Part shown: in pieces, positions 1 through 64,000 of the stretch
Numbering within the stretch: the first letter of the stretch is position 1
Layout: each line of letters opens with the position of its first letter
DNA from: Eremothecium cymbalariae DBVPG#7215
Taxonomy: Eukaryota; Ascomycota; Saccharomycetes; Saccharomycetales; Saccharomycetaceae
Reading direction: 5' to 3'
NCBI RefSeq assembly: GCF_000235365.1
Contig: NC_016452.1
Coordinates: 1-64,000 of the forward strand
DNA length: 64,000 nucleotides
Notes under the pieces: generated by a model
What the model was told of the DNA's origin: nothing
Databases searched by the model: none
The model's input: only the letters and a program-made list of their open reading frames with translations
Translations under genes and position numbers: made by a program

Positions 1-216
1 CACCACACCGCTGAGAGACCCGTACACCACACCGCTGAGAGACCCGTACACCACACCGCTGAGAGACCCGTACACCACACCGCTGAGAGACCCGTACACC
101 ACACCGCTGAGAGACCCGTACACCACACCGCTGAGAGACCCGTACACCACACCGCTGAGAGACCCGTACACCACACCGCTGAGAGACCCGTACACCACAC
201 CGCTGAGAGACCCGTA
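1..216. repeat. Telomeric repeat array, nine perfect 24-bp units
   Basis: Nine head-to-tail copies of a 24-bp unit, CACCACACCG followed by CTGAGAGACCCGTA, run without mismatch from base 1. The C-rich strand reads 5'->3' into the chromosome, as expected for a left telomere, so the complementary G-rich strand (containing GGTGTGGTG and ACGGGTCTC) would be the telomerase-extended 3' strand. Long, perfectly homogeneous units are typical of Kluyveromyces/Candida/Eremothecium telomeres rather than the irregular S. cerevisiae TG1-3 repeat. The unit nearly matches, from memory, the Ashbya gossypii telomeric repeat. The array is probably cut by the assembly end, so its true length is unknown. Confidence 0.93.
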
Positions 217-1270
217 CGCTGCTCCCTGAGAGACCCGTACACTGCTCCGCTCCCTCCCGTCGCCCGCCAGATCCACGTGACCCTCCTGGACCATACACTG
301 CTCCCTGAGAGACCCGTACGCTGCCTGAAACCGCTCCCTCCCGTCGCCCGCCAGATCCACGTGACCTCAACCATACGCTGCCCTGCCCTCAAGACCTCGC
401 TCCGCTGAGACCCGACGCTGCCTGAAACCGCTCCCTCCCGTCGCCCGCCAGATCCACGTGACCCTCCTGGACCATACACTGCTCCCTGAGAGACCGTACA
501 CTGCTCCCTGAGAGACCCGTACACTGCTCCCTGAGAGACCCGTCGCTGCCTGAAACCGCTCTCAAGACCCTCTCGCCAGATCCCACGTGACCTCAAGACC
601 ATACACTGCTCCCTGAGAGACCGTACACTGCTCCGCTGAGAGACCCGACGCTGCCTGAAACCACTTCTCAAGACCCACTCGCCAGATCCCACGTGACCTC
701 CAGACCCACCGTACGCTTGCCTGAAACCGCTCCCTCCCGTCCCCCGCCAGATACATCCACGTGACCTCAACCATACACTGTTCCCTGAGAGACCCGTACG
801 CTGCTCCCTGAGAGACCCGTACACTGCTCCGCTGAGAGACCCGTACACTGCCCTGCCCTCAAGACCTCGCTCCGCTGAGACCCGACGCTGCCTGAAACCG
901 CTCCCTCCCGTCGCCCGCCAGATCCACGTGACCCTCCTGGACCATACACTGCTCCCTGAGAGACCGTACACTGCTCCCTGAGAGACCCGTACACTGCTCC
1001 CTGAGAGACCCGTCGCTGCCTGAAACCGCTCTCAAGACCCTCTCGCCAGATCCCACGTGACCTCAACCATACGCTGCCCTGCCCTCAAGACCCGACGCTG
1101 CCTGAAACCACTTCTCAAGACCCACTCGCCAGATCCCACGTGACCTCCAGACCCACCGTACGCTTGCCTGAAACCGCTCCCTCCCGTCCCCCGCCAGATA
1201 CATCCACGTGACCTCAACCATACACTGTTCCCTGAGAGACCCGTACGCTGCTCCCTGAGAGACCCGTCGA
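217..1270. repeat. Subtelomeric degenerate telomere-derived repeats with long duplications
   Basis: The perfect array breaks at 217 into a mosaic of short motifs: GAGAGACCCGT (clearly telomere-derived), CTGCTCCCTGAGAGAC, CTGCCTGAAACCGCTCC and CCACGTGACC. Two long direct duplications are visible. Bases 378-596 recur at 848-1066 (about 219 bp, apparently identical), and 641-820 recur at 1088-1267 (about 180 bp, apparently identical). Open frames crossing this block in the minus direction are low-complexity by-products of the repeats and I do not call them genes. The repeat character ends at about 1270, where AT-rich unique DNA begins. Confidence 0.85.
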
Positions 1271-1417
1271 TCCAGATCACATCCACGTGATCTCATCCCC
1301 ATTCCCATAATCTTATCTAATAATTATTATTCGATTATATAAACTAATTATTTCACTCCATCATTCTTCCCCAGGCCTAGACGCGACCCTCTGCTTCCCA
1401 GACTCAGTCCACTTATT

Positions 1418-2308
1418 TCACTCAATTATTTCCCCAGCCTTTATATTATACATCAATGTGTCACACTCGAACTTACTTACTTCATCTTCAAGCTCAAAAA
1501 TGCTGTGCCTCCAGTAAATACATATCACCATCACAGGAACCGCCGCCATGGGCAACGCATCGAACGCATACAGGAACCACTCGCGCGTGATAATGTACCC
1601 ATCAAATCCTTGGAAAAACTCTACTAGTCTGATCACAGATCTCACCAGAATCAGCATACTTGCCGCAAAAAGCACCATGTTCAGTTTGAACCAAGTCCGC
1701 GAAATCGACTTCACCAGCGGCGACTTCGCCTCCGCCTGCATCGCAAACCGCACCTCCGTTATCATAAACAGCCCAAAGATTATCAACTGCACCACCAAAC
1801 CAACCGACACAATCCTGGTCCCTAGAGTTTGCTTCGACTCCGTAGCCATCATCCCTCCTCCCGTACATTGCATCATAAAACTGACAAGATCTCCTGTAAC
1901 AAAAACGGCCGTGAAAAATCTCGACGGTACAAATGACAGGCTTGTGAGCTGCAGCAGCCTTAACATTCTGCCAAAGAGCATGTATATCGAAGCAGCCATT
2001 AGCGCTGGTGCCACCAACACTAAACATGACTGTACAATATACGGTCCTAATGCATTCTGGTTATTGGATGAAACTATACGAGCAAGAAACCCCACAGCCT
2101 CAAACACACATCCCAGTAACAAACAAATATGCTTACTCCAAATGCTTCTCACAACCTTTTTCTCGAGCCCACGTCTGCGGTACACGCGCCCAAGATATTG
2201 TAACTGAACAACAAGCACCACAGCACAAACTGCAAAAACTATGGCAGATACTATTGCAGCAACCTTGGAAGGTGTGTACTTATACAATTGGTAATCTCTG
2301 GAGCTCAT
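1418..2308 (-). CDS. RTA1-like seven-TM lipid-translocating exporter family protein
   Basis: A 296-residue, strongly hydrophobic protein with about seven predicted membrane spans. The family signature (RTA1/RSB1/PUG1/YLR046C, Pfam RTA1) is visible: a YIVQSCLVLVAPALMAASIY segment followed by GR, and FVTGDLVSFMMQCTGGG in the middle. Members sit in the plasma membrane and are linked to sphingoid-base release, sterol or porphyrin handling and drug resistance; which of these applies here cannot be read from sequence. The frame stays open 11 codons upstream but only to a TTG, so the first ATG (2308) is taken as start. It is the first gene in from the telomere, a typical place for variable membrane transporters. 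Confidence 0.85.
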   Translation of the reverse strand: MSSRDYQLYKYTPSKVAAIVSAIVFAVCAVVLVVQLQYLGRVYRRRGLEKKVVRSIWSKHICLLLGCVFEAVGFLARIVSSNNQNALGPYIVQSCLVLVAPALMAASIYMLFGRMLRLLQLTSLSFVPSRFFTAVFVTGDLVSFMMQCTGGGMMATESKQTLGTRIVSVGLVVQLIIFGLFMITEVRFAMQAEAKSPLVKSISRTWFKLNMVLFAASMLILVRSVIRLVEFFQGFDGYIITREWFLYAFDALPMAAVPVMVICIYWRHSIFELEDEVSKFECDTLMYNIKAGEIIE

Positions 2309-4835
2309 CTTGGACCTGCTGTTTATCAAAAAGGTCTGCAAAGTTCATATCAGCAAAACCACCCACCGCCTTATATAGAGTGCAGCAGTATGGATAAGTC
2401 CACTTTTTTTTCTTCAAGTTTGACATCGAGGCTTAGTTGATGGGAGCCCTTTTGAAAACAACGCCCTTACCAGAACGCAAAGTATTGCCTGCGTTACACA
2501 TGATAGTATGATACATTTCTTGAGGGGAAGGCTCTACAAATTCGTAATTTGTAGGCTGTACTAGTTCAATACCTACTACTGGTAATACGATCTTAATGTA
2601 ACATCAGGATCTATTAGCTGAATGAAAATTTGATCAAAACAAACCTAGAAATTATTCTGGCACCAAAAAAATTTCAAATCCTAAATTAGTAGCTTTTTCT
2701 CACAGCTACTGTACAGATTTTCTATATTCGAGTAGGCACCACACCAAGATCTTACCTTCCAATTTTCAGCCTTCTTAAATTCTGGGGAATCAATTGTTAC
2801 AATATACCACCGCCAAACTTCTTATCAGCTCATGGTATAGCCACTTTTCATCTTGGCTTGTTCTTTTTGTAACATTCTTCACTCTATGACGCAGAGAACA
2901 ATTAAATGCACACAGCGACCTCACATTCAAAATATTCCGAACTGGGGCAAAAGATTTATTCTCCGAATACGTGTACGGTTCACAAGTTCCAGGATGTTCA
3001 TCTTGTGTAGCAACGCTCACTAATACTGTTACTACTTCCCCGAAACTGGTGGAATGTAATAAAAGGCCCTGCTTCACCTCCAAGATCACCCCTGTTATAT
3101 ATAACACATGCTATACAATAGCATACCGCTATATCTCAACAACAACAATTCTCCGTGACGGGGAAAATTGATCCCCAATCCGAGGAGCGACAGGATCCAT
3201 ATGATATTAAAAAATTATTAAATTAATAATAATTCCTCCAACAATAAATATACTTGGGGAAAAACCTTCCTGCCATATATGGACACTTGAATACATGATT
3301 TCACCACCTGAAACCAGGTGTAAATTAATTGCAGAACCTACCAACTCTATGCCATATGAAGTTTCATGTCTGTGTCACTTCACATATACACATTCAGAAT
3401 ATTCAATTATGTAATGACGCTCTTGGCGTCGCGCTGCAAAATGGCTGTTGGCCCGAGACAGGCATGAATGCCATGATCCCATACTGTACTAAGACGCTCT
3501 CTCGACAGAGGTATATACCATGCACACTAATTGGCTGTTCAATTAAAACTCTGCCAGGTTGATAAACCTGCCCCGACCCACACCGCCAGCGTTGCATATT
3601 AATAATAATCCTCACCTCCAGGTTTTTACACTCTACATCTATACATATCACTTGGTGACGCAGACAAGAGTTACGGCCGAATTGATCCCATGCCACTATA
3701 GCAAGTTACGACATTCAAAAGGGTGTATATTGACATTCTATTGCGTTGGCAGCGGTTATCTATCTCGCAGAGAGCCTGCGCCCCTTCTGCTCGCTCCACT
3801 GCCACTTTCGTGCTGGCTGCAAGATCTTGGTCACCAGTAGTAGTGCTTGCTTTTACAGATTAAATGCAGTGTCCCTAACAAAGACAGAGACGTGACATCG
3901 CGCGGCCAACTACCGCTAGTATATAGGACAGGAATAACTAACCCCCCATTGCAGTAAAGAACAATCGGTTATCGCCTTGCATGGGCGAAGCCGATTGCGC
4001 CTGATCTCAGGTGACATGCTATAACGGCAATTGTCTTAAGACTTAGTAACATTGCGAAAAGTACACCCTCCATTAAAAATAGGCAGTTCAACAATTCGCT
4101 CTACCGCTACATACATTTATATATACCTGGATGTTATAATTTTCATCGCAAAACCCCACGTTGTAAGTACTTCTCTCCTTAAAAACGAACAAATGATGGA
4201 GGACGGCTCACCACCCTCGAATCAAATATACTAAATGTACAACAATGGCTCTCTCATTGTGTATATTTCAAGTAGATATATTTATAGACAGCCATCCGGG
4301 CTTGTACGTAACAGGAAATGTTAATCAGACGCGCTAATCAAGGGGCTGGATCTGAAATCTACACTCGCCTAACACCAATGGTAATACCTACCCCTACCAT
4401 TCCAAATGTGGATAGTTCAGTATTATATAACTCCTTCCTTGTCCTCTCTGGATCTCAGACGCTGCAGGTACAAGCAGACGTAATTCTAGGAGTACGAATA
4501 ACTGGCTGACTGTCACATGATGTTCATTAGATGAGAACTTATATACTATACCGGGTCTCTACGTCACCTTCAACTAACTCTTTTTGCCCTGTAGATTGAG
4601 TCTTCGTGCCTGCTCTTCGTTGCTATTAGTTGGGAGTTCCCCGATTCGCTCCCCAGTTAATTTATATCTCCAATTATATCGATGCTACGGATCTGGAGTA
4701 GACGACAGGATGCAGGTTTTAACTCATATATTTAGAGCTTAGATCTAGATAAAACGATTTGGAATCACCCTTAGTTGGCTCTGTTTAGGCACCAGATCTA
4801 CCCAAAGGAACGACCAGGTCCGAGTACTGTCCGAG
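2309..4835. other. Gene-poor telomere-proximal intergenic DNA
   Basis: About 2.5 kb of AT-rich DNA between the RTA1-like gene and the next gene. Open frames of 60-105 codons exist on both strands but none shows a recognisable domain, and several overlap in conflicting frames. The only stretch that reads like former coding sequence is at 2433-2693 on the minus strand, listed separately. No tRNA, LTR or complete mobile element was seen. Confidence 0.6.
2433..2693 (-). pseudogene. Possible degraded gene remnant, C-terminal fragment
   Basis: A minus-strand frame open from 2603 to a TAA at 2433-2435 encodes 56 residues without an early Met. Its composition looks protein-like, including QPTNYEFVEPSPQEMYHTIM and NAGNTLRSGKGVVFKRAPIN. 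Just upstream, in a different frame, 2652-2693 reads ATNLGFEIFLVPE and then stops. Two protein-like pieces in shifted frames, with stops between them and no start codon, suggest a decayed gene in subtelomeric DNA. I do not recognise the family. It could also be chance, or a spliced gene whose signals I missed. Confidence 0.22.
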
Positions 4836-6812
4836 ATGTCTACAGCCAAGAAGCATTCACGACAGTGTTTACTAGAAGGGTGCTTTCAACTTAAGAAGTC
4901 TCAGATTGCATGCGACAAAAGGAAGGCAGTCTGTCATAAATACGCCAAAAGAAACATAGCATATGCTTACGAATTGAGATTTGTCTTTCAAGATGGAAGT
5001 GGCAGTAAGAAGAGGGCGTCCAAACGTGGCTTAAGATCTAAGGGCGCCGGCGGCGGCAGCAACAACAACAACAACAGCAGCAGCAGCAGCAACAACAACG
5101 ACAAGCCTCAACATAGTATTATCCCTTCACTTCCTAGCAGCTCGGCCACTCTGCACGCATCTGCCGATGAAATTACACAACATTTGGTTCTTGATCCTCC
5201 AGATCTGGGTCTTTGTGACGCTGTGCCAACTGATGACCATCAGGCAACTAAGTGCACACAGGACTGCAATTTTCCGGGGCTTCTGCTTTACGATGACATG
5301 ACGAACGCTGATTTTACTATTCCAGAATTCCTGTATGCATCGTCTATAAACTTCCCACTCTTTGATCCGGACGAGTATTCTGCAACTGCTAGTTTAAATA
5401 TCAGCTATGGGGGGAAACCGTGGCACGGATTTCAAGCTGAATGGAGGAAGTCAGAGTGTTTGATCAGCTCAACAGTCCTAAAGGATAACGATCCAATTCA
5501 GGAACATTTTGCAGATAGTCAGAGTGATCAGCTCCTTGAAAATGTTGGCTTCCAGAATTACATACCGTTCGGCTTCGTTTGGACTATGGCCAGATGCACT
5601 TACTTATTTAGTAATTTCCCAACATTTCCTGATAGCAAGATTGAAACATTAATGTCTATGTTATGGACTATCAATGCGCAGTATTCTGTAATAGAGTACG
5701 CACTACGGTGTAACTGCGCGCTATACTTGAAAAACGTTTATGAAACTGGAAATAATAGAAGGCTCTTTGATCTGTGGAGCGCCGTAGCAGAATCACCTGA
5801 CTTGCAGTTTTCCATTGTTGAATTAACTACTAGAATACAAAAGACTCTGGACTTTACTGAGTACATAGCAGGGGCATTCGCTATATTTTTGTTGTTCGCT
5901 GCGAAGGCCGCCCTTGAAGGTTCTGAGGAATCAGATTGCAAAGAATTTCATAAAATACTTAGTCACGGACATCAATTGAAACCCAATGATATATATTTGA
6001 CTGATTTGGAATCAAGTTCAATCTTTGTACTTCAGTTCCTTGAGGCCTGGTTTTCTCAAACTGAGTTGATGGCTTGTTTTCTTTCAGATAATGGCGGTGC
6101 TTTTGAGGATGTCAGTGAAATAAGTCATTTCTTCGATGCCGAGTTTCTGGACTTTTACACGTTTAATGGAAAATATGACCTTATTAAAGGTTGTATGAAT
6201 GGTTTTAATGGTATTTACCGCCGATTGTATTCAAAGATGGCCGAATTCAAGGGAAGGGGTGTCCCGTTAAGTGGTCGGCATATCATTAAGCACAAGTTAT
6301 TAAATTCGGATGAATCGTTGTCTCAAGAATTGCTAGAGTTTGGACAAGCACTCATGTTGGAACTGGATTTCAGCGGTAATAATGAATTTGAATTCAGTGG
6401 CTTATACAAAATCGGGGACAGCGCTTTAGAATATGCTATGAAAAATTGCAATGAGATGCATTCCATTGGGCTGAAGTTATATTTGAAGGTATTCTTTATA
6501 AATGATTCTTTGCCGTCTTTGGAGTTGCTAAAGTTACTTGAAGGATTGCTATATTCCTGTTTTCAATTTAGCTGTTATTCCAATCCAAGTGCATTCTGCC
6601 ACTTCTACGTTTACCTTGGTGCCGTGGTGTCATTGTTTATGGGACATGTTATCTTGTTTGATCAATTTAAAGATTTACTGCAGAAATTTGTGAACAGTGG
6701 TATGAGCCAGGCAAGAAATAGCTTGGAACGATTGCGCTATATCTCTCTAGTTTTGGAAGCAAGGAACTATGCACTGTTAATTAATACAGAACAAGGTTGT
6801 GGTCTGTATTGA
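4836..6812 (+). CDS. Zn2Cys6-type transcription-factor-like protein with a degenerate zinc cluster
   Basis: 658 residues. Residues 16-43 keep the exact spacing of a fungal Zn2Cys6 domain (C-x2-C-x6-C-x6-C-x2-C-x6-C) and its basic body (IACDKRKAVC, KRN), but only C16, C26 and C33 remain; the other three ligand positions are L19, Y36 and Y43. A poly-Asn/Ser linker follows (about residues 72-90). The rest is a long helical region resembling the fungal-specific transcription-factor middle domain of UGA3/LYS14-like regulators; no closer assignment is possible by eye. The ATG at 4836 is the first in frame. With half the metal ligands lost, sequence-specific DNA binding is doubtful: a regulator without DNA contact, or a gene drifting near a telomere. 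The frame is otherwise intact. Confidence 0.7.
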   Translation: MSTAKKHSRQCLLEGCFQLKKSQIACDKRKAVCHKYAKRNIAYAYELRFVFQDGSGSKKRASKRGLRSKGAGGGSNNNNNSSSSSNNNDKPQHSIIPSLPSSSATLHASADEITQHLVLDPPDLGLCDAVPTDDHQATKCTQDCNFPGLLLYDDMTNADFTIPEFLYASSINFPLFDPDEYSATASLNISYGGKPWHGFQAEWRKSECLISSTVLKDNDPIQEHFADSQSDQLLENVGFQNYIPFGFVWTMARCTYLFSNFPTFPDSKIETLMSMLWTINAQYSVIEYALRCNCALYLKNVYETGNNRRLFDLWSAVAESPDLQFSIVELTTRIQKTLDFTEYIAGAFAIFLLFAAKAALEGSEESDCKEFHKILSHGHQLKPNDIYLTDLESSSIFVLQFLEAWFSQTELMACFLSDNGGAFEDVSEISHFFDAEFLDFYTFNGKYDLIKGCMNGFNGIYRRLYSKMAEFKGRGVPLSGRHIIKHKLLNSDESLSQELLEFGQALMLELDFSGNNEFEFSGLYKIGDSALEYAMKNCNEMHSIGLKLYLKVFFINDSLPSLELLKLLEGLLYSCFQFSCYSNPSAFCHFYVYLGAVVSLFMGHVILFDQFKDLLQKFVNSGMSQARNSLERLRYISLVLEARNYALLINTEQGCGLY

Positions 6813-7225
6813 CTAGTCCAAGTTTCTGAAAGGCTGCTGGTTCACCCAGTTAATTTTATTGTAAATTGTAGCCGAAGGCTTTATGTATGTAGGACTAGAT
6901 TGATTCTAATGTTATAAGAACAAGTTCCTCTCCCCACCTCACTAACTTGAACAGGAAGATCGCCTCCCATATCCATGCCAAAGAGAATCCGCAAAATCCA
7001 CTCGGTAGTCTAAGGATGAAGAAAACACCACTAATAATAATATATCGATGATATAACTAACTAACTATAACATATTTATACGGTGACTATCTAGTTATTT
7101 CATCATTCATAACTATATCTTCGTACTAGTGCCAAACGTTTCCAATGGTCAGTTACTTTAAGAGCACCGTGATGCCGGACAAAAAGGGCCAGATTTTTTC
7201 ATACAGACTAGCTGACTAACAAAAA
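6813..7225. other. Convergent intergenic region
   Basis: 413 bp between two genes transcribed toward each other; it must hold both 3' ends. AT-rich with no open frame of interest. One ATGCCGGACAA motif at 7172-7182 is the same motif found twice in the POT1/BNR1 promoter. Confidence 0.6.
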
Positions 7226-8437
7226 TTATTCCCTAACAAAAATTGCAGCTGCACCCATACCGCTACCGATACACATACTGGTACAACCAATCTGGCCAGG
7301 CTCCAATTCTCTGAGGATGGTAGCCACTTGACGAGCACCAGTGCAGCCCAATGGGTGGCCAATGGCAATAGCACCACCCCGTGGGTTTAACTTCTTCTTG
7401 TCGATACCCAACTTCTCAACACAATACAACGCCTGGGCAGCAAAAGCCTCGTTAATCTCGAAAATGTCAACATCACTGATGTCCAAACCAGTAGATTTCA
7501 AGACTGCGGGGATAGCATACGCGGGGCCGACGCCCATGATCTCGGGTGGAACACCAACAACCTGGAACGCAACGTATTTACCGATAATTGAGAGACCTAG
7601 CTGCTCAGCAACCGATCTTTTAGCCAAAAGAACAGCAGCAGCCCCGTCGGATACCTGAGACGCATTACCTGCAGTAGTAACACCGCCGTCCTTGATGAAT
7701 GCGGGTCTCAACTTGGACAAACTTTCCGCAGTAACTCCCTTTCTTGGCCCCTCATCCCTGGAAATCACTTTGCCATCCGGCGTGGAGATTGGCAAAACCT
7801 CCTCGTCGAATAAACCATTTGACACAGCAGCCTCCGCTTTTTGGTAAGAATCCGCGGCAAACTCGTCCTGAACAGACCTAGGTATCTTATATGCTTTAGC
7901 CACGTTCTCATTGGTAAATCCCATAGGAATGTAACACTTGCGTGCCTCACGATCCTTCTGCAACTCAGCAGAGACATGATCAAACGAGAAGTTGGCGTAA
8001 TGGCCCGTCATAGACTCGACACCAACAGCCAAACCAACATTTATCTGGCCCATTCCAATCTTGTTAGCAATATCGTTGACAGCAGTCAAACCAGAAGAGC
8101 ACTGTCTATTTATAGCTACTAGAGGAGCCGTGTATGGCACACCAGCGGCCAAACATGCTGCCCTGTGTTCATTGGCTCCTGCACCAGGGTTCAACACATT
8201 CCCGACCGCAACTTCTTGGATCAAATTCTTGTCGATGTTAGCCTTCTCAAAAAACTTCACCAAAAACTCATACAACAATTGGTCACTCGATAGATCCTTA
8301 AATCCACCTTTAAACCCCTTGGCAATAGCAGTACGGTATGCAGCAACAATCACAACGTCGTCTGGACCTTTAGAAGTGGCAAGCGCACGTGATTGAACCT
8401 CAATATGGTCCCTAATGTTGTTTAATCTATTAGACAT
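7226..8437 (-). CDS. POT1: Peroxisomal 3-ketoacyl-CoA thiolase (beta-oxidation)
   Basis: 403 residues, close to yeast Pot1 (417). It catalyses thiolytic cleavage of 3-ketoacyl-CoA to acetyl-CoA and a shortened acyl-CoA, the last step of peroxisomal beta-oxidation. The acyl-accepting cysteine is C113 in NRQCSSGLTAVND; the catalytic His and second Cys are H361 (GHPLGCTGARQ) and C389 (MCIGSGMGAAAIF). The N-terminus carries a PTS2-like peroxisomal signal, RLNNIRDHI, of the form RL-x5-H-x; the last position is Ile where Leu/Ala is usual. The ATG at 8437 puts this signal at residues 4-12. It is divergent to BNR1, as POT1 (YIL160C) is to BNR1 (YIL159W) in S. cerevisiae. Confidence 0.97.
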   Translation of the reverse strand: MSNRLNNIRDHIEVQSRALATSKGPDDVVIVAAYRTAIAKGFKGGFKDLSSDQLLYEFLVKFFEKANIDKNLIQEVAVGNVLNPGAGANEHRAACLAAGVPYTAPLVAINRQCSSGLTAVNDIANKIGMGQINVGLAVGVESMTGHYANFSFDHVSAELQKDREARKCYIPMGFTNENVAKAYKIPRSVQDEFAADSYQKAEAAVSNGLFDEEVLPISTPDGKVISRDEGPRKGVTAESLSKLRPAFIKDGGVTTAGNASQVSDGAAAVLLAKRSVAEQLGLSIIGKYVAFQVVGVPPEIMGVGPAYAIPAVLKSTGLDISDVDIFEINEAFAAQALYCVEKLGIDKKKLNPRGGAIAIGHPLGCTGARQVATILRELEPGQIGCTSMCIGSGMGAAAIFVRE

Positions 8438-8926
8438 GGCAAAAGAACAGCGGATTACTCGGTATAGCTGCTTAACGTCCTCCTAAAAAACCCCACAGCA
8501 ATATAACTCCTCTCGGGTTTCTCACCTTTATATATATATATAATTAAACCTCAATTGTTAAAGTTGGAGTTAATTAGTAAATCCTTAAAGGGCATAAAGT
8601 CCTTAGACAATTTTAACCCCAATCTTGCCTGTCCGAAATCCAGAAAGGGGCAAGGGATAAAATCCGGTCCCCTTCATGCCGGACAAGAGAACGGTCCCGG
8701 ACAAAATCGTTGCTCCATCCCATGCCGGACAATGGCGCGTAGTGCCTAGTCATCGAACCTGGGCGGACAGGCGACGGTTCAAACAGAAATGTGCGTTGTA
8801 CACTCGAAAAACGACGTACTAATAAGTGAAGAGACAAAATGGAGGGAACAATAGCTTTGTGACATTAGTACAGTTGAGTTGAATATAGCTGATCAATTGG
8901 CGAAGCAGAGAGAAGTTAGATGATTA
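8438..8926. other. POT1/BNR1 divergent promoter region
   Basis: 489 bp between divergently transcribed genes. The POT1-proximal part is AT-rich, with a run of TATATA around 8528-8541 that could serve as a TATA element. The BNR1-proximal part holds a cluster of CGGACA motifs (listed separately). An out-of-frame ATG at 8920-8922 immediately precedes the BNR1 start. No additional gene is visible. Confidence 0.6.
8627..8769. promoter_or_regulatory. Cluster of CGGACA motifs, candidate zinc-cluster factor sites
   Basis: Five CGGACA cores fall within about 140 bp: reverse orientation at 8627-8632, then forward at about 8680, 8698, 8726 and 8764. Two are extended identical copies, ATGCCGGACAA (8676-8686 and 8722-8732). 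CGG half-sites in pairs, including one CGG-N11-CCG arrangement starting near 8664, are typical targets of fungal Zn2Cys6 regulators. POT1 in S. cerevisiae is controlled by the CGG-based oleate response element, but the spacing here is not an exact match, so the factor is unknown. Confidence 0.4.
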
Positions 8927-11900
8927 ATGTCTACTGGAAAATTGTTAGCGCTTCGGGATCACTATTCTATGCGCGCATGGTCGGCTGGGGACTGCGTTGG
9001 ACTTTTCAACGGTAGTGGGAATGGGGAATGCTTGAATGTTCGCATGCTATCTTCCAGAGTTGGCACAGTGGGTACAGTGCTTGGGAATGAGGCGATGTTG
9101 AGGGCCACAACTGGGGGGCAGAACATGTGCAAGAGGGTGTTCTCAGAAAGCAGCGGCGACAGCGAGATGAGGCGGAGATTTGTACCGGTTACGAAGTTTG
9201 ACGAGGAGACATTGCCTGCAGAACATGTAGTTGATTTTTACTTCGGCAAGTTGCTGGCTCCAAAAGTACCGGTTGGACATCTTAGGAGGTACATTCCAGA
9301 GATATCCTATAGGAAAAAGTGGGAGTTTGTATGCAGGAAACACGGTATGACAGTAGGTGCATTGTCGGAGCAGAACACGCAATGTGAAAGCGATCCTGAT
9401 ACAGAAATTATGGAATTAATTAACCACAAGCTCAACCAGCCTGTTGAGCAGCAGCCTATTTTATACCAATTGGAACGGTTATTACGTTTAAAGGGTCCAT
9501 GTTCAACGTTCATCGCTCAGGACGGCATATCAAGGCTTTTAAAACAATCCTGCTCGATGACCCCGGAAATGGAATACGTATACTTAAGGTGCTTCAAAAC
9601 TCTAATCAATCAAGAACAAGGGCGATCGGCTATACTTGAGAATATAGAAGTCATCGGGCTACTATGTAAATACGTGGCTAATTCTTCCTCACAAGCTAGG
9701 ACAAGGCTTCTCACCACTGATATTTTGTTGTTGCTTACGTATATGGACAGCGTTAAGGTATCCCAGCAATTGGAACAATTCTACACTCAGTGGCTTGAAG
9801 CGGTGGAAACCACCATCAAGGATGAGACACAGTGGCATGATGATGTCCCTAGTAACCAAAAACCACAACAACTAATGATAGATTATTGCGTGTCTACGAT
9901 GTTTTTAATAAATTCCTTAATCCAAGGAATTCCTACTTATCGTGGCAAGAGTAGATTAATAAGGTTGCTAAAAGATGCTGGAATACATAGGATATTTCAC
10001 AGAATAGTCAGCTCAGGGGAAAAATTTGACTCAGAGATTTTGCTCGATGAGATATCTAAATATCAAAGCAGAGAAGGGGAAATTAATTCCAAGTTTGTAA
10101 TAGATACACCAACACACCTGAATGTGTCCTTTAAATCTCAGATTAAAACTATTGTAACCTTAACACAAGGGACATCCCTAGAATCTTATATGACTCTCGT
10201 GCTGGACTCCATTAGACAAATTGTTACCTCACGGACATCAGCGGAAGCTACTAAACTTTTACAGTTATTTCAATCGATATTCAAGTATCTTATAGAACAT
10301 TCATATGAAGATGAGGAGTTGGGGACGGAAATTGCACTGCAAGCTTCGTTAAACAAGTTGATGGATGACTTACAATCTAAACAGGTTAACCAAAGGGCGG
10401 TACAGGAGCTAGAAGAAATGAAAGTCAAGATGGAGGAGATGAAGAGGGTGATCGCTAAATTAGAGCATCAAAAGGAAATCGCGAAGAGTGTTATTGCCAA
10501 AGAACTGAACGCTACAAAAGCAGCACTGTCCATAAAGTTGGACTACATCACAGAATTAGAGGAAAGGCTAGAATCAGTAGAAATACTACGGAAAAATGAA
10601 CGTATGATCTACGAGCGAGAATTAGCTAACAAGGAAAACGAAAGAAGAAGCTCAAACAACTCTATCTTCTTATTTGCATCTTTGAAAAATGGTAATGGAT
10701 TACCGCATACTAATGTTAATAGGACTCCGTCATTGAATAGAAATAAAAGGAGATCTTATACTACCCTGCAATCGAATGAAACTCATAGGCGGAGTTTTAG
10801 TGGACCATACGGAGTTCCAAGCCAAGAGAATGAGAACCTCTATTCTAATAACTTCTTCAACTCTTCAAGACCAAGTAAGCCAGATAGTTCTATCCGTGGT
10901 GATTCAATATCACCCACTGCATCTGCCGGGACACTGGATTTAACGGTACCTGTTGCAACGTCTCCAAGACCCACATTGTCCCAGAATGCAATTAGGGCCT
11001 CCAAACCACAATCAGAGTTAGACAAGCCAACTATCTTTAAACAACCAAGGCCAGTCCTTCCTGATGCTCGTTTAAAACCGACATTGTCACGGCCACTCCC
11101 ACACCCAACTTCGTCATTAGTCAATAAACCTTCTATGAACCCACCTCCACTGCCACCTCTGCCTGCGATGTTTAAAGTTGACATCCCGTCATACCTGGCT
11201 CCTGCTGCATCGGTATCGTCTGCATCGTTAGAAGTCACAGGCAAGGCAACGGCAGATCCATCATCCTCATCATCATCATCATCATCACCACCACCACTGC
11301 CCAATACATTAGTTAAAACAGAAACTCTTACTGCATCACCAATAACTCCTTTACCACTGCCTGAAGTACTGTCAAGGCAACCAACAGCATCGCTGTTCTC
11401 ACTGCAGTTATCAAAACCAGGACAAGTATCCGATGCCTTGGTAAAGCATGTGTCACCATCATCTTCATCTTCACCTCCACCACCTCTACCACCACCTTTA
11501 CCCGATACGTTAATGAGACATGTTACGGTTCAATCAGGACCACCGCCACCACCACCACCGTTGCCTCGTACACTAATGAAGCATGTTACGGTTCCATCGG
11601 CGCCACCACCACCGCCCCCACCCCCACTTCCTCCCTCTTTGAAACCAATTAATGAAAATAATATTTCGAATGAGGTTGGAGTGGCTTCTTTTGGCTCTCT
11701 GCCGCCTCCTCCGCCTCCTCCACCTCCCTTCCCTCTCTCAGCGAGTCCGGGTGCCCCAGATATTCCAAAATTGGGGAATGTAACATTATTATCAGCACCA
11801 AAACTAAAGTTAAAGCAAATTCATTGGGATAAAATCGATGACATCAAGGAAACAGTATGGTGTGACCAGTCACAACGTGTTTCTAAGAGCACTGAGTTGG

Positions 11901-13291
11901 CTAGTTTCGGAATCTTCCAAGAAATAGACGAATTATTCCAGCTTAATCCAACTTCTCCTGCAATTGCAAATGCAACTGCTAACCTACTGAAAGCCAAAAG
12001 CACAAAGGTATCTTTATTATCTCGTGAACTGGCCCAAGAATTTGGAATAAACTTGCACATATTTTCACATTATACTGTTGAAGAATTGACAAGTAAAGTT
12101 TTAAATTGCGATAATGAGGTTTTGAAAAATCAAAGTGTTATTGAATTCTTTTGTAAGGAAGAAATCAACAATATACCAAAGAGCGTTCAGCAACTGTTTG
12201 CCCCATATTCTGCAAACTACATCACAGGAGAACAACCAGATAGAGATCCCAATGAATTAGACCGTGCAGATCGGATATATTTGGAGTTGTTTTATAATTT
12301 AAGATCATACTGGGGTGCAAGGTCAAAATATCTCCTGGTCATACTAACTTTTGATAAGGATTACTTTGATATTTTACATAAATTGGAGAGGATCGACGAC
12401 GCTACAAAAGCGCTCCAAAATTCTGCAAAATTGAAGGAACTATTCTTTATAATCGTTGAAATTGGCAACTATATGAACCAAAGACCAGTAGCAGGGATCC
12501 AATTGAGCTCCTTGAACAAATTGGCTTTCACCAAAACGAGCACGGACAACAATATGTCATTTATACATGTCATTGAACGTATTGTGCGTAGGAAGTATCC
12601 CTCTATCCATGACTTTGTAGAAGGACTAGACAAGATATTGGAAGTGCAAAATATAATTGTCCAGCATGTGCAACAAGAAGCACACGAATTTTGTGACCGT
12701 ATAGCACATCTGGAAAGGCTGACGACCATTGGGATACTCTCAGATCCATCCAGGTTCCACCCAGAGGACAAATTCATGCTGAAGACCGAATCGAAGATTC
12801 TCTTGGCGAAGAAGAAGGCGGACTTGTTAAAGGATCAATGCACCCTTACTATGAGCGATTTTGAGAAACTAATGGTCTACTGGGGTGAGAACCCAAATAA
12901 CACAAACAGTAAGAACTCATTTTTCAAAAAGTTCATAGATTTCATAACTTTATTCAGAAAGGCAGGCAAGGAGAACTCAGAGCGAGAGGAAATGACCCGC
13001 ATATACGAAAAAAGAAGACGAGCTCTGGAGCAGTCAGCATCATCTCAGCGTCAACGAAGAAGAGCATCCAGACTGTCTACTGCTGCATCCATGGACGACG
13101 GTACCCAGCAGGAAGACGCAGTCGACACTTTGATCAAGAAGTTGCGTAATGTGCCACATCACGACACGAGAAACACTAGAGACCATAAGGGAGACATACC
13201 AAAATTCCATAGCAGCAGATCTAGAAAGAGAGACTCAGACGGATTATTGTCCAGGACGCAGGAGATGCTACTAGACGTTAAGAGAATATGA
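8927..13291 (+). CDS. BNR1: Formin (Bnr1-type), actin-cable nucleator
   Basis: 1454 residues. Order: N-terminal Rho-binding/FH3 region (about 80-470), coiled coil (about 485-570), Ser/Pro-rich stretch, FH1 with proline runs (about 738-941), FH2 actin-assembly domain starting near 958 (KLKLKQIHWDKIDDIKETVW, later EIGNYMN), and a basic C-terminal tail with a DAD-like GLLSRTQEMLLDVKR. Formins nucleate unbranched actin filaments at cortical sites and are released from autoinhibition by Rho GTPases. In a filamentous yeast this would support tip growth or septation. Position next to POT1 and SKG1 matches YIL159W, favouring BNR1 over BNI1. Poly-Ser from a TCA-repeat lies near 11257-11288. An out-of-frame ATG 7 nt upstream may reduce initiation here, so a downstream Met is possible. 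Confidence 0.93.
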   Translation: MSTGKLLALRDHYSMRAWSAGDCVGLFNGSGNGECLNVRMLSSRVGTVGTVLGNEAMLRATTGGQNMCKRVFSESSGDSEMRRRFVPVTKFDEETLPAEHVVDFYFGKLLAPKVPVGHLRRYIPEISYRKKWEFVCRKHGMTVGALSEQNTQCESDPDTEIMELINHKLNQPVEQQPILYQLERLLRLKGPCSTFIAQDGISRLLKQSCSMTPEMEYVYLRCFKTLINQEQGRSAILENIEVIGLLCKYVANSSSQARTRLLTTDILLLLTYMDSVKVSQQLEQFYTQWLEAVETTIKDETQWHDDVPSNQKPQQLMIDYCVSTMFLINSLIQGIPTYRGKSRLIRLLKDAGIHRIFHRIVSSGEKFDSEILLDEISKYQSREGEINSKFVIDTPTHLNVSFKSQIKTIVTLTQGTSLESYMTLVLDSIRQIVTSRTSAEATKLLQLFQSIFKYLIEHSYEDEELGTEIALQASLNKLMDDLQSKQVNQRAVQELEEMKVKMEEMKRVIAKLEHQKEIAKSVIAKELNATKAALSIKLDYITELEERLESVEILRKNERMIYERELANKENERRSSNNSIFLFASLKNGNGLPHTNVNRTPSLNRNKRRSYTTLQSNETHRRSFSGPYGVPSQENENLYSNNFFNSSRPSKPDSSIRGDSISPTASAGTLDLTVPVATSPRPTLSQNAIRASKPQSELDKPTIFKQPRPVLPDARLKPTLSRPLPHPTSSLVNKPSMNPPPLPPLPAMFKVDIPSYLAPAASVSSASLEVTGKATADPSSSSSSSSSPPPLPNTLVKTETLTASPITPLPLPEVLSRQPTASLFSLQLSKPGQVSDALVKHVSPSSSSSPPPPLPPPLPDTLMRHVTVQSGPPPPPPPLPRTLMKHVTVPSAPPPPPPPPLPPSLKPINENNISNEVGVASFGSLPPPPPPPPPFPLSASPGAPDIPKLGNVTLLSAPKLKLKQIHWDKIDDIKETVWCDQSQRVSKSTELASFGIFQEIDELFQLNPTSPAIANATANLLKAKSTKVSLLSRELAQEFGINLHIFSHYTVEELTSKVLNCDNEVLKNQSVIEFFCKEEINNIPKSVQQLFAPYSANYITGEQPDRDPNELDRADRIYLELFYNLRSYWGARSKYLLVILTFDKDYFDILHKLERIDDATKALQNSAKLKELFFIIVEIGNYMNQRPVAGIQLSSLNKLAFTKTSTDNNMSFIHVIERIVRRKYPSIHDFVEGLDKILEVQNIIVQHVQQEAHEFCDRIAHLERLTTIGILSDPSRFHPEDKFMLKTESKILLAKKKADLLKDQCTLTMSDFEKLMVYWGENPNNTNSKNSFFKKFIDFITLFRKAGKENSEREEMTRIYEKRRRALEQSASSQRQRRRASRLSTAASMDDGTQQEDAVDTLIKKLRNVPHHDTRNTRDHKGDIPKFHSSRSRKRDSDGLLSRTQEMLLDVKRI

Positions 13292-14032
13292 AAACTCCCT
13301 TCCAAGAACCCTCAGAGATCTATTCCCCCAATACACATATTCATCATATATATATATACTTTCCGCATGTGTGCCCCTCTCTTTTACACATATATACACA
13401 TTAAACACAAAAATATAAGTCTTGTACTTTTCTTATCTACTAAGTCCAGCCGAAAAGCCAGCCGGACAGCCAGCCGGCCTGCAAGTCAACCCACCCATCA
13501 AGAACACTATATAGCGTTGCCTGCAATCAGGAATCAGCTAAGATCGACTTCTTTCCCGGCCATCTCCCATGCTTTTTATATTCCCACTAGAATACAATAA
13601 TAGGACCCCGCATTGGGTCTGGAACCAATGTTTCATTGCTGCATCCATCCGTAAAAGATGTTGCTATTAGGAGCGAGATATTTTTCAACGGTTTTAAAAA
13701 ATGTACTTGCAGTCTTTTTTTCTGGGGATTGGGCCGTCTCTATCTGGTAAATAATAGTATGATTGACGGTGGTCTAGGTTGAGTGAGGTTCTATAGAGGT
13801 TTTATTTGGTGTTGGCTCGGTATCTAATACTGGTCAATCTAGGTACTGTTTGTGAATAGCTGTGTTAGAGGATCTGTTCAGTTGTGTTTTTAAAAGGTGG
13901 GTCGGGTTAGAAGTGGAGAGATCGGTAACTTATAATACAGAGCATATAGAACAGGTTTCGGTTTCGGTTTCTTTTTTTCTTGACCAGTGTTTCAATCACC
14001 GTTAGGTCGCAGGGGTATACTTCAGATTGATA
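13292..14032. other. BNR1 3' region and SKG1 promoter
   Basis: 741 bp between two genes on the same strand. It contains AT-rich 3' sequence (TATATA run at about 13347-13358) and then mixed sequence leading to SKG1. No conserved small gene or RNA was found. Short open frames here are low-complexity and unconvincing. Confidence 0.5.
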
Positions 14033-15046
14033 ATGGTTGATGCGACTACGGTAGCAGTGAGTTTTGCAGTTGGATTGCCGGTTGGATTGGCTCTTATTAT
14101 TGCTTTTGGGTTTTGGGTTAAGACGCAACGGAGGTTTAAACAGGAGGAGAAGGACGAGGAGGAGCACGGCTCTCTTCACGATGAAGAGTTGAGCTTCATG
14201 GAGGCTAACGTGCCGGCAAGGAAACTTGCAGAGGGGCAGGGATGTGTTAAGGATGCGCCAGAGGTGTTTGGTGAAGGAAGGGGCGGTGGTCGTGTTGTTG
14301 GAGGTTCTGCATCTGAGGAGTCTACGAGTAACGATGAAAAGCTGGATACTCCGGACACGGATTCTTCAGGTCGCCAGCAGAAGGCATCAGGTGGGGCCAA
14401 GAGATCTAACACTAAATACTACACACCTGCATACCGACGGAAAATAAATGCGTCCTTGCTGCAAAGTACTAGCAGACAGCCAGATGAAGTGAGTGCGACC
14501 AACAGTTCGGCTGCTTCGCTCGATACAGAACGTGTACAGAGGAGTGCATTTGAGCAGATTGTGCCGGTGATGTGCGCAGAGAGTGGGACAATGTTGGCCG
14601 CTCCTGATATCTCTGTGTTCTCCGATAAGCATAGTCGTAACAGCAGTGAGAATTTGATTCGATCTCTAAATAACCAGGATTTTGGGTCCTATCCAAAACG
14701 CAGGCCCTCTGGTACAAATATAAATGGCCTGGCGGTGTCCTCCGCATCACTTTATTCATCTAATTCCAGACTACCATCCAGTTCGACCCTGAATAGGCTT
14801 CCACATGATGAAAATTTTGGACCGTTTGAAACTCCCTTATCCATGAAAACGTCTCGTGATATATACGGAGTAGATGGTACTGCCATCAAACCAGACATTT
14901 ACATGCTGAAAAACAACTACGATGTAACTAACAGTGAGGAAATAACTGAGGAAGACCAATATGAGAACGAGTTTACAAATTACAGCGAAAACAAACGAGA
15001 ATTTATTGCCTCGCTGAGGCCAAAAAATACAAGAACTTGCACCTAA
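14033..15046 (+). CDS. SKG1: SKG1/AIM20-family single-pass membrane protein
   Basis: 337 residues. A hydrophobic span at about residues 7-28 (VAVSFAVGLPVGLALIIAFGF) is followed by a basic stop-transfer segment (KTQRRFKQEEKD) and a long, hydrophilic, Ser-rich tail, the architecture of yeast Skg1 and its duplicate Aim20. These are cell-cortex/vacuolar membrane proteins linked to cell-wall polymer content and cell-cycle progression; molecular role unknown. In S. cerevisiae AIM20 (YIL158W) lies between BNR1 and COA1 and SKG1 (YKR100C) next to BAS1; both contexts are met here, so this is the unduplicated orthologue. The start is the ATG at 14033; two codons upstream the frame opens only with TTG. 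Confidence 0.85.
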   Translation: MVDATTVAVSFAVGLPVGLALIIAFGFWVKTQRRFKQEEKDEEEHGSLHDEELSFMEANVPARKLAEGQGCVKDAPEVFGEGRGGGRVVGGSASEESTSNDEKLDTPDTDSSGRQQKASGGAKRSNTKYYTPAYRRKINASLLQSTSRQPDEVSATNSSAASLDTERVQRSAFEQIVPVMCAESGTMLAAPDISVFSDKHSRNSSENLIRSLNNQDFGSYPKRRPSGTNINGLAVSSASLYSSNSRLPSSSTLNRLPHDENFGPFETPLSMKTSRDIYGVDGTAIKPDIYMLKNNYDVTNSEEITEEDQYENEFTNYSENKREFIASLRPKNTRTCT

Positions 15047-15337
15047 AAAACATTAGCAATATAACTAAAGAAAAGGGAGCATCATCCAGCTACGGCTTTA
15101 TCTTGAGACCCCAATTAATTTTCCGAAGAATGCATTATTTATCCATTAGCCATTATTTTTTTAAATTTCCATATTTTTCCGCTTGTTTTTTAAACACCAA
15201 TCATGCCTAGGCATTTAGTAATAATACAAACAGTTTTCTGACTATATAAAAAATCATAACTTATGTACAATTAGGATATATACACGGTAAAGGAGAGTTC
15301 TTCAGGAAGAGGTTCCCAAAACGCTTAGTCCTGGCCA

Positions 15338-15895
15338 TCATTTGGTTGGGAAGATGTTACTAGCACGTTCCAATAGGTCTACCTTCGTATCGCCTACAGT
15401 GAGACTCCATTCGTGAATTAAGAATTCGCGGTCCTTATTCTCCCTGTCTGCTACTAAATGTACAATACCACGCACACCCTTGCTACCCTTAGTATTAAAC
15501 TTGATGTCAACTTTACCCGCCACTTGATTTAATTTACCGGAAACCCATGGCAACACACCATCAAAGTCAATATTGTCCCCCATCAACTCTCTTACCTGCT
15601 TCGACCGGCGCATATGATACATAGTGTTGGAAACGATCGGTAACTGCGTCCTCTCATAATTTACAAACATCGAAAATGAAATACCAATCACCATGACAAA
15701 CCCAACAAATGTAGCGATTCTCTTGTTCTTGCCATCCTGGGGATTTGGAAGTTCTCGGTCGATTCTCATTGGCCTATTCTTGTCCTTCAAGGCAATGCTT
15801 CCATCCGCAGACATAAAACGATGAAGACTTGGCTTCATCATAGATAAACGGACCAACTGCCGCGAACTATTGCCTATAAATCCTCTCTTAATCAT
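15338..15895 (-). CDS. COA1: Cytochrome c oxidase assembly factor Coa1
   Basis: 185 residues with a basic, presumably cleaved mitochondrial N-terminus, one transmembrane span (about 60-80, TFVGFVMVIGISFSMFV) and an intermembrane-space domain. Coa1 is an inner-membrane protein that links Cox1 translation/assembly (Mss51, Cox14) with the later Shy1 step of complex IV biogenesis. Length is close to yeast Coa1 (197). The ATG at 15895 is the first in frame. Convergent with SKG1 and divergent from the DUF1748 gene, matching YIL157C. Confidence 0.88.
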   Translation of the reverse strand: MIKRGFIGNSSRQLVRLSMMKPSLHRFMSADGSIALKDKNRPMRIDRELPNPQDGKNKRIATFVGFVMVIGISFSMFVNYERTQLPIVSNTMYHMRRSKQVRELMGDNIDFDGVLPWVSGKLNQVAGKVDIKFNTKGSKGVRGIVHLVADRENKDREFLIHEWSLTVGDTKVDLLERASNIFPTK

Positions 15896-16157
15896 CTCTA
15901 GTCTCTGTTTCCTGCTTTTATGCTTGTTTTAAATTGATAATATTTTAGTTTATTTGGGATCGTTTCCGGTTTTTTTATTTAAAACCTTGATAAAAAAGAA
16001 AAAAAATCCGCGCCCTCCAAAATTTGGTTTTTGCCTTAATTATGTTTGTTATCCCTTCATTTGCACACAGATCACAGCACTGTATTGGTATTGATTGGCA
16101 TTGGTATTCCAGTTTAAAGAGTGCATCCATCAGCTATAGAGGTCCTGGTGTTAGAAA

Positions 16158-16439
16158 ATGGCTTTAGTATGTATATGAAGAAGGAGTGGTTGTTATGGGA
16201 TCTTTATTACTAACGAACGCGTATAGTTTGGGAAAGTTATTCATTTATCTGCTGATTTGATATTGGTATCTACATGTCTGGCCGGCATTAAAAGAAGTAC
16301 AGGTTTGACTTTGAAACTAGACAATATTAATGATAGTATAATTAAGGATTATATGCAAAAATTTTTGAACGTAGGGGAATCCACGTTTGATTACGCGGTT
16401 GCTTACTCTGGGTCTTCAAGCTATTTCCAACGAAGGTGA
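16158..16439 (+). CDS. YIL156W-B: Small DUF1748 protein (YIL156W-B orthologue), two exons
   Basis: Spliced gene: exon 1 is only 9 nt (16158-16166, ATGGCTTTA), exon 2 is 16227-16439, giving 73 residues. The product starts MALFGKVIHLSADLILVSTC and continues LAGIKRSTGLTL, ending SGSSSYFQRR: the DUF1748 pattern (conserved LAGI-RRSTGLT and GSS-YF-RR). The function of this small fungal family is unknown; the hydrophobic N-terminal part suggests membrane association. In S. cerevisiae YIL156W-B lies between COA1 and UBP7 and, as I recall, also has a very short first exon. Without the splice, exon 2 lacks an ATG at its start, so the intron is needed. Confidence 0.9.
16167..16226 (+). other. Spliceosomal intron in the DUF1748 gene, 60 nt
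   Basis: The donor GTATGT follows the 9-nt exon directly. A perfect TACTAAC branch point lies at 16208-16214 and the acceptor TATAG ends at 16226. All three signals match the yeast consensus, and removal fuses the frames exactly (phase 0). Confidence 0.93.
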
Positions 16440-16716
16440 AAAATGGCTAGATTCACCGGCCCTACAGCGGCAAAAGAATATTATAGGGTTGGACGACTTG
16501 GTCTCACTATCTATTTATACTTCCATTCTAACTATATTACAATTTAACCCGAAACAAAAAAAATTAGTATTCTGCAACTGACGTTTATGAATATGCAACA
16601 TATACTTTACCTGAGAACTGTACGTATTATTTGTGCTTTGTATTTGTGTGTTTGTCCTTATATTTTTCTTTCTTTTCGTTTCGTCGTTAACGTATTCTTC
16701 TTTCTCTTGCCTGAAT

Positions 16717-19071
16717 TCAGCTTGGATTGAACGGAAGTCCCTTGTGTATCTCTTCATTCATTAGCCAGAAGTCAAGGTTGGATTTTGCAGATTTTAAACT
16801 CGAGTCCACCTCTTTTGGATCTTTTAGTGAACGTGCATCGTCTTTTTTCTGAGATAACTGGGAGGAGGTGCCATCAAAGTTTGTGGGATTGCTTGTATTC
16901 GGATATTGTACTCCCTCTTTAGATCCTTGTTGTATATTATTTGAAGTTGAACCGTTATTAGTCGTCGTAGCTCCCAAAGACCTCAAACTTTCCCAGAAAT
17001 CCATCTCGTCATCCTCTTCTGGGGCTATTAATACTGCGTTGGTATCCGTGACACTCGATCTCTGGTTGCCACCTTTCTGGAGCTTCTTTCCTGGAGAGCC
17101 AGCTGAAGACTTCGGTGTTGCTGTAGCAGAAGTTGCCGCACTTAACAATATAGTATCAGCACTATTATTCCTTGAGCGTTTCCTTCTCTTTTTTGATTGA
17201 ATTGTAACCGAGTTCAAGGGAGAAGTGTTATTAAGTTGTTCCGTATTGGCTTTTATCGGTTCGCTCGAGCCTAACTGGAGTTTAACATGTGGCGGCAAAG
17301 CATTAAAGTGTGTCAGTCTTTGGGGGGCAATCTCTGGGATATCCCGACAATGAGTTTTGTGGGAGCTCATGGAAGTCATGTTTTCGATCTTTTGATGGGA
17401 ATAAGGGGCTGTAGCAACTTGGTTTGAAGAGGGAAAGTATCCTGAAGTGTTCATCCGTTGGAGGGTCTCCAGTGGAATACTATCAAAACTATGGTTTCGT
17501 TGGAGGAAATCAGCGTGCAAATCGAAATCGGTCCCAGTAGCCCCATCTTGGGTATTGCATACTCCTCCCAGGGGCGATGCAACATTAAATCGCTTTTGTT
17601 GCTGATGATAAGAAGCTGGGGAGATGTAGTGGTTATTTATGTGTTGGTGAACAGAAATCGAAAGACAATGCTTCTTAGCACACTCTATAAGCTCTTTCAC
17701 CAGGGTACTGCTGTTGATATCACCACTTGATATCGCAATATCTTGATGGTTTTTCAAACTGTATTTCCAATCAGTGGCGGTATAATCTGGTTGCCTGGTT
17801 CTTGGAGGATCCGTCGCAGAGTTGAGGGGGGGTCCTGGCACCGAAGTTGGCGTATTTAGCAAAGATGCCGCAGGAATAATACTGGAAAATGTAGCTTCAC
17901 CAACGGAAGAAGAAGATGGGCGTGCCATCTTTGTGGACAGAGAGGAAGGATGTCCAAATGGCAATTGAGGGGACCCAGCACCGGGGTAACCGAGGCCAGG
18001 TGATATTGATGATAACTGCGGGCTTTCGCTAGCACTTTTATTGATACTGGTCGATTTTTTCGTACTTTCATCATGAGATCGTTTGGTTATAGTCTGGCCA
18101 AGTGGGGATAAAGCTTGTTGTATGAAAACAGGAGTTTCGCTCCGGCTAAGGGGCTCGCAGTCGTAAATATTTGGCGAAGTTGCACGTTGCATAACAGGGG
18201 GGTTACATGAACCAGGATTCGGCACAGGTGAAGTTGCCTGCTGCAGCTGCGATAGTTGTTGGATAGTGTCTCCGTCGCTCACTTTAGAAGCATCCGGTTG
18301 TTCAAGCACGGTTGTTCGGAGACTCTCAAGGGTAGGCATCCCTCTTCCACTTTCTACAGCTCTCGTAATGACATCCGACGCCTTGCCGCGCATGATCATT
18401 GTAATGATCTTCCGCCATCTGTTCCGACAGGTAAGGCTCGGACGAGATTCCATTTCAGACGAAATCTGTCTCCATTTTGTGCCATAGATCTTCACCTTAC
18501 TGATAAGTGCCAGATCCTCCTCAAGAGTCCAGCCTCTCAACCGATCCTTCGTGCTAGGATCCAACACCTCGATGTATCTTTTCGCACACTGATCCTCAGT
18601 TCTACCGGCCAACTCCTGAGATATTTTAAGCCACTGCGCACCATGCTTTTCGTACGACTTCAACAGCAGCAAATCCTCCTCTGCAGTCCACCGCCCCTTC
18701 TTTAAATTTGGGTCCAAACTACTGGTCCACCGCTTCCGCACATCCTTGGGCTTCCTCACATTCGTATCAAAGTTAAGCACAACCTTCTCCCATGGAATCT
18801 TCTTACAAACCATCTGCGACTCTCGTATCGAAGTAATCGACACAATACCATTCGCATACCCCATCTCAACCAAACATTCATCAACCGCCTTCCGTAAAAT
18901 ATCATCATCCTTCTTCGACCACGGCTTCCGAATCCCCCGTCTATGCGTCTGGAATCCCAACGACTCTGTCACATCCAGGGGATTTATCTGCTCCCGTCTC
19001 ATTTTCACTTTTTTGGTCCTTACACACTTCGATGCATTGGTCTTGATTCCATCCACCTCCATAGAACCCAT
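16717..19071 (-). CDS. BAS1: Myb-family transcription factor Bas1
   Basis: 784 residues. Three Myb/SANT repeats occupy about residues 45-220, with the usual tryptophans (for example GRWTAEEDLLLLKSYEKHG, LRGWTLEEDLALI, CRNRWRKIITMI). The remainder is a long Ser/Pro/Asn-rich regulatory part, like yeast Bas1 (811 aa). Bas1 with Pho2 activates purine and histidine biosynthesis and one-carbon genes in response to AICAR/SAICAR. In Eremothecium, known for purine-derived riboflavin production, purine control is physiologically central (inference from the genus). Divergent to UBP7/11, exactly as YKR099W/YKR098C in S. cerevisiae. Confidence 0.93.
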   Translation of the reverse strand: MGSMEVDGIKTNASKCVRTKKVKMRREQINPLDVTESLGFQTHRRGIRKPWSKKDDDILRKAVDECLVEMGYANGIVSITSIRESQMVCKKIPWEKVVLNFDTNVRKPKDVRKRWTSSLDPNLKKGRWTAEEDLLLLKSYEKHGAQWLKISQELAGRTEDQCAKRYIEVLDPSTKDRLRGWTLEEDLALISKVKIYGTKWRQISSEMESRPSLTCRNRWRKIITMIMRGKASDVITRAVESGRGMPTLESLRTTVLEQPDASKVSDGDTIQQLSQLQQATSPVPNPGSCNPPVMQRATSPNIYDCEPLSRSETPVFIQQALSPLGQTITKRSHDESTKKSTSINKSASESPQLSSISPGLGYPGAGSPQLPFGHPSSLSTKMARPSSSSVGEATFSSIIPAASLLNTPTSVPGPPLNSATDPPRTRQPDYTATDWKYSLKNHQDIAISSGDINSSTLVKELIECAKKHCLSISVHQHINNHYISPASYHQQQKRFNVASPLGGVCNTQDGATGTDFDLHADFLQRNHSFDSIPLETLQRMNTSGYFPSSNQVATAPYSHQKIENMTSMSSHKTHCRDIPEIAPQRLTHFNALPPHVKLQLGSSEPIKANTEQLNNTSPLNSVTIQSKKRRKRSRNNSADTILLSAATSATATPKSSAGSPGKKLQKGGNQRSSVTDTNAVLIAPEEDDEMDFWESLRSLGATTTNNGSTSNNIQQGSKEGVQYPNTSNPTNFDGTSSQLSQKKDDARSLKDPKEVDSSLKSAKSNLDFWLMNEEIHKGLPFNPS

Positions 19072-19797
19072 TTTTTGCTCTTAAATAGATCCTCGCCTGA
19101 CTGTCAATCACACCTTACCTCTCTTTGTATCTAACACTCTCTGCCTAGTTCTCTTAACCTCATCGAATTTTATCTGTTAGCTAATTTCAACCAAATTCAT
19201 GTCGTGAAAATCCCAAATCGGTGAAAAAAATCAAGAGATCAAAAAAGAAAAGCTGCCGTTAACTTATGACATTCACCCTCCTTCTTAAGAGTCCTTTACT
19301 TGAGAGAGGAGGCAGTTTTCTCTCTCTTATCGATGTAGATGTCGGAAGACGCTCCTGCCAAGTATTATTTAGACAAGATGTACATAGTGTTATCATGGGG
19401 TGGGGCTAGTAGTGTGTGCGTAAGCCTTGCCGGCGGAGAGGCGTAGTTGAGCGCTGGGCGCTGGGCGCTGGGCTGGGTGCTGGGGGGGAATGGAGGAAGG
19501 AAGAAGGAGGATGGAGGAAGCTGTTGGGGAGAGAGGAGGGTAACGAGGCGGGGGACGGGCAGGGTCACCATGGATTACATAGGTCAGCGGTGTTTAAGTA
19601 TATAGAGATGGGTTTGGTTGGCTGTGGCAGATATAGAACATGCAGATAGAGGATTGTGTGTATGTTTAACAGGTGCAAAGGGAGTTTGGTACCTATGTGG
19701 ATGTTGTATTGTTTGGTGTTTACTGAGGATTTTAAGGTTTGTCCTAAAGCATTTAAAAGGAATATATTAATCAAAGAAAGCAAGGGAAAGGAGGCTA
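19072..19797. other. BAS1/UBP7 divergent promoter region
   Basis: 726 bp between divergent genes. The centre (about 19395-19560) is G-rich on the plus strand and contains a G-quadruplex motif (listed separately). An ATG at 19335 opens a 35-codon frame (MSEDAPAKYYLDK...) that I could not match to any known small protein. Confidence 0.5.
19456..19488 (+). other. Predicted G-quadruplex motif
   Basis: Five G-runs on the plus strand, GGG-CGCT-GGG-CGCT-GGG-CT-GGG-TGCT-GGGGGGG, satisfy the G3N1-7 quadruplex rule with short loops. It sits midway in the BAS1/UBP7 intergenic region and is built from tandem GCGCTGG units. Confidence 0.6.
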
Positions 19798-22700
19798 ATG
19801 GAGGCTCCGTATATGCCAGAGTATTCTCTAGAATTGCAGCAGTTTGTGGAGGAGGTTTATGTGGAGAATTTGGAGGACTGTTATCAAAAGTTGAGGCTTG
19901 AGAAGCTTATAGATTTGCTAGAACATGGGGCGTATCTCCTTGAATCTTACAGGGAGTTGTTGGGGCGGGGGCAAGTGGAGGCTGGCATAACGGCGTATGT
20001 TGTGGGAGCATTTTATTTGTATTTGATTATTCCGCAGTCGATTGAGTTTCATACGAGGAATCTTTCGTATTCGATATATGTGGATTTAAAGCGGCATTAT
20101 GAGAGTGATCCAAATATGATGAATGTTATGTTGCTTGTGGCGGCAAAGGTGGGTTCTGTGATGCAGCTCTATCTATCTGGGGAAGGGGATGAAAAGTATG
20201 GTGCTCGGTTTACTGGCAGAAAGAGGGCATATTCGATGCAAAGTTGTGATTCGTCTAAACTTGCAGATACGTTGGGGAAACTGTCTATTGAGCGTTCCTC
20301 CACCAGGGGGACTACTGTGTTTGAAGGAAAGACGGAACAGGGTGCGTTTGGACAGCAGCAGCAAGATGATGAATGGGAGGATACTGTCTGGAGTGCTCCA
20401 AACCTGGAGCCGGATGATCAGCTAAAACTTGCTGTGTCGTATTCCCACTCACCCTCGATCCATGATACTTCAGATTCTAAAACCAAGGATTCAGGTCTTG
20501 AAAACAATTCTGCTGCAGAATTTTCTGTTTTAGATGAAGAATGGGTTTCTGAACGGCGATCTGGTTTCATGAGTCAGTCGTTACAGGTTGATTCTTCAGA
20601 CAACAAAAATAATGATGAACTACCTTCGATTGGGGACCACAATGACGTCTTAGATCGTTTTTACACACATGGACAGGATTTGCGTTATCCCATATGTAAT
20701 GATGGCGTTGTTCCATGTGAGAATAGTTCAATTATGTGGCTGTATGAGAGTTCCTCTATCAAATGTTTGGACTTACTTTCTAAGCTGACATCTAGTGAAC
20801 GCAGTTCTATGCTTTTAATTGACCTAAGGTTACCTAAGAGGTATGAGTACTCTCATATTTTAGCTGAAAATGTGATTAATATAGATCCCGAGTTACTGTG
20901 GGATGATGAAAAGGGTGCACCTGTTTCTTCAGTAAAGGAGTTAGAGTTAGTTATCGATAACCACTTATTCCGCAGCAGACGGCAGTTTGCTACCATTGTA
21001 TGTTACACGGATAATTATACCTACATGCAAATCGATTTCGACTTCGTATTTTTATTATTCAGATTACTATACCTTGGAAGACCCCAATTGGTTTTAAAAA
21101 CCCTTTCAGGTGGATACGAACAGTGGAAGTCTTTCTTGAAGGAATTGAAAAGAACTGAGTCAATTATATTGAGTGATTTTTTGTGGAAACGCCCTCATAA
21201 AAACGAGCATAGTAATGATATAGTCATCGCATCTGGGGAACCCTCTGATTCAAATAATTCTAAGTCCTTCCCGCCGTCTCTGGTTGAAAATTCGATACCA
21301 GCTTTTCAATCTGATCACAAACCCATAGCACAACAATCTTCCGTTGGAATTGAACCAATTCACCGGTTTTCTTCTGTATCAACATACAGCAAGCCAGTCG
21401 TGCCTCCTCCAATACCAGTCACTAGGCCTTTACTTAACCCGGCGACGAACCCATTGTCCCAGTATTGCAGTCAGATGTTGGTTAATGCTGTGAAGCCACC
21501 TAGCACTAATGAGAACTCTGTCTCACAATCACATCTTTCAACTACTCCGGATGCCAAGTCTGTCTCACAATCAAATCTTTCAACTACTCCGGATGCCAAG
21601 TCTGTTTCCCAATCAAATCTTTCAACTACTCCGGATGCCAAGTCTGTCTCACAATCAAATCTTTCAACTACTCCGGATGCCAAGTCTGTCTCACAATCAA
21701 ATCTTTCAACTACTCCGGATGCCAAGTCTGTCTCACAATCAAATCTTTCAACTACTCCGGATGCCAAGTCTGTCTCACAATCAAATCTTTCAACTACTCC
21801 GGATGCCAAGTCTGTCTCACAATCAAATCTTTCAACTACTCCGGATGCCAAGTCTGTCTCACAATCAAATCTTTCAACTACTCCGGATGCCAAGTCTGTC
21901 TCACAATCAAATCTTTCAACTACTCCGGATGCCAAGTCTGTCTCACAATCACATCTTTCATCTACTCCAGATGCCAAGTCTGTTTCCCAATCAAATCTTT
22001 CAGCTACTCCGGAATCAAATCTTTCAGCTACTCCGGATGCCAACTCTGCCTCACAATCAAATCTTTCAAATACTCCGGATGCCAAGTCCGTGTCACACGT
22101 ATCTATTACCACAACAACCGTGCCTATGGTGTTACCTCCTATACCAGTTACGAGGCCTTTGATACCGCCGCCATTCGAGAATAACAGAGCCGATTCATCT
22201 TTATCATCCACCCGTGAAACCAATGAGACTGTACCATTACCATTGCAAACCGTTAGAAATAGTGGATCCATTCCATTTTACCCTGTTGTTCAAGACAACA
22301 AGCCTACTCTATCCGCTATTTTCAGCGATGAAAAATTAACATCACAATCTATTGTTAATCATGATGATGATGACGGGACTAGCTCAAAGTCTGTATCTAG
22401 TTCACATAAAGGTATCATGCCAGTAAAAACTGTTGAACATGATTGTGATACTTCACCACTGCCTAACTTACTTCCAAAAATTCCAAAAATTGTATCATCT
22501 GTCGAAAATATCAACTCTGGTTTATCTCAATTTGTTTCTGCTTCGTCTTCCAGGCCTGTTTCATCACACAATATAAAATACAGCAAGTTTAATATGTCGC
22601 AGCCGCCTATTCCTATTACTAAACCACTTTTGACGCCATCAAACACTGTTTCAACATTCCACGTCCCGCTTGCACCATCTTCTATACCAATTAGGGCAAC

Positions 22701-24351
22701 AACGATAACGGCCTCACAATCCTCCCATCCTAATTATATGGCATCTCAAAAGCGGATGGAACTCTTCGAATCAGGATCTGTAAGATCTGTTACTACCTCG
22801 AAATATCCACTACCACTGGTAAACCCAATTCACGATCCTGCACAAGTTGCGTCAACACAGAGAACGGAAATTTATGATAATATTTGGCGAGCACTTGATA
22901 GGAGAAGCGAGAGGAGAAATCATCGAAGCAATGCATATGCTTCAGCATATCGAAAAAATTCATCAATTTCCCATAAAGGGGCTGACAGAAGCCCCGAGGA
23001 GACTAATAATATCAAAGTGGATGGCCATAAACTAATACGGAATCCTATCCCTCATTTTAGTATCCCAACAATTGAGAATAGTTATAACGAGTATGTTGCG
23101 TTATCAATAACTGGATTAAGGAATATGTCTAATACGTGTTATATTAATAGTATGCTTCAATGTTTATTTTCCACAAGTGCATTTCGGAACTTGTTTCTCT
23201 CAAATAAATATGCCCACTACTTGAAATCACCAGAAATGGATACAATGTCACGTTCTTTTTATATGCTATTTCGAAAGATGTACATGAATGGTGGTTGTTC
23301 TGTTGTGCCCAGTGGGTTTTTAAAAATGTGTAATACATTAAAACCTGACTTAAGAATACCGTATGGCCAACAGGACACTCAGGAGTTTTTATTATTTCTA
23401 TTAGACAAACTACATGATGAGTTATCTTCAATTGAATCTGTGAGTAATGATTATTCACACCTATTGCTGCATGATAATGTAAGATTATATGTTGATGACG
23501 CTCAATATAATAAGTGGTTTGATCAAAATATCGACCAGAATGGGCTGTCGCCTATAGATGATCTTTTTCAAGGTCAAATGGAAAACCAACTATCGTGTCA
23601 GAGATGCGGTTATTCTTCCTACACATATTCAACATTCTACGTTCTATCACTTGCACTACCTAACCCCGTCGCTAAAGCATTTGGTAAGACTAAGAAGCTC
23701 AGATTAGAGGATTGTATTAATTTTTTTACTTGTGATGAGGTTCTTAGCGACCAAAATGCATGGGATTGTCCTAGATGCTGCAGCCCATCTGATTATATGA
23801 GTTATGATCATAAAGGAAAAAGAAAGATATCTACTAGCTTCGAAAGTTTAAATGGTGGTAATTCTAGTCGTTCCAAGTTGTTTAAATTTGGCTATAAGAT
23901 GCGCTCAAGATCGGAAGCTCCTAAGTTTTCATCAAAACTTTCGGATAAAGTCAGCAATGGAAAGCCAGCTACTGTGAAATCTTTAAATTTTATCACCATG
24001 CCTCGGATATTGGTTATCCACTTGTCGCGTTTTATTTATGATCTGACCAAGAAAAACAACATTGTGGTGAGTTATCCGCTCATTCTTAATATTGTTCTAA
24101 AGAATAGCGAGGTTGCAAAATTTCGACTATACAGCATTGTGAATCATTTTGGCACATTAATAAGTGGGCATTATACGTCACTTGTGAATAAGGAATTAAA
24201 TCATGAAATTTCACACGGCAAACAGAAATGGTACTATTTTGACGATGAGATTGTTAAGTTTGACACCAACCATGGTGATTACGACAATGGCATAGCTTCT
24301 GTGTCAAGCAGCAACGTTTACGTGTTATTTTATGAACGAATTTTTGATTGA
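19798..24351 (+). CDS. UBP7: Ubiquitin-specific protease (Ubp7/Ubp11 orthologue)
   Basis: 1517 residues, longer than yeast Ubp7 (1071) and Ubp11 (717). A rhodanese-like domain (about 315-448, with LLIDLRLPKRYEYSHI) precedes a long low-complexity region with an in-frame 14-residue repeat (574-763), then the USP catalytic domain. The Cys box is GLRNMSNTCYINSMLQCL with nucleophile C1114; the His box is GTLISGHYTSLVNKE with H1458. Zinc-ribbon cysteines (CQRCGYSS, CPRCC) are present. It should remove ubiquitin from substrates; family members act in endocytic trafficking. Short PPIPVTRPL motifs (around 540, 780, 945) look like SH3-binding sites of the Doa4/Ubp7 family. Synteny fits both YIL156W and YKR098C, so this is the pre-duplication gene. 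Confidence 0.93.
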   Translation: MEAPYMPEYSLELQQFVEEVYVENLEDCYQKLRLEKLIDLLEHGAYLLESYRELLGRGQVEAGITAYVVGAFYLYLIIPQSIEFHTRNLSYSIYVDLKRHYESDPNMMNVMLLVAAKVGSVMQLYLSGEGDEKYGARFTGRKRAYSMQSCDSSKLADTLGKLSIERSSTRGTTVFEGKTEQGAFGQQQQDDEWEDTVWSAPNLEPDDQLKLAVSYSHSPSIHDTSDSKTKDSGLENNSAAEFSVLDEEWVSERRSGFMSQSLQVDSSDNKNNDELPSIGDHNDVLDRFYTHGQDLRYPICNDGVVPCENSSIMWLYESSSIKCLDLLSKLTSSERSSMLLIDLRLPKRYEYSHILAENVINIDPELLWDDEKGAPVSSVKELELVIDNHLFRSRRQFATIVCYTDNYTYMQIDFDFVFLLFRLLYLGRPQLVLKTLSGGYEQWKSFLKELKRTESIILSDFLWKRPHKNEHSNDIVIASGEPSDSNNSKSFPPSLVENSIPAFQSDHKPIAQQSSVGIEPIHRFSSVSTYSKPVVPPPIPVTRPLLNPATNPLSQYCSQMLVNAVKPPSTNENSVSQSHLSTTPDAKSVSQSNLSTTPDAKSVSQSNLSTTPDAKSVSQSNLSTTPDAKSVSQSNLSTTPDAKSVSQSNLSTTPDAKSVSQSNLSTTPDAKSVSQSNLSTTPDAKSVSQSNLSTTPDAKSVSQSNLSTTPDAKSVSQSHLSSTPDAKSVSQSNLSATPESNLSATPDANSASQSNLSNTPDAKSVSHVSITTTTVPMVLPPIPVTRPLIPPPFENNRADSSLSSTRETNETVPLPLQTVRNSGSIPFYPVVQDNKPTLSAIFSDEKLTSQSIVNHDDDDGTSSKSVSSSHKGIMPVKTVEHDCDTSPLPNLLPKIPKIVSSVENINSGLSQFVSASSSRPVSSHNIKYSKFNMSQPPIPITKPLLTPSNTVSTFHVPLAPSSIPIRATTITASQSSHPNYMASQKRMELFESGSVRSVTTSKYPLPLVNPIHDPAQVASTQRTEIYDNIWRALDRRSERRNHRSNAYASAYRKNSSISHKGADRSPEETNNIKVDGHKLIRNPIPHFSIPTIENSYNEYVALSITGLRNMSNTCYINSMLQCLFSTSAFRNLFLSNKYAHYLKSPEMDTMSRSFYMLFRKMYMNGGCSVVPSGFLKMCNTLKPDLRIPYGQQDTQEFLLFLLDKLHDELSSIESVSNDYSHLLLHDNVRLYVDDAQYNKWFDQNIDQNGLSPIDDLFQGQMENQLSCQRCGYSSYTYSTFYVLSLALPNPVAKAFGKTKKLRLEDCINFFTCDEVLSDQNAWDCPRCCSPSDYMSYDHKGKRKISTSFESLNGGNSSRSKLFKFGYKMRSRSEAPKFSSKLSDKVSNGKPATVKSLNFITMPRILVIHLSRFIYDLTKKNNIVVSYPLILNIVLKNSEVAKFRLYSIVNHFGTLISGHYTSLVNKELNHEISHGKQKWYYFDDEIVKFDTNHGDYDNGIASVSSSNVYVLFYERIFD
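21517..22086 (+). repeat. Intragenic 42-bp minisatellite in UBP7
   Basis: The array encodes twelve full copies of a 14-residue unit (consensus SVSQSNLSTTPDAK) plus a 22-residue stretch made of two truncated copies. Nine central units are identical in protein and almost identical in DNA, pointing to recent expansion or gene conversion. Degenerate units (SHLSSTPDAK, NLSATPE, NLSNTPDAK) cluster at the 3' side. A synonymous variant (GTTTCCCAATC instead of GTCTCACAATC) appears in the third unit and again near the 3' end. Confidence 0.95.
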
Positions 24352-24629
24352 AATAGTTACGTAAATAGGCAGGGGCAACTGTGTACAACAAGACACTGCT
24401 TTCCTCTTTTTTTATTCATGTTCTCGTCTACTACAATTATTGCTAATTTACAGACTGAAATTGCACATTTAATTTTTAATAATAATAATAATGTTTGGAA
24501 CCCAGTGGTTACCAAAATTGAGTTCTAGTTCCTGTAAGTGACAGGGTACACTATATATATCCTTTTTTTAAGTTAGTTAAATCAATAAAAAAATTAAGTG
24601 TGTGGGGGAAGGGAAACGAAAAGATTTCA

Positions 24630-26564
24630 CTATACACCAAATGTCTTGATGAATTCGATGGCGTATTTAGTTTCCATTTCACGCTTAGCGCTGTCCCAGC
24701 CTAATTCATCACCCATGATTTTCACAGTACCAGGCACTGCTGCGACAGCTTGTTTAGCATCTAAGAACGCATATCTTGTTCTTCTCATCAAAAAGTCCAA
24801 AGGTTTTCTTGCGTATTCGTTCCTGATGTTGTACTTTAACTCACCAACAGTGAATGGGTAACGGAAGGCATCATAGTCAACGTTGGCAGCAGCCTTTTCA
24901 GCTGCGAGGGACACAGGCAATTGATTACGTTTGTCGCTTTGGAAAATTTCACATATGGCAGCTGCTTTAGTGCCGTAGTTTTCAGACAAATATTCTGATA
25001 GGACCGGAGGTAAATTATATTGCTGAGACAAGATAGCAGGCAAGTTTGGATCCCAATTTTCGGAGCCAACTAATTTTATTTTCCTAGTAATGCACGGTTT
25101 TGCGTTAACAAAGTTTCCAACTTTCACAACTTCATCAATAGTTTCTTGTGCCATTTCTCTGTAGGTGGTCCACTTACCACCAGAGATGGTAACCAAACCA
25201 GAGTCCGAAGTGAACAAAAAGTGAGATCTCACCAAATCTTGGGTGTCGGAGTTATCCTTTCTGGGGTCTTTAACTAATGGTCTAATACCGGCCCAAGCAG
25301 ATTGGACATCTTCTCTCTTCACTGGGAATTTAATATAGTGTTGCAATTCCTTCAATATATCTTGAATATCAGCTTCAGTGGCGGTTGGATTTTCTGGGAC
25401 TTGTTTCATTGGGATATCGGTAGTACCAGCTAAGACCTTACCTTGCCAAGGCAAAAAGAACATGACTCTGCCGTCTGATGTTTCCGCATCGAGCAAACCC
25501 ATGTCTTTAGGACAATAGAAAGAAGGCAAGATAATGTGGACACCAGAGGAGGGGACGACCATCTTTGGGTCTGCCACGGCCACCTTTGTGGTGATGGTGG
25601 CGCCCTCGTTAGCTTTCGACAAGGAAAGATCGTCGGGTAAGCCCTTTGGATGGTTTTCCATCTGCAAGATACGATCAGAAAAAGGACCAGTAGCACTGAC
25701 GACTACCTTAGCCTTTACCGAGTACTGCTTGCCGGTTTCGCGGTCAACAGCTATTGCACCTTCAACTTTGCCAGTCTCCGGGTTTTTCAACAATTGTTTC
25801 ACTTCCATATAGTTCAACAAGGTGGCACCATTTTCGATCGCCGTGACTGCGAGAGTCGAATTCATTCTAGAGTCATTGAAAGAACCGTCGTGGTAAACAA
25901 GACCTGCCTTCAATTTCGACGCATCCAACATGGGAGCCACTTGGGAAGCACCCGTGGCAGACAACAAGTATGAGGACTTGAGATTCTGTTTCCCAGCAAA
26001 GAAATCGTACATCTTGGTGCCCACGTAGAAGTAAGGCACCTGCCACCACTTGTAGACGGGAATCATAATCGGCAAAATCTTGCACAAGTGGGGGGCCGTG
26101 TGCAACATATGGGCACGCTCGTTCAAAGCCTCGATAACCAAATCCAATTGGGCCTTGGACAACTCCCAAAAAGCCTTTTCCAAATACCTGACACCGCCGT
26201 GAGCCATTTTAGTAGATTTTGAAGACGTACCCGATGCGTAGTCGTTCATCTCCAACAAGGCCACATTTAGACCTCTCGTGGCAGCATCAAGAGCCGACCC
26301 CGTCCCGGAAGCACCACCTCCGATCACCAAGACGTCAAACTGGTCCGTCTTCTGGAGCTTCTCCAAGAGCTGCGCTCTGGAAGGCGGCGCGGGAGCATGC
26401 TTTTCTAGCTTCAACTCCGCAGGCAGCTCATTTGCCACAAACCCAGTATTACTTATAGCATGCTGTTGACTGACAAATTGCCACGACACAACCGACGCGC
26501 CCGTAACCGTAGCAGCCGCAGCGGCCCACGGAATCACTTTTCTCGAGGTATATCTAAAAAACAT
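24630..26564 (-). CDS. GUT2: Mitochondrial FAD-dependent glycerol-3-phosphate dehydrogenase
   Basis: 644 residues (yeast Gut2 is 649). It oxidises glycerol-3-phosphate to dihydroxyacetone phosphate at the outer face of the mitochondrial inner membrane, passing electrons to ubiquinone. The N-terminus is basic with a hydrophobic segment (about 11-31) suited to inner-membrane sorting. The FAD-binding dinucleotide fold is at about 77-98 (DVLVIGGGASGTGSALDAA; GxGxxG at 82-87), followed by the family block SSKSTKMAHGGVRYLEKA and later SGGKWTTYREMAQ. Needed for glycerol growth and the G3P shuttle. Convergent with UBP7, as YIL155C is with YIL156W. Confidence 0.96.
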   Translation of the reverse strand: MFFRYTSRKVIPWAAAAATVTGASVVSWQFVSQQHAISNTGFVANELPAELKLEKHAPAPPSRAQLLEKLQKTDQFDVLVIGGGASGTGSALDAATRGLNVALLEMNDYASGTSSKSTKMAHGGVRYLEKAFWELSKAQLDLVIEALNERAHMLHTAPHLCKILPIMIPVYKWWQVPYFYVGTKMYDFFAGKQNLKSSYLLSATGASQVAPMLDASKLKAGLVYHDGSFNDSRMNSTLAVTAIENGATLLNYMEVKQLLKNPETGKVEGAIAVDRETGKQYSVKAKVVVSATGPFSDRILQMENHPKGLPDDLSLSKANEGATITTKVAVADPKMVVPSSGVHIILPSFYCPKDMGLLDAETSDGRVMFFLPWQGKVLAGTTDIPMKQVPENPTATEADIQDILKELQHYIKFPVKREDVQSAWAGIRPLVKDPRKDNSDTQDLVRSHFLFTSDSGLVTISGGKWTTYREMAQETIDEVVKVGNFVNAKPCITRKIKLVGSENWDPNLPAILSQQYNLPPVLSEYLSENYGTKAAAICEIFQSDKRNQLPVSLAAEKAAANVDYDAFRYPFTVGELKYNIRNEYARKPLDFLMRRTRYAFLDAKQAVAAVPGTVKIMGDELGWDSAKREMETKYAIEFIKTFGV

Positions 26565-27847
26565 CAGAAACCAAAAAAAACAACTTCTCTTCTGGTATTA
26601 CCGTGCCCCGTAAGTGTATCCGTTATATGCTCGTGGGTCGTATTCCTATAATCTTATTCTTTTTCAACAAGAGATGACAAAGAAGCAGGGAGGGCCCTTA
26701 AAAAAAATCCGCGATCGTGCTGATATGGTGATAATGATATCTGTCTGCTTTGGTTTGCAAAAAATTTTTTTCTCTAAAAAAAATTTGAAATTCGAAAAAC
26801 CCTGAAAAATTCAAACAGACTTTTTAAAATAGAATAAAAGAATATTGTGTATCTTCTGTGTGTTACGACTCGTCTTCTTAATTAGTGTATATTACCGAAC
26901 TCTTCGAGCGAGCGAAACAGAATCTTATTGCAGGAAATAAAAACCGGGGGAAAAAAGTCGAGCAGTGGCAGCAGTAATATTACGATAACGAAAAAAACAA
27001 CAACTGAAACTGTGAAACTTAGCTAGTTATATCAGATCTGCTGTGTGTAGAGTCTGTAGAGCGTGCAGACGGGTAGTCAGATAGCTGGGTAGATGGGTAG
27101 AGATAACAAACAAACAAGAAAGAAAAGAAGAACTGGGAACAATAAATATTGAGTGTAGTAATAATATTTTAGTTTTAGAGCCACATGCGCCTTGCGTGTC
27201 GCAAACTCTCCGGATAAATAATCTGCTTATATATATACGCATTTGACTAAAACCCACAAACAAATTTGGCACGCCCACACTGCTGCAATGGCATAACACC
27301 TCGGCAAGCGAACGCTAAATAAAATAAAAAAGCTCTCGGTGTGGGTTCTTCTTTCTGTACACAATCTGCGTTGTTTCGTGGTGCGCTTTCCTGCGCTGGG
27401 CCCAGGGGAAGAAGACGGACGGCGACGTCGACGTCGAGGACGACTCGTCTCGCCACGGCCGAGGTCTCTGTCTGGGGGTGCGTTCCGGAATGGGTCCAGA
27501 ATGGTTGCGGAATTAGTGTGGAGCAGTTCGGTCTGTCCGGACCACGCAGCCACCTCTGGCAGCCGCCACGGCTGCCAGAGGTGGTTCCCGGTGTCCGGAC
27601 CGGCTCCCGCGACGGTTCGTCCCCTCTCGGCCGAGCGGAAGGCGCTACGGCTTCCCCGCATCTCCGCTACCTGCGGGACGCGGGAGCTAAAAATGATCGA
27701 AAAACAAATGTTATAATAAAAAAGTAGTACGGTGAAAGATAGTTTTCCTGATAAAAGCGGGCAGCGGCAGTCGTTCTTTCGTTGGCTGGCGGTGGTGCCA
27801 CAAAACCCACATCTATTGTTTTCCGGCTTTTTCGTTCTTCTTTTTTG
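26565..27847. other. GUT2 upstream / IMP2' downstream region with GC-rich core
   Basis: 1283 bp between two minus-strand genes, so it holds the GUT2 promoter and IMP2' 3' end. The part near GUT2 is AT-rich. From about 27350 to 27690 the sequence becomes strikingly GC-rich and contains a perfect 15-bp hairpin flanked by two TGTCCGGACC copies (listed separately). Overlapping open frames on both strands in the GC-rich part are unrelated to known proteins and are most likely compositional. A noncoding RNA or complex promoter element is possible; I recognise neither. Confidence 0.5.
27534..27601. repeat. Perfect 15-bp inverted repeat flanked by TGTCCGGACC direct repeats
   Basis: CCACCTCTGGCAGCC (27550-27564), a 5-nt loop GCCAC, then the exact complement GGCTGCCAGAGGTGG (27570-27584). 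On either side is TGTCCGGACC (27534-27543 and 27592-27601), itself containing the palindrome TCCGGA. The structure would form a very stable hairpin in RNA or cruciform in DNA. Confidence 0.85.
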
Positions 27848-29116
27848 TTAATCGTAAATTCCCTTTCTACGGGATCTTTTGAGTTTCTTGCGCACCACCA
27901 GAGTAGGTACAAAGCTGACGTAGCCCGCCAACGAGCCGGTTGCTATCTGCAGCGGGATGATTAGCGCCGAGGGCTGGAAGGCCTCAGAGATCTCGGTAAG
28001 CAGGTGGCGTGGATACGGGTGGTGCAGCGTGAGGATGATGATGTCAAGATGATCCAGCGCTGCACTGGTGGCGTCCAATAGAAACGCTACTTGCTCGCGT
28101 ACCTTGACGAGGTGGGCTTCGACGTCGGCGGCATCGCACTGCACGACGATGTACAGCGTGTCCCTATTTGCAAGAACCGCGCCAAAGGTGTATGTGAGGG
28201 CGTAGAGTTTTTCGCTGTGGGATGTGTTGAGGTCTTCTAGGTAGAGGAGGAAGGCTTTCTTTTGCGGGCATTCGTGTGCTGCCGCCGATCCCGCAAGCGG
28301 GGCATGCCCCGCTTGCCCCGCAGCACCTGCAGGAGCAGGACTCAGGGCCCGCTTGGCGATGTGCTGTATGGCCCTTTTGCAGTTCTCCAGAACATCCACC
28401 TGTACCTTTTTTTTCTCTTGTTGCGGGTCTATATCACGTCTGTAGGCGGCTAACCAGGTGGCCTGCGAGTCCAATGTCTGCTGGATGCTAGTGGCGAAGT
28501 TAGGCAGCACACGTGCGCCCAGGTCATAGTCCAGGGCGGCGTCCACTTCGTAGTCGTTTTCCACATCGCTGATCTGTTCTTCGTCGCTAAGAACATCTTC
28601 GATGTCTTCAGCAATGCCCGCGGCGGCGCCCGCAGGCACGACCGTGGTGGTCTGCGGACTGATGTCGCCGAAGCGGGCAGCCGTCCCAGCGTGGCTGTCC
28701 CGGTGCAGCCTTTCCGAGGGATCGTGTCTTAGAATGGTCCATCTCAAAAGTTCGTGCTCGGCGATGCTTACCCGGCTTAAGGATCTGAGCTTGGTTCTGC
28801 TCCGGCTCGTGCTGAAAGACGAAGTGGCATCGGACTGCTTGTTCCTGGAGCGGCCCCTTTGTTCTGGTGGTTCTTCAATCTTGATTGTGACGCCCATGGG
28901 CGACGTCATGGAGCTACTGTTACCCTTGCCATCGGTCTGTATAATTCCATTACTTGCCTTGGCGCCGTTAGCACTGCCCGGTTCGCTGCTTGGACCGGCT
29001 GCGGCGGCGGCAGATTGGTTTTGGCGTTGGTGCTGTTGCTGCTGCTGTGGTGGTGGCATTACGAACATATTGCTGCTGCCGTTGCGGTTAAGTATTCCTC
29101 GACCGGGCTCGTCCAT
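27848..29116 (-). CDS. IMP2': Imp2'-type transcriptional regulator
   Basis: 422 residues (yeast Imp2' is 346). The conserved core includes HELLRWTILRHDPSERL, the acidic DVLSDEEQISDVENDYEVD, YDLGARVLPNF, and a C-terminal universal-stress-like fold ending VRKKLKRSRRKGIYD. Imp2' is required for derepression of maltose/galactose/raffinose utilisation independent of mitochondria and for tolerance of DNA-damaging oxidants such as bleomycin. The N-terminal part is Gln/Ala/Ser low complexity, including a run of Gln at about 23-31. The coding region is GC-rich compared with its neighbours. Divergent to RRD1, as YIL154C to YIL153W. Confidence 0.88.
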   Translation of the reverse strand: MDEPGRGILNRNGSSNMFVMPPPQQQQQHQRQNQSAAAAAGPSSEPGSANGAKASNGIIQTDGKGNSSSMTSPMGVTIKIEEPPEQRGRSRNKQSDATSSFSTSRSRTKLRSLSRVSIAEHELLRWTILRHDPSERLHRDSHAGTAARFGDISPQTTTVVPAGAAAGIAEDIEDVLSDEEQISDVENDYEVDAALDYDLGARVLPNFATSIQQTLDSQATWLAAYRRDIDPQQEKKKVQVDVLENCKRAIQHIAKRALSPAPAGAAGQAGHAPLAGSAAAHECPQKKAFLLYLEDLNTSHSEKLYALTYTFGAVLANRDTLYIVVQCDAADVEAHLVKVREQVAFLLDATSAALDHLDIIILTLHHPYPRHLLTEISEAFQPSALIIPLQIATGSLAGYVSFVPTLVVRKKLKRSRRKGIYD

Positions 29117-29673
29117 GGCTCTCTGTTTTCAGTATAAGGCCTGTGTGTACGCACTAACGTTTTCTGCTTGTTTATAATGGGGAGGAAGCTCGTGGGCGAT
29201 TTCTGGAGAGGTAGGAGAGAGAGAAAGAAAGAACTTGTTGTGCTTTAGGTCTGTGCGGAGAGGGTGGTGTGTTGCTTTGAGTTGATTGTAAGTTTATGTT
29301 GCAAACGAAACGAGAAAGGGAAAGAAAGCGATAGGCAATGAGGCAGGCAGGCAGGCAGGCAGTACTGAAAAAGCGTTGTAATACTAACAGCAAAACACGG
29401 ATATGGACCTGACACACGCAGCAGCACGAGACACAGGGGCTGCGGCTTTCTTGCTCTAAGGTGGTGTTTCTGACCCACGCTCACTCAGACGTCTCCCCTT
29501 CCTTTCCTTCCTTCTTTCTTTCTCTCTTTCCTTCGGTTTCGTGCGATTTTAGCTGGTGGGAAAAGACAGACAAAGACAAGCGATAGATACCTGGCGTACA
29601 TACACGCATACAGACACATATACAGATATATATTTGGGTATTAGTTCAAAAGGAGAAGAGGGTTTCTTCTGCG
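29117..29673. other. IMP2'/RRD1 divergent promoter region
   Basis: 557 bp containing a GGCA tetranucleotide repeat (about 29342-29362), a long pyrimidine tract (about 29494-29532), and a perfect TACTAAC at 29382-29388 on the plus strand with a GTAAGT at about 29289. The last two could in principle mark an intron in an RRD1 leader, but there is no coding support. Confidence 0.45.
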
Positions 29674-30861
29674 ATGACTGTTGAGTTACGCAAGACAAAG
29701 TTCTCGGCACCCGTGAAGAGGATTTTTGATTCTCATGGGACGCACGACTTTCAGCGGTCGCTGACGATGTATCGGTTGCAATCGCATCTGGAGCGGTATC
29801 TTGGGTTGGTTCATAACCAGGAGGTGCCAAAGGTTTCCACAAATGGGTCGGTGTCGTCCTTTGTTTCTATATTCTTGGATCGATTCCTGGAGCTGATCGA
29901 CGAGACGCCACCAACGACGAATACCCCTAGGCGGTTTGGGAATATGGCATGTAGGGATTGGCATGCCAAGGTGCAGGAGGAGATGGATTCTTTGTGGAGA
30001 AGGTTTCTGCCTATAGAGAGGGATGCGGCATATGAGAATTGTATTATTGAGTTGAGATATTATTTGGGGAATGCCTTCGGCTCCCCTGAGAGGTTGGACT
30101 ACGGGACTGGACACGAACTATCGTTTTTGGCTGTGGTCGTGGCAGTCGATATGTTGGGTCTGTGGGAGACATCAGAGTCTGGGCACGGGTTAACCGGGAC
30201 GGATTTATTATACTTGTGGAACAAGTACTATTCGATAGTGCACAAGCTGATTCTGACATACACACTTGAGCCGGCAGGTTCTCATGGAGTTTGGGGGTTG
30301 GACGATCACATCCATCTTGCCTATATTATCGGGGCGTCGCAATGGTCTGACAAAGACCAGAACGCCCCTATTCAGCTCTCGGACATTTTGGACATGAAGT
30401 CTTTGTACCAATACGAGGACACGAATCTGTATTGCAATTCAATAGCGTTTGTGATGAAGGTCAAGTCCGGGCCCTTTTCCCAGCACTCGCCCATGTTGTA
30501 CGATATTTCGCGCACTGTGCCTACGTGGTCCAAGGCCACTAGCGGGTTGATCAAGATGTATCAGGTGGAGGTTTTAAACAAGTTTCCTGTTGTCCAGCAC
30601 TTTTGGTTTGGCACTGGCTTCTTCCCCTGGGTTGATATGAAAAAGGGAATGTCATTACCAAACTACGAGCTTTATTCCAAAGGGGCTTGCAAGGAGCGCG
30701 CTGTTGATGGTGATGCATCTGAGGATTCGACCACCGCGGTGCCAACAGCGACAGGCTCGTCTGGGAAGCTTACCACCAGCGCGGCTATGCCTCCACCACG
30801 AATGACAACAGGTTATTCTCATCACACTCCCTCGGGCCGTTATACAGTGCCAAGAAGATGA
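29674..30861 (+). CDS. RRD1: PP2A phosphatase activator / peptidyl-prolyl isomerase (PTPA)
   Basis: 395 residues (yeast Rrd1 is 393). PTPA-family landmarks are present: FDSHGTHDFQRSLTMYRLQ near the N-terminus, GNMACRDWHAK, DYGTGHELSFLAVV, the GVWGLDDHIHLAYIIGA block (about 207-223), and LPNYELYSKG near the end of the fold. The protein reactivates or chaperones PP2A-like catalytic subunits (Sit4 and others) with ATP/Mg and has prolyl isomerase activity; linked to rapamycin and oxidative-damage responses. A Ser/Thr-rich tail follows the fold. The assignment to RRD1 rather than RRD2 rests on the IMP2'-RRD1 synteny. Confidence 0.93.
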   Translation: MTVELRKTKFSAPVKRIFDSHGTHDFQRSLTMYRLQSHLERYLGLVHNQEVPKVSTNGSVSSFVSIFLDRFLELIDETPPTTNTPRRFGNMACRDWHAKVQEEMDSLWRRFLPIERDAAYENCIIELRYYLGNAFGSPERLDYGTGHELSFLAVVVAVDMLGLWETSESGHGLTGTDLLYLWNKYYSIVHKLILTYTLEPAGSHGVWGLDDHIHLAYIIGASQWSDKDQNAPIQLSDILDMKSLYQYEDTNLYCNSIAFVMKVKSGPFSQHSPMLYDISRTVPTWSKATSGLIKMYQVEVLNKFPVVQHFWFGTGFFPWVDMKKGMSLPNYELYSKGACKERAVDGDASEDSTTAVPTATGSSGKLTTSAAMPPPRMTTGYSHHTPSGRYTVPRR

Positions 30862-30942
30862 GAATGAACGCACGGTTTACTGGCGAGATGTTAGAGTGAA
30901 ATAAATATACGTTATTGTGTATTTGGTGGATCAGTATATATG

Positions 30943-30958
30943 CAGTATATATATACTG
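30943..30958. terminator. AT-rich palindrome between convergent RRD1 and PCK1
   Basis: CAGTATATATATACTG is a perfect 16-bp palindrome in the 216-bp convergent gap, followed by a further TATATA run. TATATA elements are typical of yeast polyadenylation efficiency signals and could serve both strands. Confidence 0.35.
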
Positions 30959-31077
30959 TATATATATATATAAATATTTCCAACAAGCATCTAGAAAACA
31001 TTAGTTTTGAGATATATTAAATCAAAAGGTCACAGTGGCCGGGATTTTATGTGTAGTGTGTATGCAGACGCTTCTCA

Positions 31078-32706
31078 TTATAATTGTGGACCTGCATACA
31101 GGACTTCTTTGGTGGCTTGATCCTGGTAGATCTTGAAATTTTGCACGAATAGATTAGCCAAGGAGGTAACAGCCTTGCTATACTTTTCTTCACCTTCAAC
31201 CCAGTTCCTGGATGGATTTAGCAATTCACTTGGGACTCCTTCGACAGCTCTTGGAATAGACAAACCAAACACTGGCAACGTCTCGTAATCAGCGTTAGCC
31301 AAAGAGCCTCCATGAATAGCGTCCAAAATGGCTCTAGTGTATTTTAGCGGACAACGCTTGCCACCGGACACGTAAGAAGCACCAGTCCAACCGGTGTTAA
31401 TCAACCATGCGTTAGCATTATGCTGAGACATCTTCTCTGCCAACATAGTAGCGTACTTCATTGGATGTAGAGCCAAGAATGGCTGGCCGAAACATGAGGA
31501 GAAGGTTGCTTCTGGTTCAGTCACACCTTGTTCAGTACCAGCCATCTTGGAGGTGTAACCAGAAATGAAATGGTACATTACCTGCTCAGGAGTCAACTTA
31601 GACACGGGAGGCAACACACCTGAGGCATCACAGGTCAATAGGACGATATTCGAAGGGTGGCTATTGGACAAGCATGGAATCTTCGCACTTGGAATGTATT
31701 CGATTGGGTATGCACAACGAGTGTTCTCGGTGATGGAGGAGTCGTCATAATCAACCACTCTCGATACGGGTTCGTAAACCACATTCTCCAAGACAGAGCC
31801 GTACCTGATTGCGTTGAAAATCTCAGGTTCCTTCTCTGCGCTTAAACCAATACATTTGGCGTAACAACCACCTTCGATGTTGAAGACACCGTAGTCAGAC
31901 CAGCAGTGCTCATCATCACCAATCAACAACCTATGTTGGTCAGCAGACAAGGTAGTCTTTCCCGTGCCACTCAAGCCGAAAAATAAGGTAACATCGCCTT
32001 TGGCGATACCTTGGTTTGCCGAGGAATGCAAAGTCAAGACGTTATGGTTGATAGGCATCAAATAGAACATAACCGTGAAAATACCCTTCTTCATCTCGCC
32101 AGCGTATTCGGTTCCGAGGATAACCATCTCCATAGCCTTGAAATTAATCTCCACAGTAGTCTTGGAGGACATACCCTCGGTGTGTGTGTTTGCCGGGAAC
32201 TGACCAGCGTTCCAGACGGTAAAGTCGGGCTCACCAAACTCAGCCAACTCCTCCTCCGTGGGCCTGATTAACATGTTGGTCATGAACAACGCGTGGTACG
32301 CACGGCAGCAAACGATTCTAATCTTGATACGGTACCGAGGATCCCAGCCTGCAAATGCATCAACTATATACAAATGCTCACGGGTCCGCAAGTAATCCAC
32401 AGCTCTTTCACGGTTGATGTCCCACGTCCGCTCTGACACCTTCCTATTCACAGGACCCCACCAAACCTTATTAGCAGACGTAGGCTCATCCACAATACGC
32501 TTGTCCTTTGGTGACCTACCCGTCTTCTCCCCCGAGTACGCAATCAACGCGCCCGTGCTGGAAATCGCAGTATTGCGCTCCAAAAGAGCGTCCTCATACA
32601 ACAAAGCCGCCGGAGCATTCCGTCTGATAATCAAAACCCCAGAAGAGAGCCCAAGCTCACTCCTGATCTTCTCCTCAGGACTCTGGAAAACTTTTGAAGG
32701 TGACAT
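31078..32706 (-). CDS. PCK1: Phosphoenolpyruvate carboxykinase (ATP)
   Basis: 542 residues (yeast Pck1 is 549). Catalyses oxaloacetate + ATP to PEP + CO2, the committed gluconeogenic step, in the cytosol. P-loop GLSGTGKT at 244-251, kinase-2-like LIGDDEHCW at 261-269, substrate block [13 protein letters not shown] near 58-70, and the conserved [23 protein letters not shown] region in the C-terminal half. In S. cerevisiae PCK1 (YKR097W) lies between UBP11 and ESL2; here it lies between RRD1 and YIL152W, consistent with interleaving of the two duplicated regions. Confidence 0.97.
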
Positions 32707-33832
32707 CTTTCTTTATCAATGATGAACGCTTTTCCAGAATCTACGCTGTACCGATTAACACTAAGTCTTGTTATACTCTTTAGTACCAGTGATGCTTTTT
32801 GTCGCAATGCTTCAACACCAAAGTAGTACGCTGATGGCCGCTGTCGTCGTCTTTGTCGCCGTACTCTTAAATACTACACAACAATGGATAACAAAACCAC
32901 TACAAAGAACAGCCCTCCCCCATCCTCAACACACATCCCACTAAAGAGCCGTGTATTTATATCCTTCTTGCCGCACACTACAATTGACTACACCTAATAA
33001 TACTACAAGAATTATTACCCAAAATTCCACCCAACGCCATCGTTCCGGGGTACCATAGCATCCCACAACCTTGGCCAACGAGTAAAAGAGCTAAATTTAC
33101 CCGTTCCCAACCTTTTCCCCCACACTCCTCACAAAATAATATTGCGGGCTTATGGGTAAAACACTACTGCTTCCCTCTTTGTCCTCGTTCTCGTTTCCGA
33201 ATCACCACTGCCACTGCTCCTGCTGCTCCACCACACCGCGCCGCCCGCGCTCGCAGAATTTGTTTTTCTGTTGCCTGGGCCGCTGTCTCCTTTGCAACGC
33301 TTAATTACTACTGCTAAACTTGCGCTGTTATTGTGTGACGACAATTATTACTATGTAGAGTAAACACCAGGGCTCGGCATACTCACACTGCTGCGCTGCT
33401 GCCCTCTGGGATGCGTTCCGTGGTTGTATCACTGCGTCCAGCAGTATGCTTCGTTTGGCTGGGTCTTGGTCTTTCTCCAACCACAAGCATTACTCCGGGG
33501 CGGGCGGACGGGAAAAACGAGCTGTTTCGGGCAGAAACGCAGGGAACAGAGAGCCGGTGTGGCCAGTCCTTTCTGTCGGAGCGCTCCGAGTTTTCGATAC
33601 GGCCGCGAACGCGGCGCGGGACAAGAAGGCGGGGGGAAGGAGACGAAGCTTACATTTTTCTCCGGGCCGCGGCTAGGCGGGGGGACGGCTGCTCGGGGCA
33701 GACCGGGATGAGTGCCAAGACTGGGGTGTGCGGGTAACGTGCGAGTGCGGCGGCACGCGTAGTTTATTTTTGTTTGGAAAAACGCGTACATATATCTCCA
33801 ACACATAGCACATACAAGCAGTCGTGCGTGTC
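32707..33832. other. PCK1/YIL152W divergent promoter region with GC-rich block
   Basis: 1126 bp. The PCK1 side is AT-rich. From about 33380 to 33735 the composition turns GC-rich and includes a perfect palindrome (listed separately) and several CCGGGG/GGGCGG stretches. A long promoter is expected for a carbon-source-regulated gene such as PCK1. Overlapping open frames in the GC block have no recognisable domains and are not called. Confidence 0.5.
33576..33589. promoter_or_regulatory. Perfect 14-bp palindrome TCGGAGCGCTCCGA
   Basis: Contains CGG-N6-CCG, the everted/inverted triplet geometry used by Zn2Cys6 dimers. It lies about 870 bp upstream of PCK1 and 245 bp upstream of YIL152W. The factor is unknown; chance occurrence in GC-rich DNA cannot be excluded. 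Confidence 0.3.
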
Positions 33833-34792
33833 ATGCATGGCCATCGTAACATAAAGCAGGATACCCAGCGACAGGCAAGAAGCCGGCGCTCTGGAGTGTT
33901 GGTGGTTGTTCCTCCTCGGACGGAGTCGGGGTGCTCGTCGCCGGCTGGCGTGGCGCCAGCCGGCAGACGCCCTCTCCATGCCATGCTCACCAGCAGCAGC
34001 AGCAGAAAAGTACCGCAGAACACGTCTTCGTGCACGATGACAAGCATAATGCACAGAGCCACCGGCAGCACGAGCAGTAGCAGCGGTACCGCCGCAGCGT
34101 TGGATCGCTACACCAAGCGCCGCAGACGCCTGGGCAGCGAGAGCGATGGCACCTTAAGTACGCTTCTCTTTCCCAGTGGCAACAGACAGCAGCTGGCGGG
34201 CGTGCAGACGCTACGCAGCGCTCTCCGCCCCAGCGCGGAAGTAGCGCCCAGGCTGCAATCCGCCCTATTCAGGTTTGCTACGGAGTCCAAGGTACGGCGG
34301 CACCGCGGAGGGGCGGCAGAGCCCAGCGAGGAGGCGCTGACGGCGGCGGCGAGTGCAGCAACGGGCGCTCTGGGGGATTCCAGGGTTAATGGGATGCAGC
34401 AAGTGGTGTCCGTTCGACCGATCTTCGATCCGCAGGGGTGTGCGGGCCGCTCTGCGCGATGTGGTGGTCCGCTGGATGACATAATGGGAGCAGGCCACGG
34501 CGCCGAGTGCCAAGAAGGGGTACCGCGTGCAGAGCAGCGGCAGCCAGGGCAGCAGGGGCGGTTCCCGGGGCAAGACCCGCCGCGGCGGCGGTTTTACTGG
34601 CTGCAGGTGGCCTCGGGGGAAACGGTGATTATCGACGGGACGTTGCAGCGAGAGGATGCTGTGCGGGCCGGCAGCACGATATATGTGGACGGAAGTGTTA
34701 CGTTCCAGCTGTACGACAAGGTGTACTGGTGTTTACGATGGAGCACCAAGAAGGACGGTGAAGAGGAGGAGGAACAGCAGCAGCAGCAGTGA
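33833..34792 (+). CDS. YIL152W: YIL152W orthologue, protein of unknown function
   Basis: Up to 319 residues. No catalytic domain is recognised. The most protein-like regions are DRYTKRRRRLGSESDGTLST with LLFPSGNRQQLAG behind it, and the C-terminal FYWLQVASGETVIIDGTL/STIYVDGSVTFQLYDKVYWCLRW; the end is Glu/Gln-rich. Identity rests on position and strand: between PCK1 and the ESL gene and convergent with the latter, as YIL152W is in S. cerevisiae. The start is uncertain: the frame's first ATG is 33833, but 34037 or 34049 is equally plausible, because the part before them is low-complexity and basic. The gene is strikingly GC-rich relative to the window. Confidence 0.6.
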   Translation: MHGHRNIKQDTQRQARSRRSGVLVVVPPRTESGCSSPAGVAPAGRRPLHAMLTSSSSRKVPQNTSSCTMTSIMHRATGSTSSSSGTAAALDRYTKRRRRLGSESDGTLSTLLFPSGNRQQLAGVQTLRSALRPSAEVAPRLQSALFRFATESKVRRHRGGAAEPSEEALTAAASAATGALGDSRVNGMQQVVSVRPIFDPQGCAGRSARCGGPLDDIMGAGHGAECQEGVPRAEQRQPGQQGRFPGQDPPRRRFYWLQVASGETVIIDGTLQREDAVRAGSTIYVDGSVTFQLYDKVYWCLRWSTKKDGEEEEEQQQQQ

Positions 34793-34834
34793 GGATAATA
34801 AGATGATGGTAATATAGTAATATATACGTGCTAG

Positions 34835-37800
34835 TTAGTCAGTGCATACCTTTTTGGAAAGGCCGATCTCGTGGCAGATGGCAAACATGAATTTGGTGCT
34901 AAAGGCTCTGATGCTCTGGGCTCTGGCCTTGTTCCTCATGTTTATGTCATCGGTTACGAGAGCGATGAAGTTGAATTTGCCATCGTCTATGGTGGTGATG
35001 GATTCTCTGCCAGAGGCCTTTGCATCCTTGTTAAGTTGGTTGAACTTGCTTTGGGCTTTGTCGATTGCTTCGATGACGAATTCATCGACATGCGAACGCC
35101 AAGTCATCTGTTCTTCGATTTCTAGGTGTTCTTCGAGGTGACCTGCCACGTTGCCAGTGAAGCGAAGTGGGAGAAGTTTCCGTTCATAGTAGAGTTGACG
35201 GACGGTAATGACGGCTCTTGTGGCTGCTTCGAGGACGCTTTCGTCCTTTGACTTTCTTAGGAAACGAAGTTCTTGGAAGGTGGTGAGACAGATTGCGAAT
35301 TTAAGGAGGTTACTTGTGGCTAGCTTGTAGACATGGCCGAAATGGCGTAGCCAGGTGGTAGCGTCGAGCACAAAGTAGGTAACATGCGTGTCTGTGAAAT
35401 ACTGGAGATCTCCGCGCGGCAGACATTGCTCCCAGCGCGAATTGGTACTGCTGTACCTCCATTTGAGGAATTCATCTATAATTGGTGTCTCCTCTTTGTC
35501 CAAGAGGTTGTTGTAGTCTCGTCTCTCGCTGGTAACAAGAAGTTCGTTTTCCAAGAGTCTTTTGGTACTGCCAAAGTCTTCTGAGTCGTTTGGAACACCG
35601 CTGCCGCCTTCCGACATGCCTGATGTATATAGAGATCCAGTAATAAGGTCGCCGTTCTTGTTGAAGCACAGGTAATCTGGAACGAGTTGCTTATATCCTT
35701 GCAGAGTGCGAATGTCTGTGCCTAGTACCATACCCTTATGTGGGGGGGATTGCAGGTCTGTGTTAACAAATGATATGCTTTCAAATTCCCCATATTCCTT
35801 TGAAAAGCTCCCAAGATACTGTTCCTTCCATTCTGCAGGTGGCTCATTGAATTTAAACACCAAGGACTTCCAATCATCAGAGCCATTGAACTCTGTGAAA
35901 CCAAACGGGAATTGGTAGGCAATCCCACGGAAGAGGAGAATGACTCGCACACAGCGCTTCCAAAATTTTTCGCCAGACTCATCGCTATGGTCAAAAGAAA
36001 TTCCATCAACAGGAGCATCCAAAAACATATGATCCTTGACACCAGTAGAATGGATATCAACAAGGTTGGAGACATGCTTGCTATTAATGACATCAAACCA
36101 CAAAGTGCCCCAACAATTCCATACTTCAGGCAAATCCTCGTTTTCACAAAAATATTCCAGTAGTTCTGGCAGAGGCATGTTGATATAGTTAGCCATGTAT
36201 TCGTCGATCGGAAACTTAGTCGGCTTTTGGTCATTTATGTAGAGAAGTAAGACGTTCAAAAAATTTGTTATGGACTCCCATGGGAATATTTGTCTTATGA
36301 ATACAATCCAAAACCTTTTCGAATCCTCATTTCGTATTGCGTCTAGCCGCAATCCTACAGCGACCAAAAAGTACGCCCATGGTAAAAGATGAGGAAGTGC
36401 AGTAAGCAATGAACTATTCAAAAACTTTCGTAGTACAACCATGCTACATCGCATAGACGTCTTGTTCACGTAATTTAGAGATTCCTTCCAGATATTCAGG
36501 TCCTGTGAGAATCTGTAGGCGGTCTTGGTCGAATTGAGTGTTTCAAAAAACTGAACAGGATCACCAAGAAATGTATCGTCAATAGACATATCTGATTGGT
36601 TCGATGCAGTTGACTTAGACTTTCGTTTCTCTTTGCGTTCTTTACGTTCCTTTATACACTTGGGAAGCTCGAACAGTAGAGCAAATGGGTTCCTTGGATC
36701 ACCAAACCCAACCAACTGCAGAATATGAGATTCTGCATATAATGAGGCATGGCGAAAAAAGTGCTTCAGCCGTTCGCAGTCCTGCACAAAGATCAAGCTT
36801 GGATCAAAAAAGTTAGCGCTTCCAGTGGCACCAAATTTCTGATCAAAGAAAGCTAGAACAACACCTTGTGATTCTACATTCTCTAAGAAACTAGGGAGTA
36901 GCATCACCTCTGTGTGTTTTAAGTATTCAACAATGTGACTGTATCTGTGATGACCGCTGTTGCGTTCAGCAAAAGCACGTTGATAAATATTATCGATGAC
37001 CAATTGCATGTACTGCTGAGATGGGATAAAAGTGTCGCGACAGAAAACACTTTTTCCTAGATTGACAAAAGCTGCTAATGTGTTTTGCTGGACGGTGGAC
37101 ATGTGATAGTACAGTTTGCCATGTCCAAAATTATATTTTAAGGCTTCTTGATACCAATGCTCTGCGCTCAGCTTCCAATCAATAAAGCCAGAAGGATACA
37201 AGGCTATAGCCATGCGAGATAGGTCACCTAACCTTTCCAACCATATCACGCTAAACGTAGGAGGAATATTGCCCAGAATGTTGGAAATTGAAATAAAAAC
37301 ATAAACAATAAACTGACAGCAAACTTCAGGATCCATGAAATTGGAAAAATTCTTCAACACATCCAAAAATGTTATCGTCCCATATAGCCATAGCCTTCTT
37401 TCAATCCTATAAACTTCAATGATTTCTTGTCCAATCAAGAGGTCTGCTTTGGGCTGTGTAGGCAACAATGCAGTGGTAATAAAAGTAAAATAATTATCAA
37501 TCAATTCTGCATTGAGTTTATAGATGACCCATAAATTCTTTAAATCGGTGGTTTGGGAGGTTGTTAGTTGAGAGCATCTCTCTTGAAGCTCGGTTTCCTG
37601 CTTCACAATATTTTTGTAAATTTCCTGCAATTTTTCGACCAACGTCTGGCTAGATGGTTTGGACGGCACAGCCACAGTGGAAACATTGTGGTTATTGTCT
37701 CCATTGTCACCATCTTCGTTGCTTTCGCTAGAACTATTAATACCCACGTTATTATTACCTTCCCTACTGGTATTGCTGTTGGTGTTGATGTTGGTGGTGT

Positions 37801-38608
37801 CTGAGGAGTTCGAATTGTTGTTGTTACTCGTGATGTTGTTGCCCTCGTCATTATTATCAATGTTATCATTGGCATTTGCATCATTGCATCGGCTCTCACC
37901 AAAGCTGCACTGCTGCTGTGTGAATACAAAGTTTTTCATTGGACTCTGTCGTTGTATCTGAGCCTCCTGAAAGTACCCGCAAGAGACACCTTTATCTATC
38001 ATACTATGCTGTTCATTTCCCACAGGAAACAAGTTATGTGAACTTAGCGCACGATGCAGCCTGGTAACACATGACGGAGACTGAGAAAACTTAGATGGTA
38101 CTTGTAAACGCGAATCGTGCAATGTTGTTCCAGATACTTGCTTGATGCTGCTACTATCTATGGCCTTTGCGGCAGCTTCCATATTGGAAGACGACGTCGT
38201 AGGCAGGTAGTAAGGAGATCGCGGGGTGCACTCATAAGGGGGCTGCTGCGCTAATTTAGATGGGTTCTCGAGGGTTACCTGCTGGCCCTGGTCTTTAATA
38301 CGAGGAAGGGCAGCGGCACCCTCCCCGCCAGAGCCCAGAAAGCAACTCTGTGGTAATACAACGTTATGCAACCGGCTAGATATTTGATGATGATCAGGCT
38401 GAATTACCACTGTATCCTGAGAGTGGGATATAAGGTCAACTGGTGTATCAATATCATTCGCTTCAGCTTCATTCAAACTTGGACTCGCTATCCCATGTTC
38501 TGCCAGTCGCCTTTTCACAATATTATGGTTATAGCAGTCGAAATTCGTAGAATACTGGCGTTTCTGATGCAACTGCGACTGCAATGATGTCGTCGATGGA
38601 TCCTCCAT
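34835..38608 (-). CDS. ESL1: EST1-like helical repeat and PIN-domain protein (Esl1/Esl2 orthologue)
   Basis: 1257 residues from the ATG at 38608. The frame is open 84 codons further upstream but lacks an ATG there. The N-terminal third is Asn/Ser-rich; the middle holds the 14-3-3-like/EST1-type helical region (EVYRIERRLWLYGTITFLDV, LGNIPPTFSVIWLERLGDLS, WYQEALKYNFGHGKLYYHMS); the C-terminus is a PIN-like nuclease fold with acidic residues in FVLDATTWLRH, TTFQELRFLR and VTDDINMRNKA. Yeast Esl1/Esl2 (YIL151C/YKR096W) are Smg6/Est1-like proteins reported to help transcriptional and telomere-related control; details are uncertain. This single gene fits both duplicated loci in synteny. Confidence 0.88.
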   Translation of the reverse strand: MEDPSTTSLQSQLHQKRQYSTNFDCYNHNIVKRRLAEHGIASPSLNEAEANDIDTPVDLISHSQDTVVIQPDHHQISSRLHNVVLPQSCFLGSGGEGAAALPRIKDQGQQVTLENPSKLAQQPPYECTPRSPYYLPTTSSSNMEAAAKAIDSSSIKQVSGTTLHDSRLQVPSKFSQSPSCVTRLHRALSSHNLFPVGNEQHSMIDKGVSCGYFQEAQIQRQSPMKNFVFTQQQCSFGESRCNDANANDNIDNNDEGNNITSNNNNSNSSDTTNINTNSNTSREGNNNVGINSSSESNEDGDNGDNNHNVSTVAVPSKPSSQTLVEKLQEIYKNIVKQETELQERCSQLTTSQTTDLKNLWVIYKLNAELIDNYFTFITTALLPTQPKADLLIGQEIIEVYRIERRLWLYGTITFLDVLKNFSNFMDPEVCCQFIVYVFISISNILGNIPPTFSVIWLERLGDLSRMAIALYPSGFIDWKLSAEHWYQEALKYNFGHGKLYYHMSTVQQNTLAAFVNLGKSVFCRDTFIPSQQYMQLVIDNIYQRAFAERNSGHHRYSHIVEYLKHTEVMLLPSFLENVESQGVVLAFFDQKFGATGSANFFDPSLIFVQDCERLKHFFRHASLYAESHILQLVGFGDPRNPFALLFELPKCIKERKERKEKRKSKSTASNQSDMSIDDTFLGDPVQFFETLNSTKTAYRFSQDLNIWKESLNYVNKTSMRCSMVVLRKFLNSSLLTALPHLLPWAYFLVAVGLRLDAIRNEDSKRFWIVFIRQIFPWESITNFLNVLLLYINDQKPTKFPIDEYMANYINMPLPELLEYFCENEDLPEVWNCWGTLWFDVINSKHVSNLVDIHSTGVKDHMFLDAPVDGISFDHSDESGEKFWKRCVRVILLFRGIAYQFPFGFTEFNGSDDWKSLVFKFNEPPAEWKEQYLGSFSKEYGEFESISFVNTDLQSPPHKGMVLGTDIRTLQGYKQLVPDYLCFNKNGDLITGSLYTSGMSEGGSGVPNDSEDFGSTKRLLENELLVTSERRDYNNLLDKEETPIIDEFLKWRYSSTNSRWEQCLPRGDLQYFTDTHVTYFVLDATTWLRHFGHVYKLATSNLLKFAICLTTFQELRFLRKSKDESVLEAATRAVITVRQLYYERKLLPLRFTGNVAGHLEEHLEIEEQMTWRSHVDEFVIEAIDKAQSKFNQLNKDAKASGRESITTIDDGKFNFIALVTDDINMRNKARAQSIRAFSTKFMFAICHEIGLSKKVCTD

Positions 38609-39496
38609 AGTTGTAACTCGAACGCTGTTCAAATAGTACGCTTTCCACCTAAGACAAAATAGTCTAAAACACCACTCAACAATGAAAAAAATTAAAGATA
38701 ACTTGGTATACCTAAAAGCTAATAACCAAACTTGCCAGCGGTGGTAGTAGTAGTAGGGTATATATTCCAGAATCCTGACTAGAGAGATGGTGCTTGGTAT
38801 CAAATGCAAGGGGGGGGGGGCGAGTGAAAGAGAGTCGTGAACCAGGTGAGAAATCCACACCTCCGTTATCCTAATAACTTATTTCGCAGCTTCCTAGCAA
38901 TCTGAATTAGTGACTACGCAGGAAGACCACGAATACTAAGGCAGTCGTCGTTATACGCTTGTGAAGTGTTTATTAAGTTTGCAAGAGTGTTAAAGCAAAA
39001 CAACACTACTCAGACGATTTGGAAAAAAGCCGGAAGGTAAAAAGAAACGCATCCTCGAGAAGTTTATCAAACGTGGTCAAACGTGGCACAGGGCCTCTGA
39101 TTTGCTGCTGCTTCCATCACCACGATGAACGGTGTGTAGCTGCAAATGTATCTACCTGAATCTGCATGAGTATATAGGCATGTGCTATTTATGCTACGTG
39201 CTCGTCACCCCTCCGGTTCTCCTCCCCGCCAGCATATGGAGCTTAGTATGCTTGTCTGCTCGTCACTTCTCTTCTCCTGCGGTATGGTATGGTGTGGTGT
39301 GGTGTGGATCGGCCCTTCCTTCCGGGGGAGGGGCGGAGGAGGAGGCCTAGAGTTGGGAGTCAGTTGCATCTAGACCATGGTAAAACGATCGTCAGTGAAA
39401 ACGTGAAGAGTATATTGTTATATATTTGGTGGAACAGGTTGCGTTGTTGCGCTGTGGCGGGATAGCAGGCAGGCAGGGAGAGACGTGCTGGTGCTT
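38609..39496. other. ESL1 upstream / PCC1 downstream region
   Basis: 888 bp between two minus-strand genes. It contains an 11-G run (38810-38820) and a telomere-like TATGGTATGGTGTGGTGTGG tract around 39283-39306. No convincing additional gene was found. Confidence 0.5.
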
Positions 39497-39874
39497 TTAG
39501 AGCGAGAATTCGTCCATTGTTTCGACTACAGTCTTGATGGATTCGATGACACTGCTGACACCGACACGCAGGGAACGGGCATCGATGCTGTTAAAATTCA
39601 CCAGCAGCTTTTCGTGTTGTATGGTATAATCTACTCTGAAGTCTTCAGGCCTGAGGACTGGATCATGATGAAGAACTTCCCTTGCTATTTCTGCTTGCTT
39701 TCCATTTTCGAACGGGACTTCAAGGCACCTGTTTGGTGACGGTAACGTTAGTGATCTGTGGTCTAAAGATTTTTTTAAAAAGCTTGTTGCGCAAACTAGA
39801 TTTTTGTTGCTTTCTAATGCTGCGAGCGATACATACAACTTGTAATCCATACTTTGTTCCCTCGATTGTTTCAT
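39497..39874 (-). CDS. PCC1: KEOPS/EKC complex subunit Pcc1, two exons
   Basis: Spliced: exon 1 39837-39874 (38 nt), exon 2 39497-39728, giving 89 residues. The joined start reads MKQSREQSMDYKLCLEVPFE, and the rest contains VLRPEDFRVDYTIQHEKLLV and ARSLRVGVSSVIESIKTVVE, the Pcc1/CTAG family fold. Pcc1 is the dimerisation subunit of the KEOPS/EKC complex (with Kae1, Bud32, Cgi121, Gon7) that makes t6A37 in ANN-decoding tRNAs and influences telomeres and transcription. In S. cerevisiae PCC1 (YKR095W-A) lies between MLP1 and ESL2; here MCM10 intervenes on the MLP side because the IX-type gene was retained. The intron is needed to restore the family N-terminus. Confidence 0.93.
   Translation of the reverse strand: MKQSREQSMDYKLYVSLAALESNKNLVCATSFLKKSLDHRSLTLPSPNRCLEVPFENGKQAEIAREVLHHDPVLRPEDFRVDYTIQHEKLLVNFNSIDARSLRVGVSSVIESIKTVVETMDEFSL
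39729..39836 (-). other. Spliceosomal intron in PCC1, 108 nt, stop-free and a multiple of three
   Basis: On the minus strand the donor is GTATGT after ...TACAAGTT, the branch point is CACTAAC at about 39746-39752, and the acceptor CAAACAG ends at 39729. It is phase 2. The length is 36 codons with no in-frame stop, so an unspliced transcript would encode a 125-residue variant. Confidence 0.92.
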
Positions 39875-40688
39875 AGATGAGTTATTTCGGTCTATTGATT
39901 GCTGGAATAACTTCAGGTGGTCCTTTGTTCCCCATAGGCTTACGTGTAGATGCTTGAAGAAGACGACGTCTTATTTCACAGGGACGTTTGAAAAAAAAGC
40001 CGGATGACATGAAGATTTAAAACCTGTGTCTTCGAGAACATGAAGAACCTATACAGGTGATGAAACAAAGAGCGTCTTGCAGCAATGTATTCGAAAGCAG
40101 TAATCAGCTTACCATTTATCGATGGCAAATTTTTTATATTTTTGCAGGGCAGTGTCTCCTTGTCTTAGTGTGTCGTACATTAATCAGGAAAGGAAAGTAG
40201 CAAGTAGTACACACACAGGAACTTAGGTTGCCTAATGTTGTCTCACCTTGGCCATCCATGAACACGCAATGTCGTGGGGATAGTGTTCTGTAGTGTCTAT
40301 GTACATGGTATTATTAAAAACGGAGTTTAGCCTCGCAAAGTATTTAGGTGGGACCAACCCAAACCCATAGAGTAAATTATCTTTATCCATTATAATTTAA
40401 CAATGTAAAATAATGGAAAAAACGAGGGTACGAAAATTGGTTAATTTGATAATCTTTGGGATCAACGAAGTAGTGTACTGCTACAATATTTAGAACAATT
40501 GCTGTATACAAAAAATAAGTTACTTTTCAACAATGGAGGTGGAGGCGTGGCGAGGACGAAATATAAGGCACATCATGATACAAAGGGACCGCACGACGGG
40601 GGTATTGGTACTGCTATATTTTATACAATCAATTACGTTGTTTACGATAAACATTTGGAGTTGTGTATGCATACTATTTTTTGAGTTG
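39875..40688. other. PCC1 promoter / MCM10 3' region
   Basis: 814 bp, AT-rich, between two minus-strand genes. No small gene, snoRNA (no paired C and D boxes) or tRNA was found. Confidence 0.5.
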
Positions 40689-42539
40689 TTACAAAATTTC
40701 TAAATCGTCGTCGTCGCTAGAATCAACAGCCTCAGTTTGTTCGTTAGCGTTACGGTCATCGCCAGCTTGGTCTTTTATATTATTAAAAATCCTGTCATAT
40801 GTATCATTTCTTCGTTGCAGTTTCTTCTTGAGGTCCTCTTTTGAAGGTTTCAGGCAGACATTTTCCTTTTTAATTGCCATTATTTCACTCACAGCCCCAC
40901 CAGATTCAACAATATGTCGCGCTTTCTTGTCATGTAGCAGTGTCGCAATTTTACCACCAGTCGGATCATAACCAATGTTTTTCAACATTCCGGAATTTAT
41001 TACATTCTGAGTGGCTGTCCTCATGTCTTGCTTTATGGCATCAGATGCCTGACTAATAGTGTAGCTTCTATTTTTGCTCAGGGCTAGAGAAAGTTGTCTA
41101 TCAATTTCTTTATCCTTTCTAGCATCTTGAACTTTTCGCCTTTTGTTACTTAAGTTTTGCAGTATTTCTGGATTTTGATAGTCTTCATCGAAATACGCTC
41201 TATGTGCATTACAACTGCTGAAGTGTGTTCTAGTAATGTCATCTCTAGTGATGCTCCTTGAAGCCTGGCTTTCTGGGAGCAACCCTATAGCTTGGTGTTT
41301 TAAGGGTCCTCCTCTGATATACGCTGCATGCTGGATACCGTTTTTGATAGGACCACGCAAGGCAATATTCCCGTTGAGTTCAATTCGTTTAGCATTAGTA
41401 GACCTAAATTTAACCTCCTGGTGATAACCACATACTTTGCTCCTAGAAATATTGATTGGCACACCACAAGGTTTGCCTTTACTCTTATTAAGGATAGGGC
41501 AGAATCCTAATTCTTTGCTGCATCCGATTTCAAGGATACAGTTAAAATTATGCTTTATGGACAGACTAAAGGACCTCCCACTTGGTTTTTGTTCACCTAT
41601 ACCGTCTGGATCTGATCCTTTCCATACAAATACTTCTGGGTTTAGAATGGCTACTATGTCACCAACTTTCAACTTGTAATATTTTTCGACATTATCCTTC
41701 CCAAATATCATTACTTGAACGTCAAAACTAAAGTCAGTCAATCGTATATGAAAATATTTATTAGGTTTCTTCTGAGAGGTTATTTTGATTTCTGACTTCT
41801 GGGATATGATCCCTAACGCTACCCAATTAGCATATTCCGGTTCCATAAACTTTGGTGGCCTTACTTTTGAAAATAATTTTGCCAGCCTTAAAACTTTAAT
41901 ATCATTCATAATTTTCCTCAATTCTGCAACTGGAATGTACCTTTTGTTTATCCTAAGCTTTGAAAACTCCTCTAATTCATCTGTAACTATAGGTAGGTAT
42001 TCTTTTAGAGCTTCCTTGTCAGAAAAAGTATACACTCTTTGCTTCAACATGTCTTGCTTCCGTCCAACGATAATATCATTATTCCTCTTATACGACGCAA
42101 ACTTCTCTAAGAAATAGCTAGTCGAACTGGTTGAAAGATTGGACTCAGTTAAGTATTGCTCATTCTCATTCTCATTGTCAAGCGGTAGGGCCACATTTTT
42201 ATTCTGTGAAACATGCTCTTCAGTCACGGTTTTCGATTTCTTAGGAGAACATGGGACTTCGATCTGATTTGACTCAGATGACACATTATTTGTGTTTCTT
42301 GATTGCAGACGCTGAAGCCTATCTGCAAGATCTCTACGCTCCTTATCTAAAAGTAGTATATGTTCCTTAACTGTAGTAGTGGATTAGGTTAGTTTTCTGT
42401 CTGAAGCATTAAGGAATCTTTCAAAACACATAAAGTAAATACACGTACCTTTCTCGAGTTCATCTTCATTATCAGAGAGCATATCATGATGGTCGATTTC
42501 GCTCACTTCTCTTGGATCAACTGCAGATGGATCCAACAT
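40689..42539 (-). CDS. MCM10: DNA replication factor Mcm10, two exons
   Basis: Spliced: exon 1 42449-42539 (91 nt), exon 2 40689-42370, giving 590 residues (yeast 571). Exon 1 encodes MLDPSAVDPREVSEIDHHDM and an acidic segment; exon 2 begins VKEHILLLDKERRDLADRLQ, a short coiled coil, then IEVPCSPKK (PIP-like/conserved). The OB fold with the CCCH zinc finger (CPILNKSKGKPCGVP...CGYHQEV) is central, followed by TNAKRIELNGNIALRGP; the C-terminus ends DLEIL as in yeast. Mcm10 activates the CMG helicase and stabilises DNA polymerase alpha. The reading frame of exon 2 has no ATG until residue 80 of the unspliced frame, so the 5' exon is required. An MCB site lies upstream. Confidence 0.93.
42371..42448 (-). 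other. Spliceosomal intron in MCM10, 78 nt
   Basis: Minus strand: donor GTACGT (42448 downwards), branch-like AACTAAC at 42388-42394, acceptor CTACTACAG ending at 42371. It is phase 1: GAG AAA G joins TT AAG GAA to give E-K-V-K-E. S. cerevisiae MCM10 has no intron to my knowledge. The donor and branch differ from the strict consensus by one base each. Confidence 0.87.
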
Positions 42540-42613
42540 GAAATATTCTAAGAACTAGGATAGTACCAAAGTGGTTGATTATGTTTAGAGAGAGATGCAG
42601 TATATCAACATTT

Positions 42614-42619
42614 ACGCGT
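42614..42619. promoter_or_regulatory. MCB element ACGCGT upstream of MCM10
   Basis: A perfect ACGCGT, the MluI cell-cycle box bound by MBF (Mbp1/Swi6), lies 75 bp upstream of the MCM10 start codon. Many replication genes carry MCBs for G1/S expression, so the match fits the gene's role. Confidence 0.6.
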
Positions 42620-42776
42620 AGCCTTCGAAGTGATGATAATTTTAATTAGGGAAGGGCATCTTTGGAAAAAAGAAACCCAAACATTTCCAATTGAAATAAA
42701 TCACTTTCTAGTCCACTTGATTAAATATACAGTGAATACAAATATATATACATACAGGTAATTATCTTCTTTCGAA

Positions 42777-45700
42777 TTAGTCATCCTTTGGGCGTTTTTC
42801 AGGTGATTGGGCCAATTCGTCTTCAGATTGGCGCTTGTTGGTATTAGTACCAACGTTGCCTGTCAATGTTGATGTTGATGTGTCAGCTGTGTTAGCTATA
42901 AACTGTTTAGAATCTAACAACGAACCCTTGAATGAACCAAAGGAAGTATTTTCCATTGCTTTCCCAAAAGCAACTTGGAATGGAGAAGGTTTGATCGCTA
43001 TAGGTTGCGCTCCCTGCGGTGATGAGTTGTTATTATTGTCAATAGGAATTTTTGATGGAACAGAATTATTCAGGTTAATTTTATTTGGCTGGCCTTCTAA
43101 TTTGGCTATCTTACTTTCCAGCAGCTTGACCTTCATTACGAGCTGCTGTTTCCCCTCTTCAAATGCTTTCTTTCTGACCAACGCCAATTGTTCATCAAAC
43201 TTCGCTTCCAGTTTGTCCATTTCTTCCTGGTGTTCCTTGATCAGTTTTGCAGTATCTCCGACAAATGACTCAGGATTTTCTTTAAACAGTTCAAGAGCAC
43301 GGGCTCGTACTCTAAGTTCGAACTCTTGGTCTAATGCCCTTTGTCTCCTCTCAATAACTTGGTTAATTCTCTCTTCAGACGGTAGCCTAATACGTTTCTT
43401 TAGAGCTTCTTCCGCTTCGCGAATTCTTTCTAAGGTCTTCTTTTCGTACTCTGCTTCCAGCTTACTCTTCAAAGTCTCCTCATCTATTAAAGGTGCATTT
43501 GGAGTCGACTCCACTAGAGAAGCTTTCAATTCACTGAGCTCCCTCTCCCTCTCTTCCTCATACTGCTTTTGTATCTCCTCAAGCTTCATTCTTAGCTCTT
43601 CATCCTTTTCTTGAATTAACACTTGCTTTTCTTCCTCAAACTTTTTCTTCATATTTTCAACTATAGGAGCAAAATCTGGAGAATCGTTTGAGTTCTTAGC
43701 TTCCAGTTCAGAATGCTCAATTTCTGATTCTAGAGTCTTAATCTTCTCGGTCAATTCTTGTATTTGGTTCTTTAGATCTTTCTCAGAAGATGCCGCTTCA
43801 GCCTTTATATCAGCAACAGCTTCATTGGCTTCAATAAAATTTGCCCTTAATTCCTCCAGTTCCTCCTTTAGACTATCTGCCTCTCCGTTCTTTTCATTAG
43901 CTGAGGAAGAAAGCTTCGATTCTAACTCAGAAACCTTATCCAATGTTTGAGCTAATTCGGCCTCTAATTGTGCTTTTGCTATAGATACAGCCTCAAACTC
44001 GGATTCGACTTTAGCCTTCGCAGCTTTAAATTCATCCAGCCTCTCATTAGCCTGCTTTCTGAGCTTTCTAAACCTCTCCTGTGATTCCAGATTCTCTAAA
44101 GATTTCTTTTCAAGTTCATTTTTCAATTCAGTAACTTCATCAGCCAGCTTCTGATGCTCAACAGGATCAATACGTTCGTACTTATGCAAAATATCTTGAG
44201 AACGCTGCTTCCAACGACTACTTTCTTCTTTGAGTAAGCTTATTTGTTGATCTCGTTCGCTGATAGTTATAGTCAAAGACTTGAGTTGAGATTCTAGAGG
44301 CTGTAACTGCTCTTGAAGCTTTGCTATCTCATTCTGGAAATGCTGACTCTGCTCGAGGTATTTTTTAGATTCATTACGCAAGGTAACATTACTTTCACGC
44401 AACAAATTCAACTGGTTTAATTTTTCCATGATTTGTTCTTGGCTTTCCCGTGCAAATATGCTGTCTGGAGCTGTGGCTTGCGTCTTTGAGAACTCTAACC
44501 TAACATTTTCCAATTCTGTTTTTGCCAGCCCCAACCTCTGGCGTAGTATCTTCTCTTCCCTAATAGAAACATCAAGCTTAGTTTCTAAAATGTCTCTCTC
44601 TCTGCGTAGAGTCATAATCAACTCTCTTGATTCGGCAGACATACTTGCTGCAGCTTCTGAATCTGAAGATGTAGCTTTTGAAAGAAGCTCAACCTGATCA
44701 TACAATAACCTATTTTGTGTATTCAACTCTTCAGTACGCTGTTGTGCTAAACTTAATTGAGATTCTAAATCAGCCACTTGCTGGCACCAACTTTGCTCAT
44801 TCCGCTCCAAAGCAGATTTCGCCTCGCTCGCTGATCTCTTGAATCCTTCCATCTCAGATTTATATTTCTGGGATTCCTCTCTGAGCAAACTAATTGTTTT
44901 TGTGACGTCAGCATGCTTTTGTAATTCCTGTTCGTAGTTCTTTTGAGCTTGGTTCGCATATGAAGCTTGTTGAGTTAAATCCTCTTGTAACTTCGAAATT
45001 TTTTCTTCATATTCTGATTTGAGTTCGTCCAAACTTCTTTGACTCCCTTGCAAGATACTTAATTTCTTGATTAATTCCGACTTTTCGGATTGGTTTTGGG
45101 ATTTCTGATGATCCAGCTCACTATTGAGGTCTTTGATCTGGTCATTTAATAAGGCTATCTGATCAGTTAAGGATTTTCTTTCTTGCTCCAATAGAGCAAT
45201 ATTTTTCCTATAATTTGCTTGTGATTCTTCTAAAGCTTTAGATATTTCAACCGCAGACTGCTCTGAGACCTTCGCCATTGATTTATATTGTTCGATTTGG
45301 GAATAAGCATCAGCCAAATTAATATTAGCCTTCTCAAGATTTTTCCTCAGTGTTTCAATCTTATCTGTGATATCATCTGCATTTGCCAACACACTATAAG
45401 ATTGTGTCCTTAATTCTGCTTCCTCTAACTTTGCAGTCAAAGATTTGGCATGTAGCTGCAGAGTTTCAATAGAATTTGTCTTTTCTTGTAAAGTCTTGCG
45501 GGCGTTATCCAATTGCTCGTTTAGAGAGTCTACCTTGGCCTGAAACCACTTATACTGGGAAGTATCAGATACCCTTTGTTCTTCATACTCCCTAGTCCTT
45601 CTTACCAAATGTTCCCTGGTTTCGTGTAAATCGCTCTCCAATTTCTCTATGTTTTTTCTATAGTTCGTTTGAGCTTCCTCAAGCAAGATATCGCGCTCAC

Positions 45701-48086
45701 GCTGTAGCGTTTGCAGCTGCGAAACAAGAATCTTTGATGTAGTATTTTCCTTAGTTAAAGCTTCATTTTCATTCTTTAATTCAGCTTCAATCTTGCGAAG
45801 GAAGTCTCTTTCAGATGTCAAAATTGCTAGTTTGGAGGTCAAGTTAGATAGTTGAGACTTTGTGGCAATTATTTCGTCTATTGTAGATTGAGTTTTTTCA
45901 TCCTGTTTTAATAACACGCGTTGTAAATCATCTGATCGTTTGTGCAGCTCTAAATTCTCCTCTTTGGTCAAGGATAAAGTCGATTGTATCAATTTCAACC
46001 TTTCCTCAGCCAGAACTTTTGAGGATCTCTCTTGCTCTAATATCACAGTAACTTCAGACTTAGCCTTGTAGAGAGCTTTTATCTCATCGTTTAAAAGTTT
46101 GATGTTATCCTGGGACTGTTCCGCCAGATTTTTTAACCGTTTTTCCAATTCCATAATGTGCTCATCCAGCTTTTTTGATTGATATGTTGAGGAGGGAGCA
46201 GAATCACCTTGCTTATTTGCGGAATTTGCTAATTTGAAAGCATCCCGTTCTTTTGATACAATTTTCAATTGATCTTCTAATCTTTGAACATGTTCCTGAA
46301 GTGATAAGATAGCCTCCTTTGCTTCTTTAACTGTTTGGGTCTCCACAGATTTCAGTCTGAATCTTGATTTTTTTTCTTCATCTTCAAGTTTATCAGCAAG
46401 TTGCCTAATGGTATTGAGGAGTTCGGCGTTTTTGGATTGCAGTTCAATCACTGATTTGAATTGTACTAATCGTTCTGAGATAATTCCCTGCGTATCCGAC
46501 TTTGGTGCCTCATCTTCAGAGGATATAATCCGTTTAACGAATTCAACTTCTTGCTCGGTCAATGGTCCATGTGCGTCATCACGTACAGATAGTTGCATTA
46601 GCAGATATTGTACTTGATGGGCTAAGTCGGAGCGTTGCACGATGAGTGAACAAACTTGGGATTCATAATTATTAATTTTGTTCTTATACTGATTCAATTC
46701 TATGGTTTTCTGATCCCTCTGTTTTGCTGTGGATTCCAGTAATAGAGTAACGTCATTTAATTCCCTTTCCAACATATCTGTTCTTTCTTTAAAGGAATTT
46801 AAAATTGGAATCTTGTGCTCCAATTCAACGACGAATGATTCTACCTGGTTCTGGAGTTCTTCTTTTTGACGTCTTTCCTGGACAAGCTGCTTCTTCAAAA
46901 TACCAATATCGCCGCATAATTTTGGCACTGTAGAAATTTTACTGTCGAGAGAAGTATCTGATACATTGGAATTAATGACTGCGACACCATTCTTGCCATT
47001 GACGGAGAGTAGTTCGTTTACAGTTGCCTCTAATTTAATATTTTCCGCCTGAGTAGCTTCCAAATTCTTTTTTGTATCAATTAACTCATCCAGAAGTTGA
47101 TCTTTTTCAGGCGTAGACATCCCATTTTGATTCGCAGATTGATACGCGTTCTCCAAATCTGATTTCATAGAAGACACTTGACTCTCTAAAAGATCAATCA
47201 ACCGTTGTTTCAGAGACATCTCCCGTGTAAACTCTTCCTTCTCTGTATTCAACACATCAGCTAATTTTTTAGTCTCTACTAATTTCTCTTGCAGCTGATT
47301 AGATAACTCAGCAGTCTTAGCTTTAAGTGTCGAGTTATTCGCGCGGGCAAATTCAAGTTGGCTTTTTAAACTATTTACTTGCTCGTAACCATTTTGTAAT
47401 TCCGAATTCGTCTTCTCACGAAAGCTATTCAATTGTTCATTCTTCGATTCCAGTTCTTTGCTCAACCAGTCGGCATTGGACTTTACCAAATTTAACTCCT
47501 GGTGTAACCTTTGTATCTCCGACTTCTCGCGCAACTCCTGTGACTTGTATCCTTGGATGATAAATTCTAAATCTATTGAGGACTTTCGCAACTCCTTATT
47601 CGCAGCTAAAAGCCTATCTGACTCCTCTTTGCTCGCCGCCAGGTCAGATATCTTCTCCTCCAGTAGTTTAGTCACATCCTGCTTTGCTGAAGCAATTATC
47701 TCCATCCCCTGTTTTGCCTCCTCTACCTGAGAACGAAGCTTCAGCACCTCCATTGATAACTGTGCCTTCTCATTCATTAGTTTTAACTTCTCATCCTCCG
47801 TCTGCTGTTTTTCCTGCTGCCGTGATGCCACATCGCTTAGTAGCTTTTCGACTTGCTCCTTAAACGTATTGATCTTTTGCTCAAAATTACACTTTAATCC
47901 ATCAATGGAAATCGATAATCGCATATTATCTGCTTTCATTTTGCTAAACTCATTAGCCTTCAGAAAGAAGACAGTCACCATAGACTCATCTAATTCTTGA
48001 ACTTTTGCTTCATCTACTTCTAAAAAAGCGGCAACTTTAGAATAGTCTACAGAGATTGAGGAATCCGACGCACCCCTTTGAGACAT
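42777..48086 (-). CDS. MLP1: Nuclear-pore basket filament protein (Mlp1/Mlp2 orthologue, Tpr family)
   Basis: 1769 residues from the ATG at 48086; 16 more codons upstream are open but begin with GTG. Starts MSQRGASDSSISVDYSKVAA and continues FLEVDEAKVQEL, matching the Mlp N-terminus (YSKVASFLEV in Mlp1). Nearly the whole protein is heptad-rich coiled coil, as in Tpr. The C-terminal ~150 residues are Pro/Ser/Asn/Lys-rich and end with basic and acidic clusters (KRPKDD). Mlp proteins form the nuclear basket, retain unspliced mRNA, and link pores to chromatin and telomere positioning. Synteny corresponds to YIL149C and YKR095W, so this is the single pre-duplication gene. Confidence 0.93.
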   Translation of the reverse strand: MSQRGASDSSISVDYSKVAAFLEVDEAKVQELDESMVTVFFLKANEFSKMKADNMRLSISIDGLKCNFEQKINTFKEQVEKLLSDVASRQQEKQQTEDEKLKLMNEKAQLSMEVLKLRSQVEEAKQGMEIIASAKQDVTKLLEEKISDLAASKEESDRLLAANKELRKSSIDLEFIIQGYKSQELREKSEIQRLHQELNLVKSNADWLSKELESKNEQLNSFREKTNSELQNGYEQVNSLKSQLEFARANNSTLKAKTAELSNQLQEKLVETKKLADVLNTEKEEFTREMSLKQRLIDLLESQVSSMKSDLENAYQSANQNGMSTPEKDQLLDELIDTKKNLEATQAENIKLEATVNELLSVNGKNGVAVINSNVSDTSLDSKISTVPKLCGDIGILKKQLVQERRQKEELQNQVESFVVELEHKIPILNSFKERTDMLERELNDVTLLLESTAKQRDQKTIELNQYKNKINNYESQVCSLIVQRSDLAHQVQYLLMQLSVRDDAHGPLTEQEVEFVKRIISSEDEAPKSDTQGIISERLVQFKSVIELQSKNAELLNTIRQLADKLEDEEKKSRFRLKSVETQTVKEAKEAILSLQEHVQRLEDQLKIVSKERDAFKLANSANKQGDSAPSSTYQSKKLDEHIMELEKRLKNLAEQSQDNIKLLNDEIKALYKAKSEVTVILEQERSSKVLAEERLKLIQSTLSLTKEENLELHKRSDDLQRVLLKQDEKTQSTIDEIIATKSQLSNLTSKLAILTSERDFLRKIEAELKNENEALTKENTTSKILVSQLQTLQRERDILLEEAQTNYRKNIEKLESDLHETREHLVRRTREYEEQRVSDTSQYKWFQAKVDSLNEQLDNARKTLQEKTNSIETLQLHAKSLTAKLEEAELRTQSYSVLANADDITDKIETLRKNLEKANINLADAYSQIEQYKSMAKVSEQSAVEISKALEESQANYRKNIALLEQERKSLTDQIALLNDQIKDLNSELDHQKSQNQSEKSELIKKLSILQGSQRSLDELKSEYEEKISKLQEDLTQQASYANQAQKNYEQELQKHADVTKTISLLREESQKYKSEMEGFKRSASEAKSALERNEQSWCQQVADLESQLSLAQQRTEELNTQNRLLYDQVELLSKATSSDSEAAASMSAESRELIMTLRRERDILETKLDVSIREEKILRQRLGLAKTELENVRLEFSKTQATAPDSIFARESQEQIMEKLNQLNLLRESNVTLRNESKKYLEQSQHFQNEIAKLQEQLQPLESQLKSLTITISERDQQISLLKEESSRWKQRSQDILHKYERIDPVEHQKLADEVTELKNELEKKSLENLESQERFRKLRKQANERLDEFKAAKAKVESEFEAVSIAKAQLEAELAQTLDKVSELESKLSSSANEKNGEADSLKEELEELRANFIEANEAVADIKAEAASSEKDLKNQIQELTEKIKTLESEIEHSELEAKNSNDSPDFAPIVENMKKKFEEEKQVLIQEKDEELRMKLEEIQKQYEEERERELSELKASLVESTPNAPLIDEETLKSKLEAEYEKKTLERIREAEEALKKRIRLPSEERINQVIERRQRALDQEFELRVRARALELFKENPESFVGDTAKLIKEHQEEMDKLEAKFDEQLALVRKKAFEEGKQQLVMKVKLLESKIAKLEGQPNKINLNNSVPSKIPIDNNNNSSPQGAQPIAIKPSPFQVAFGKAMENTSFGSFKGSLLDSKQFIANTADTSTSTLTGNVGTNTNKRQSEDELAQSPEKRPKDD

Positions 48087-48708
48087 ATTGAATTGTCTTG
48101 AAGATAGGATGAGCTGTTTAGAGCGCTCAAACACTTTTTCCTTATCTATTTTAAGTTTTTATTTATAATAAAGGTCTATTTTAAAGTATCTTCCTACAGC
48201 TTGTTTAAAACTAGGTTTTCTCGTAGGTAAAAACGTCGCGATGTCTATTTGCCACTTTACAGTCAGGGTAACCTGATTATGAAACGATTGTCATGTGACT
48301 GTACACTCGTACATCTTTTCAAACATCCGTACACACAAACATCATACCGAGCACCTGGTGTCCTCTCGGCCCGGCCGCGGCGGCGAGGGTACGGGCTGGG
48401 CCAGCAGGCTGACGACAATATGTTGCACAGGGAGGACCTACCCCCGGAGGGCTGGTGCTGGGCGGGAAGGGAAGGTGCCCTACCCAGCAGGGCGCGCTGT
48501 CGACGCCGCCGCCCCGTTGGGCGGCACAGCGAGCATTCCAGCAAATTCGTGGAATTGTGCCGTCCAGGCTGAGGCCGCTGTCTGCCTGGCCACACGTCCA
48601 CAGACTCACTGCATTGCAATTCACCACACTAGCACAAGCTCAGCTTTAAGAACTGCTCGCCATAGATACGCCCTATTATAGAAGGTAGAGGGACAATAAG
48701 ATTCAAAG
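48087..48708. other. MLP1/RPL40 divergent promoter region
   Basis: 622 bp. A GC-rich block (about 48358-48590) lies in otherwise AT-rich DNA. A Rap1-like site at 48323-48333 sits on the MLP1 side of the block. Overlapping frames of 64-128 codons in the GC block have no recognisable domain and are not called. Confidence 0.55.
48323..48333 (+). promoter_or_regulatory. Rap1-like binding site ACATCCGTACA
   Basis: Close to the Rap1 core ACAYCCRTRCA seen in yeast ribosomal-protein promoters. It lies about 385 bp upstream of the RPL40 start, in a divergent promoter where ribosomal-protein regulation is expected. Confidence 0.5.
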
Positions 48709-49490
<782 letters not shown>

Positions 49491-49683
49491 TCTATTTCGC
49501 CCCATATACTTGCAATGCAAATTGTTTCCATGTATGTTTTTGTACACAATTTACACTTACGCCTGTGTAACATTTTATAACTACGTAATTATAAAAACAA
49601 AACTTCTGGGTTTTTACCTCATTATGTTTTCTTAGAAGTCACTTTGCGTTCCTGCTACTAGTGTTACAACCATGTTAAAAATC

Positions 49684-52600
49684 TCATAATCCGCTATTTA
49701 CAAAAAGTGGGTCTTCCAAACCCCTGTTTGTAGTTGTACTTACCGATTTGTTTAAAACTGGGCAATATTCAAGTAATATCTTTCTCAATTTTTCACGCTT
49801 TATAGGTTTTGATAGGAACCCATCCATACCAGATTCCAAGCATACCTTAATATTGCTATCGTCCGCAAACGCTGTCAATGCCACTATAGGATAGGTGTAA
49901 TTCAACTCTTTACGGATATTCCTAGTTGCTATCAACCCATCCATTTTGGGCATCTGTACATCCATGAAAACGATATTGTAATGGTCATATTGGTTCGTCA
50001 AATTAGCCACTTTTTCCAACGCTTCCTCACCGTCGCATGCTAGCTCTATATCGTATATTCCTTCTAACTGCAGCATTCTTTTAATAACCTCTTGGTTCAC
50101 ATTATTATCCTCCGCAACCAATACCTTAAAATTGCTTTCTAGGCTTCCAACTGTAGGAATACTCCTCGTGGATGTGGCAGTACCAGTACTTTGAAGGAAT
50201 GGACGATCAACACGGACACTACTGACGCTGAGTTCACTCTCACTCCTACCCATGGAGTTTAAAGGACTATCAGGTACACCAGATATCTCTGGCACTGACA
50301 AACTTGATTGGCGCGATTTCCCTCCTTTATTTAGCTTGAACTTCACCCTTCTATTTATCTTACTCTGCGCGTTAAATTCATCCTCAAATAGGTCTTCATC
50401 ATCTAGATCTTCAACCGTACCTGTTTGTCTCAATGGCACGGTAAATATAAATTTACTACCAACCCCAACCTCCGAGTGGAGTTTCATAGTTCCTTTCATC
50501 ATAGTAGACAACTGTCTACAAATTGAAAGTCCCAAACCGGTACCCCCATACTGCCTAGACAGAGTTTGATCGCCTTGAACAAACGGCTTAAATACAGATT
50601 CTTGTAGAGAGGGATCGATGCCTGGACCAGTATCTTCTACTTCAATCGATATAACCCAAACCTTCTTTTTTTCCGATTTTCCAATAGAAGAAAGATCTCC
50701 CTCATCCACATCAAGTACAGCGGGTATTTTTTTAAATCGTGAATGGAATATAGCATCGTCGTACGAACTGGTACCCGACGAAACAACTGAAATGTTATCA
50801 GCCTTATCTGGCTTTTGCGCTCCCTCCTGACCAGTTTCAATGGTGTCATCAGTTGATTCGCCACTGCAAGACACATATTTCTCCTCCGTAATAGTGTCGA
50901 AAACGTTCTTAGTTTCATCACTAATCTCTGTGCCTTGTTTTATGAAAACTTCGGCATTATTGCATTTTTCACTCTCTTCTTCATCATATTCACCAAGTAA
51001 CTTTATTCGAAGACTAACTTTTCCATCTACAGGAGTAAATTTTAGAGCGTTAGATACTAAATTCATTACTATCTGAATAATCCTATTCGAATCGCCCCAT
51101 AGCACCATCTTCCTAATCAAGTTGGGCATCAAGAAGATGGAAAACTTAACATTCTGATCTTTTGCAAGTTTTCCAAAAATTGACTTCACTTGTAACGCAA
51201 CATCAACCATCGAAAAGTTTCTTTGTTCTAGCTTATTCCTCTTTAATATGTTCTTTGAAAATGTCAATAACTCCGTCAATATATGCAGCAGTAACTCCCC
51301 TGACCTAAATATTAGTTTTAAGCTATTTTGAACTTTCTCCATGTCATTCTCAGCCATCGCAATAGCTGTCATACCAAGAATTCCGTTTAAAGGAGTTCTC
51401 AACTCATGTGAGATGTTAGCTATAAACATCGTTTTTGCTTCGTTTGCAGACTCTGCTTGAATCTTCGCAGCTTCTAGTTGTTTTGTTCTAGCACGTACAC
51501 GGTCTTCTAGCAGTGCGTAATGCCTATCTAATTCATCTGTCATTGAGTTGAAAGTATCGGTCAATTCAGAAAGTTCATCAGAAAAAAGACGTCTGTAAAC
51601 TGGGACTCTTGTTTCAATCCAGTTGGCAGACGTAGTAAATGCATCCACACGCTCGCTGGGGTGTGAAGAAGGTACTTCGATTCCAATAGCCCTAGCTATA
51701 TCCACGGAATATTCACGACCGATTCCAGATGGATTAGGTTCTACATGAGAATGCATTGGGGTATATGGAGAAGGCGGAGTTTTCCTCAATCCGTCTCCTT
51801 CCCGCAGAGTAGGACTTGGAGAACCTTTAGAATTAGATCTGTTTATTGATGTGGTCCGACTTGAGCTTCTACTGCTGTGGCGATACGATCTGAGCCCTCT
51901 TCCAGCAGCGATGAGTTCGGTGGCTTTTTGCAGTCGTACAATGGGTTTTACCGCCCAATTGGCGACGATGAATGTCACTATGCATATGAAAAAGGCAATG
52001 CCTATTACCGTTCCAATAATAATCTTTGTCAACTTTGTTGAAGGAGATAAAAATACTGCCTCCTGCTGCGCAACAACTGCAACCCAGTTTACAAGCTTGA
52101 AAGAACAAGCAGCATAACCCACTGCAACATTAGGCTCATAGAAGGCATTAGTCTTAGATACTGAACCAGAAGAACGGTTAACAAATGCATTATACAAGAA
52201 TGAATTATTCGCTATTGGGAAAACTATTTCAAGTAGCCGTGGCACTTGAACAATCGACGGCGGAAACAGTACCTGGTAGCTATTCAATATGTTATTTTCA
52301 TCGTAAACACCCGCTAAGACAGAAACAGTAGATCCATTCAACGCTGGTTTGCCTGCACAGACAGAACTCACTTGATCAGCCGACATAACCATAGTTATAT
52401 ATCCCACAGTATCGCTCTTTGGATATAATATTGAAGCTTTTGCAGAAACCGGCAAAGACATCGACATGAAGAAGCTACTTCCATTGAATACCGGGTTAGA
52501 AAGCATCCCATCATCAATAATGGAAGAAGGAAGAGGAGAGTTGCTGGAAAGGGGCAGAAGATCCCTCAGCAAGTCATCACCGATAATATTACCTGTGCTA

Positions 52601-53061
52601 TTGGTGGAAACAGAAAGCACTTCATTGAAAGCTGAATCATAGAGATGGGTTCGGAATATAGAATTCGAAGAGTCTAGGAATTTCACAAGAACTTCTTTAG
52701 CGTTGTCCAAGTTCAACGAAGAGGTGTTACCGACCTTGTAGCTCACCAAAGCATTCTGGATACTATCACGAGATGAAAGCCAATAGCACTGATAGTATAT
52801 GATATTCAAAGTCTGGTTTATCTGCGCTGATGTAAGTTGTGCTGCAACAGTTAACCTATCCGCTCGAAGGGACTTATAGTTAGTTGTGAAGTAGACCCCT
52901 GTAGTAACGGCTAATATTATTAGGGAACACAGGGCGATGATACAAACCAATATGGTAAGTTGCGTCGACAATCCAGCTTTATAGGGAGGCCTGAACATAT
53001 GTTTCCTTATACGCCTTGTTGTAGGTATCGAAAGATGCTTTTTTATGAAGAGCAGAGCCAT
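49684..53061 (-). CDS. SLN1: Hybrid histidine kinase osmosensor Sln1
   Basis: 1125 residues (yeast Sln1 is 1220). Two transmembrane segments (about 33-56 and 345-368) bracket an extracellular sensor domain with many N-glycosylation-type sites. After a HAMP-like linker and coiled coil (about 510-545) come the H-box ANISHELRTPLNG (phospho-acceptor H552), N-box QIVMNLVSNALKFTP, G-boxes EDTGPGIDPS and YGGTGLGLSICRQ, and a C-terminal receiver with phospho-acceptor D1034 in VFMDVQMPKMDG and K in FLSKPIK. Sln1 phosphorylates Ypd1, which restrains the Ssk1-HOG1 MAPK branch and activates Skn7. Gene order next to RPL40 and ATG32 matches YIL147C. Confidence 0.97.
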   Translation of the reverse strand: MALLFIKKHLSIPTTRRIRKHMFRPPYKAGLSTQLTILVCIIALCSLIILAVTTGVYFTTNYKSLRADRLTVAAQLTSAQINQTLNIIYYQCYWLSSRDSIQNALVSYKVGNTSSLNLDNAKEVLVKFLDSSNSIFRTHLYDSAFNEVLSVSTNSTGNIIGDDLLRDLLPLSSNSPLPSSIIDDGMLSNPVFNGSSFFMSMSLPVSAKASILYPKSDTVGYITMVMSADQVSSVCAGKPALNGSTVSVLAGVYDENNILNSYQVLFPPSIVQVPRLLEIVFPIANNSFLYNAFVNRSSGSVSKTNAFYEPNVAVGYAACSFKLVNWVAVVAQQEAVFLSPSTKLTKIIIGTVIGIAFFICIVTFIVANWAVKPIVRLQKATELIAAGRGLRSYRHSSRSSSRTTSINRSNSKGSPSPTLREGDGLRKTPPSPYTPMHSHVEPNPSGIGREYSVDIARAIGIEVPSSHPSERVDAFTTSANWIETRVPVYRRLFSDELSELTDTFNSMTDELDRHYALLEDRVRARTKQLEAAKIQAESANEAKTMFIANISHELRTPLNGILGMTAIAMAENDMEKVQNSLKLIFRSGELLLHILTELLTFSKNILKRNKLEQRNFSMVDVALQVKSIFGKLAKDQNVKFSIFLMPNLIRKMVLWGDSNRIIQIVMNLVSNALKFTPVDGKVSLRIKLLGEYDEEESEKCNNAEVFIKQGTEISDETKNVFDTITEEKYVSCSGESTDDTIETGQEGAQKPDKADNISVVSSGTSSYDDAIFHSRFKKIPAVLDVDEGDLSSIGKSEKKKVWVISIEVEDTGPGIDPSLQESVFKPFVQGDQTLSRQYGGTGLGLSICRQLSTMMKGTMKLHSEVGVGSKFIFTVPLRQTGTVEDLDDEDLFEDEFNAQSKINRRVKFKLNKGGKSRQSSLSVPEISGVPDSPLNSMGRSESELSVSSVRVDRPFLQSTGTATSTRSIPTVGSLESNFKVLVAEDNNVNQEVIKRMLQLEGIYDIELACDGEEALEKVANLTNQYDHYNIVFMDVQMPKMDGLIATRNIRKELNYTYPIVALTAFADDSNIKVCLESGMDGFLSKPIKREKLRKILLEYCPVLNKSVSTTTNRGLEDPLFVNSGL

Positions 53062-53315
53062 GGTTTAAGTAAAGCCAGTTATTGCTCAATGCTCCAGCTG
53101 TTTCGGAATATTGGAGTATCAAGTGTTGTAGGCTCATTTTAGAGTGACAAGTGTGAAGATTGGTTTTAACGGTTATTGTTACCCGGTCATAGTGAAGTAC
53201 AAAATCTGGAACCTTTAAAGCTACAGCACCTGTCTTTATTGATGCGGCTGAGGTTGCAACAAGTTGTCTAGAACCCTTCATGAGTCAATAAATTTATTAA
53301 CTATATATAAGCTAT

Positions 53316-54695
53316 TTATAGCATAATAAAATCTAGGGGCATGATACGACCCATAGATATCAAGGAATCGTCATAGCTTAGCTCTATGCCAAGAGTATGG
53401 ATCCATGTGCAAGACTCTAACCGGTCAGAGAAGAATGGTCTTAGAGATGAGGCTAACTTCTTCAGGGATGTCTTGCACAGGGAGTAGGCGTGTAGAAAAA
53501 GATTATGCGAGGATTTGTCTGTACCTTCTGGAGACAAGGGGGAAGAAGTTATATCGTCAACGGCAAGCTGACGTGGGACCAGGAAGGCATACCTAGTTGA
53601 TACCATTAGAGACACGCAGCATCCGATACCAATGCCAATTGTGATGGACGCTGTCCACACAACCCAATCACGGAAGGTACTCGGTTTAGATGGTCTCTTC
53701 TTTGCCTTTCTGGGCAGCTTTTTGACGGGCTCTACGGTAACTTCTGTTTCGTAGCCTGAGTCGGAACCACTTGAGAGCTGATGCAAATGTTTCAACAACC
53801 GATGTTTCTCGTGGTGGTTAGACATAACTATGGGGTTGCAGAATAATTTGATGCGGTTACCGCTGACGTATTGTTTTAGAAGAGAACTGAGATGTTGTTT
53901 CTGACCCTTCTGGCAAATAGGGATAATTCTGGGACGCACAACCTTATTACAGATTCTGTCCAATAACTCCGGCGCCAAACCCATATCATGGAAAATCACC
54001 ATAATGGTAGAATATTTCTCATCAACATCTTTATCTCTCAACACAGATAAACTGCAGATCTCGAACATCTTCTGGTAGCTCTTTGGAATACTAAACCAAA
54101 ACTTCCTGGCCGGCTGGCCAACAATCAGGACTTTAGATTCGATGATACGATCGGAGAGGGATAGCTTTGGCATCACAAGTGATGTCATCGTATTGGGGAG
54201 GCTGACTGTCACTGTCTCGCCGTCATCGTCTTCATCCTCAGATCTCAAGTGGGATAAAGTGGCAGAAAAGGCCTGTCCTGCAATATTTATAATCCTGCTA
54301 TCAAAAGCACTAGACGCACTATTAGGAGGGGGTGGTGAAGGGTGGATGTCTTGTTCCTCCTCAGAAGTATCAGAAGAGGATAGAATCCCAACGGCGCTCT
54401 GCTGCTGCAACGAGGTGTCATTAGCCCGTGAAAGAAACAAGTAATCCGTGCTTTTAATAGACTGCCATGACTCCGAAATACTATGATGTAACACTCTTTC
54501 CCCTTCAAACTGCTTTCCCGATACTCTACTTGCCCCAGAAAGCTCATGTGGCCCCTCAACCTTATTTAACTCCTTTCCTTCCAATATCTCCAACACAGAG
54601 AGATGAGGATCCAAAATACTCCTTTGTGTAGTACCAGGTAAACCTCCATTTTGAGTGTGGCCGTTAGACTGCATCTTTTCAACCGTTTGTGACAT
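53316..54695 (-). CDS. ATG32: Mitophagy receptor Atg32
   Basis: 459 residues (yeast 529). The N-terminal cytosolic part holds the Atg8-interacting motif WQSI (residues 77-80, within SESWQSIKS), followed by the phosphorylatable SSSDTSEEEQD cluster (about 106-116; in yeast the equivalent serines recruit Atg11). A pseudo-receiver-like domain (about 185-300) precedes a single C-terminal transmembrane span (about 344-369, VVWTASITIGIGIGCCVSLMV), leaving about 90 residues in the intermembrane space. Atg32 sits in the mitochondrial outer membrane and marks mitochondria for selective autophagy. Position beside SLN1 matches YIL146C. Confidence 0.92.
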   Translation of the reverse strand: MSQTVEKMQSNGHTQNGGLPGTTQRSILDPHLSVLEILEGKELNKVEGPHELSGASRVSGKQFEGERVLHHSISESWQSIKSTDYLFLSRANDTSLQQQSAVGILSSSDTSEEEQDIHPSPPPPNSASSAFDSRIINIAGQAFSATLSHLRSEDEDDDGETVTVSLPNTMTSLVMPKLSLSDRIIESKVLIVGQPARKFWFSIPKSYQKMFEICSLSVLRDKDVDEKYSTIMVIFHDMGLAPELLDRICNKVVRPRIIPICQKGQKQHLSSLLKQYVSGNRIKLFCNPIVMSNHHEKHRLLKHLHQLSSGSDSGYETEVTVEPVKKLPRKAKKRPSKPSTFRDWVVWTASITIGIGIGCCVSLMVSTRYAFLVPRQLAVDDITSSPLSPEGTDKSSHNLFLHAYSLCKTSLKKLASSLRPFFSDRLESCTWIHTLGIELSYDDSLISMGRIMPLDFIML

Positions 54696-55498
54696 CGCTT
54701 GGGTTGCTACTCAAGTTTCGATAGCTCTTATTTCCTTTTGGAATACTGTTCGATGAGTTTAGTAGTCGCGTTCCATGTTAATTAAATCTAAACTGTTTCC
54801 CTAATTTTAAATTCGCCTCCTGAGGAGGGGTGCACCGTCCCCGCTGTGAATCCCCCGACTCAATCTACAGAAGTTGCATGATGATCTACCTCATTCAGTG
54901 GTGGTCAAGAAGAATATGTAAGTTAATCTTGTGTACTTGCTATGTAGAGAGGTGCATCATATGTGTCTACTTGGGTTAAGAGGAGGCAACGGAATGTTAT
55001 GTTGTATATGTATGTCTTTCTAAAATGTTAGATCCAATATTCTAGTCCTTGTATTTATATTAGAAATATTAGTTTTCAAATACAAATATAAAGTACGGTA
55101 CATTTTGAAAGTTGGCACGTAACTGTCAGCAAAATGACATGTGTGGCGAGGCACATCCACAGGAGGATGTTTGACAGATACTGTGGTTATAAAGAGACAT
55201 CAAGCTGGTACCACGTATAGTGCGAGGGTGTGCGTTTCTTTCAGTTTGAAAATCGATGGTGCTGGCACACGTAGCGATAAAGCGTCAGTAAAATTAAGTA
55301 GTGATAAATATTATAATACAAATGATAATCGTAACTGAACAGCGAAAATATTGAATTAGGTGTGTTGGAAGCCCTATATAAAATTAGTTGTGTGTGGAGC
55401 GAAGCGAAATATATATATATATATATAGGTACGTAACTGTGGCATAACAATAAAACAGTGTTACCTTCCTTCCGCAGGCTGACGTTGCATCACTGATT
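54696..55498. other. ATG32 upstream / MFA downstream region
   Basis: 803 bp, AT-rich, between two minus-strand genes. Contains a TATATA run (about 55410-55427). No conserved coding sequence or RNA gene was found; an ATGATGA resembling a snoRNA C box at about 54878 lacks a D box. Confidence 0.5.
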
Positions 55499-55603
55499 TT
55501 AAGCAATAACGCATTGGGGGTTCCAAGCGTATCCTTTGACGATCCAGTTATCCTTTTCCTGAGATTTGTTGTTATCTTGAGAGGCGGATGTGGCTGGTTG
55601 CAT
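55499..55603 (-). CDS. MFA: a-factor-type mating pheromone precursor
   Basis: A 34-residue frame, ATG at 55603 to TAA at 55499-55501. It begins MQPATSASQ, continues with a hydrophilic Asn/Lys/Gln leader, and ends KDN-WIVKGYAWNPQC-VIA. The terminal CVIA is a CaaX farnesylation box, and the block after KDN parallels the S. cerevisiae a-factor (same KDN cleavage site, same CVIA, alternating IxKGxxW pattern). Predicted mature pheromone is WIVKGYAWNPQC with farnesyl-cysteine methyl ester, produced by Ram1/Ram2, Rce1/Ste24, Ste14, Axl1/Ste23 and exported by a Ste6-type ABC transporter. The spacer between ATG32 and PAN6 has no such gene in S. cerevisiae. A TATA box and an a-specific-type operator lie upstream. 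The gene is easily missed for its size. Confidence 0.93.
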   Translation of the reverse strand: MQPATSASQDNNKSQEKDNWIVKGYAWNPQCVIA

Positions 55604-55727
55604 TGTATTTGATTCTTTTCAGCTTTCTGTATTGAGAAGACTTGTCGTTCTTTGGTCTGAGCAGGGAAGAACAAGGAAGAAGAGATGGAGTGTGCCCAGA
55701 GTATCAGATTACAACCAACACAGCGCA

Positions 55728-55735
55728 TATATATA
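55728..55735 (-). promoter_or_regulatory. TATA box of MFA
   Basis: TATATATA lies 125-132 bp upstream of the MFA ATG and is the only strong TATA sequence in that interval, a spacing normal for yeast TATA-containing genes. Confidence 0.6.
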
Positions 55736-55840
55736 CGTTTCGTAGTTGCAAAGAAGTTGTATCCTCAAATGTTATTGATATCCAGATTAGCAGTTCGATT
55801 GTTCTCTAATTGAATCAGTCTGTTTTCAAGTTGTTATATA

Positions 55841-55862
55841 TTTTCCAGATTGGGTAATTACA
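55841..55862 (-). promoter_or_regulatory. a-specific-gene operator (alpha2 half-site plus Mcm1 box)
   Basis: Reading on the minus strand: TGTAATTACC running into CCCAATCTGG and then AAAA. TGTAATTA is the alpha2 homeodomain half-site, and CC-CAATCT-GG fits the Mcm1 P-box CC-N6-GG. The order and spacing match one half of S. cerevisiae a-specific operators such as STE6. It lies about 240 bp upstream of the MFA start. The second alpha2 half-site is not evident. Confidence 0.7.
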
Positions 55863-55962
55863 AAGGCAGAGTTGAACAATGAAGTTCAATAGATCTCCGT
55901 TTGCCGAGGAAACTTTGAAAGTATAGGACATATTTAGTACTTTCCCAAAAGAAGGTTTTTAT

Positions 55963-56907
55963 TTACAGCATTGTTTCATTTTTGGTCTTAATCAAGATAT
56001 TGTCAATAAGTCTGACAATGGTATCCTTGCACCTGCGGTCTTTCACATACACAGCACAGCTAATCACAACGTCATTATTTTTTGAAACAGCAGGGACTAG
56101 TTCTCTTAAGGTGTTTGCATTAGCAATTGAGATATAATCAATCTCAAAGTCGCCGGATGCAACATAAGGGTCCCAAACAGCTTTCGCTTGGGCCACCAGA
56201 TCTTCATGGCTAACACTTTTATTATCCAACCAACTATTTTCAAGCAAAGTAGCACAGGCACGCAAACCAGCATTAATATTCGAAGCAATATCCAGAGATT
56301 CAGGGCTTAAGTACTTATTCCTACTGCTCAATGCCAAACCCGAGACGCTTCTTACAATAGGCATCAAGACCATTTCAACATCCATAAACAAATCTTTGGT
56401 CATTGCATTCAAGACGGTATATTGCTGGAAATCCTTCTGGCCCCAATACGCCCTATCCGGCCTGAAGATATTCAATAGTTTGCTCACCACAGTAACCACG
56501 CCCCTAAAGAAATTTGGTCTCGTGCGTCCTTCCAGCAACTCACTCAATCCATGAACCGAGACAAACGTTCCCTCCTGTTTGGACACTTCCAATGGCACGT
56601 CACGGGAGTATATTTCCAACGCCGAGGGAACAAAAACCATATCTACACCCGCCTGCTCTAACATATCGAGATCTGCCTCCAAAGTTCTGGGATACTTCGC
56701 GAGGTCTTCGTCTGGTGCAAATTGAGCAGGATTAACAAAAATCGAAACAGCAGTGAAGTCATTCTCAGCAACAGATCTCTCCACAAGCGACAAATGGCCC
56801 AAGTGCAGACACCCCATTGTAGCAACAAATCCAAGCTTCCGTGCATTGCTATTTACAGTTGCCTTCCTCCAGTCAATCGCATCTTTAACGGTCTTCACGA
56901 CAAGCAT
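55963..56907 (-). CDS. PAN6: Pantothenate synthase (pantoate-beta-alanine ligase)
   Basis: 314 residues (yeast 309) from the ATG at 56907; ten codons upstream stay open only to a GTG. Condenses pantoate with beta-alanine using ATP, the last step of vitamin B5 synthesis. The nucleotidyltransferase HxGH motif is in GFVATMGCLHLGHLSL, pantoate-binding residues in FVNPAQFAPDEDLAKYPRT, and the KMSKS-like loop in LALSSRNKYLSPESL; GQKDFQQY is also conserved. Position between ATG32 and NDC80 with divergent NDC80 matches YIL145C/YIL144W. Confidence 0.96.
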   Translation of the reverse strand: MLVVKTVKDAIDWRKATVNSNARKLGFVATMGCLHLGHLSLVERSVAENDFTAVSIFVNPAQFAPDEDLAKYPRTLEADLDMLEQAGVDMVFVPSALEIYSRDVPLEVSKQEGTFVSVHGLSELLEGRTRPNFFRGVVTVVSKLLNIFRPDRAYWGQKDFQQYTVLNAMTKDLFMDVEMVLMPIVRSVSGLALSSRNKYLSPESLDIASNINAGLRACATLLENSWLDNKSVSHEDLVAQAKAVWDPYVASGDFEIDYISIANANTLRELVPAVSKNNDVVISCAVYVKDRRCKDTIVRLIDNILIKTKNETML

Positions 56908-57387
56908 TATGCAACTCTTTATGCCTTTAGAACCCACTGTTATATAGCTTATGTCTTTCTCATGCTAGAAGATTCATTTCGACATTTCACTCTTTTTTTA
57001 ATGAATCCACATAATTAAGCTGCATGCAAGTACACTATGCAAATGTAAAAGCACAAGGTTCACCACCATCTACGCATGCTACACTCGGACACTTTCCCAG
57101 AACTGTGGATATAACTAGCATTAGCACTTGGTACATTATTATTAGAGAGAGAAATCTGGTCATTTAAATGAACATTTGTAGTCATGTGATCTCTAATTGA
57201 AATTTCGTACAAAACTATTACAATACGCGGAAGAACGATCACAAACACAGAGATCTGGTAAATACCGACCTAGGGCCGCATCAGGCATGCATTATAAGAT
57301 ATATTTACCTTCTTTTAACTGACACACAGATGGGCATTTGTGGAGTAAGGTATTTAAGGTATTAGAGAGGTGTATCTAGAATCCAAG
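56908..57387. other. PAN6/NDC80 divergent promoter region
   Basis: 480 bp, AT-rich, between divergent genes. No repeated or palindromic element stands out and no small conserved gene was found. Confidence 0.5.
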
Positions 57388-59376
57388 ATGAATGAGAGAC
57401 ATAGGTCTAGCGATGGTAATGGGGTGCTCAACACATTGAACCCTCAAAGGTTTACTTCGCAGATACTGGCACCTACGACAAATGTTCATAAGAAGGGAGG
57501 TTCCGGAGGAGGTTCAGCTTCCGCATTGACGAATATGATAAACCAGAGTATTGCACGTAATACACGGGGGTCTATTGTGAGAGTTGGGGATGGAAGGAAG
57601 TCTCTTAGAAGAAGCTTGAGGTCATCCCAACGCGCATCGATGCTGCCAGGGTCGGGGCCGGGATCCTATCATGCTATACAAACGATTAGAGATCCCAGGC
57701 CTCTTCGTGATAAAAACTATCAGTCGGTATTACACCAAGATATATTTGATTACTTGCAGACACAGAAGTTTGATCTGGAAACGGGGCATTCGATATCGTT
57801 GAAGTCTTTAAAACAGCCTACTCAGAAGGATTTTATTTACATTTTTCGATGGCTGTATCAAAGGCTTGACCCTGGGTATGCTTTCAAGCGCTCGTTAGAG
57901 AGTGAGGTTTATTCTATCTTGAAGACGATTCACTATCCTTACTTGGACACGATTAACAAGTCGCAAATATCTGCTGTGGGAGGTTCCAATTGGCACAAGT
58001 TCCTAGGAATGCTACATTGGCTTGTAAACACCAATAAAAGATTAGATTCGTGTCTTCAAAAGCTGGATGAGTCTAAGACCACGCAGGTGACTCAGGATAT
58101 AACGGTTTTAAATCAACCAGTGTCTACATTGGATGAACAAGATGAGAAACATGAACAGTATGAACTGATGGTTGAAAGATTATTTATCGATTATATTTCG
58201 AAGTGCTATAAGTCGTTCATTAACATGGAGGATGATTTCTCACCTTTTAAGGAGGAGTTGGAAATAGGTTTCGATAGATTTGTTCACATCATACAGACTG
58301 ATATCGAGAACATGGTACGTCATGAGAAAATTTTAAAGCAGGACTGTGAGGCTTCCGAGGCTAGGTGCGAAGCACTAAGGCTTGCAAGGCACAAGAAAAA
58401 GGCATTGGAAAGTGACTTGACCAAATTTCAGAGCTATATAAACGCTATGAAGCACAAAGCTGGGGATTGGCCGCGGAAGCTCAGACAGATGGAAACGGAT
58501 ATCAAACAGAAAAAACAGTTAATAAAGGAAACTCAATTAGAGATTGACGATCTCCGTAAGAAACTAACTCCGCAGGATTTAGAAAAGATAGATGAGATGA
58601 ACGAGCAGCGTGATTTGTTATCCAAGAGTTTGGACAGTGTGAATTCTAAACTTGATACGTTGACTGGTTCTGTAAAGAGCCAAAAAGTAAATGTTGAATC
58701 TAGCTATAAAGTATTTCTGGACACACTAGAAAAATATAAGATGTCTATTAATGGGTTTGTATTGGCACGGAATAGTCTAGGACACAAAATTAATATCAAT
58801 ACGTTGTCAATTCATGTGTCTACTAATATGGTATTAAATGACCACACTGAGACCACACCGAAGACTGTTTTGGTTGATCGTGAAAATATCTCTGAATCTA
58901 TCAAGCCAATCTTGTTGTCTTTAAATAATGAAATATTTTCGCGAGCCGAGTCGTTACAGTGGGAAAACAGTGAGCTAGAGCTGGAATTGCATAGTCTACG
59001 AGATGAAATTACTTCGAAGAATAAGCTATTAGACTCGATGGAACAAGAACTATCGAATATAAAATCTGAATATGAAGAATACCAGCAGGTGAGCCATAGC
59101 AAATTGCTCTCCCAGAGAATCGAGATTGAGAAGCTTGAGCGTAAGATACAAAATGACAGACATAAGACGCAACAAAGAGTGTCTCAAGCAGAACAAGAAG
59201 TTGAAGAGGCGAAATTTAAACTAAAGGAACTCAAACTAAATATTCAGCAAGAGAAACTTCTTTTGCACAAGAAGGTTATTAAATTAATTGAATATGTGGT
59301 TAACTTTAAAATGGGAGTTCAAGGCTCAATCGAGGGGTTACATGAACTGACTGAAACACAATTAAATGGATTATAG
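57388..59376 (+). CDS. NDC80: Kinetochore protein Ndc80
   Basis: 662 residues (yeast 691) from the ATG at 57388; six codons upstream are open only to a GTG. A basic, flexible N-terminal tail (microtubule-binding, Aurora-regulated in the family) is followed by the calponin-homology head (about 105-215: LKQPTQKDFIYIFRWLYQRL, then LLGxMLHWLV-type helix FLGMLHWLVN) and a long coiled coil that pairs with Nuf2. A loop interrupting the coiled coil would lie about 440-470. The Ndc80 complex is the main microtubule coupler of the outer kinetochore. Matches YIL144W in synteny. Confidence 0.95.
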   Translation: MNERHRSSDGNGVLNTLNPQRFTSQILAPTTNVHKKGGSGGGSASALTNMINQSIARNTRGSIVRVGDGRKSLRRSLRSSQRASMLPGSGPGSYHAIQTIRDPRPLRDKNYQSVLHQDIFDYLQTQKFDLETGHSISLKSLKQPTQKDFIYIFRWLYQRLDPGYAFKRSLESEVYSILKTIHYPYLDTINKSQISAVGGSNWHKFLGMLHWLVNTNKRLDSCLQKLDESKTTQVTQDITVLNQPVSTLDEQDEKHEQYELMVERLFIDYISKCYKSFINMEDDFSPFKEELEIGFDRFVHIIQTDIENMVRHEKILKQDCEASEARCEALRLARHKKKALESDLTKFQSYINAMKHKAGDWPRKLRQMETDIKQKKQLIKETQLEIDDLRKKLTPQDLEKIDEMNEQRDLLSKSLDSVNSKLDTLTGSVKSQKVNVESSYKVFLDTLEKYKMSINGFVLARNSLGHKININTLSIHVSTNMVLNDHTETTPKTVLVDRENISESIKPILLSLNNEIFSRAESLQWENSELELELHSLRDEITSKNKLLDSMEQELSNIKSEYEEYQQVSHSKLLSQRIEIEKLERKIQNDRHKTQQRVSQAEQEVEEAKFKLKELKLNIQQEKLLLHKKVIKLIEYVVNFKMGVQGSIEGLHELTETQLNGL

Positions 59377-59538
59377 GTATTATATGTTGGGTTACCCCAA
59401 CCCCCTATTTATATATTGGTCTAAAGAGTGTGTAGTTTAACATATTGCAACAATGCAATTAATTATCGTGTGCCTGAAATTCCAATTAATAAGTCAAAGT
59501 AACCACTCAAAATGACTCCTAAGTTTAATCCTAATACT

Positions 59539-62100
59539 CTACATAACCATTTTATTTTTTAAGTTTTTGTAATACATCTTTCTGATCAGTGGGTGGTGAT
59601 CTTTTAAGTCTTTATTTTTATTTGGAACGTATTCTAAATAAGCCATATCCTCTCCACCTGCGAGGCCAGCCAACGAACCCTCGCCTTTAACTGCTTTAGA
59701 CTTCATACGCTTGTTTGGGTTGGATCCACGACCTACGAAGTTCTCAGAATCATCGCCAATCTCAATACCAGCAGCCTCCTCATTTTTCAATAAAACTTCC
59801 TGTAATAATTCCCTGCGCTCCCTGGCAGAAGCATATGCTAAATTTGGCAAAGTTTCCATGCCGTGTAGATGAGTGATGACCTTAAAAGCATAACCCTGAT
59901 CAACTAAGAAAGCCTGTCTTTTTGTTGAGTAATACATCTCCTGGGTATCTTTTGAAACCAAGGAATAGAAAAAAGCATTAAAACCTTCATCATTACGCCG
60001 TTTAGCCCTTAGAATTCTACCTAGCCTTTGCGCTTCCTGACGACGAGAACCGTAGTGAGAAGAAATTTGAATTAAGCATGTAGCCTCCGGTAAATCAATA
60101 GAAGTATCTCCAACCTTAGATAGAAAAATAGTGTTAATTTGATCGTTATATTGGAAGTTTTGTAAAATGTTCATTCTCTCCTGCTGTGGAGTGGAACCGT
60201 AAATAAATGGCTTCCCCAACTTTAAAGCGTATTCCTGTAATGCATAAACGTTGTCAGAAAATACAATGATTTTATCACCTCTCTTTTCATGGTACTGAAT
60301 TAGGAATTGACAAGCCTGGAATTTTGTAGGATTCATAATATATAGTAACATCCTCTTCCTAGCATTCTCCCTTAAATATTCCTGATAAAATTCTGCGGTC
60401 ATTGGACACCAAACCTCGGCACACTGAACATTGGCGATGTGACCCTTCTGTGAAAGCTCCATCCAGTTAGCTTCATATAATTTGGGACCAATCAAAAAGT
60501 TCAAATCGCTAATTTTATCATCTTCACGAACCAAAGTAGCTGTGAGGCCCAATTTAGCATGTGCAGCAATAGTGGAAACCACTCTTCTAAACATCGCAGC
60601 AGGGACAACATGAACTTCGTCCAATAAAATAAAACCCCATTCTCTCCCCGTCAAGAAATCCATAACCTTTTGCGAATCGTGAGATCTATTTCTGGTGTTA
60701 GCAACCATAGAATAGGTAGAAACAACCAAACCAGATTCTGTCTGAAACATTTCCTTATTATCTGATGTAAACACCGCGACATTTTCTGGTTGAATGGTAC
60801 ACCATTGAAGAAATTGTTGTCTCCATTGCATAACGGACACTGAAGATGTGCACAAAACAATAACAGATTTCTTGATTGTACATGCGGCAGTAATACCCAC
60901 TAAAGTCTTACCGGCACCACATGGTAAAACTATGATACCACTTCTGGCACGTCCATTACCAAACATCTTACTCAAAGACTTTTCCTGATAAGGTCTAATT
61001 TGGGTAGACGGTTTTAAGTCTATTTCTAAGTCAGGATTTCTATGGTCGTTTCTAAAATCGTATTCTTCTAAAACAGGATAATCGATCTCTTGGCATCTTC
61101 TCTTGACAATTTCCACAGAGTCACGATCGATTTCGAAGGAATGAACAGCATCAACATCATCATCATCGTCGTCGAGCTCATTTTCGCCGCCCACAATTGA
61201 ATTGAACACGGCTTCTACATCATTTGGATCTACGTTTTGGGTGGAAACAGGATCTACTTGTGTATTTTCTACAGGAGCAGATGCTTTGCTAGACTCGTGA
61301 GTGTCAATTCTCAAGGAGCCAATGACGCTGTCTTTTAACAACATTTGTAGGATATCAGCCTGAGAAGTTTCTACAAAGTATCTGTTGTGTTTAATAACCA
61401 ACTTCACTTTACCATAAGATACAGTAGCACCTTTAATAAAATTGATGATGGAAGATGCCACAGGAACCTTAGATAATCTATCCAAAACGGCAATAATATC
61501 ATCTGTTTCTAAGCCAACCGAAACGGCTGCATACAATGAGTATGCTGTAATTTTGTACTCATGGACATGCGAAGGTCTACTGACAGGTTCCGCAATAGTG
61601 ACAAGAAAATCCTGCGCCTGTTCAGCTAAAGGTGAGAAACTTTCTAAGATGATACGACCATCATTGGGTGCAATCCAAAGAGGTCTGGAGGAATGATCTG
61701 GCTTCAACTTCAAGTAGCTAAAGTCGCTGGATCTAAACATTCCAGACACAGCATCAGGTACAAAGTCTGGGGGAGCATCTAGACTGACCTGGTTCAAGAA
61801 ATTCTCATCCTTCGCAGCCAATTTATTTAAAGTATCCACTTCAACACTACCACAAACAGGAACACCTCCGCCACCACCCATACCAGCCTCAGAATTCTTC
61901 GACTTTTTTGCATTTGAGCCTGCCCCCACTTTCTTCACAGCCCTTGTCTTCAAATTCACTTCATCGTGCCCATATTCACCCCCATCATCGACAAAATCAG
62001 ATTCATCTGCTGTTGCAAGGGAATCGTCTGAGAAATACTCCTTCTCAGCATCTTCATAGACTTTACCTCTACTTCTGGTCTGGTATTGATGTTCCGTCAT
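59539..62100 (-). CDS. SSL2: TFIIH XPB-type DNA helicase/translocase Ssl2
   Basis: 853 residues (yeast 843). Acidic N-terminus, then a DNA damage-recognition-like domain, then two RecA lobes: Walker A CGAGKT near 392, DEVH box (DEVHVVPA) near 493, RED motif ([10 protein letters not shown]) near 521, and motif [17 protein letters not shown] near 690. This is the translocase subunit of TFIIH that opens promoters and acts in nucleotide excision repair. Ends with a basic tail. Convergent with NDC80 as YIL143C is with YIL144W. Confidence 0.97.
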
Positions 62101-62469
62101 GACTGATTCCTAATTAGCTATTGCAACCACCTATTCTGATTAGGCTGAGTGCTTGGGCAGATTGAGTTAGGAGTGGACACTGAAGATAGAACCTCTGACT
62201 GACCCCCGACAGCTTAACCAAATATATAAAATATCTGTTAACTATAGTCCATTATTTGTCATCAGCTTGTGAGTTTTAATTAAAGGATTCAGAATTTCTC
62301 CTTGTCCTTGGATCACTAAAAACGACAGAGCAGTGCGCTAAATAAAAAGAAACGATCGAAAATTTGAAAAAGTTCATGAGATGAGATGAGGTGGAAAGTT
62401 TTTATTCTTATATTAAGAATTAAAATTTAGAAGGATTGTAGGACTTAATTGCAGAAAGTGATCACTTCA
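62101..62469. other. SSL2/SRP40 divergent promoter region
   Basis: 369 bp, AT-rich, divergent promoter. Contains a GATGAGATGAG tract at 62379-62390 resembling the rRNA-processing PAC core GATGAG, fitting regulation of SRP40 as a nucleolar gene. No other feature was recognised. Confidence 0.5.
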
Positions 62470-63261
62470 ATGGGATCTAAGAGATTGACAGAGAGTAAGA
62501 GTTTGAAAGTATCTGAAGAATCGCGACGTTCAGAGGAAGTGGAGTTGGCTACGACAGGTTCGTCTATGTCTTCTACAAGTTCTGAATCGTCGTCAGAGGA
62601 GGACTCTAGTTCTTCTGAAGATTCTTCTTCTAGCGATAGTGATAGTGAGAGTTCTTCGAGTAGTGGATCATCTAGTGAGAACGAATCTGCTAATGGCTCG
62701 AGCAGTAGTTCTAGTGACAGTGATTCGAGCTCCAGCTGCAGCGACAGCGATTCAAGCGATTCCAGCTCCAGCTCCAGCTCCAGCTCCAGCTCCAGCTCCA
62801 GCTCCAGCTCCAGCGACAGCAGCTCCAGCGACAGTAGCTCCAGCGACAGCGAGTCTAGCGATTCCAGCGACTCCAGCGACGAAGTCTCCAATGATAATGA
62901 AAACCGCAAGAGACATGCTGAGACCGGCTCGGAATCATCTTCCAGCTCATCGAGAACTGCATCTCCTGATCTTCACGAGCCTTCAAAAAAGAAGCAGGCC
63001 ATCTCTGGCGAAGAAGCGTTAAAACCTGGTCAACGTAATCATTTTTCCAGAGTTGATAGATCGAAAGTCAGTTTCGAGGATTCGACACTAACAGACAACA
63101 CCTATAAAGGAGCTGCAGGTACCTGGGGTGAAAAAGCTAACGAAAAACTAAGCAAAGTGAGAGGAAAAGACTTTACTAAGAACAAGAACAAAATGAAGCG
63201 CGGTGCTTACAGAGGTGGTTCCATCACGCTGTCCTCTGGTTCTTACAAGTTCACTGACTAA
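62470..63261 (+). CDS. SRP40: Nucleolar serine-rich protein Srp40 (Nopp140 homologue)
   Basis: 263 residues from the ATG at 62470; the frame opens seven codons earlier only at a TTG. The middle (about 25-140) is an almost pure Ser/Asp/Glu tract from AGC- and GAY-rich codons, a target for casein kinase 2. The C-terminal ~60 residues carry the conserved SRP40_C domain: NHFSRVDRSKVSFEDSTL, then GTWGEKANEKLSKVRGKDFT and KNKNKMKRGAYRGGSI. Srp40/Nopp140 is a chaperone for snoRNPs in the nucleolus. In S. cerevisiae SRP40 is YKR092C, so its place after SSL2 again joins the two duplicated regions. Confidence 0.92.
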   Translation: MGSKRLTESKSLKVSEESRRSEEVELATTGSSMSSTSSESSSEEDSSSSEDSSSSDSDSESSSSSGSSSENESANGSSSSSSDSDSSSSCSDSDSSDSSSSSSSSSSSSSSSSSSDSSSSDSSSSDSESSDSSDSSDEVSNDNENRKRHAETGSESSSSSSRTASPDLHEPSKKKQAISGEEALKPGQRNHFSRVDRSKVSFEDSTLTDNTYKGAAGTWGEKANEKLSKVRGKDFTKNKNKMKRGAYRGGSITLSSGSYKFTD

Positions 63262-63867
63262 ATTAGAAGATCATCAGCAAAAAATAAAAGAAGGGGGGGG
63301 GGGCCTTTGCGATTATTTGTGACTCTTTGACCCTACCCCTTTCTCTGTATAATAAATATTTAAAAGACCTAAATACATCACACAGCTAAATATAACGTAA
63401 CCACGATATTTGCTTCAGTATTCTGTATCTTTCTTTTGCGATAAAGAAAGCATCAAAATAACATATATATCAAATTACGTGATCAATTATAACTGACGAC
63501 TTATTGTTGTATATATGATTAGATGATCATCCCTTGAGGATATTATTATATATATTCTTAGTCAGCACAAGGTGGATCAAACATCGTCATTGCACTGGTC
63601 TATAAAACAGTACCTTAAAACTAGTAGCAATCCCTTAGAAACCCTTAGACCATCAAGGTAGCAATCCCTTTAGGTACACATTAATTGAGATGTTTAAGGG
63701 AGGGCCAAGACTCGAAGGAACCCCTCCAGCCTAGTTGGACGTTAGTTCAGACCGCAAAACTTATAAATATGAGGGTTACAGTTGAACTTCATCATGATAC
63801 TCGTATTTTTCAAGTCCGCAGTATAATTAACTTGAAAAACAGGAACATATTATACACAGTAACAAAA
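63262..63867. other. SRP40 downstream / promoter of the last gene
   Basis: 606 bp. Contains an 11-G run (63293-63303), a short direct repeat GTAGCAATCCCTT (about 63624 and 63659), and CCCCT stress-response-like elements (63336-63340 and 63721-63725). The CCCCT elements would suit a stress-induced downstream gene, but five-base matches are weak. Confidence 0.45.
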
Positions 63868-64000
63868 ATGGACAACGTTAAAGGGTTTGCTTCTAAGACA
63901 GAAAAGCAAGGTGAAGACTTCATCTCTAGAGCTGAGGATGGAGCTAAGAACGTTAAAGACAAGGGTGAAGAAAACTTCAAGAAAGCTGAGGACAAAGCAA
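63868..64000 (+). CDS. Start of a small hydrophilic, LEA/Hsp12-like protein (truncated by window end)
   Basis: ATG at 63868 begins a frame still open at base 64000 (44 codons visible). The sequence is extremely hydrophilic, rich in Lys, Glu, Asp, Gly and Ala with repeated KGEENFKKAED-type amphipathic patterns (MDNVKGFASKTEKQGEDF at the start). This is the style of hydrophilins such as Hsp12 or LEA proteins, which protect membranes in stress or dormancy, but I cannot align it with Hsp12. The full length lies outside the window. Confidence 0.6.
   Translation, partial: MDNVKGFASKTEKQGEDFISRAEDGAKNVKDKGEENFKKAEDKA

Follow-up and report, generated by a model that had tools for sequence, protein, structure and literature searches.

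Does the short open frame between ATG32 and PAN6 on contig C4 of Eremothecium cymbalariae encode an a-factor mating pheromone, and does it stand alone in this genome? We analyzed a window of 64,000 nucleotides (C4:1-64000) and searched the assembly of 9,669,424 bases in 8 contigs from which it comes. A sequence-only reading had proposed a 34-codon a-factor gene at 55499..55603, here called MFA-A. The features of the locus are listed below by window position.

55963..56907, minus strand: PAN6, pantoate-beta-alanine ligase, upstream neighbour (PF02569, E 1e-89)
55499..55603, minus strand: MFA-A, 34-codon a-factor precursor gene, stop included (Pfam PF17317 MFA1_2)
55547..55603, minus strand: N-terminal pro-region MQPATSASQDNNKSQEKDN, read from the sequence and expected to be removed during maturation
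55547..55555, minus strand: KDN, predicted last N-terminal processing site with the cut after N, from the sequence and by analogy with S. cerevisiae
55511..55546, minus strand: predicted mature dodecapeptide WIVKGYAWNPQC, read from the sequence and expected to end in a farnesyl-Cys methyl ester
55502..55513, minus strand: CaaX box CVIA, then the stop, read from the sequence and identical in the paralogues MFA-B and MFA-C
53316..54695, minus strand: ATG32, downstream neighbour (49% identical to a protein of Ashbya aceri and 45% to one of E. sinecaudum)

The ATG frame of MFA-A runs from 55603 to 55499 and is translated as MQPATSASQDNNKSQEKDNWIVKGYAWNPQCVIA. It matched Pfam PF17317 (MFA1_2, 'Mating hormone A-factor 1&2') over positions 1-34 of 34 at E 1.5e-21, scoring 76.2 bits where 25 is the cut-off; this was the single family matched, and in a profile search of the whole genome the frame was recovered at E 1.1e-19. 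This full-length Pfam match excludes chance. The plus strand of 55499-55603, read in one frame, did not encode an a-factor peptide, and a search of solved structures gave 0 matches at E up to 10. The alternative that the stretch is a structured RNA, and not a gene for a peptide, found no support (folding z-score -0.82).

In S. cerevisiae, a-factor precursors start with MQ, carry an Asn (KDN) ahead of the mature 12-mer and end in a CVIA box, as MFA-A does, and the pro-region is removed in the course of maturation. KDN stands directly before WIVKGYAWNPQC in MFA-A, and cleavage is predicted there. With MFA1/MFA2 of S. cerevisiae (PF17317), MFA-A shares a 12-residue mature part, the CaaX Cys and the full-length profile match, but the mature part is identical at only 6 of 12 positions to the S. 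cerevisiae dodecapeptide, printed as YIIKGVFWDPAC in the available part of PMC7035247. Direct comparison gave six differences (Y1W, I3V, V6Y, F7A, D9N, A11Q), exactly those that the sequence-only reading had listed. Its other claims on the peptide also held: the frame lies on the minus strand with a full-length family match, its coordinates and sequence agree with an end of KDN-WIVKGYAWNPQC-VIA with a CaaX box, and WIVKGYAWNPQC appears to be the right prediction for the mature lipopeptide. The length of 34 residues falls within the 32-38 residues given for MFA precursors in the accessible part of PMC3161974. Judged from its sequence, MFA-A is almost certain to code for a farnesylated mating pheromone similar to the a-factor of baker's yeast.

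The position between ATG32 and PAN6 was likewise borne out, by an ATG32 homologue (its relatives carry that name in other yeasts) and a PF02569 ligase as flanks; NDC80 and a gene for an SLN1-type histidine kinase lie beyond them. The flanking genes are presumably neighbours in S. cerevisiae as well, where we know of no pheromone gene between ATG32 and PAN6, and we take the site of MFA-A to differ from the S. cerevisiae MFA sites. Elsewhere in the window, an open frame of short repeats (CTGLSAVW) occupies 3-602 at the end of contig C4, probably in subtelomeric DNA. Repeats with a unit around DAKSVSQSNLSTTP occupy 21471-22271, within a 1517-aa frame (19798-24351) that resembles a ubiquitin protease; other frames are open there too.

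The MFA-A protein was absent from a database of 5.8 billion sequences, in which a search with the MFA-B protein returned Ecym_6479 only. A database candidate needs at least 3 shared 5-residue words; MFA-A shares 4 with the MFA-B query and would have scored E 4.3e-5 at that database size, had a record existed. The claim that MFA-A is unannotated is therefore supported indirectly, without proof, and MFA-A is probably an overlooked gene. It had also been suggested that the gene escapes gene calling by its length. The 34 residues stand, but length as the sole cause does not, because a paralogue of equally 34 residues, Ecym_6479, is in the database (its record name is 'uncharacterized' only). The paralogues are as follows.

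L002:1501-1605 = C6:928035-928139: MFA-B, second a-factor gene (database protein Ecym_6479, 100% match)
L003:1498-1578 = C6:754274-754354: MFA-C, 26-codon a-factor-like gene (PF17317, E 9.2e-5)

MFA-A is thus one of three related a-factor-like genes in the genome, and a PQCVIA-then-TAA pattern occurred at these 3 places in 9.67 Mb (MFA-A, MFA-B and MFA-C; reversed control, 0). MFA-B resembles MFA-A in its 34 residues, its WNPQCVIA end and an operator-like element, and the two are 53% identical over 34 residues. Its predicted mature peptide WIIKGFVWNPQC has 3 differences from that of MFA-A, and its predicted cut site is KDH where MFA-A has KDN (His for Asn). MFA-B is flanked by an elongin-A gene and a GST-domain gene, the latter assigned by position to URE2.

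The promoter of MFA-A was then read for control elements.

55728..55735, minus strand: TATATATA, probable TATA element at -132 to -125, read from the sequence
55845..55862, minus strand: TGTAATTACCCAATCTGG, candidate a-specific operator with an alpha2 half-site (-259) and an Mcm1 box (-251), by pattern match
55876..55881, minus strand: CATTGT, possible MATa2 (HMG) site 13 bases upstream of the operator (weak)
L007:1501-1518, L009:1501-1518 and C1:963470-963487: operator-like elements before BAR1-like, ASG7-like and STE2 genes

Between the TATA element and the start codon of MFA-A, the sole ATG is one that overlaps the TATA element. The candidate operator spans -259 to -242; in the MFA-B promoter, TGTAATTAACCTAATTAGG, with its Mcm1 box at -347, lies at -356 and is followed by TTACAT. 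The alpha2-Mcm1 operator consensus of S. cerevisiae has the same layout as both elements. A pattern written from the MFA-A and MFA-B promoters matched the window once, at MFA-A (0.01 expected), and the genome at 4 places, namely before MFA-A, MFA-B, a BAR1-like gene and an ASG7-like gene (reversed pattern, 1). Since the pattern was derived after inspection of both promoters, the matches at MFA-A and MFA-B are by construction. The third match lies upstream of a gene for an aspartyl protease adjoining a BAG-domain gene, which we take to be BAR1 beside SNL1 from the S. cerevisiae order. The fourth precedes the gene for a 196-aa protein, whose neighbours are a Set2 SRI-domain gene and a member of the YJL171C/Tos1 family; by the same order, this is presumably the ASG7 position. 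STE2, which stood outside the making of the pattern, has a close operator match at -248.

Nine 800-bp promoters were scored with the operator consensus and weights of our own against 79 window tiles of 800 bp. Results showed that MFA-B (41) and STE2 (37) scored above all 79 tiles, and that for MFA-A (35), the BAR1-like gene (34) and the ASG7-like gene (32) 1 of 79 tiles scored as high, in every case the one containing the MFA-A operator. The 800-bp promoters of STE6, the AXL1-like gene and MFA-C each came out at the tile median of 27 (48 of 79 tiles as high or higher), and that of the alpha-specific STE3 scored 30 (6 of 79 as high or higher), so that these four were not supported as further operator carriers. 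Four of the five positives had been chosen by the pattern; the fair test is therefore STE2, STE6 and the AXL1-like gene, and it gave one of three. As to a-specific regulation, MFA-A has the operator-like element and all 4 genome matches of the pattern stand at genes of a-specific type, but STE6 and the AXL1-like gene are without it over 800 bp.

Allowing up to one mismatch gave 11 matches against 8 in the reversed control, and the looser pattern is therefore unspecific. Its 4 exact matches were at STE2, MFA-A, the BAR1-like gene and C2:938501; the last lies inside a coding frame resembling, by eye, pyruvate decarboxylase and was taken as chance. The other 7 comprise the ASG7-like site, an overlap at the BAR1-like gene on the other strand and five elsewhere. 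A one-mismatch operator at L044:1289-1306 (C6:370788) lies 156 bp before a frame resembling a repeat-rich cell-wall protein, which could be an agglutinin; the match could also be due to chance. PRE-like TGAAACA at -375 and -486 of MFA-A falls inside PAN6 at both places and was given no weight. CATTGT was read with the MATa2 (HMG) site consensus, and hexamers of this type number 4 in the 1300 bp upstream of MFA-A. For yeasts that predate the genome duplication, a-specific regulation was inferred by Tuch et al. to be putatively of a hybrid MATa2/MATalpha2 mode, as stated in the part of PMC2253631 at hand; a CATTGT near the operator would suit this mode, if weakly.

The genome also holds genes of the types that an a-factor would need for processing, export and reception. 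STE3 and STE2 are present as one gene each, and both an ICMT/Ste14 family gene and the Ste24-type protease family were found. A 1315-aa ABC frame has two membrane domains, as do three longer frames, and is assigned by size only to the Ste6-type exporter. One of eight M16 peptidase matches lies in a 1196-aa frame, likewise called AXL1-like by size only. Both MATa and MATalpha cassettes, along with two alpha-factor genes, are described for E. cymbalariae (PMC3276169, in the portion available). With both cassettes present, MFA-A might encode a CaaX lipopeptide with a role besides the recognition of partners, for example the autocrine control of growth or sporulation where a mycelium can hold both mating types, and autocrine pheromone signalling is raised as a hypothesis in the accessible part of a review on A. 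gossypii (PMC7558398). However, the a-specific type of the operator points to use restricted by cell type, and we regard this role as unlikely, though a mating and an autocrine role are compatible with each other.

To the operator and the family match, the comparison of MFA-A with MFA-B adds evidence from coding conservation. The final 18 codons, which run from the K of KDN (residue 17) through the CaaX box, gave a dN of 0.097 and a dS of 2.23, with 2/2/7 nucleotide differences by codon position; over the first 16 codons dN was 0.86 and dS 1.02. The 100-base flanks, compared without gaps, were alike at 30 and 23 bases. These values suggest that the mature part is under purifying selection, by a comparison of two sequences, MFA-A and MFA-B. 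MFA-B has stops in both other frames of the same strand. Codon bias was weak in MFA-A (CAI 0.520, P 0.047 against the null) and absent in MFA-B (P 0.43).

MFA-A could in principle be a relocated MFA copy that fell silent recently, a relic still intact but unused, with MFA-B as the working gene. A second canonical copy does exist in MFA-B, and the pro-region has diverged almost freely over those first 16 codons. Yet the frame is intact despite a dS of 2.2, the mature part is conserved, operator-like and TATA elements are present, and MFA genes as a whole are described as highly divergent in sequence in the available text of PMC3161974. We consider a relic very improbable. A frame of 114 aa that overlaps MFA-A (55384-55728, minus strand) is longer and has the first start codon, but no Pfam family matches it, its start codon overlaps the TATA element, the corresponding MFA-B frame contains two stops and the a-factor match of MFA-A is far past chance, so it was rejected as a gene and the notion that the a-factor frame is incidental to it is scarcely credible.

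MFA-C is the less ordinary part of the finding, being divergent, operator-less, codon-biased and outside the window. It is translated as MQESQKTENKENYSGDYVWSPQCVIA, ending YSGDYVWSPQCVIA, with KEN ahead of YSGDYVWSPQC and a PQCVIA end. In the genome profile search it was a weak third match (E 0.0084), and its Pfam score of 22.5 bits is under the PF17317 cut-off of 25. Unlike MFA-A with its 34 codons, MFA-C has 26, lacks the operator over 800 bp and shows strong codon bias. Its CAI was 0.806, where the null has a mean of 0.436 (P 0.00015, 20,000 draws) and 15 window genes reach 0.446 at most, and its codon usage is close to that of glyceraldehyde-3-phosphate dehydrogenase and enolase. A TATAAA stands some 120 bases upstream of its start codon, and the 1300 bp upstream showed no Mcm1-type box. 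A protein database search with the MFA-C frame gave zero candidates.

The genes around MFA-C belong to the families C2, PGA2, CAP-Gly/ubiquitin-like, LSM, UPRTase and actin, and also DUF2009, Pga1, endosulfine, INSIG, WLM and AN1. We take many of them to be INN1, PGA2, ALF1, LSM7 / FUR1, ARP1 / IGO, NSG and WSS1, presumably the paired S. cerevisiae region that holds MFA2 (YNL145W). An adjoining 837-aa frame, in which no Pfam match was found, is assigned by position only to YNL144C/YHR131C. From gene order, the site of MFA-C is presumably that of S. cerevisiae MFA2. If this is right, the oldest site has the most altered copy, and MFA-A is relocated. It is conceivable, though we lean against it, that a filamentous fungus with both cassettes and a single Ste3 uses up to three lipopeptides, MFA-A and MFA-B being a-specific and MFA-C made in all cell types. 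MFA-C, with the predicted peptide YSGDYVWSPQC at the ancestral MFA2 site, would then have shed its operator, shortened its mature part and gained the codon usage of highly expressed genes, and it might serve in self-signalling, in another role or in damping the receptor response.

For MFA-A itself, we hold with high confidence that it is a functional a-factor gene of E. cymbalariae. The model starts from what the genome contains, namely the frame, its family match, the coding conservation between paralogues, a rare operator-like element and genes of receptor, exporter and processing types; for transcription, operator function, modification and receptor activation it follows the S. cerevisiae pathway. 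In a-type nuclei, where MATalpha2 is absent, Mcm1, perhaps with MATa2, would activate MFA-A via -259 to -242, and transcription would lead to the 34-residue precursor. The precursor would be farnesylated at C31, trimmed of VIA, carboxymethylated and cut after KDN. A Ste6-type transporter would export WIVKGYAWNPQC-farnesyl-OMe, and Ste3 on alpha-type partners would sense it. In alpha-type nuclei, alpha2-Mcm1 would repress MFA-A.

Srikant et al. (2023) are said to treat yeast pheromone genes and may well list MFA-A. With SearchDOGS, MFA genes of K. lactis, Lachancea, Z. rouxii and N. castellii were found, and in 11 species MFA genes occupy ten sites, their duplication or transposition being apparently frequent (PMC3161974, from the part available). 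Like MFA-A, these genes are short, overlooked and at scattered sites, and the 11-species table, as it appears in that part of the paper, does not include E. cymbalariae (PMC3161974). Since relocating, overlooked MFA genes are known from this work, MFA-A appears new as a member and is ordinary as a kind. A small-frame prediction in 31 fungal genomes including E. cymbalariae gave 11 frames of 34-35 residues with mating pheromone activity, according to the accessible text, and Ecym_6479 or MFA-A may be among them (PMC7394265). Apart from PMC7394265 and the work of Srikant et al., the literature found names no a-factor gene of E. cymbalariae; earlier print is possible. In the main text of the E. 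cymbalariae genome paper, 'a-factor' and 'MFA' have 0 occurrences (PMC3276169).

That paper covers the alpha-factor genes in the portion available (PMC3276169); with MFA-A added, the pheromone set would be complete in a species put forward as the sexual model for Eremothecium. In A. gossypii, a relative in the same genus, mating has never been observed according to the accessible part of PMC7558398, and WIVKGYAWNPQC is a peptide that can be synthesized for mating tests in the genus. The operator-like element at five a-specific-type genes provides a concrete cis-element in a species that predates the genome duplication, and the divergence of MFA-C raises a testable question on the loss of cell-type control.
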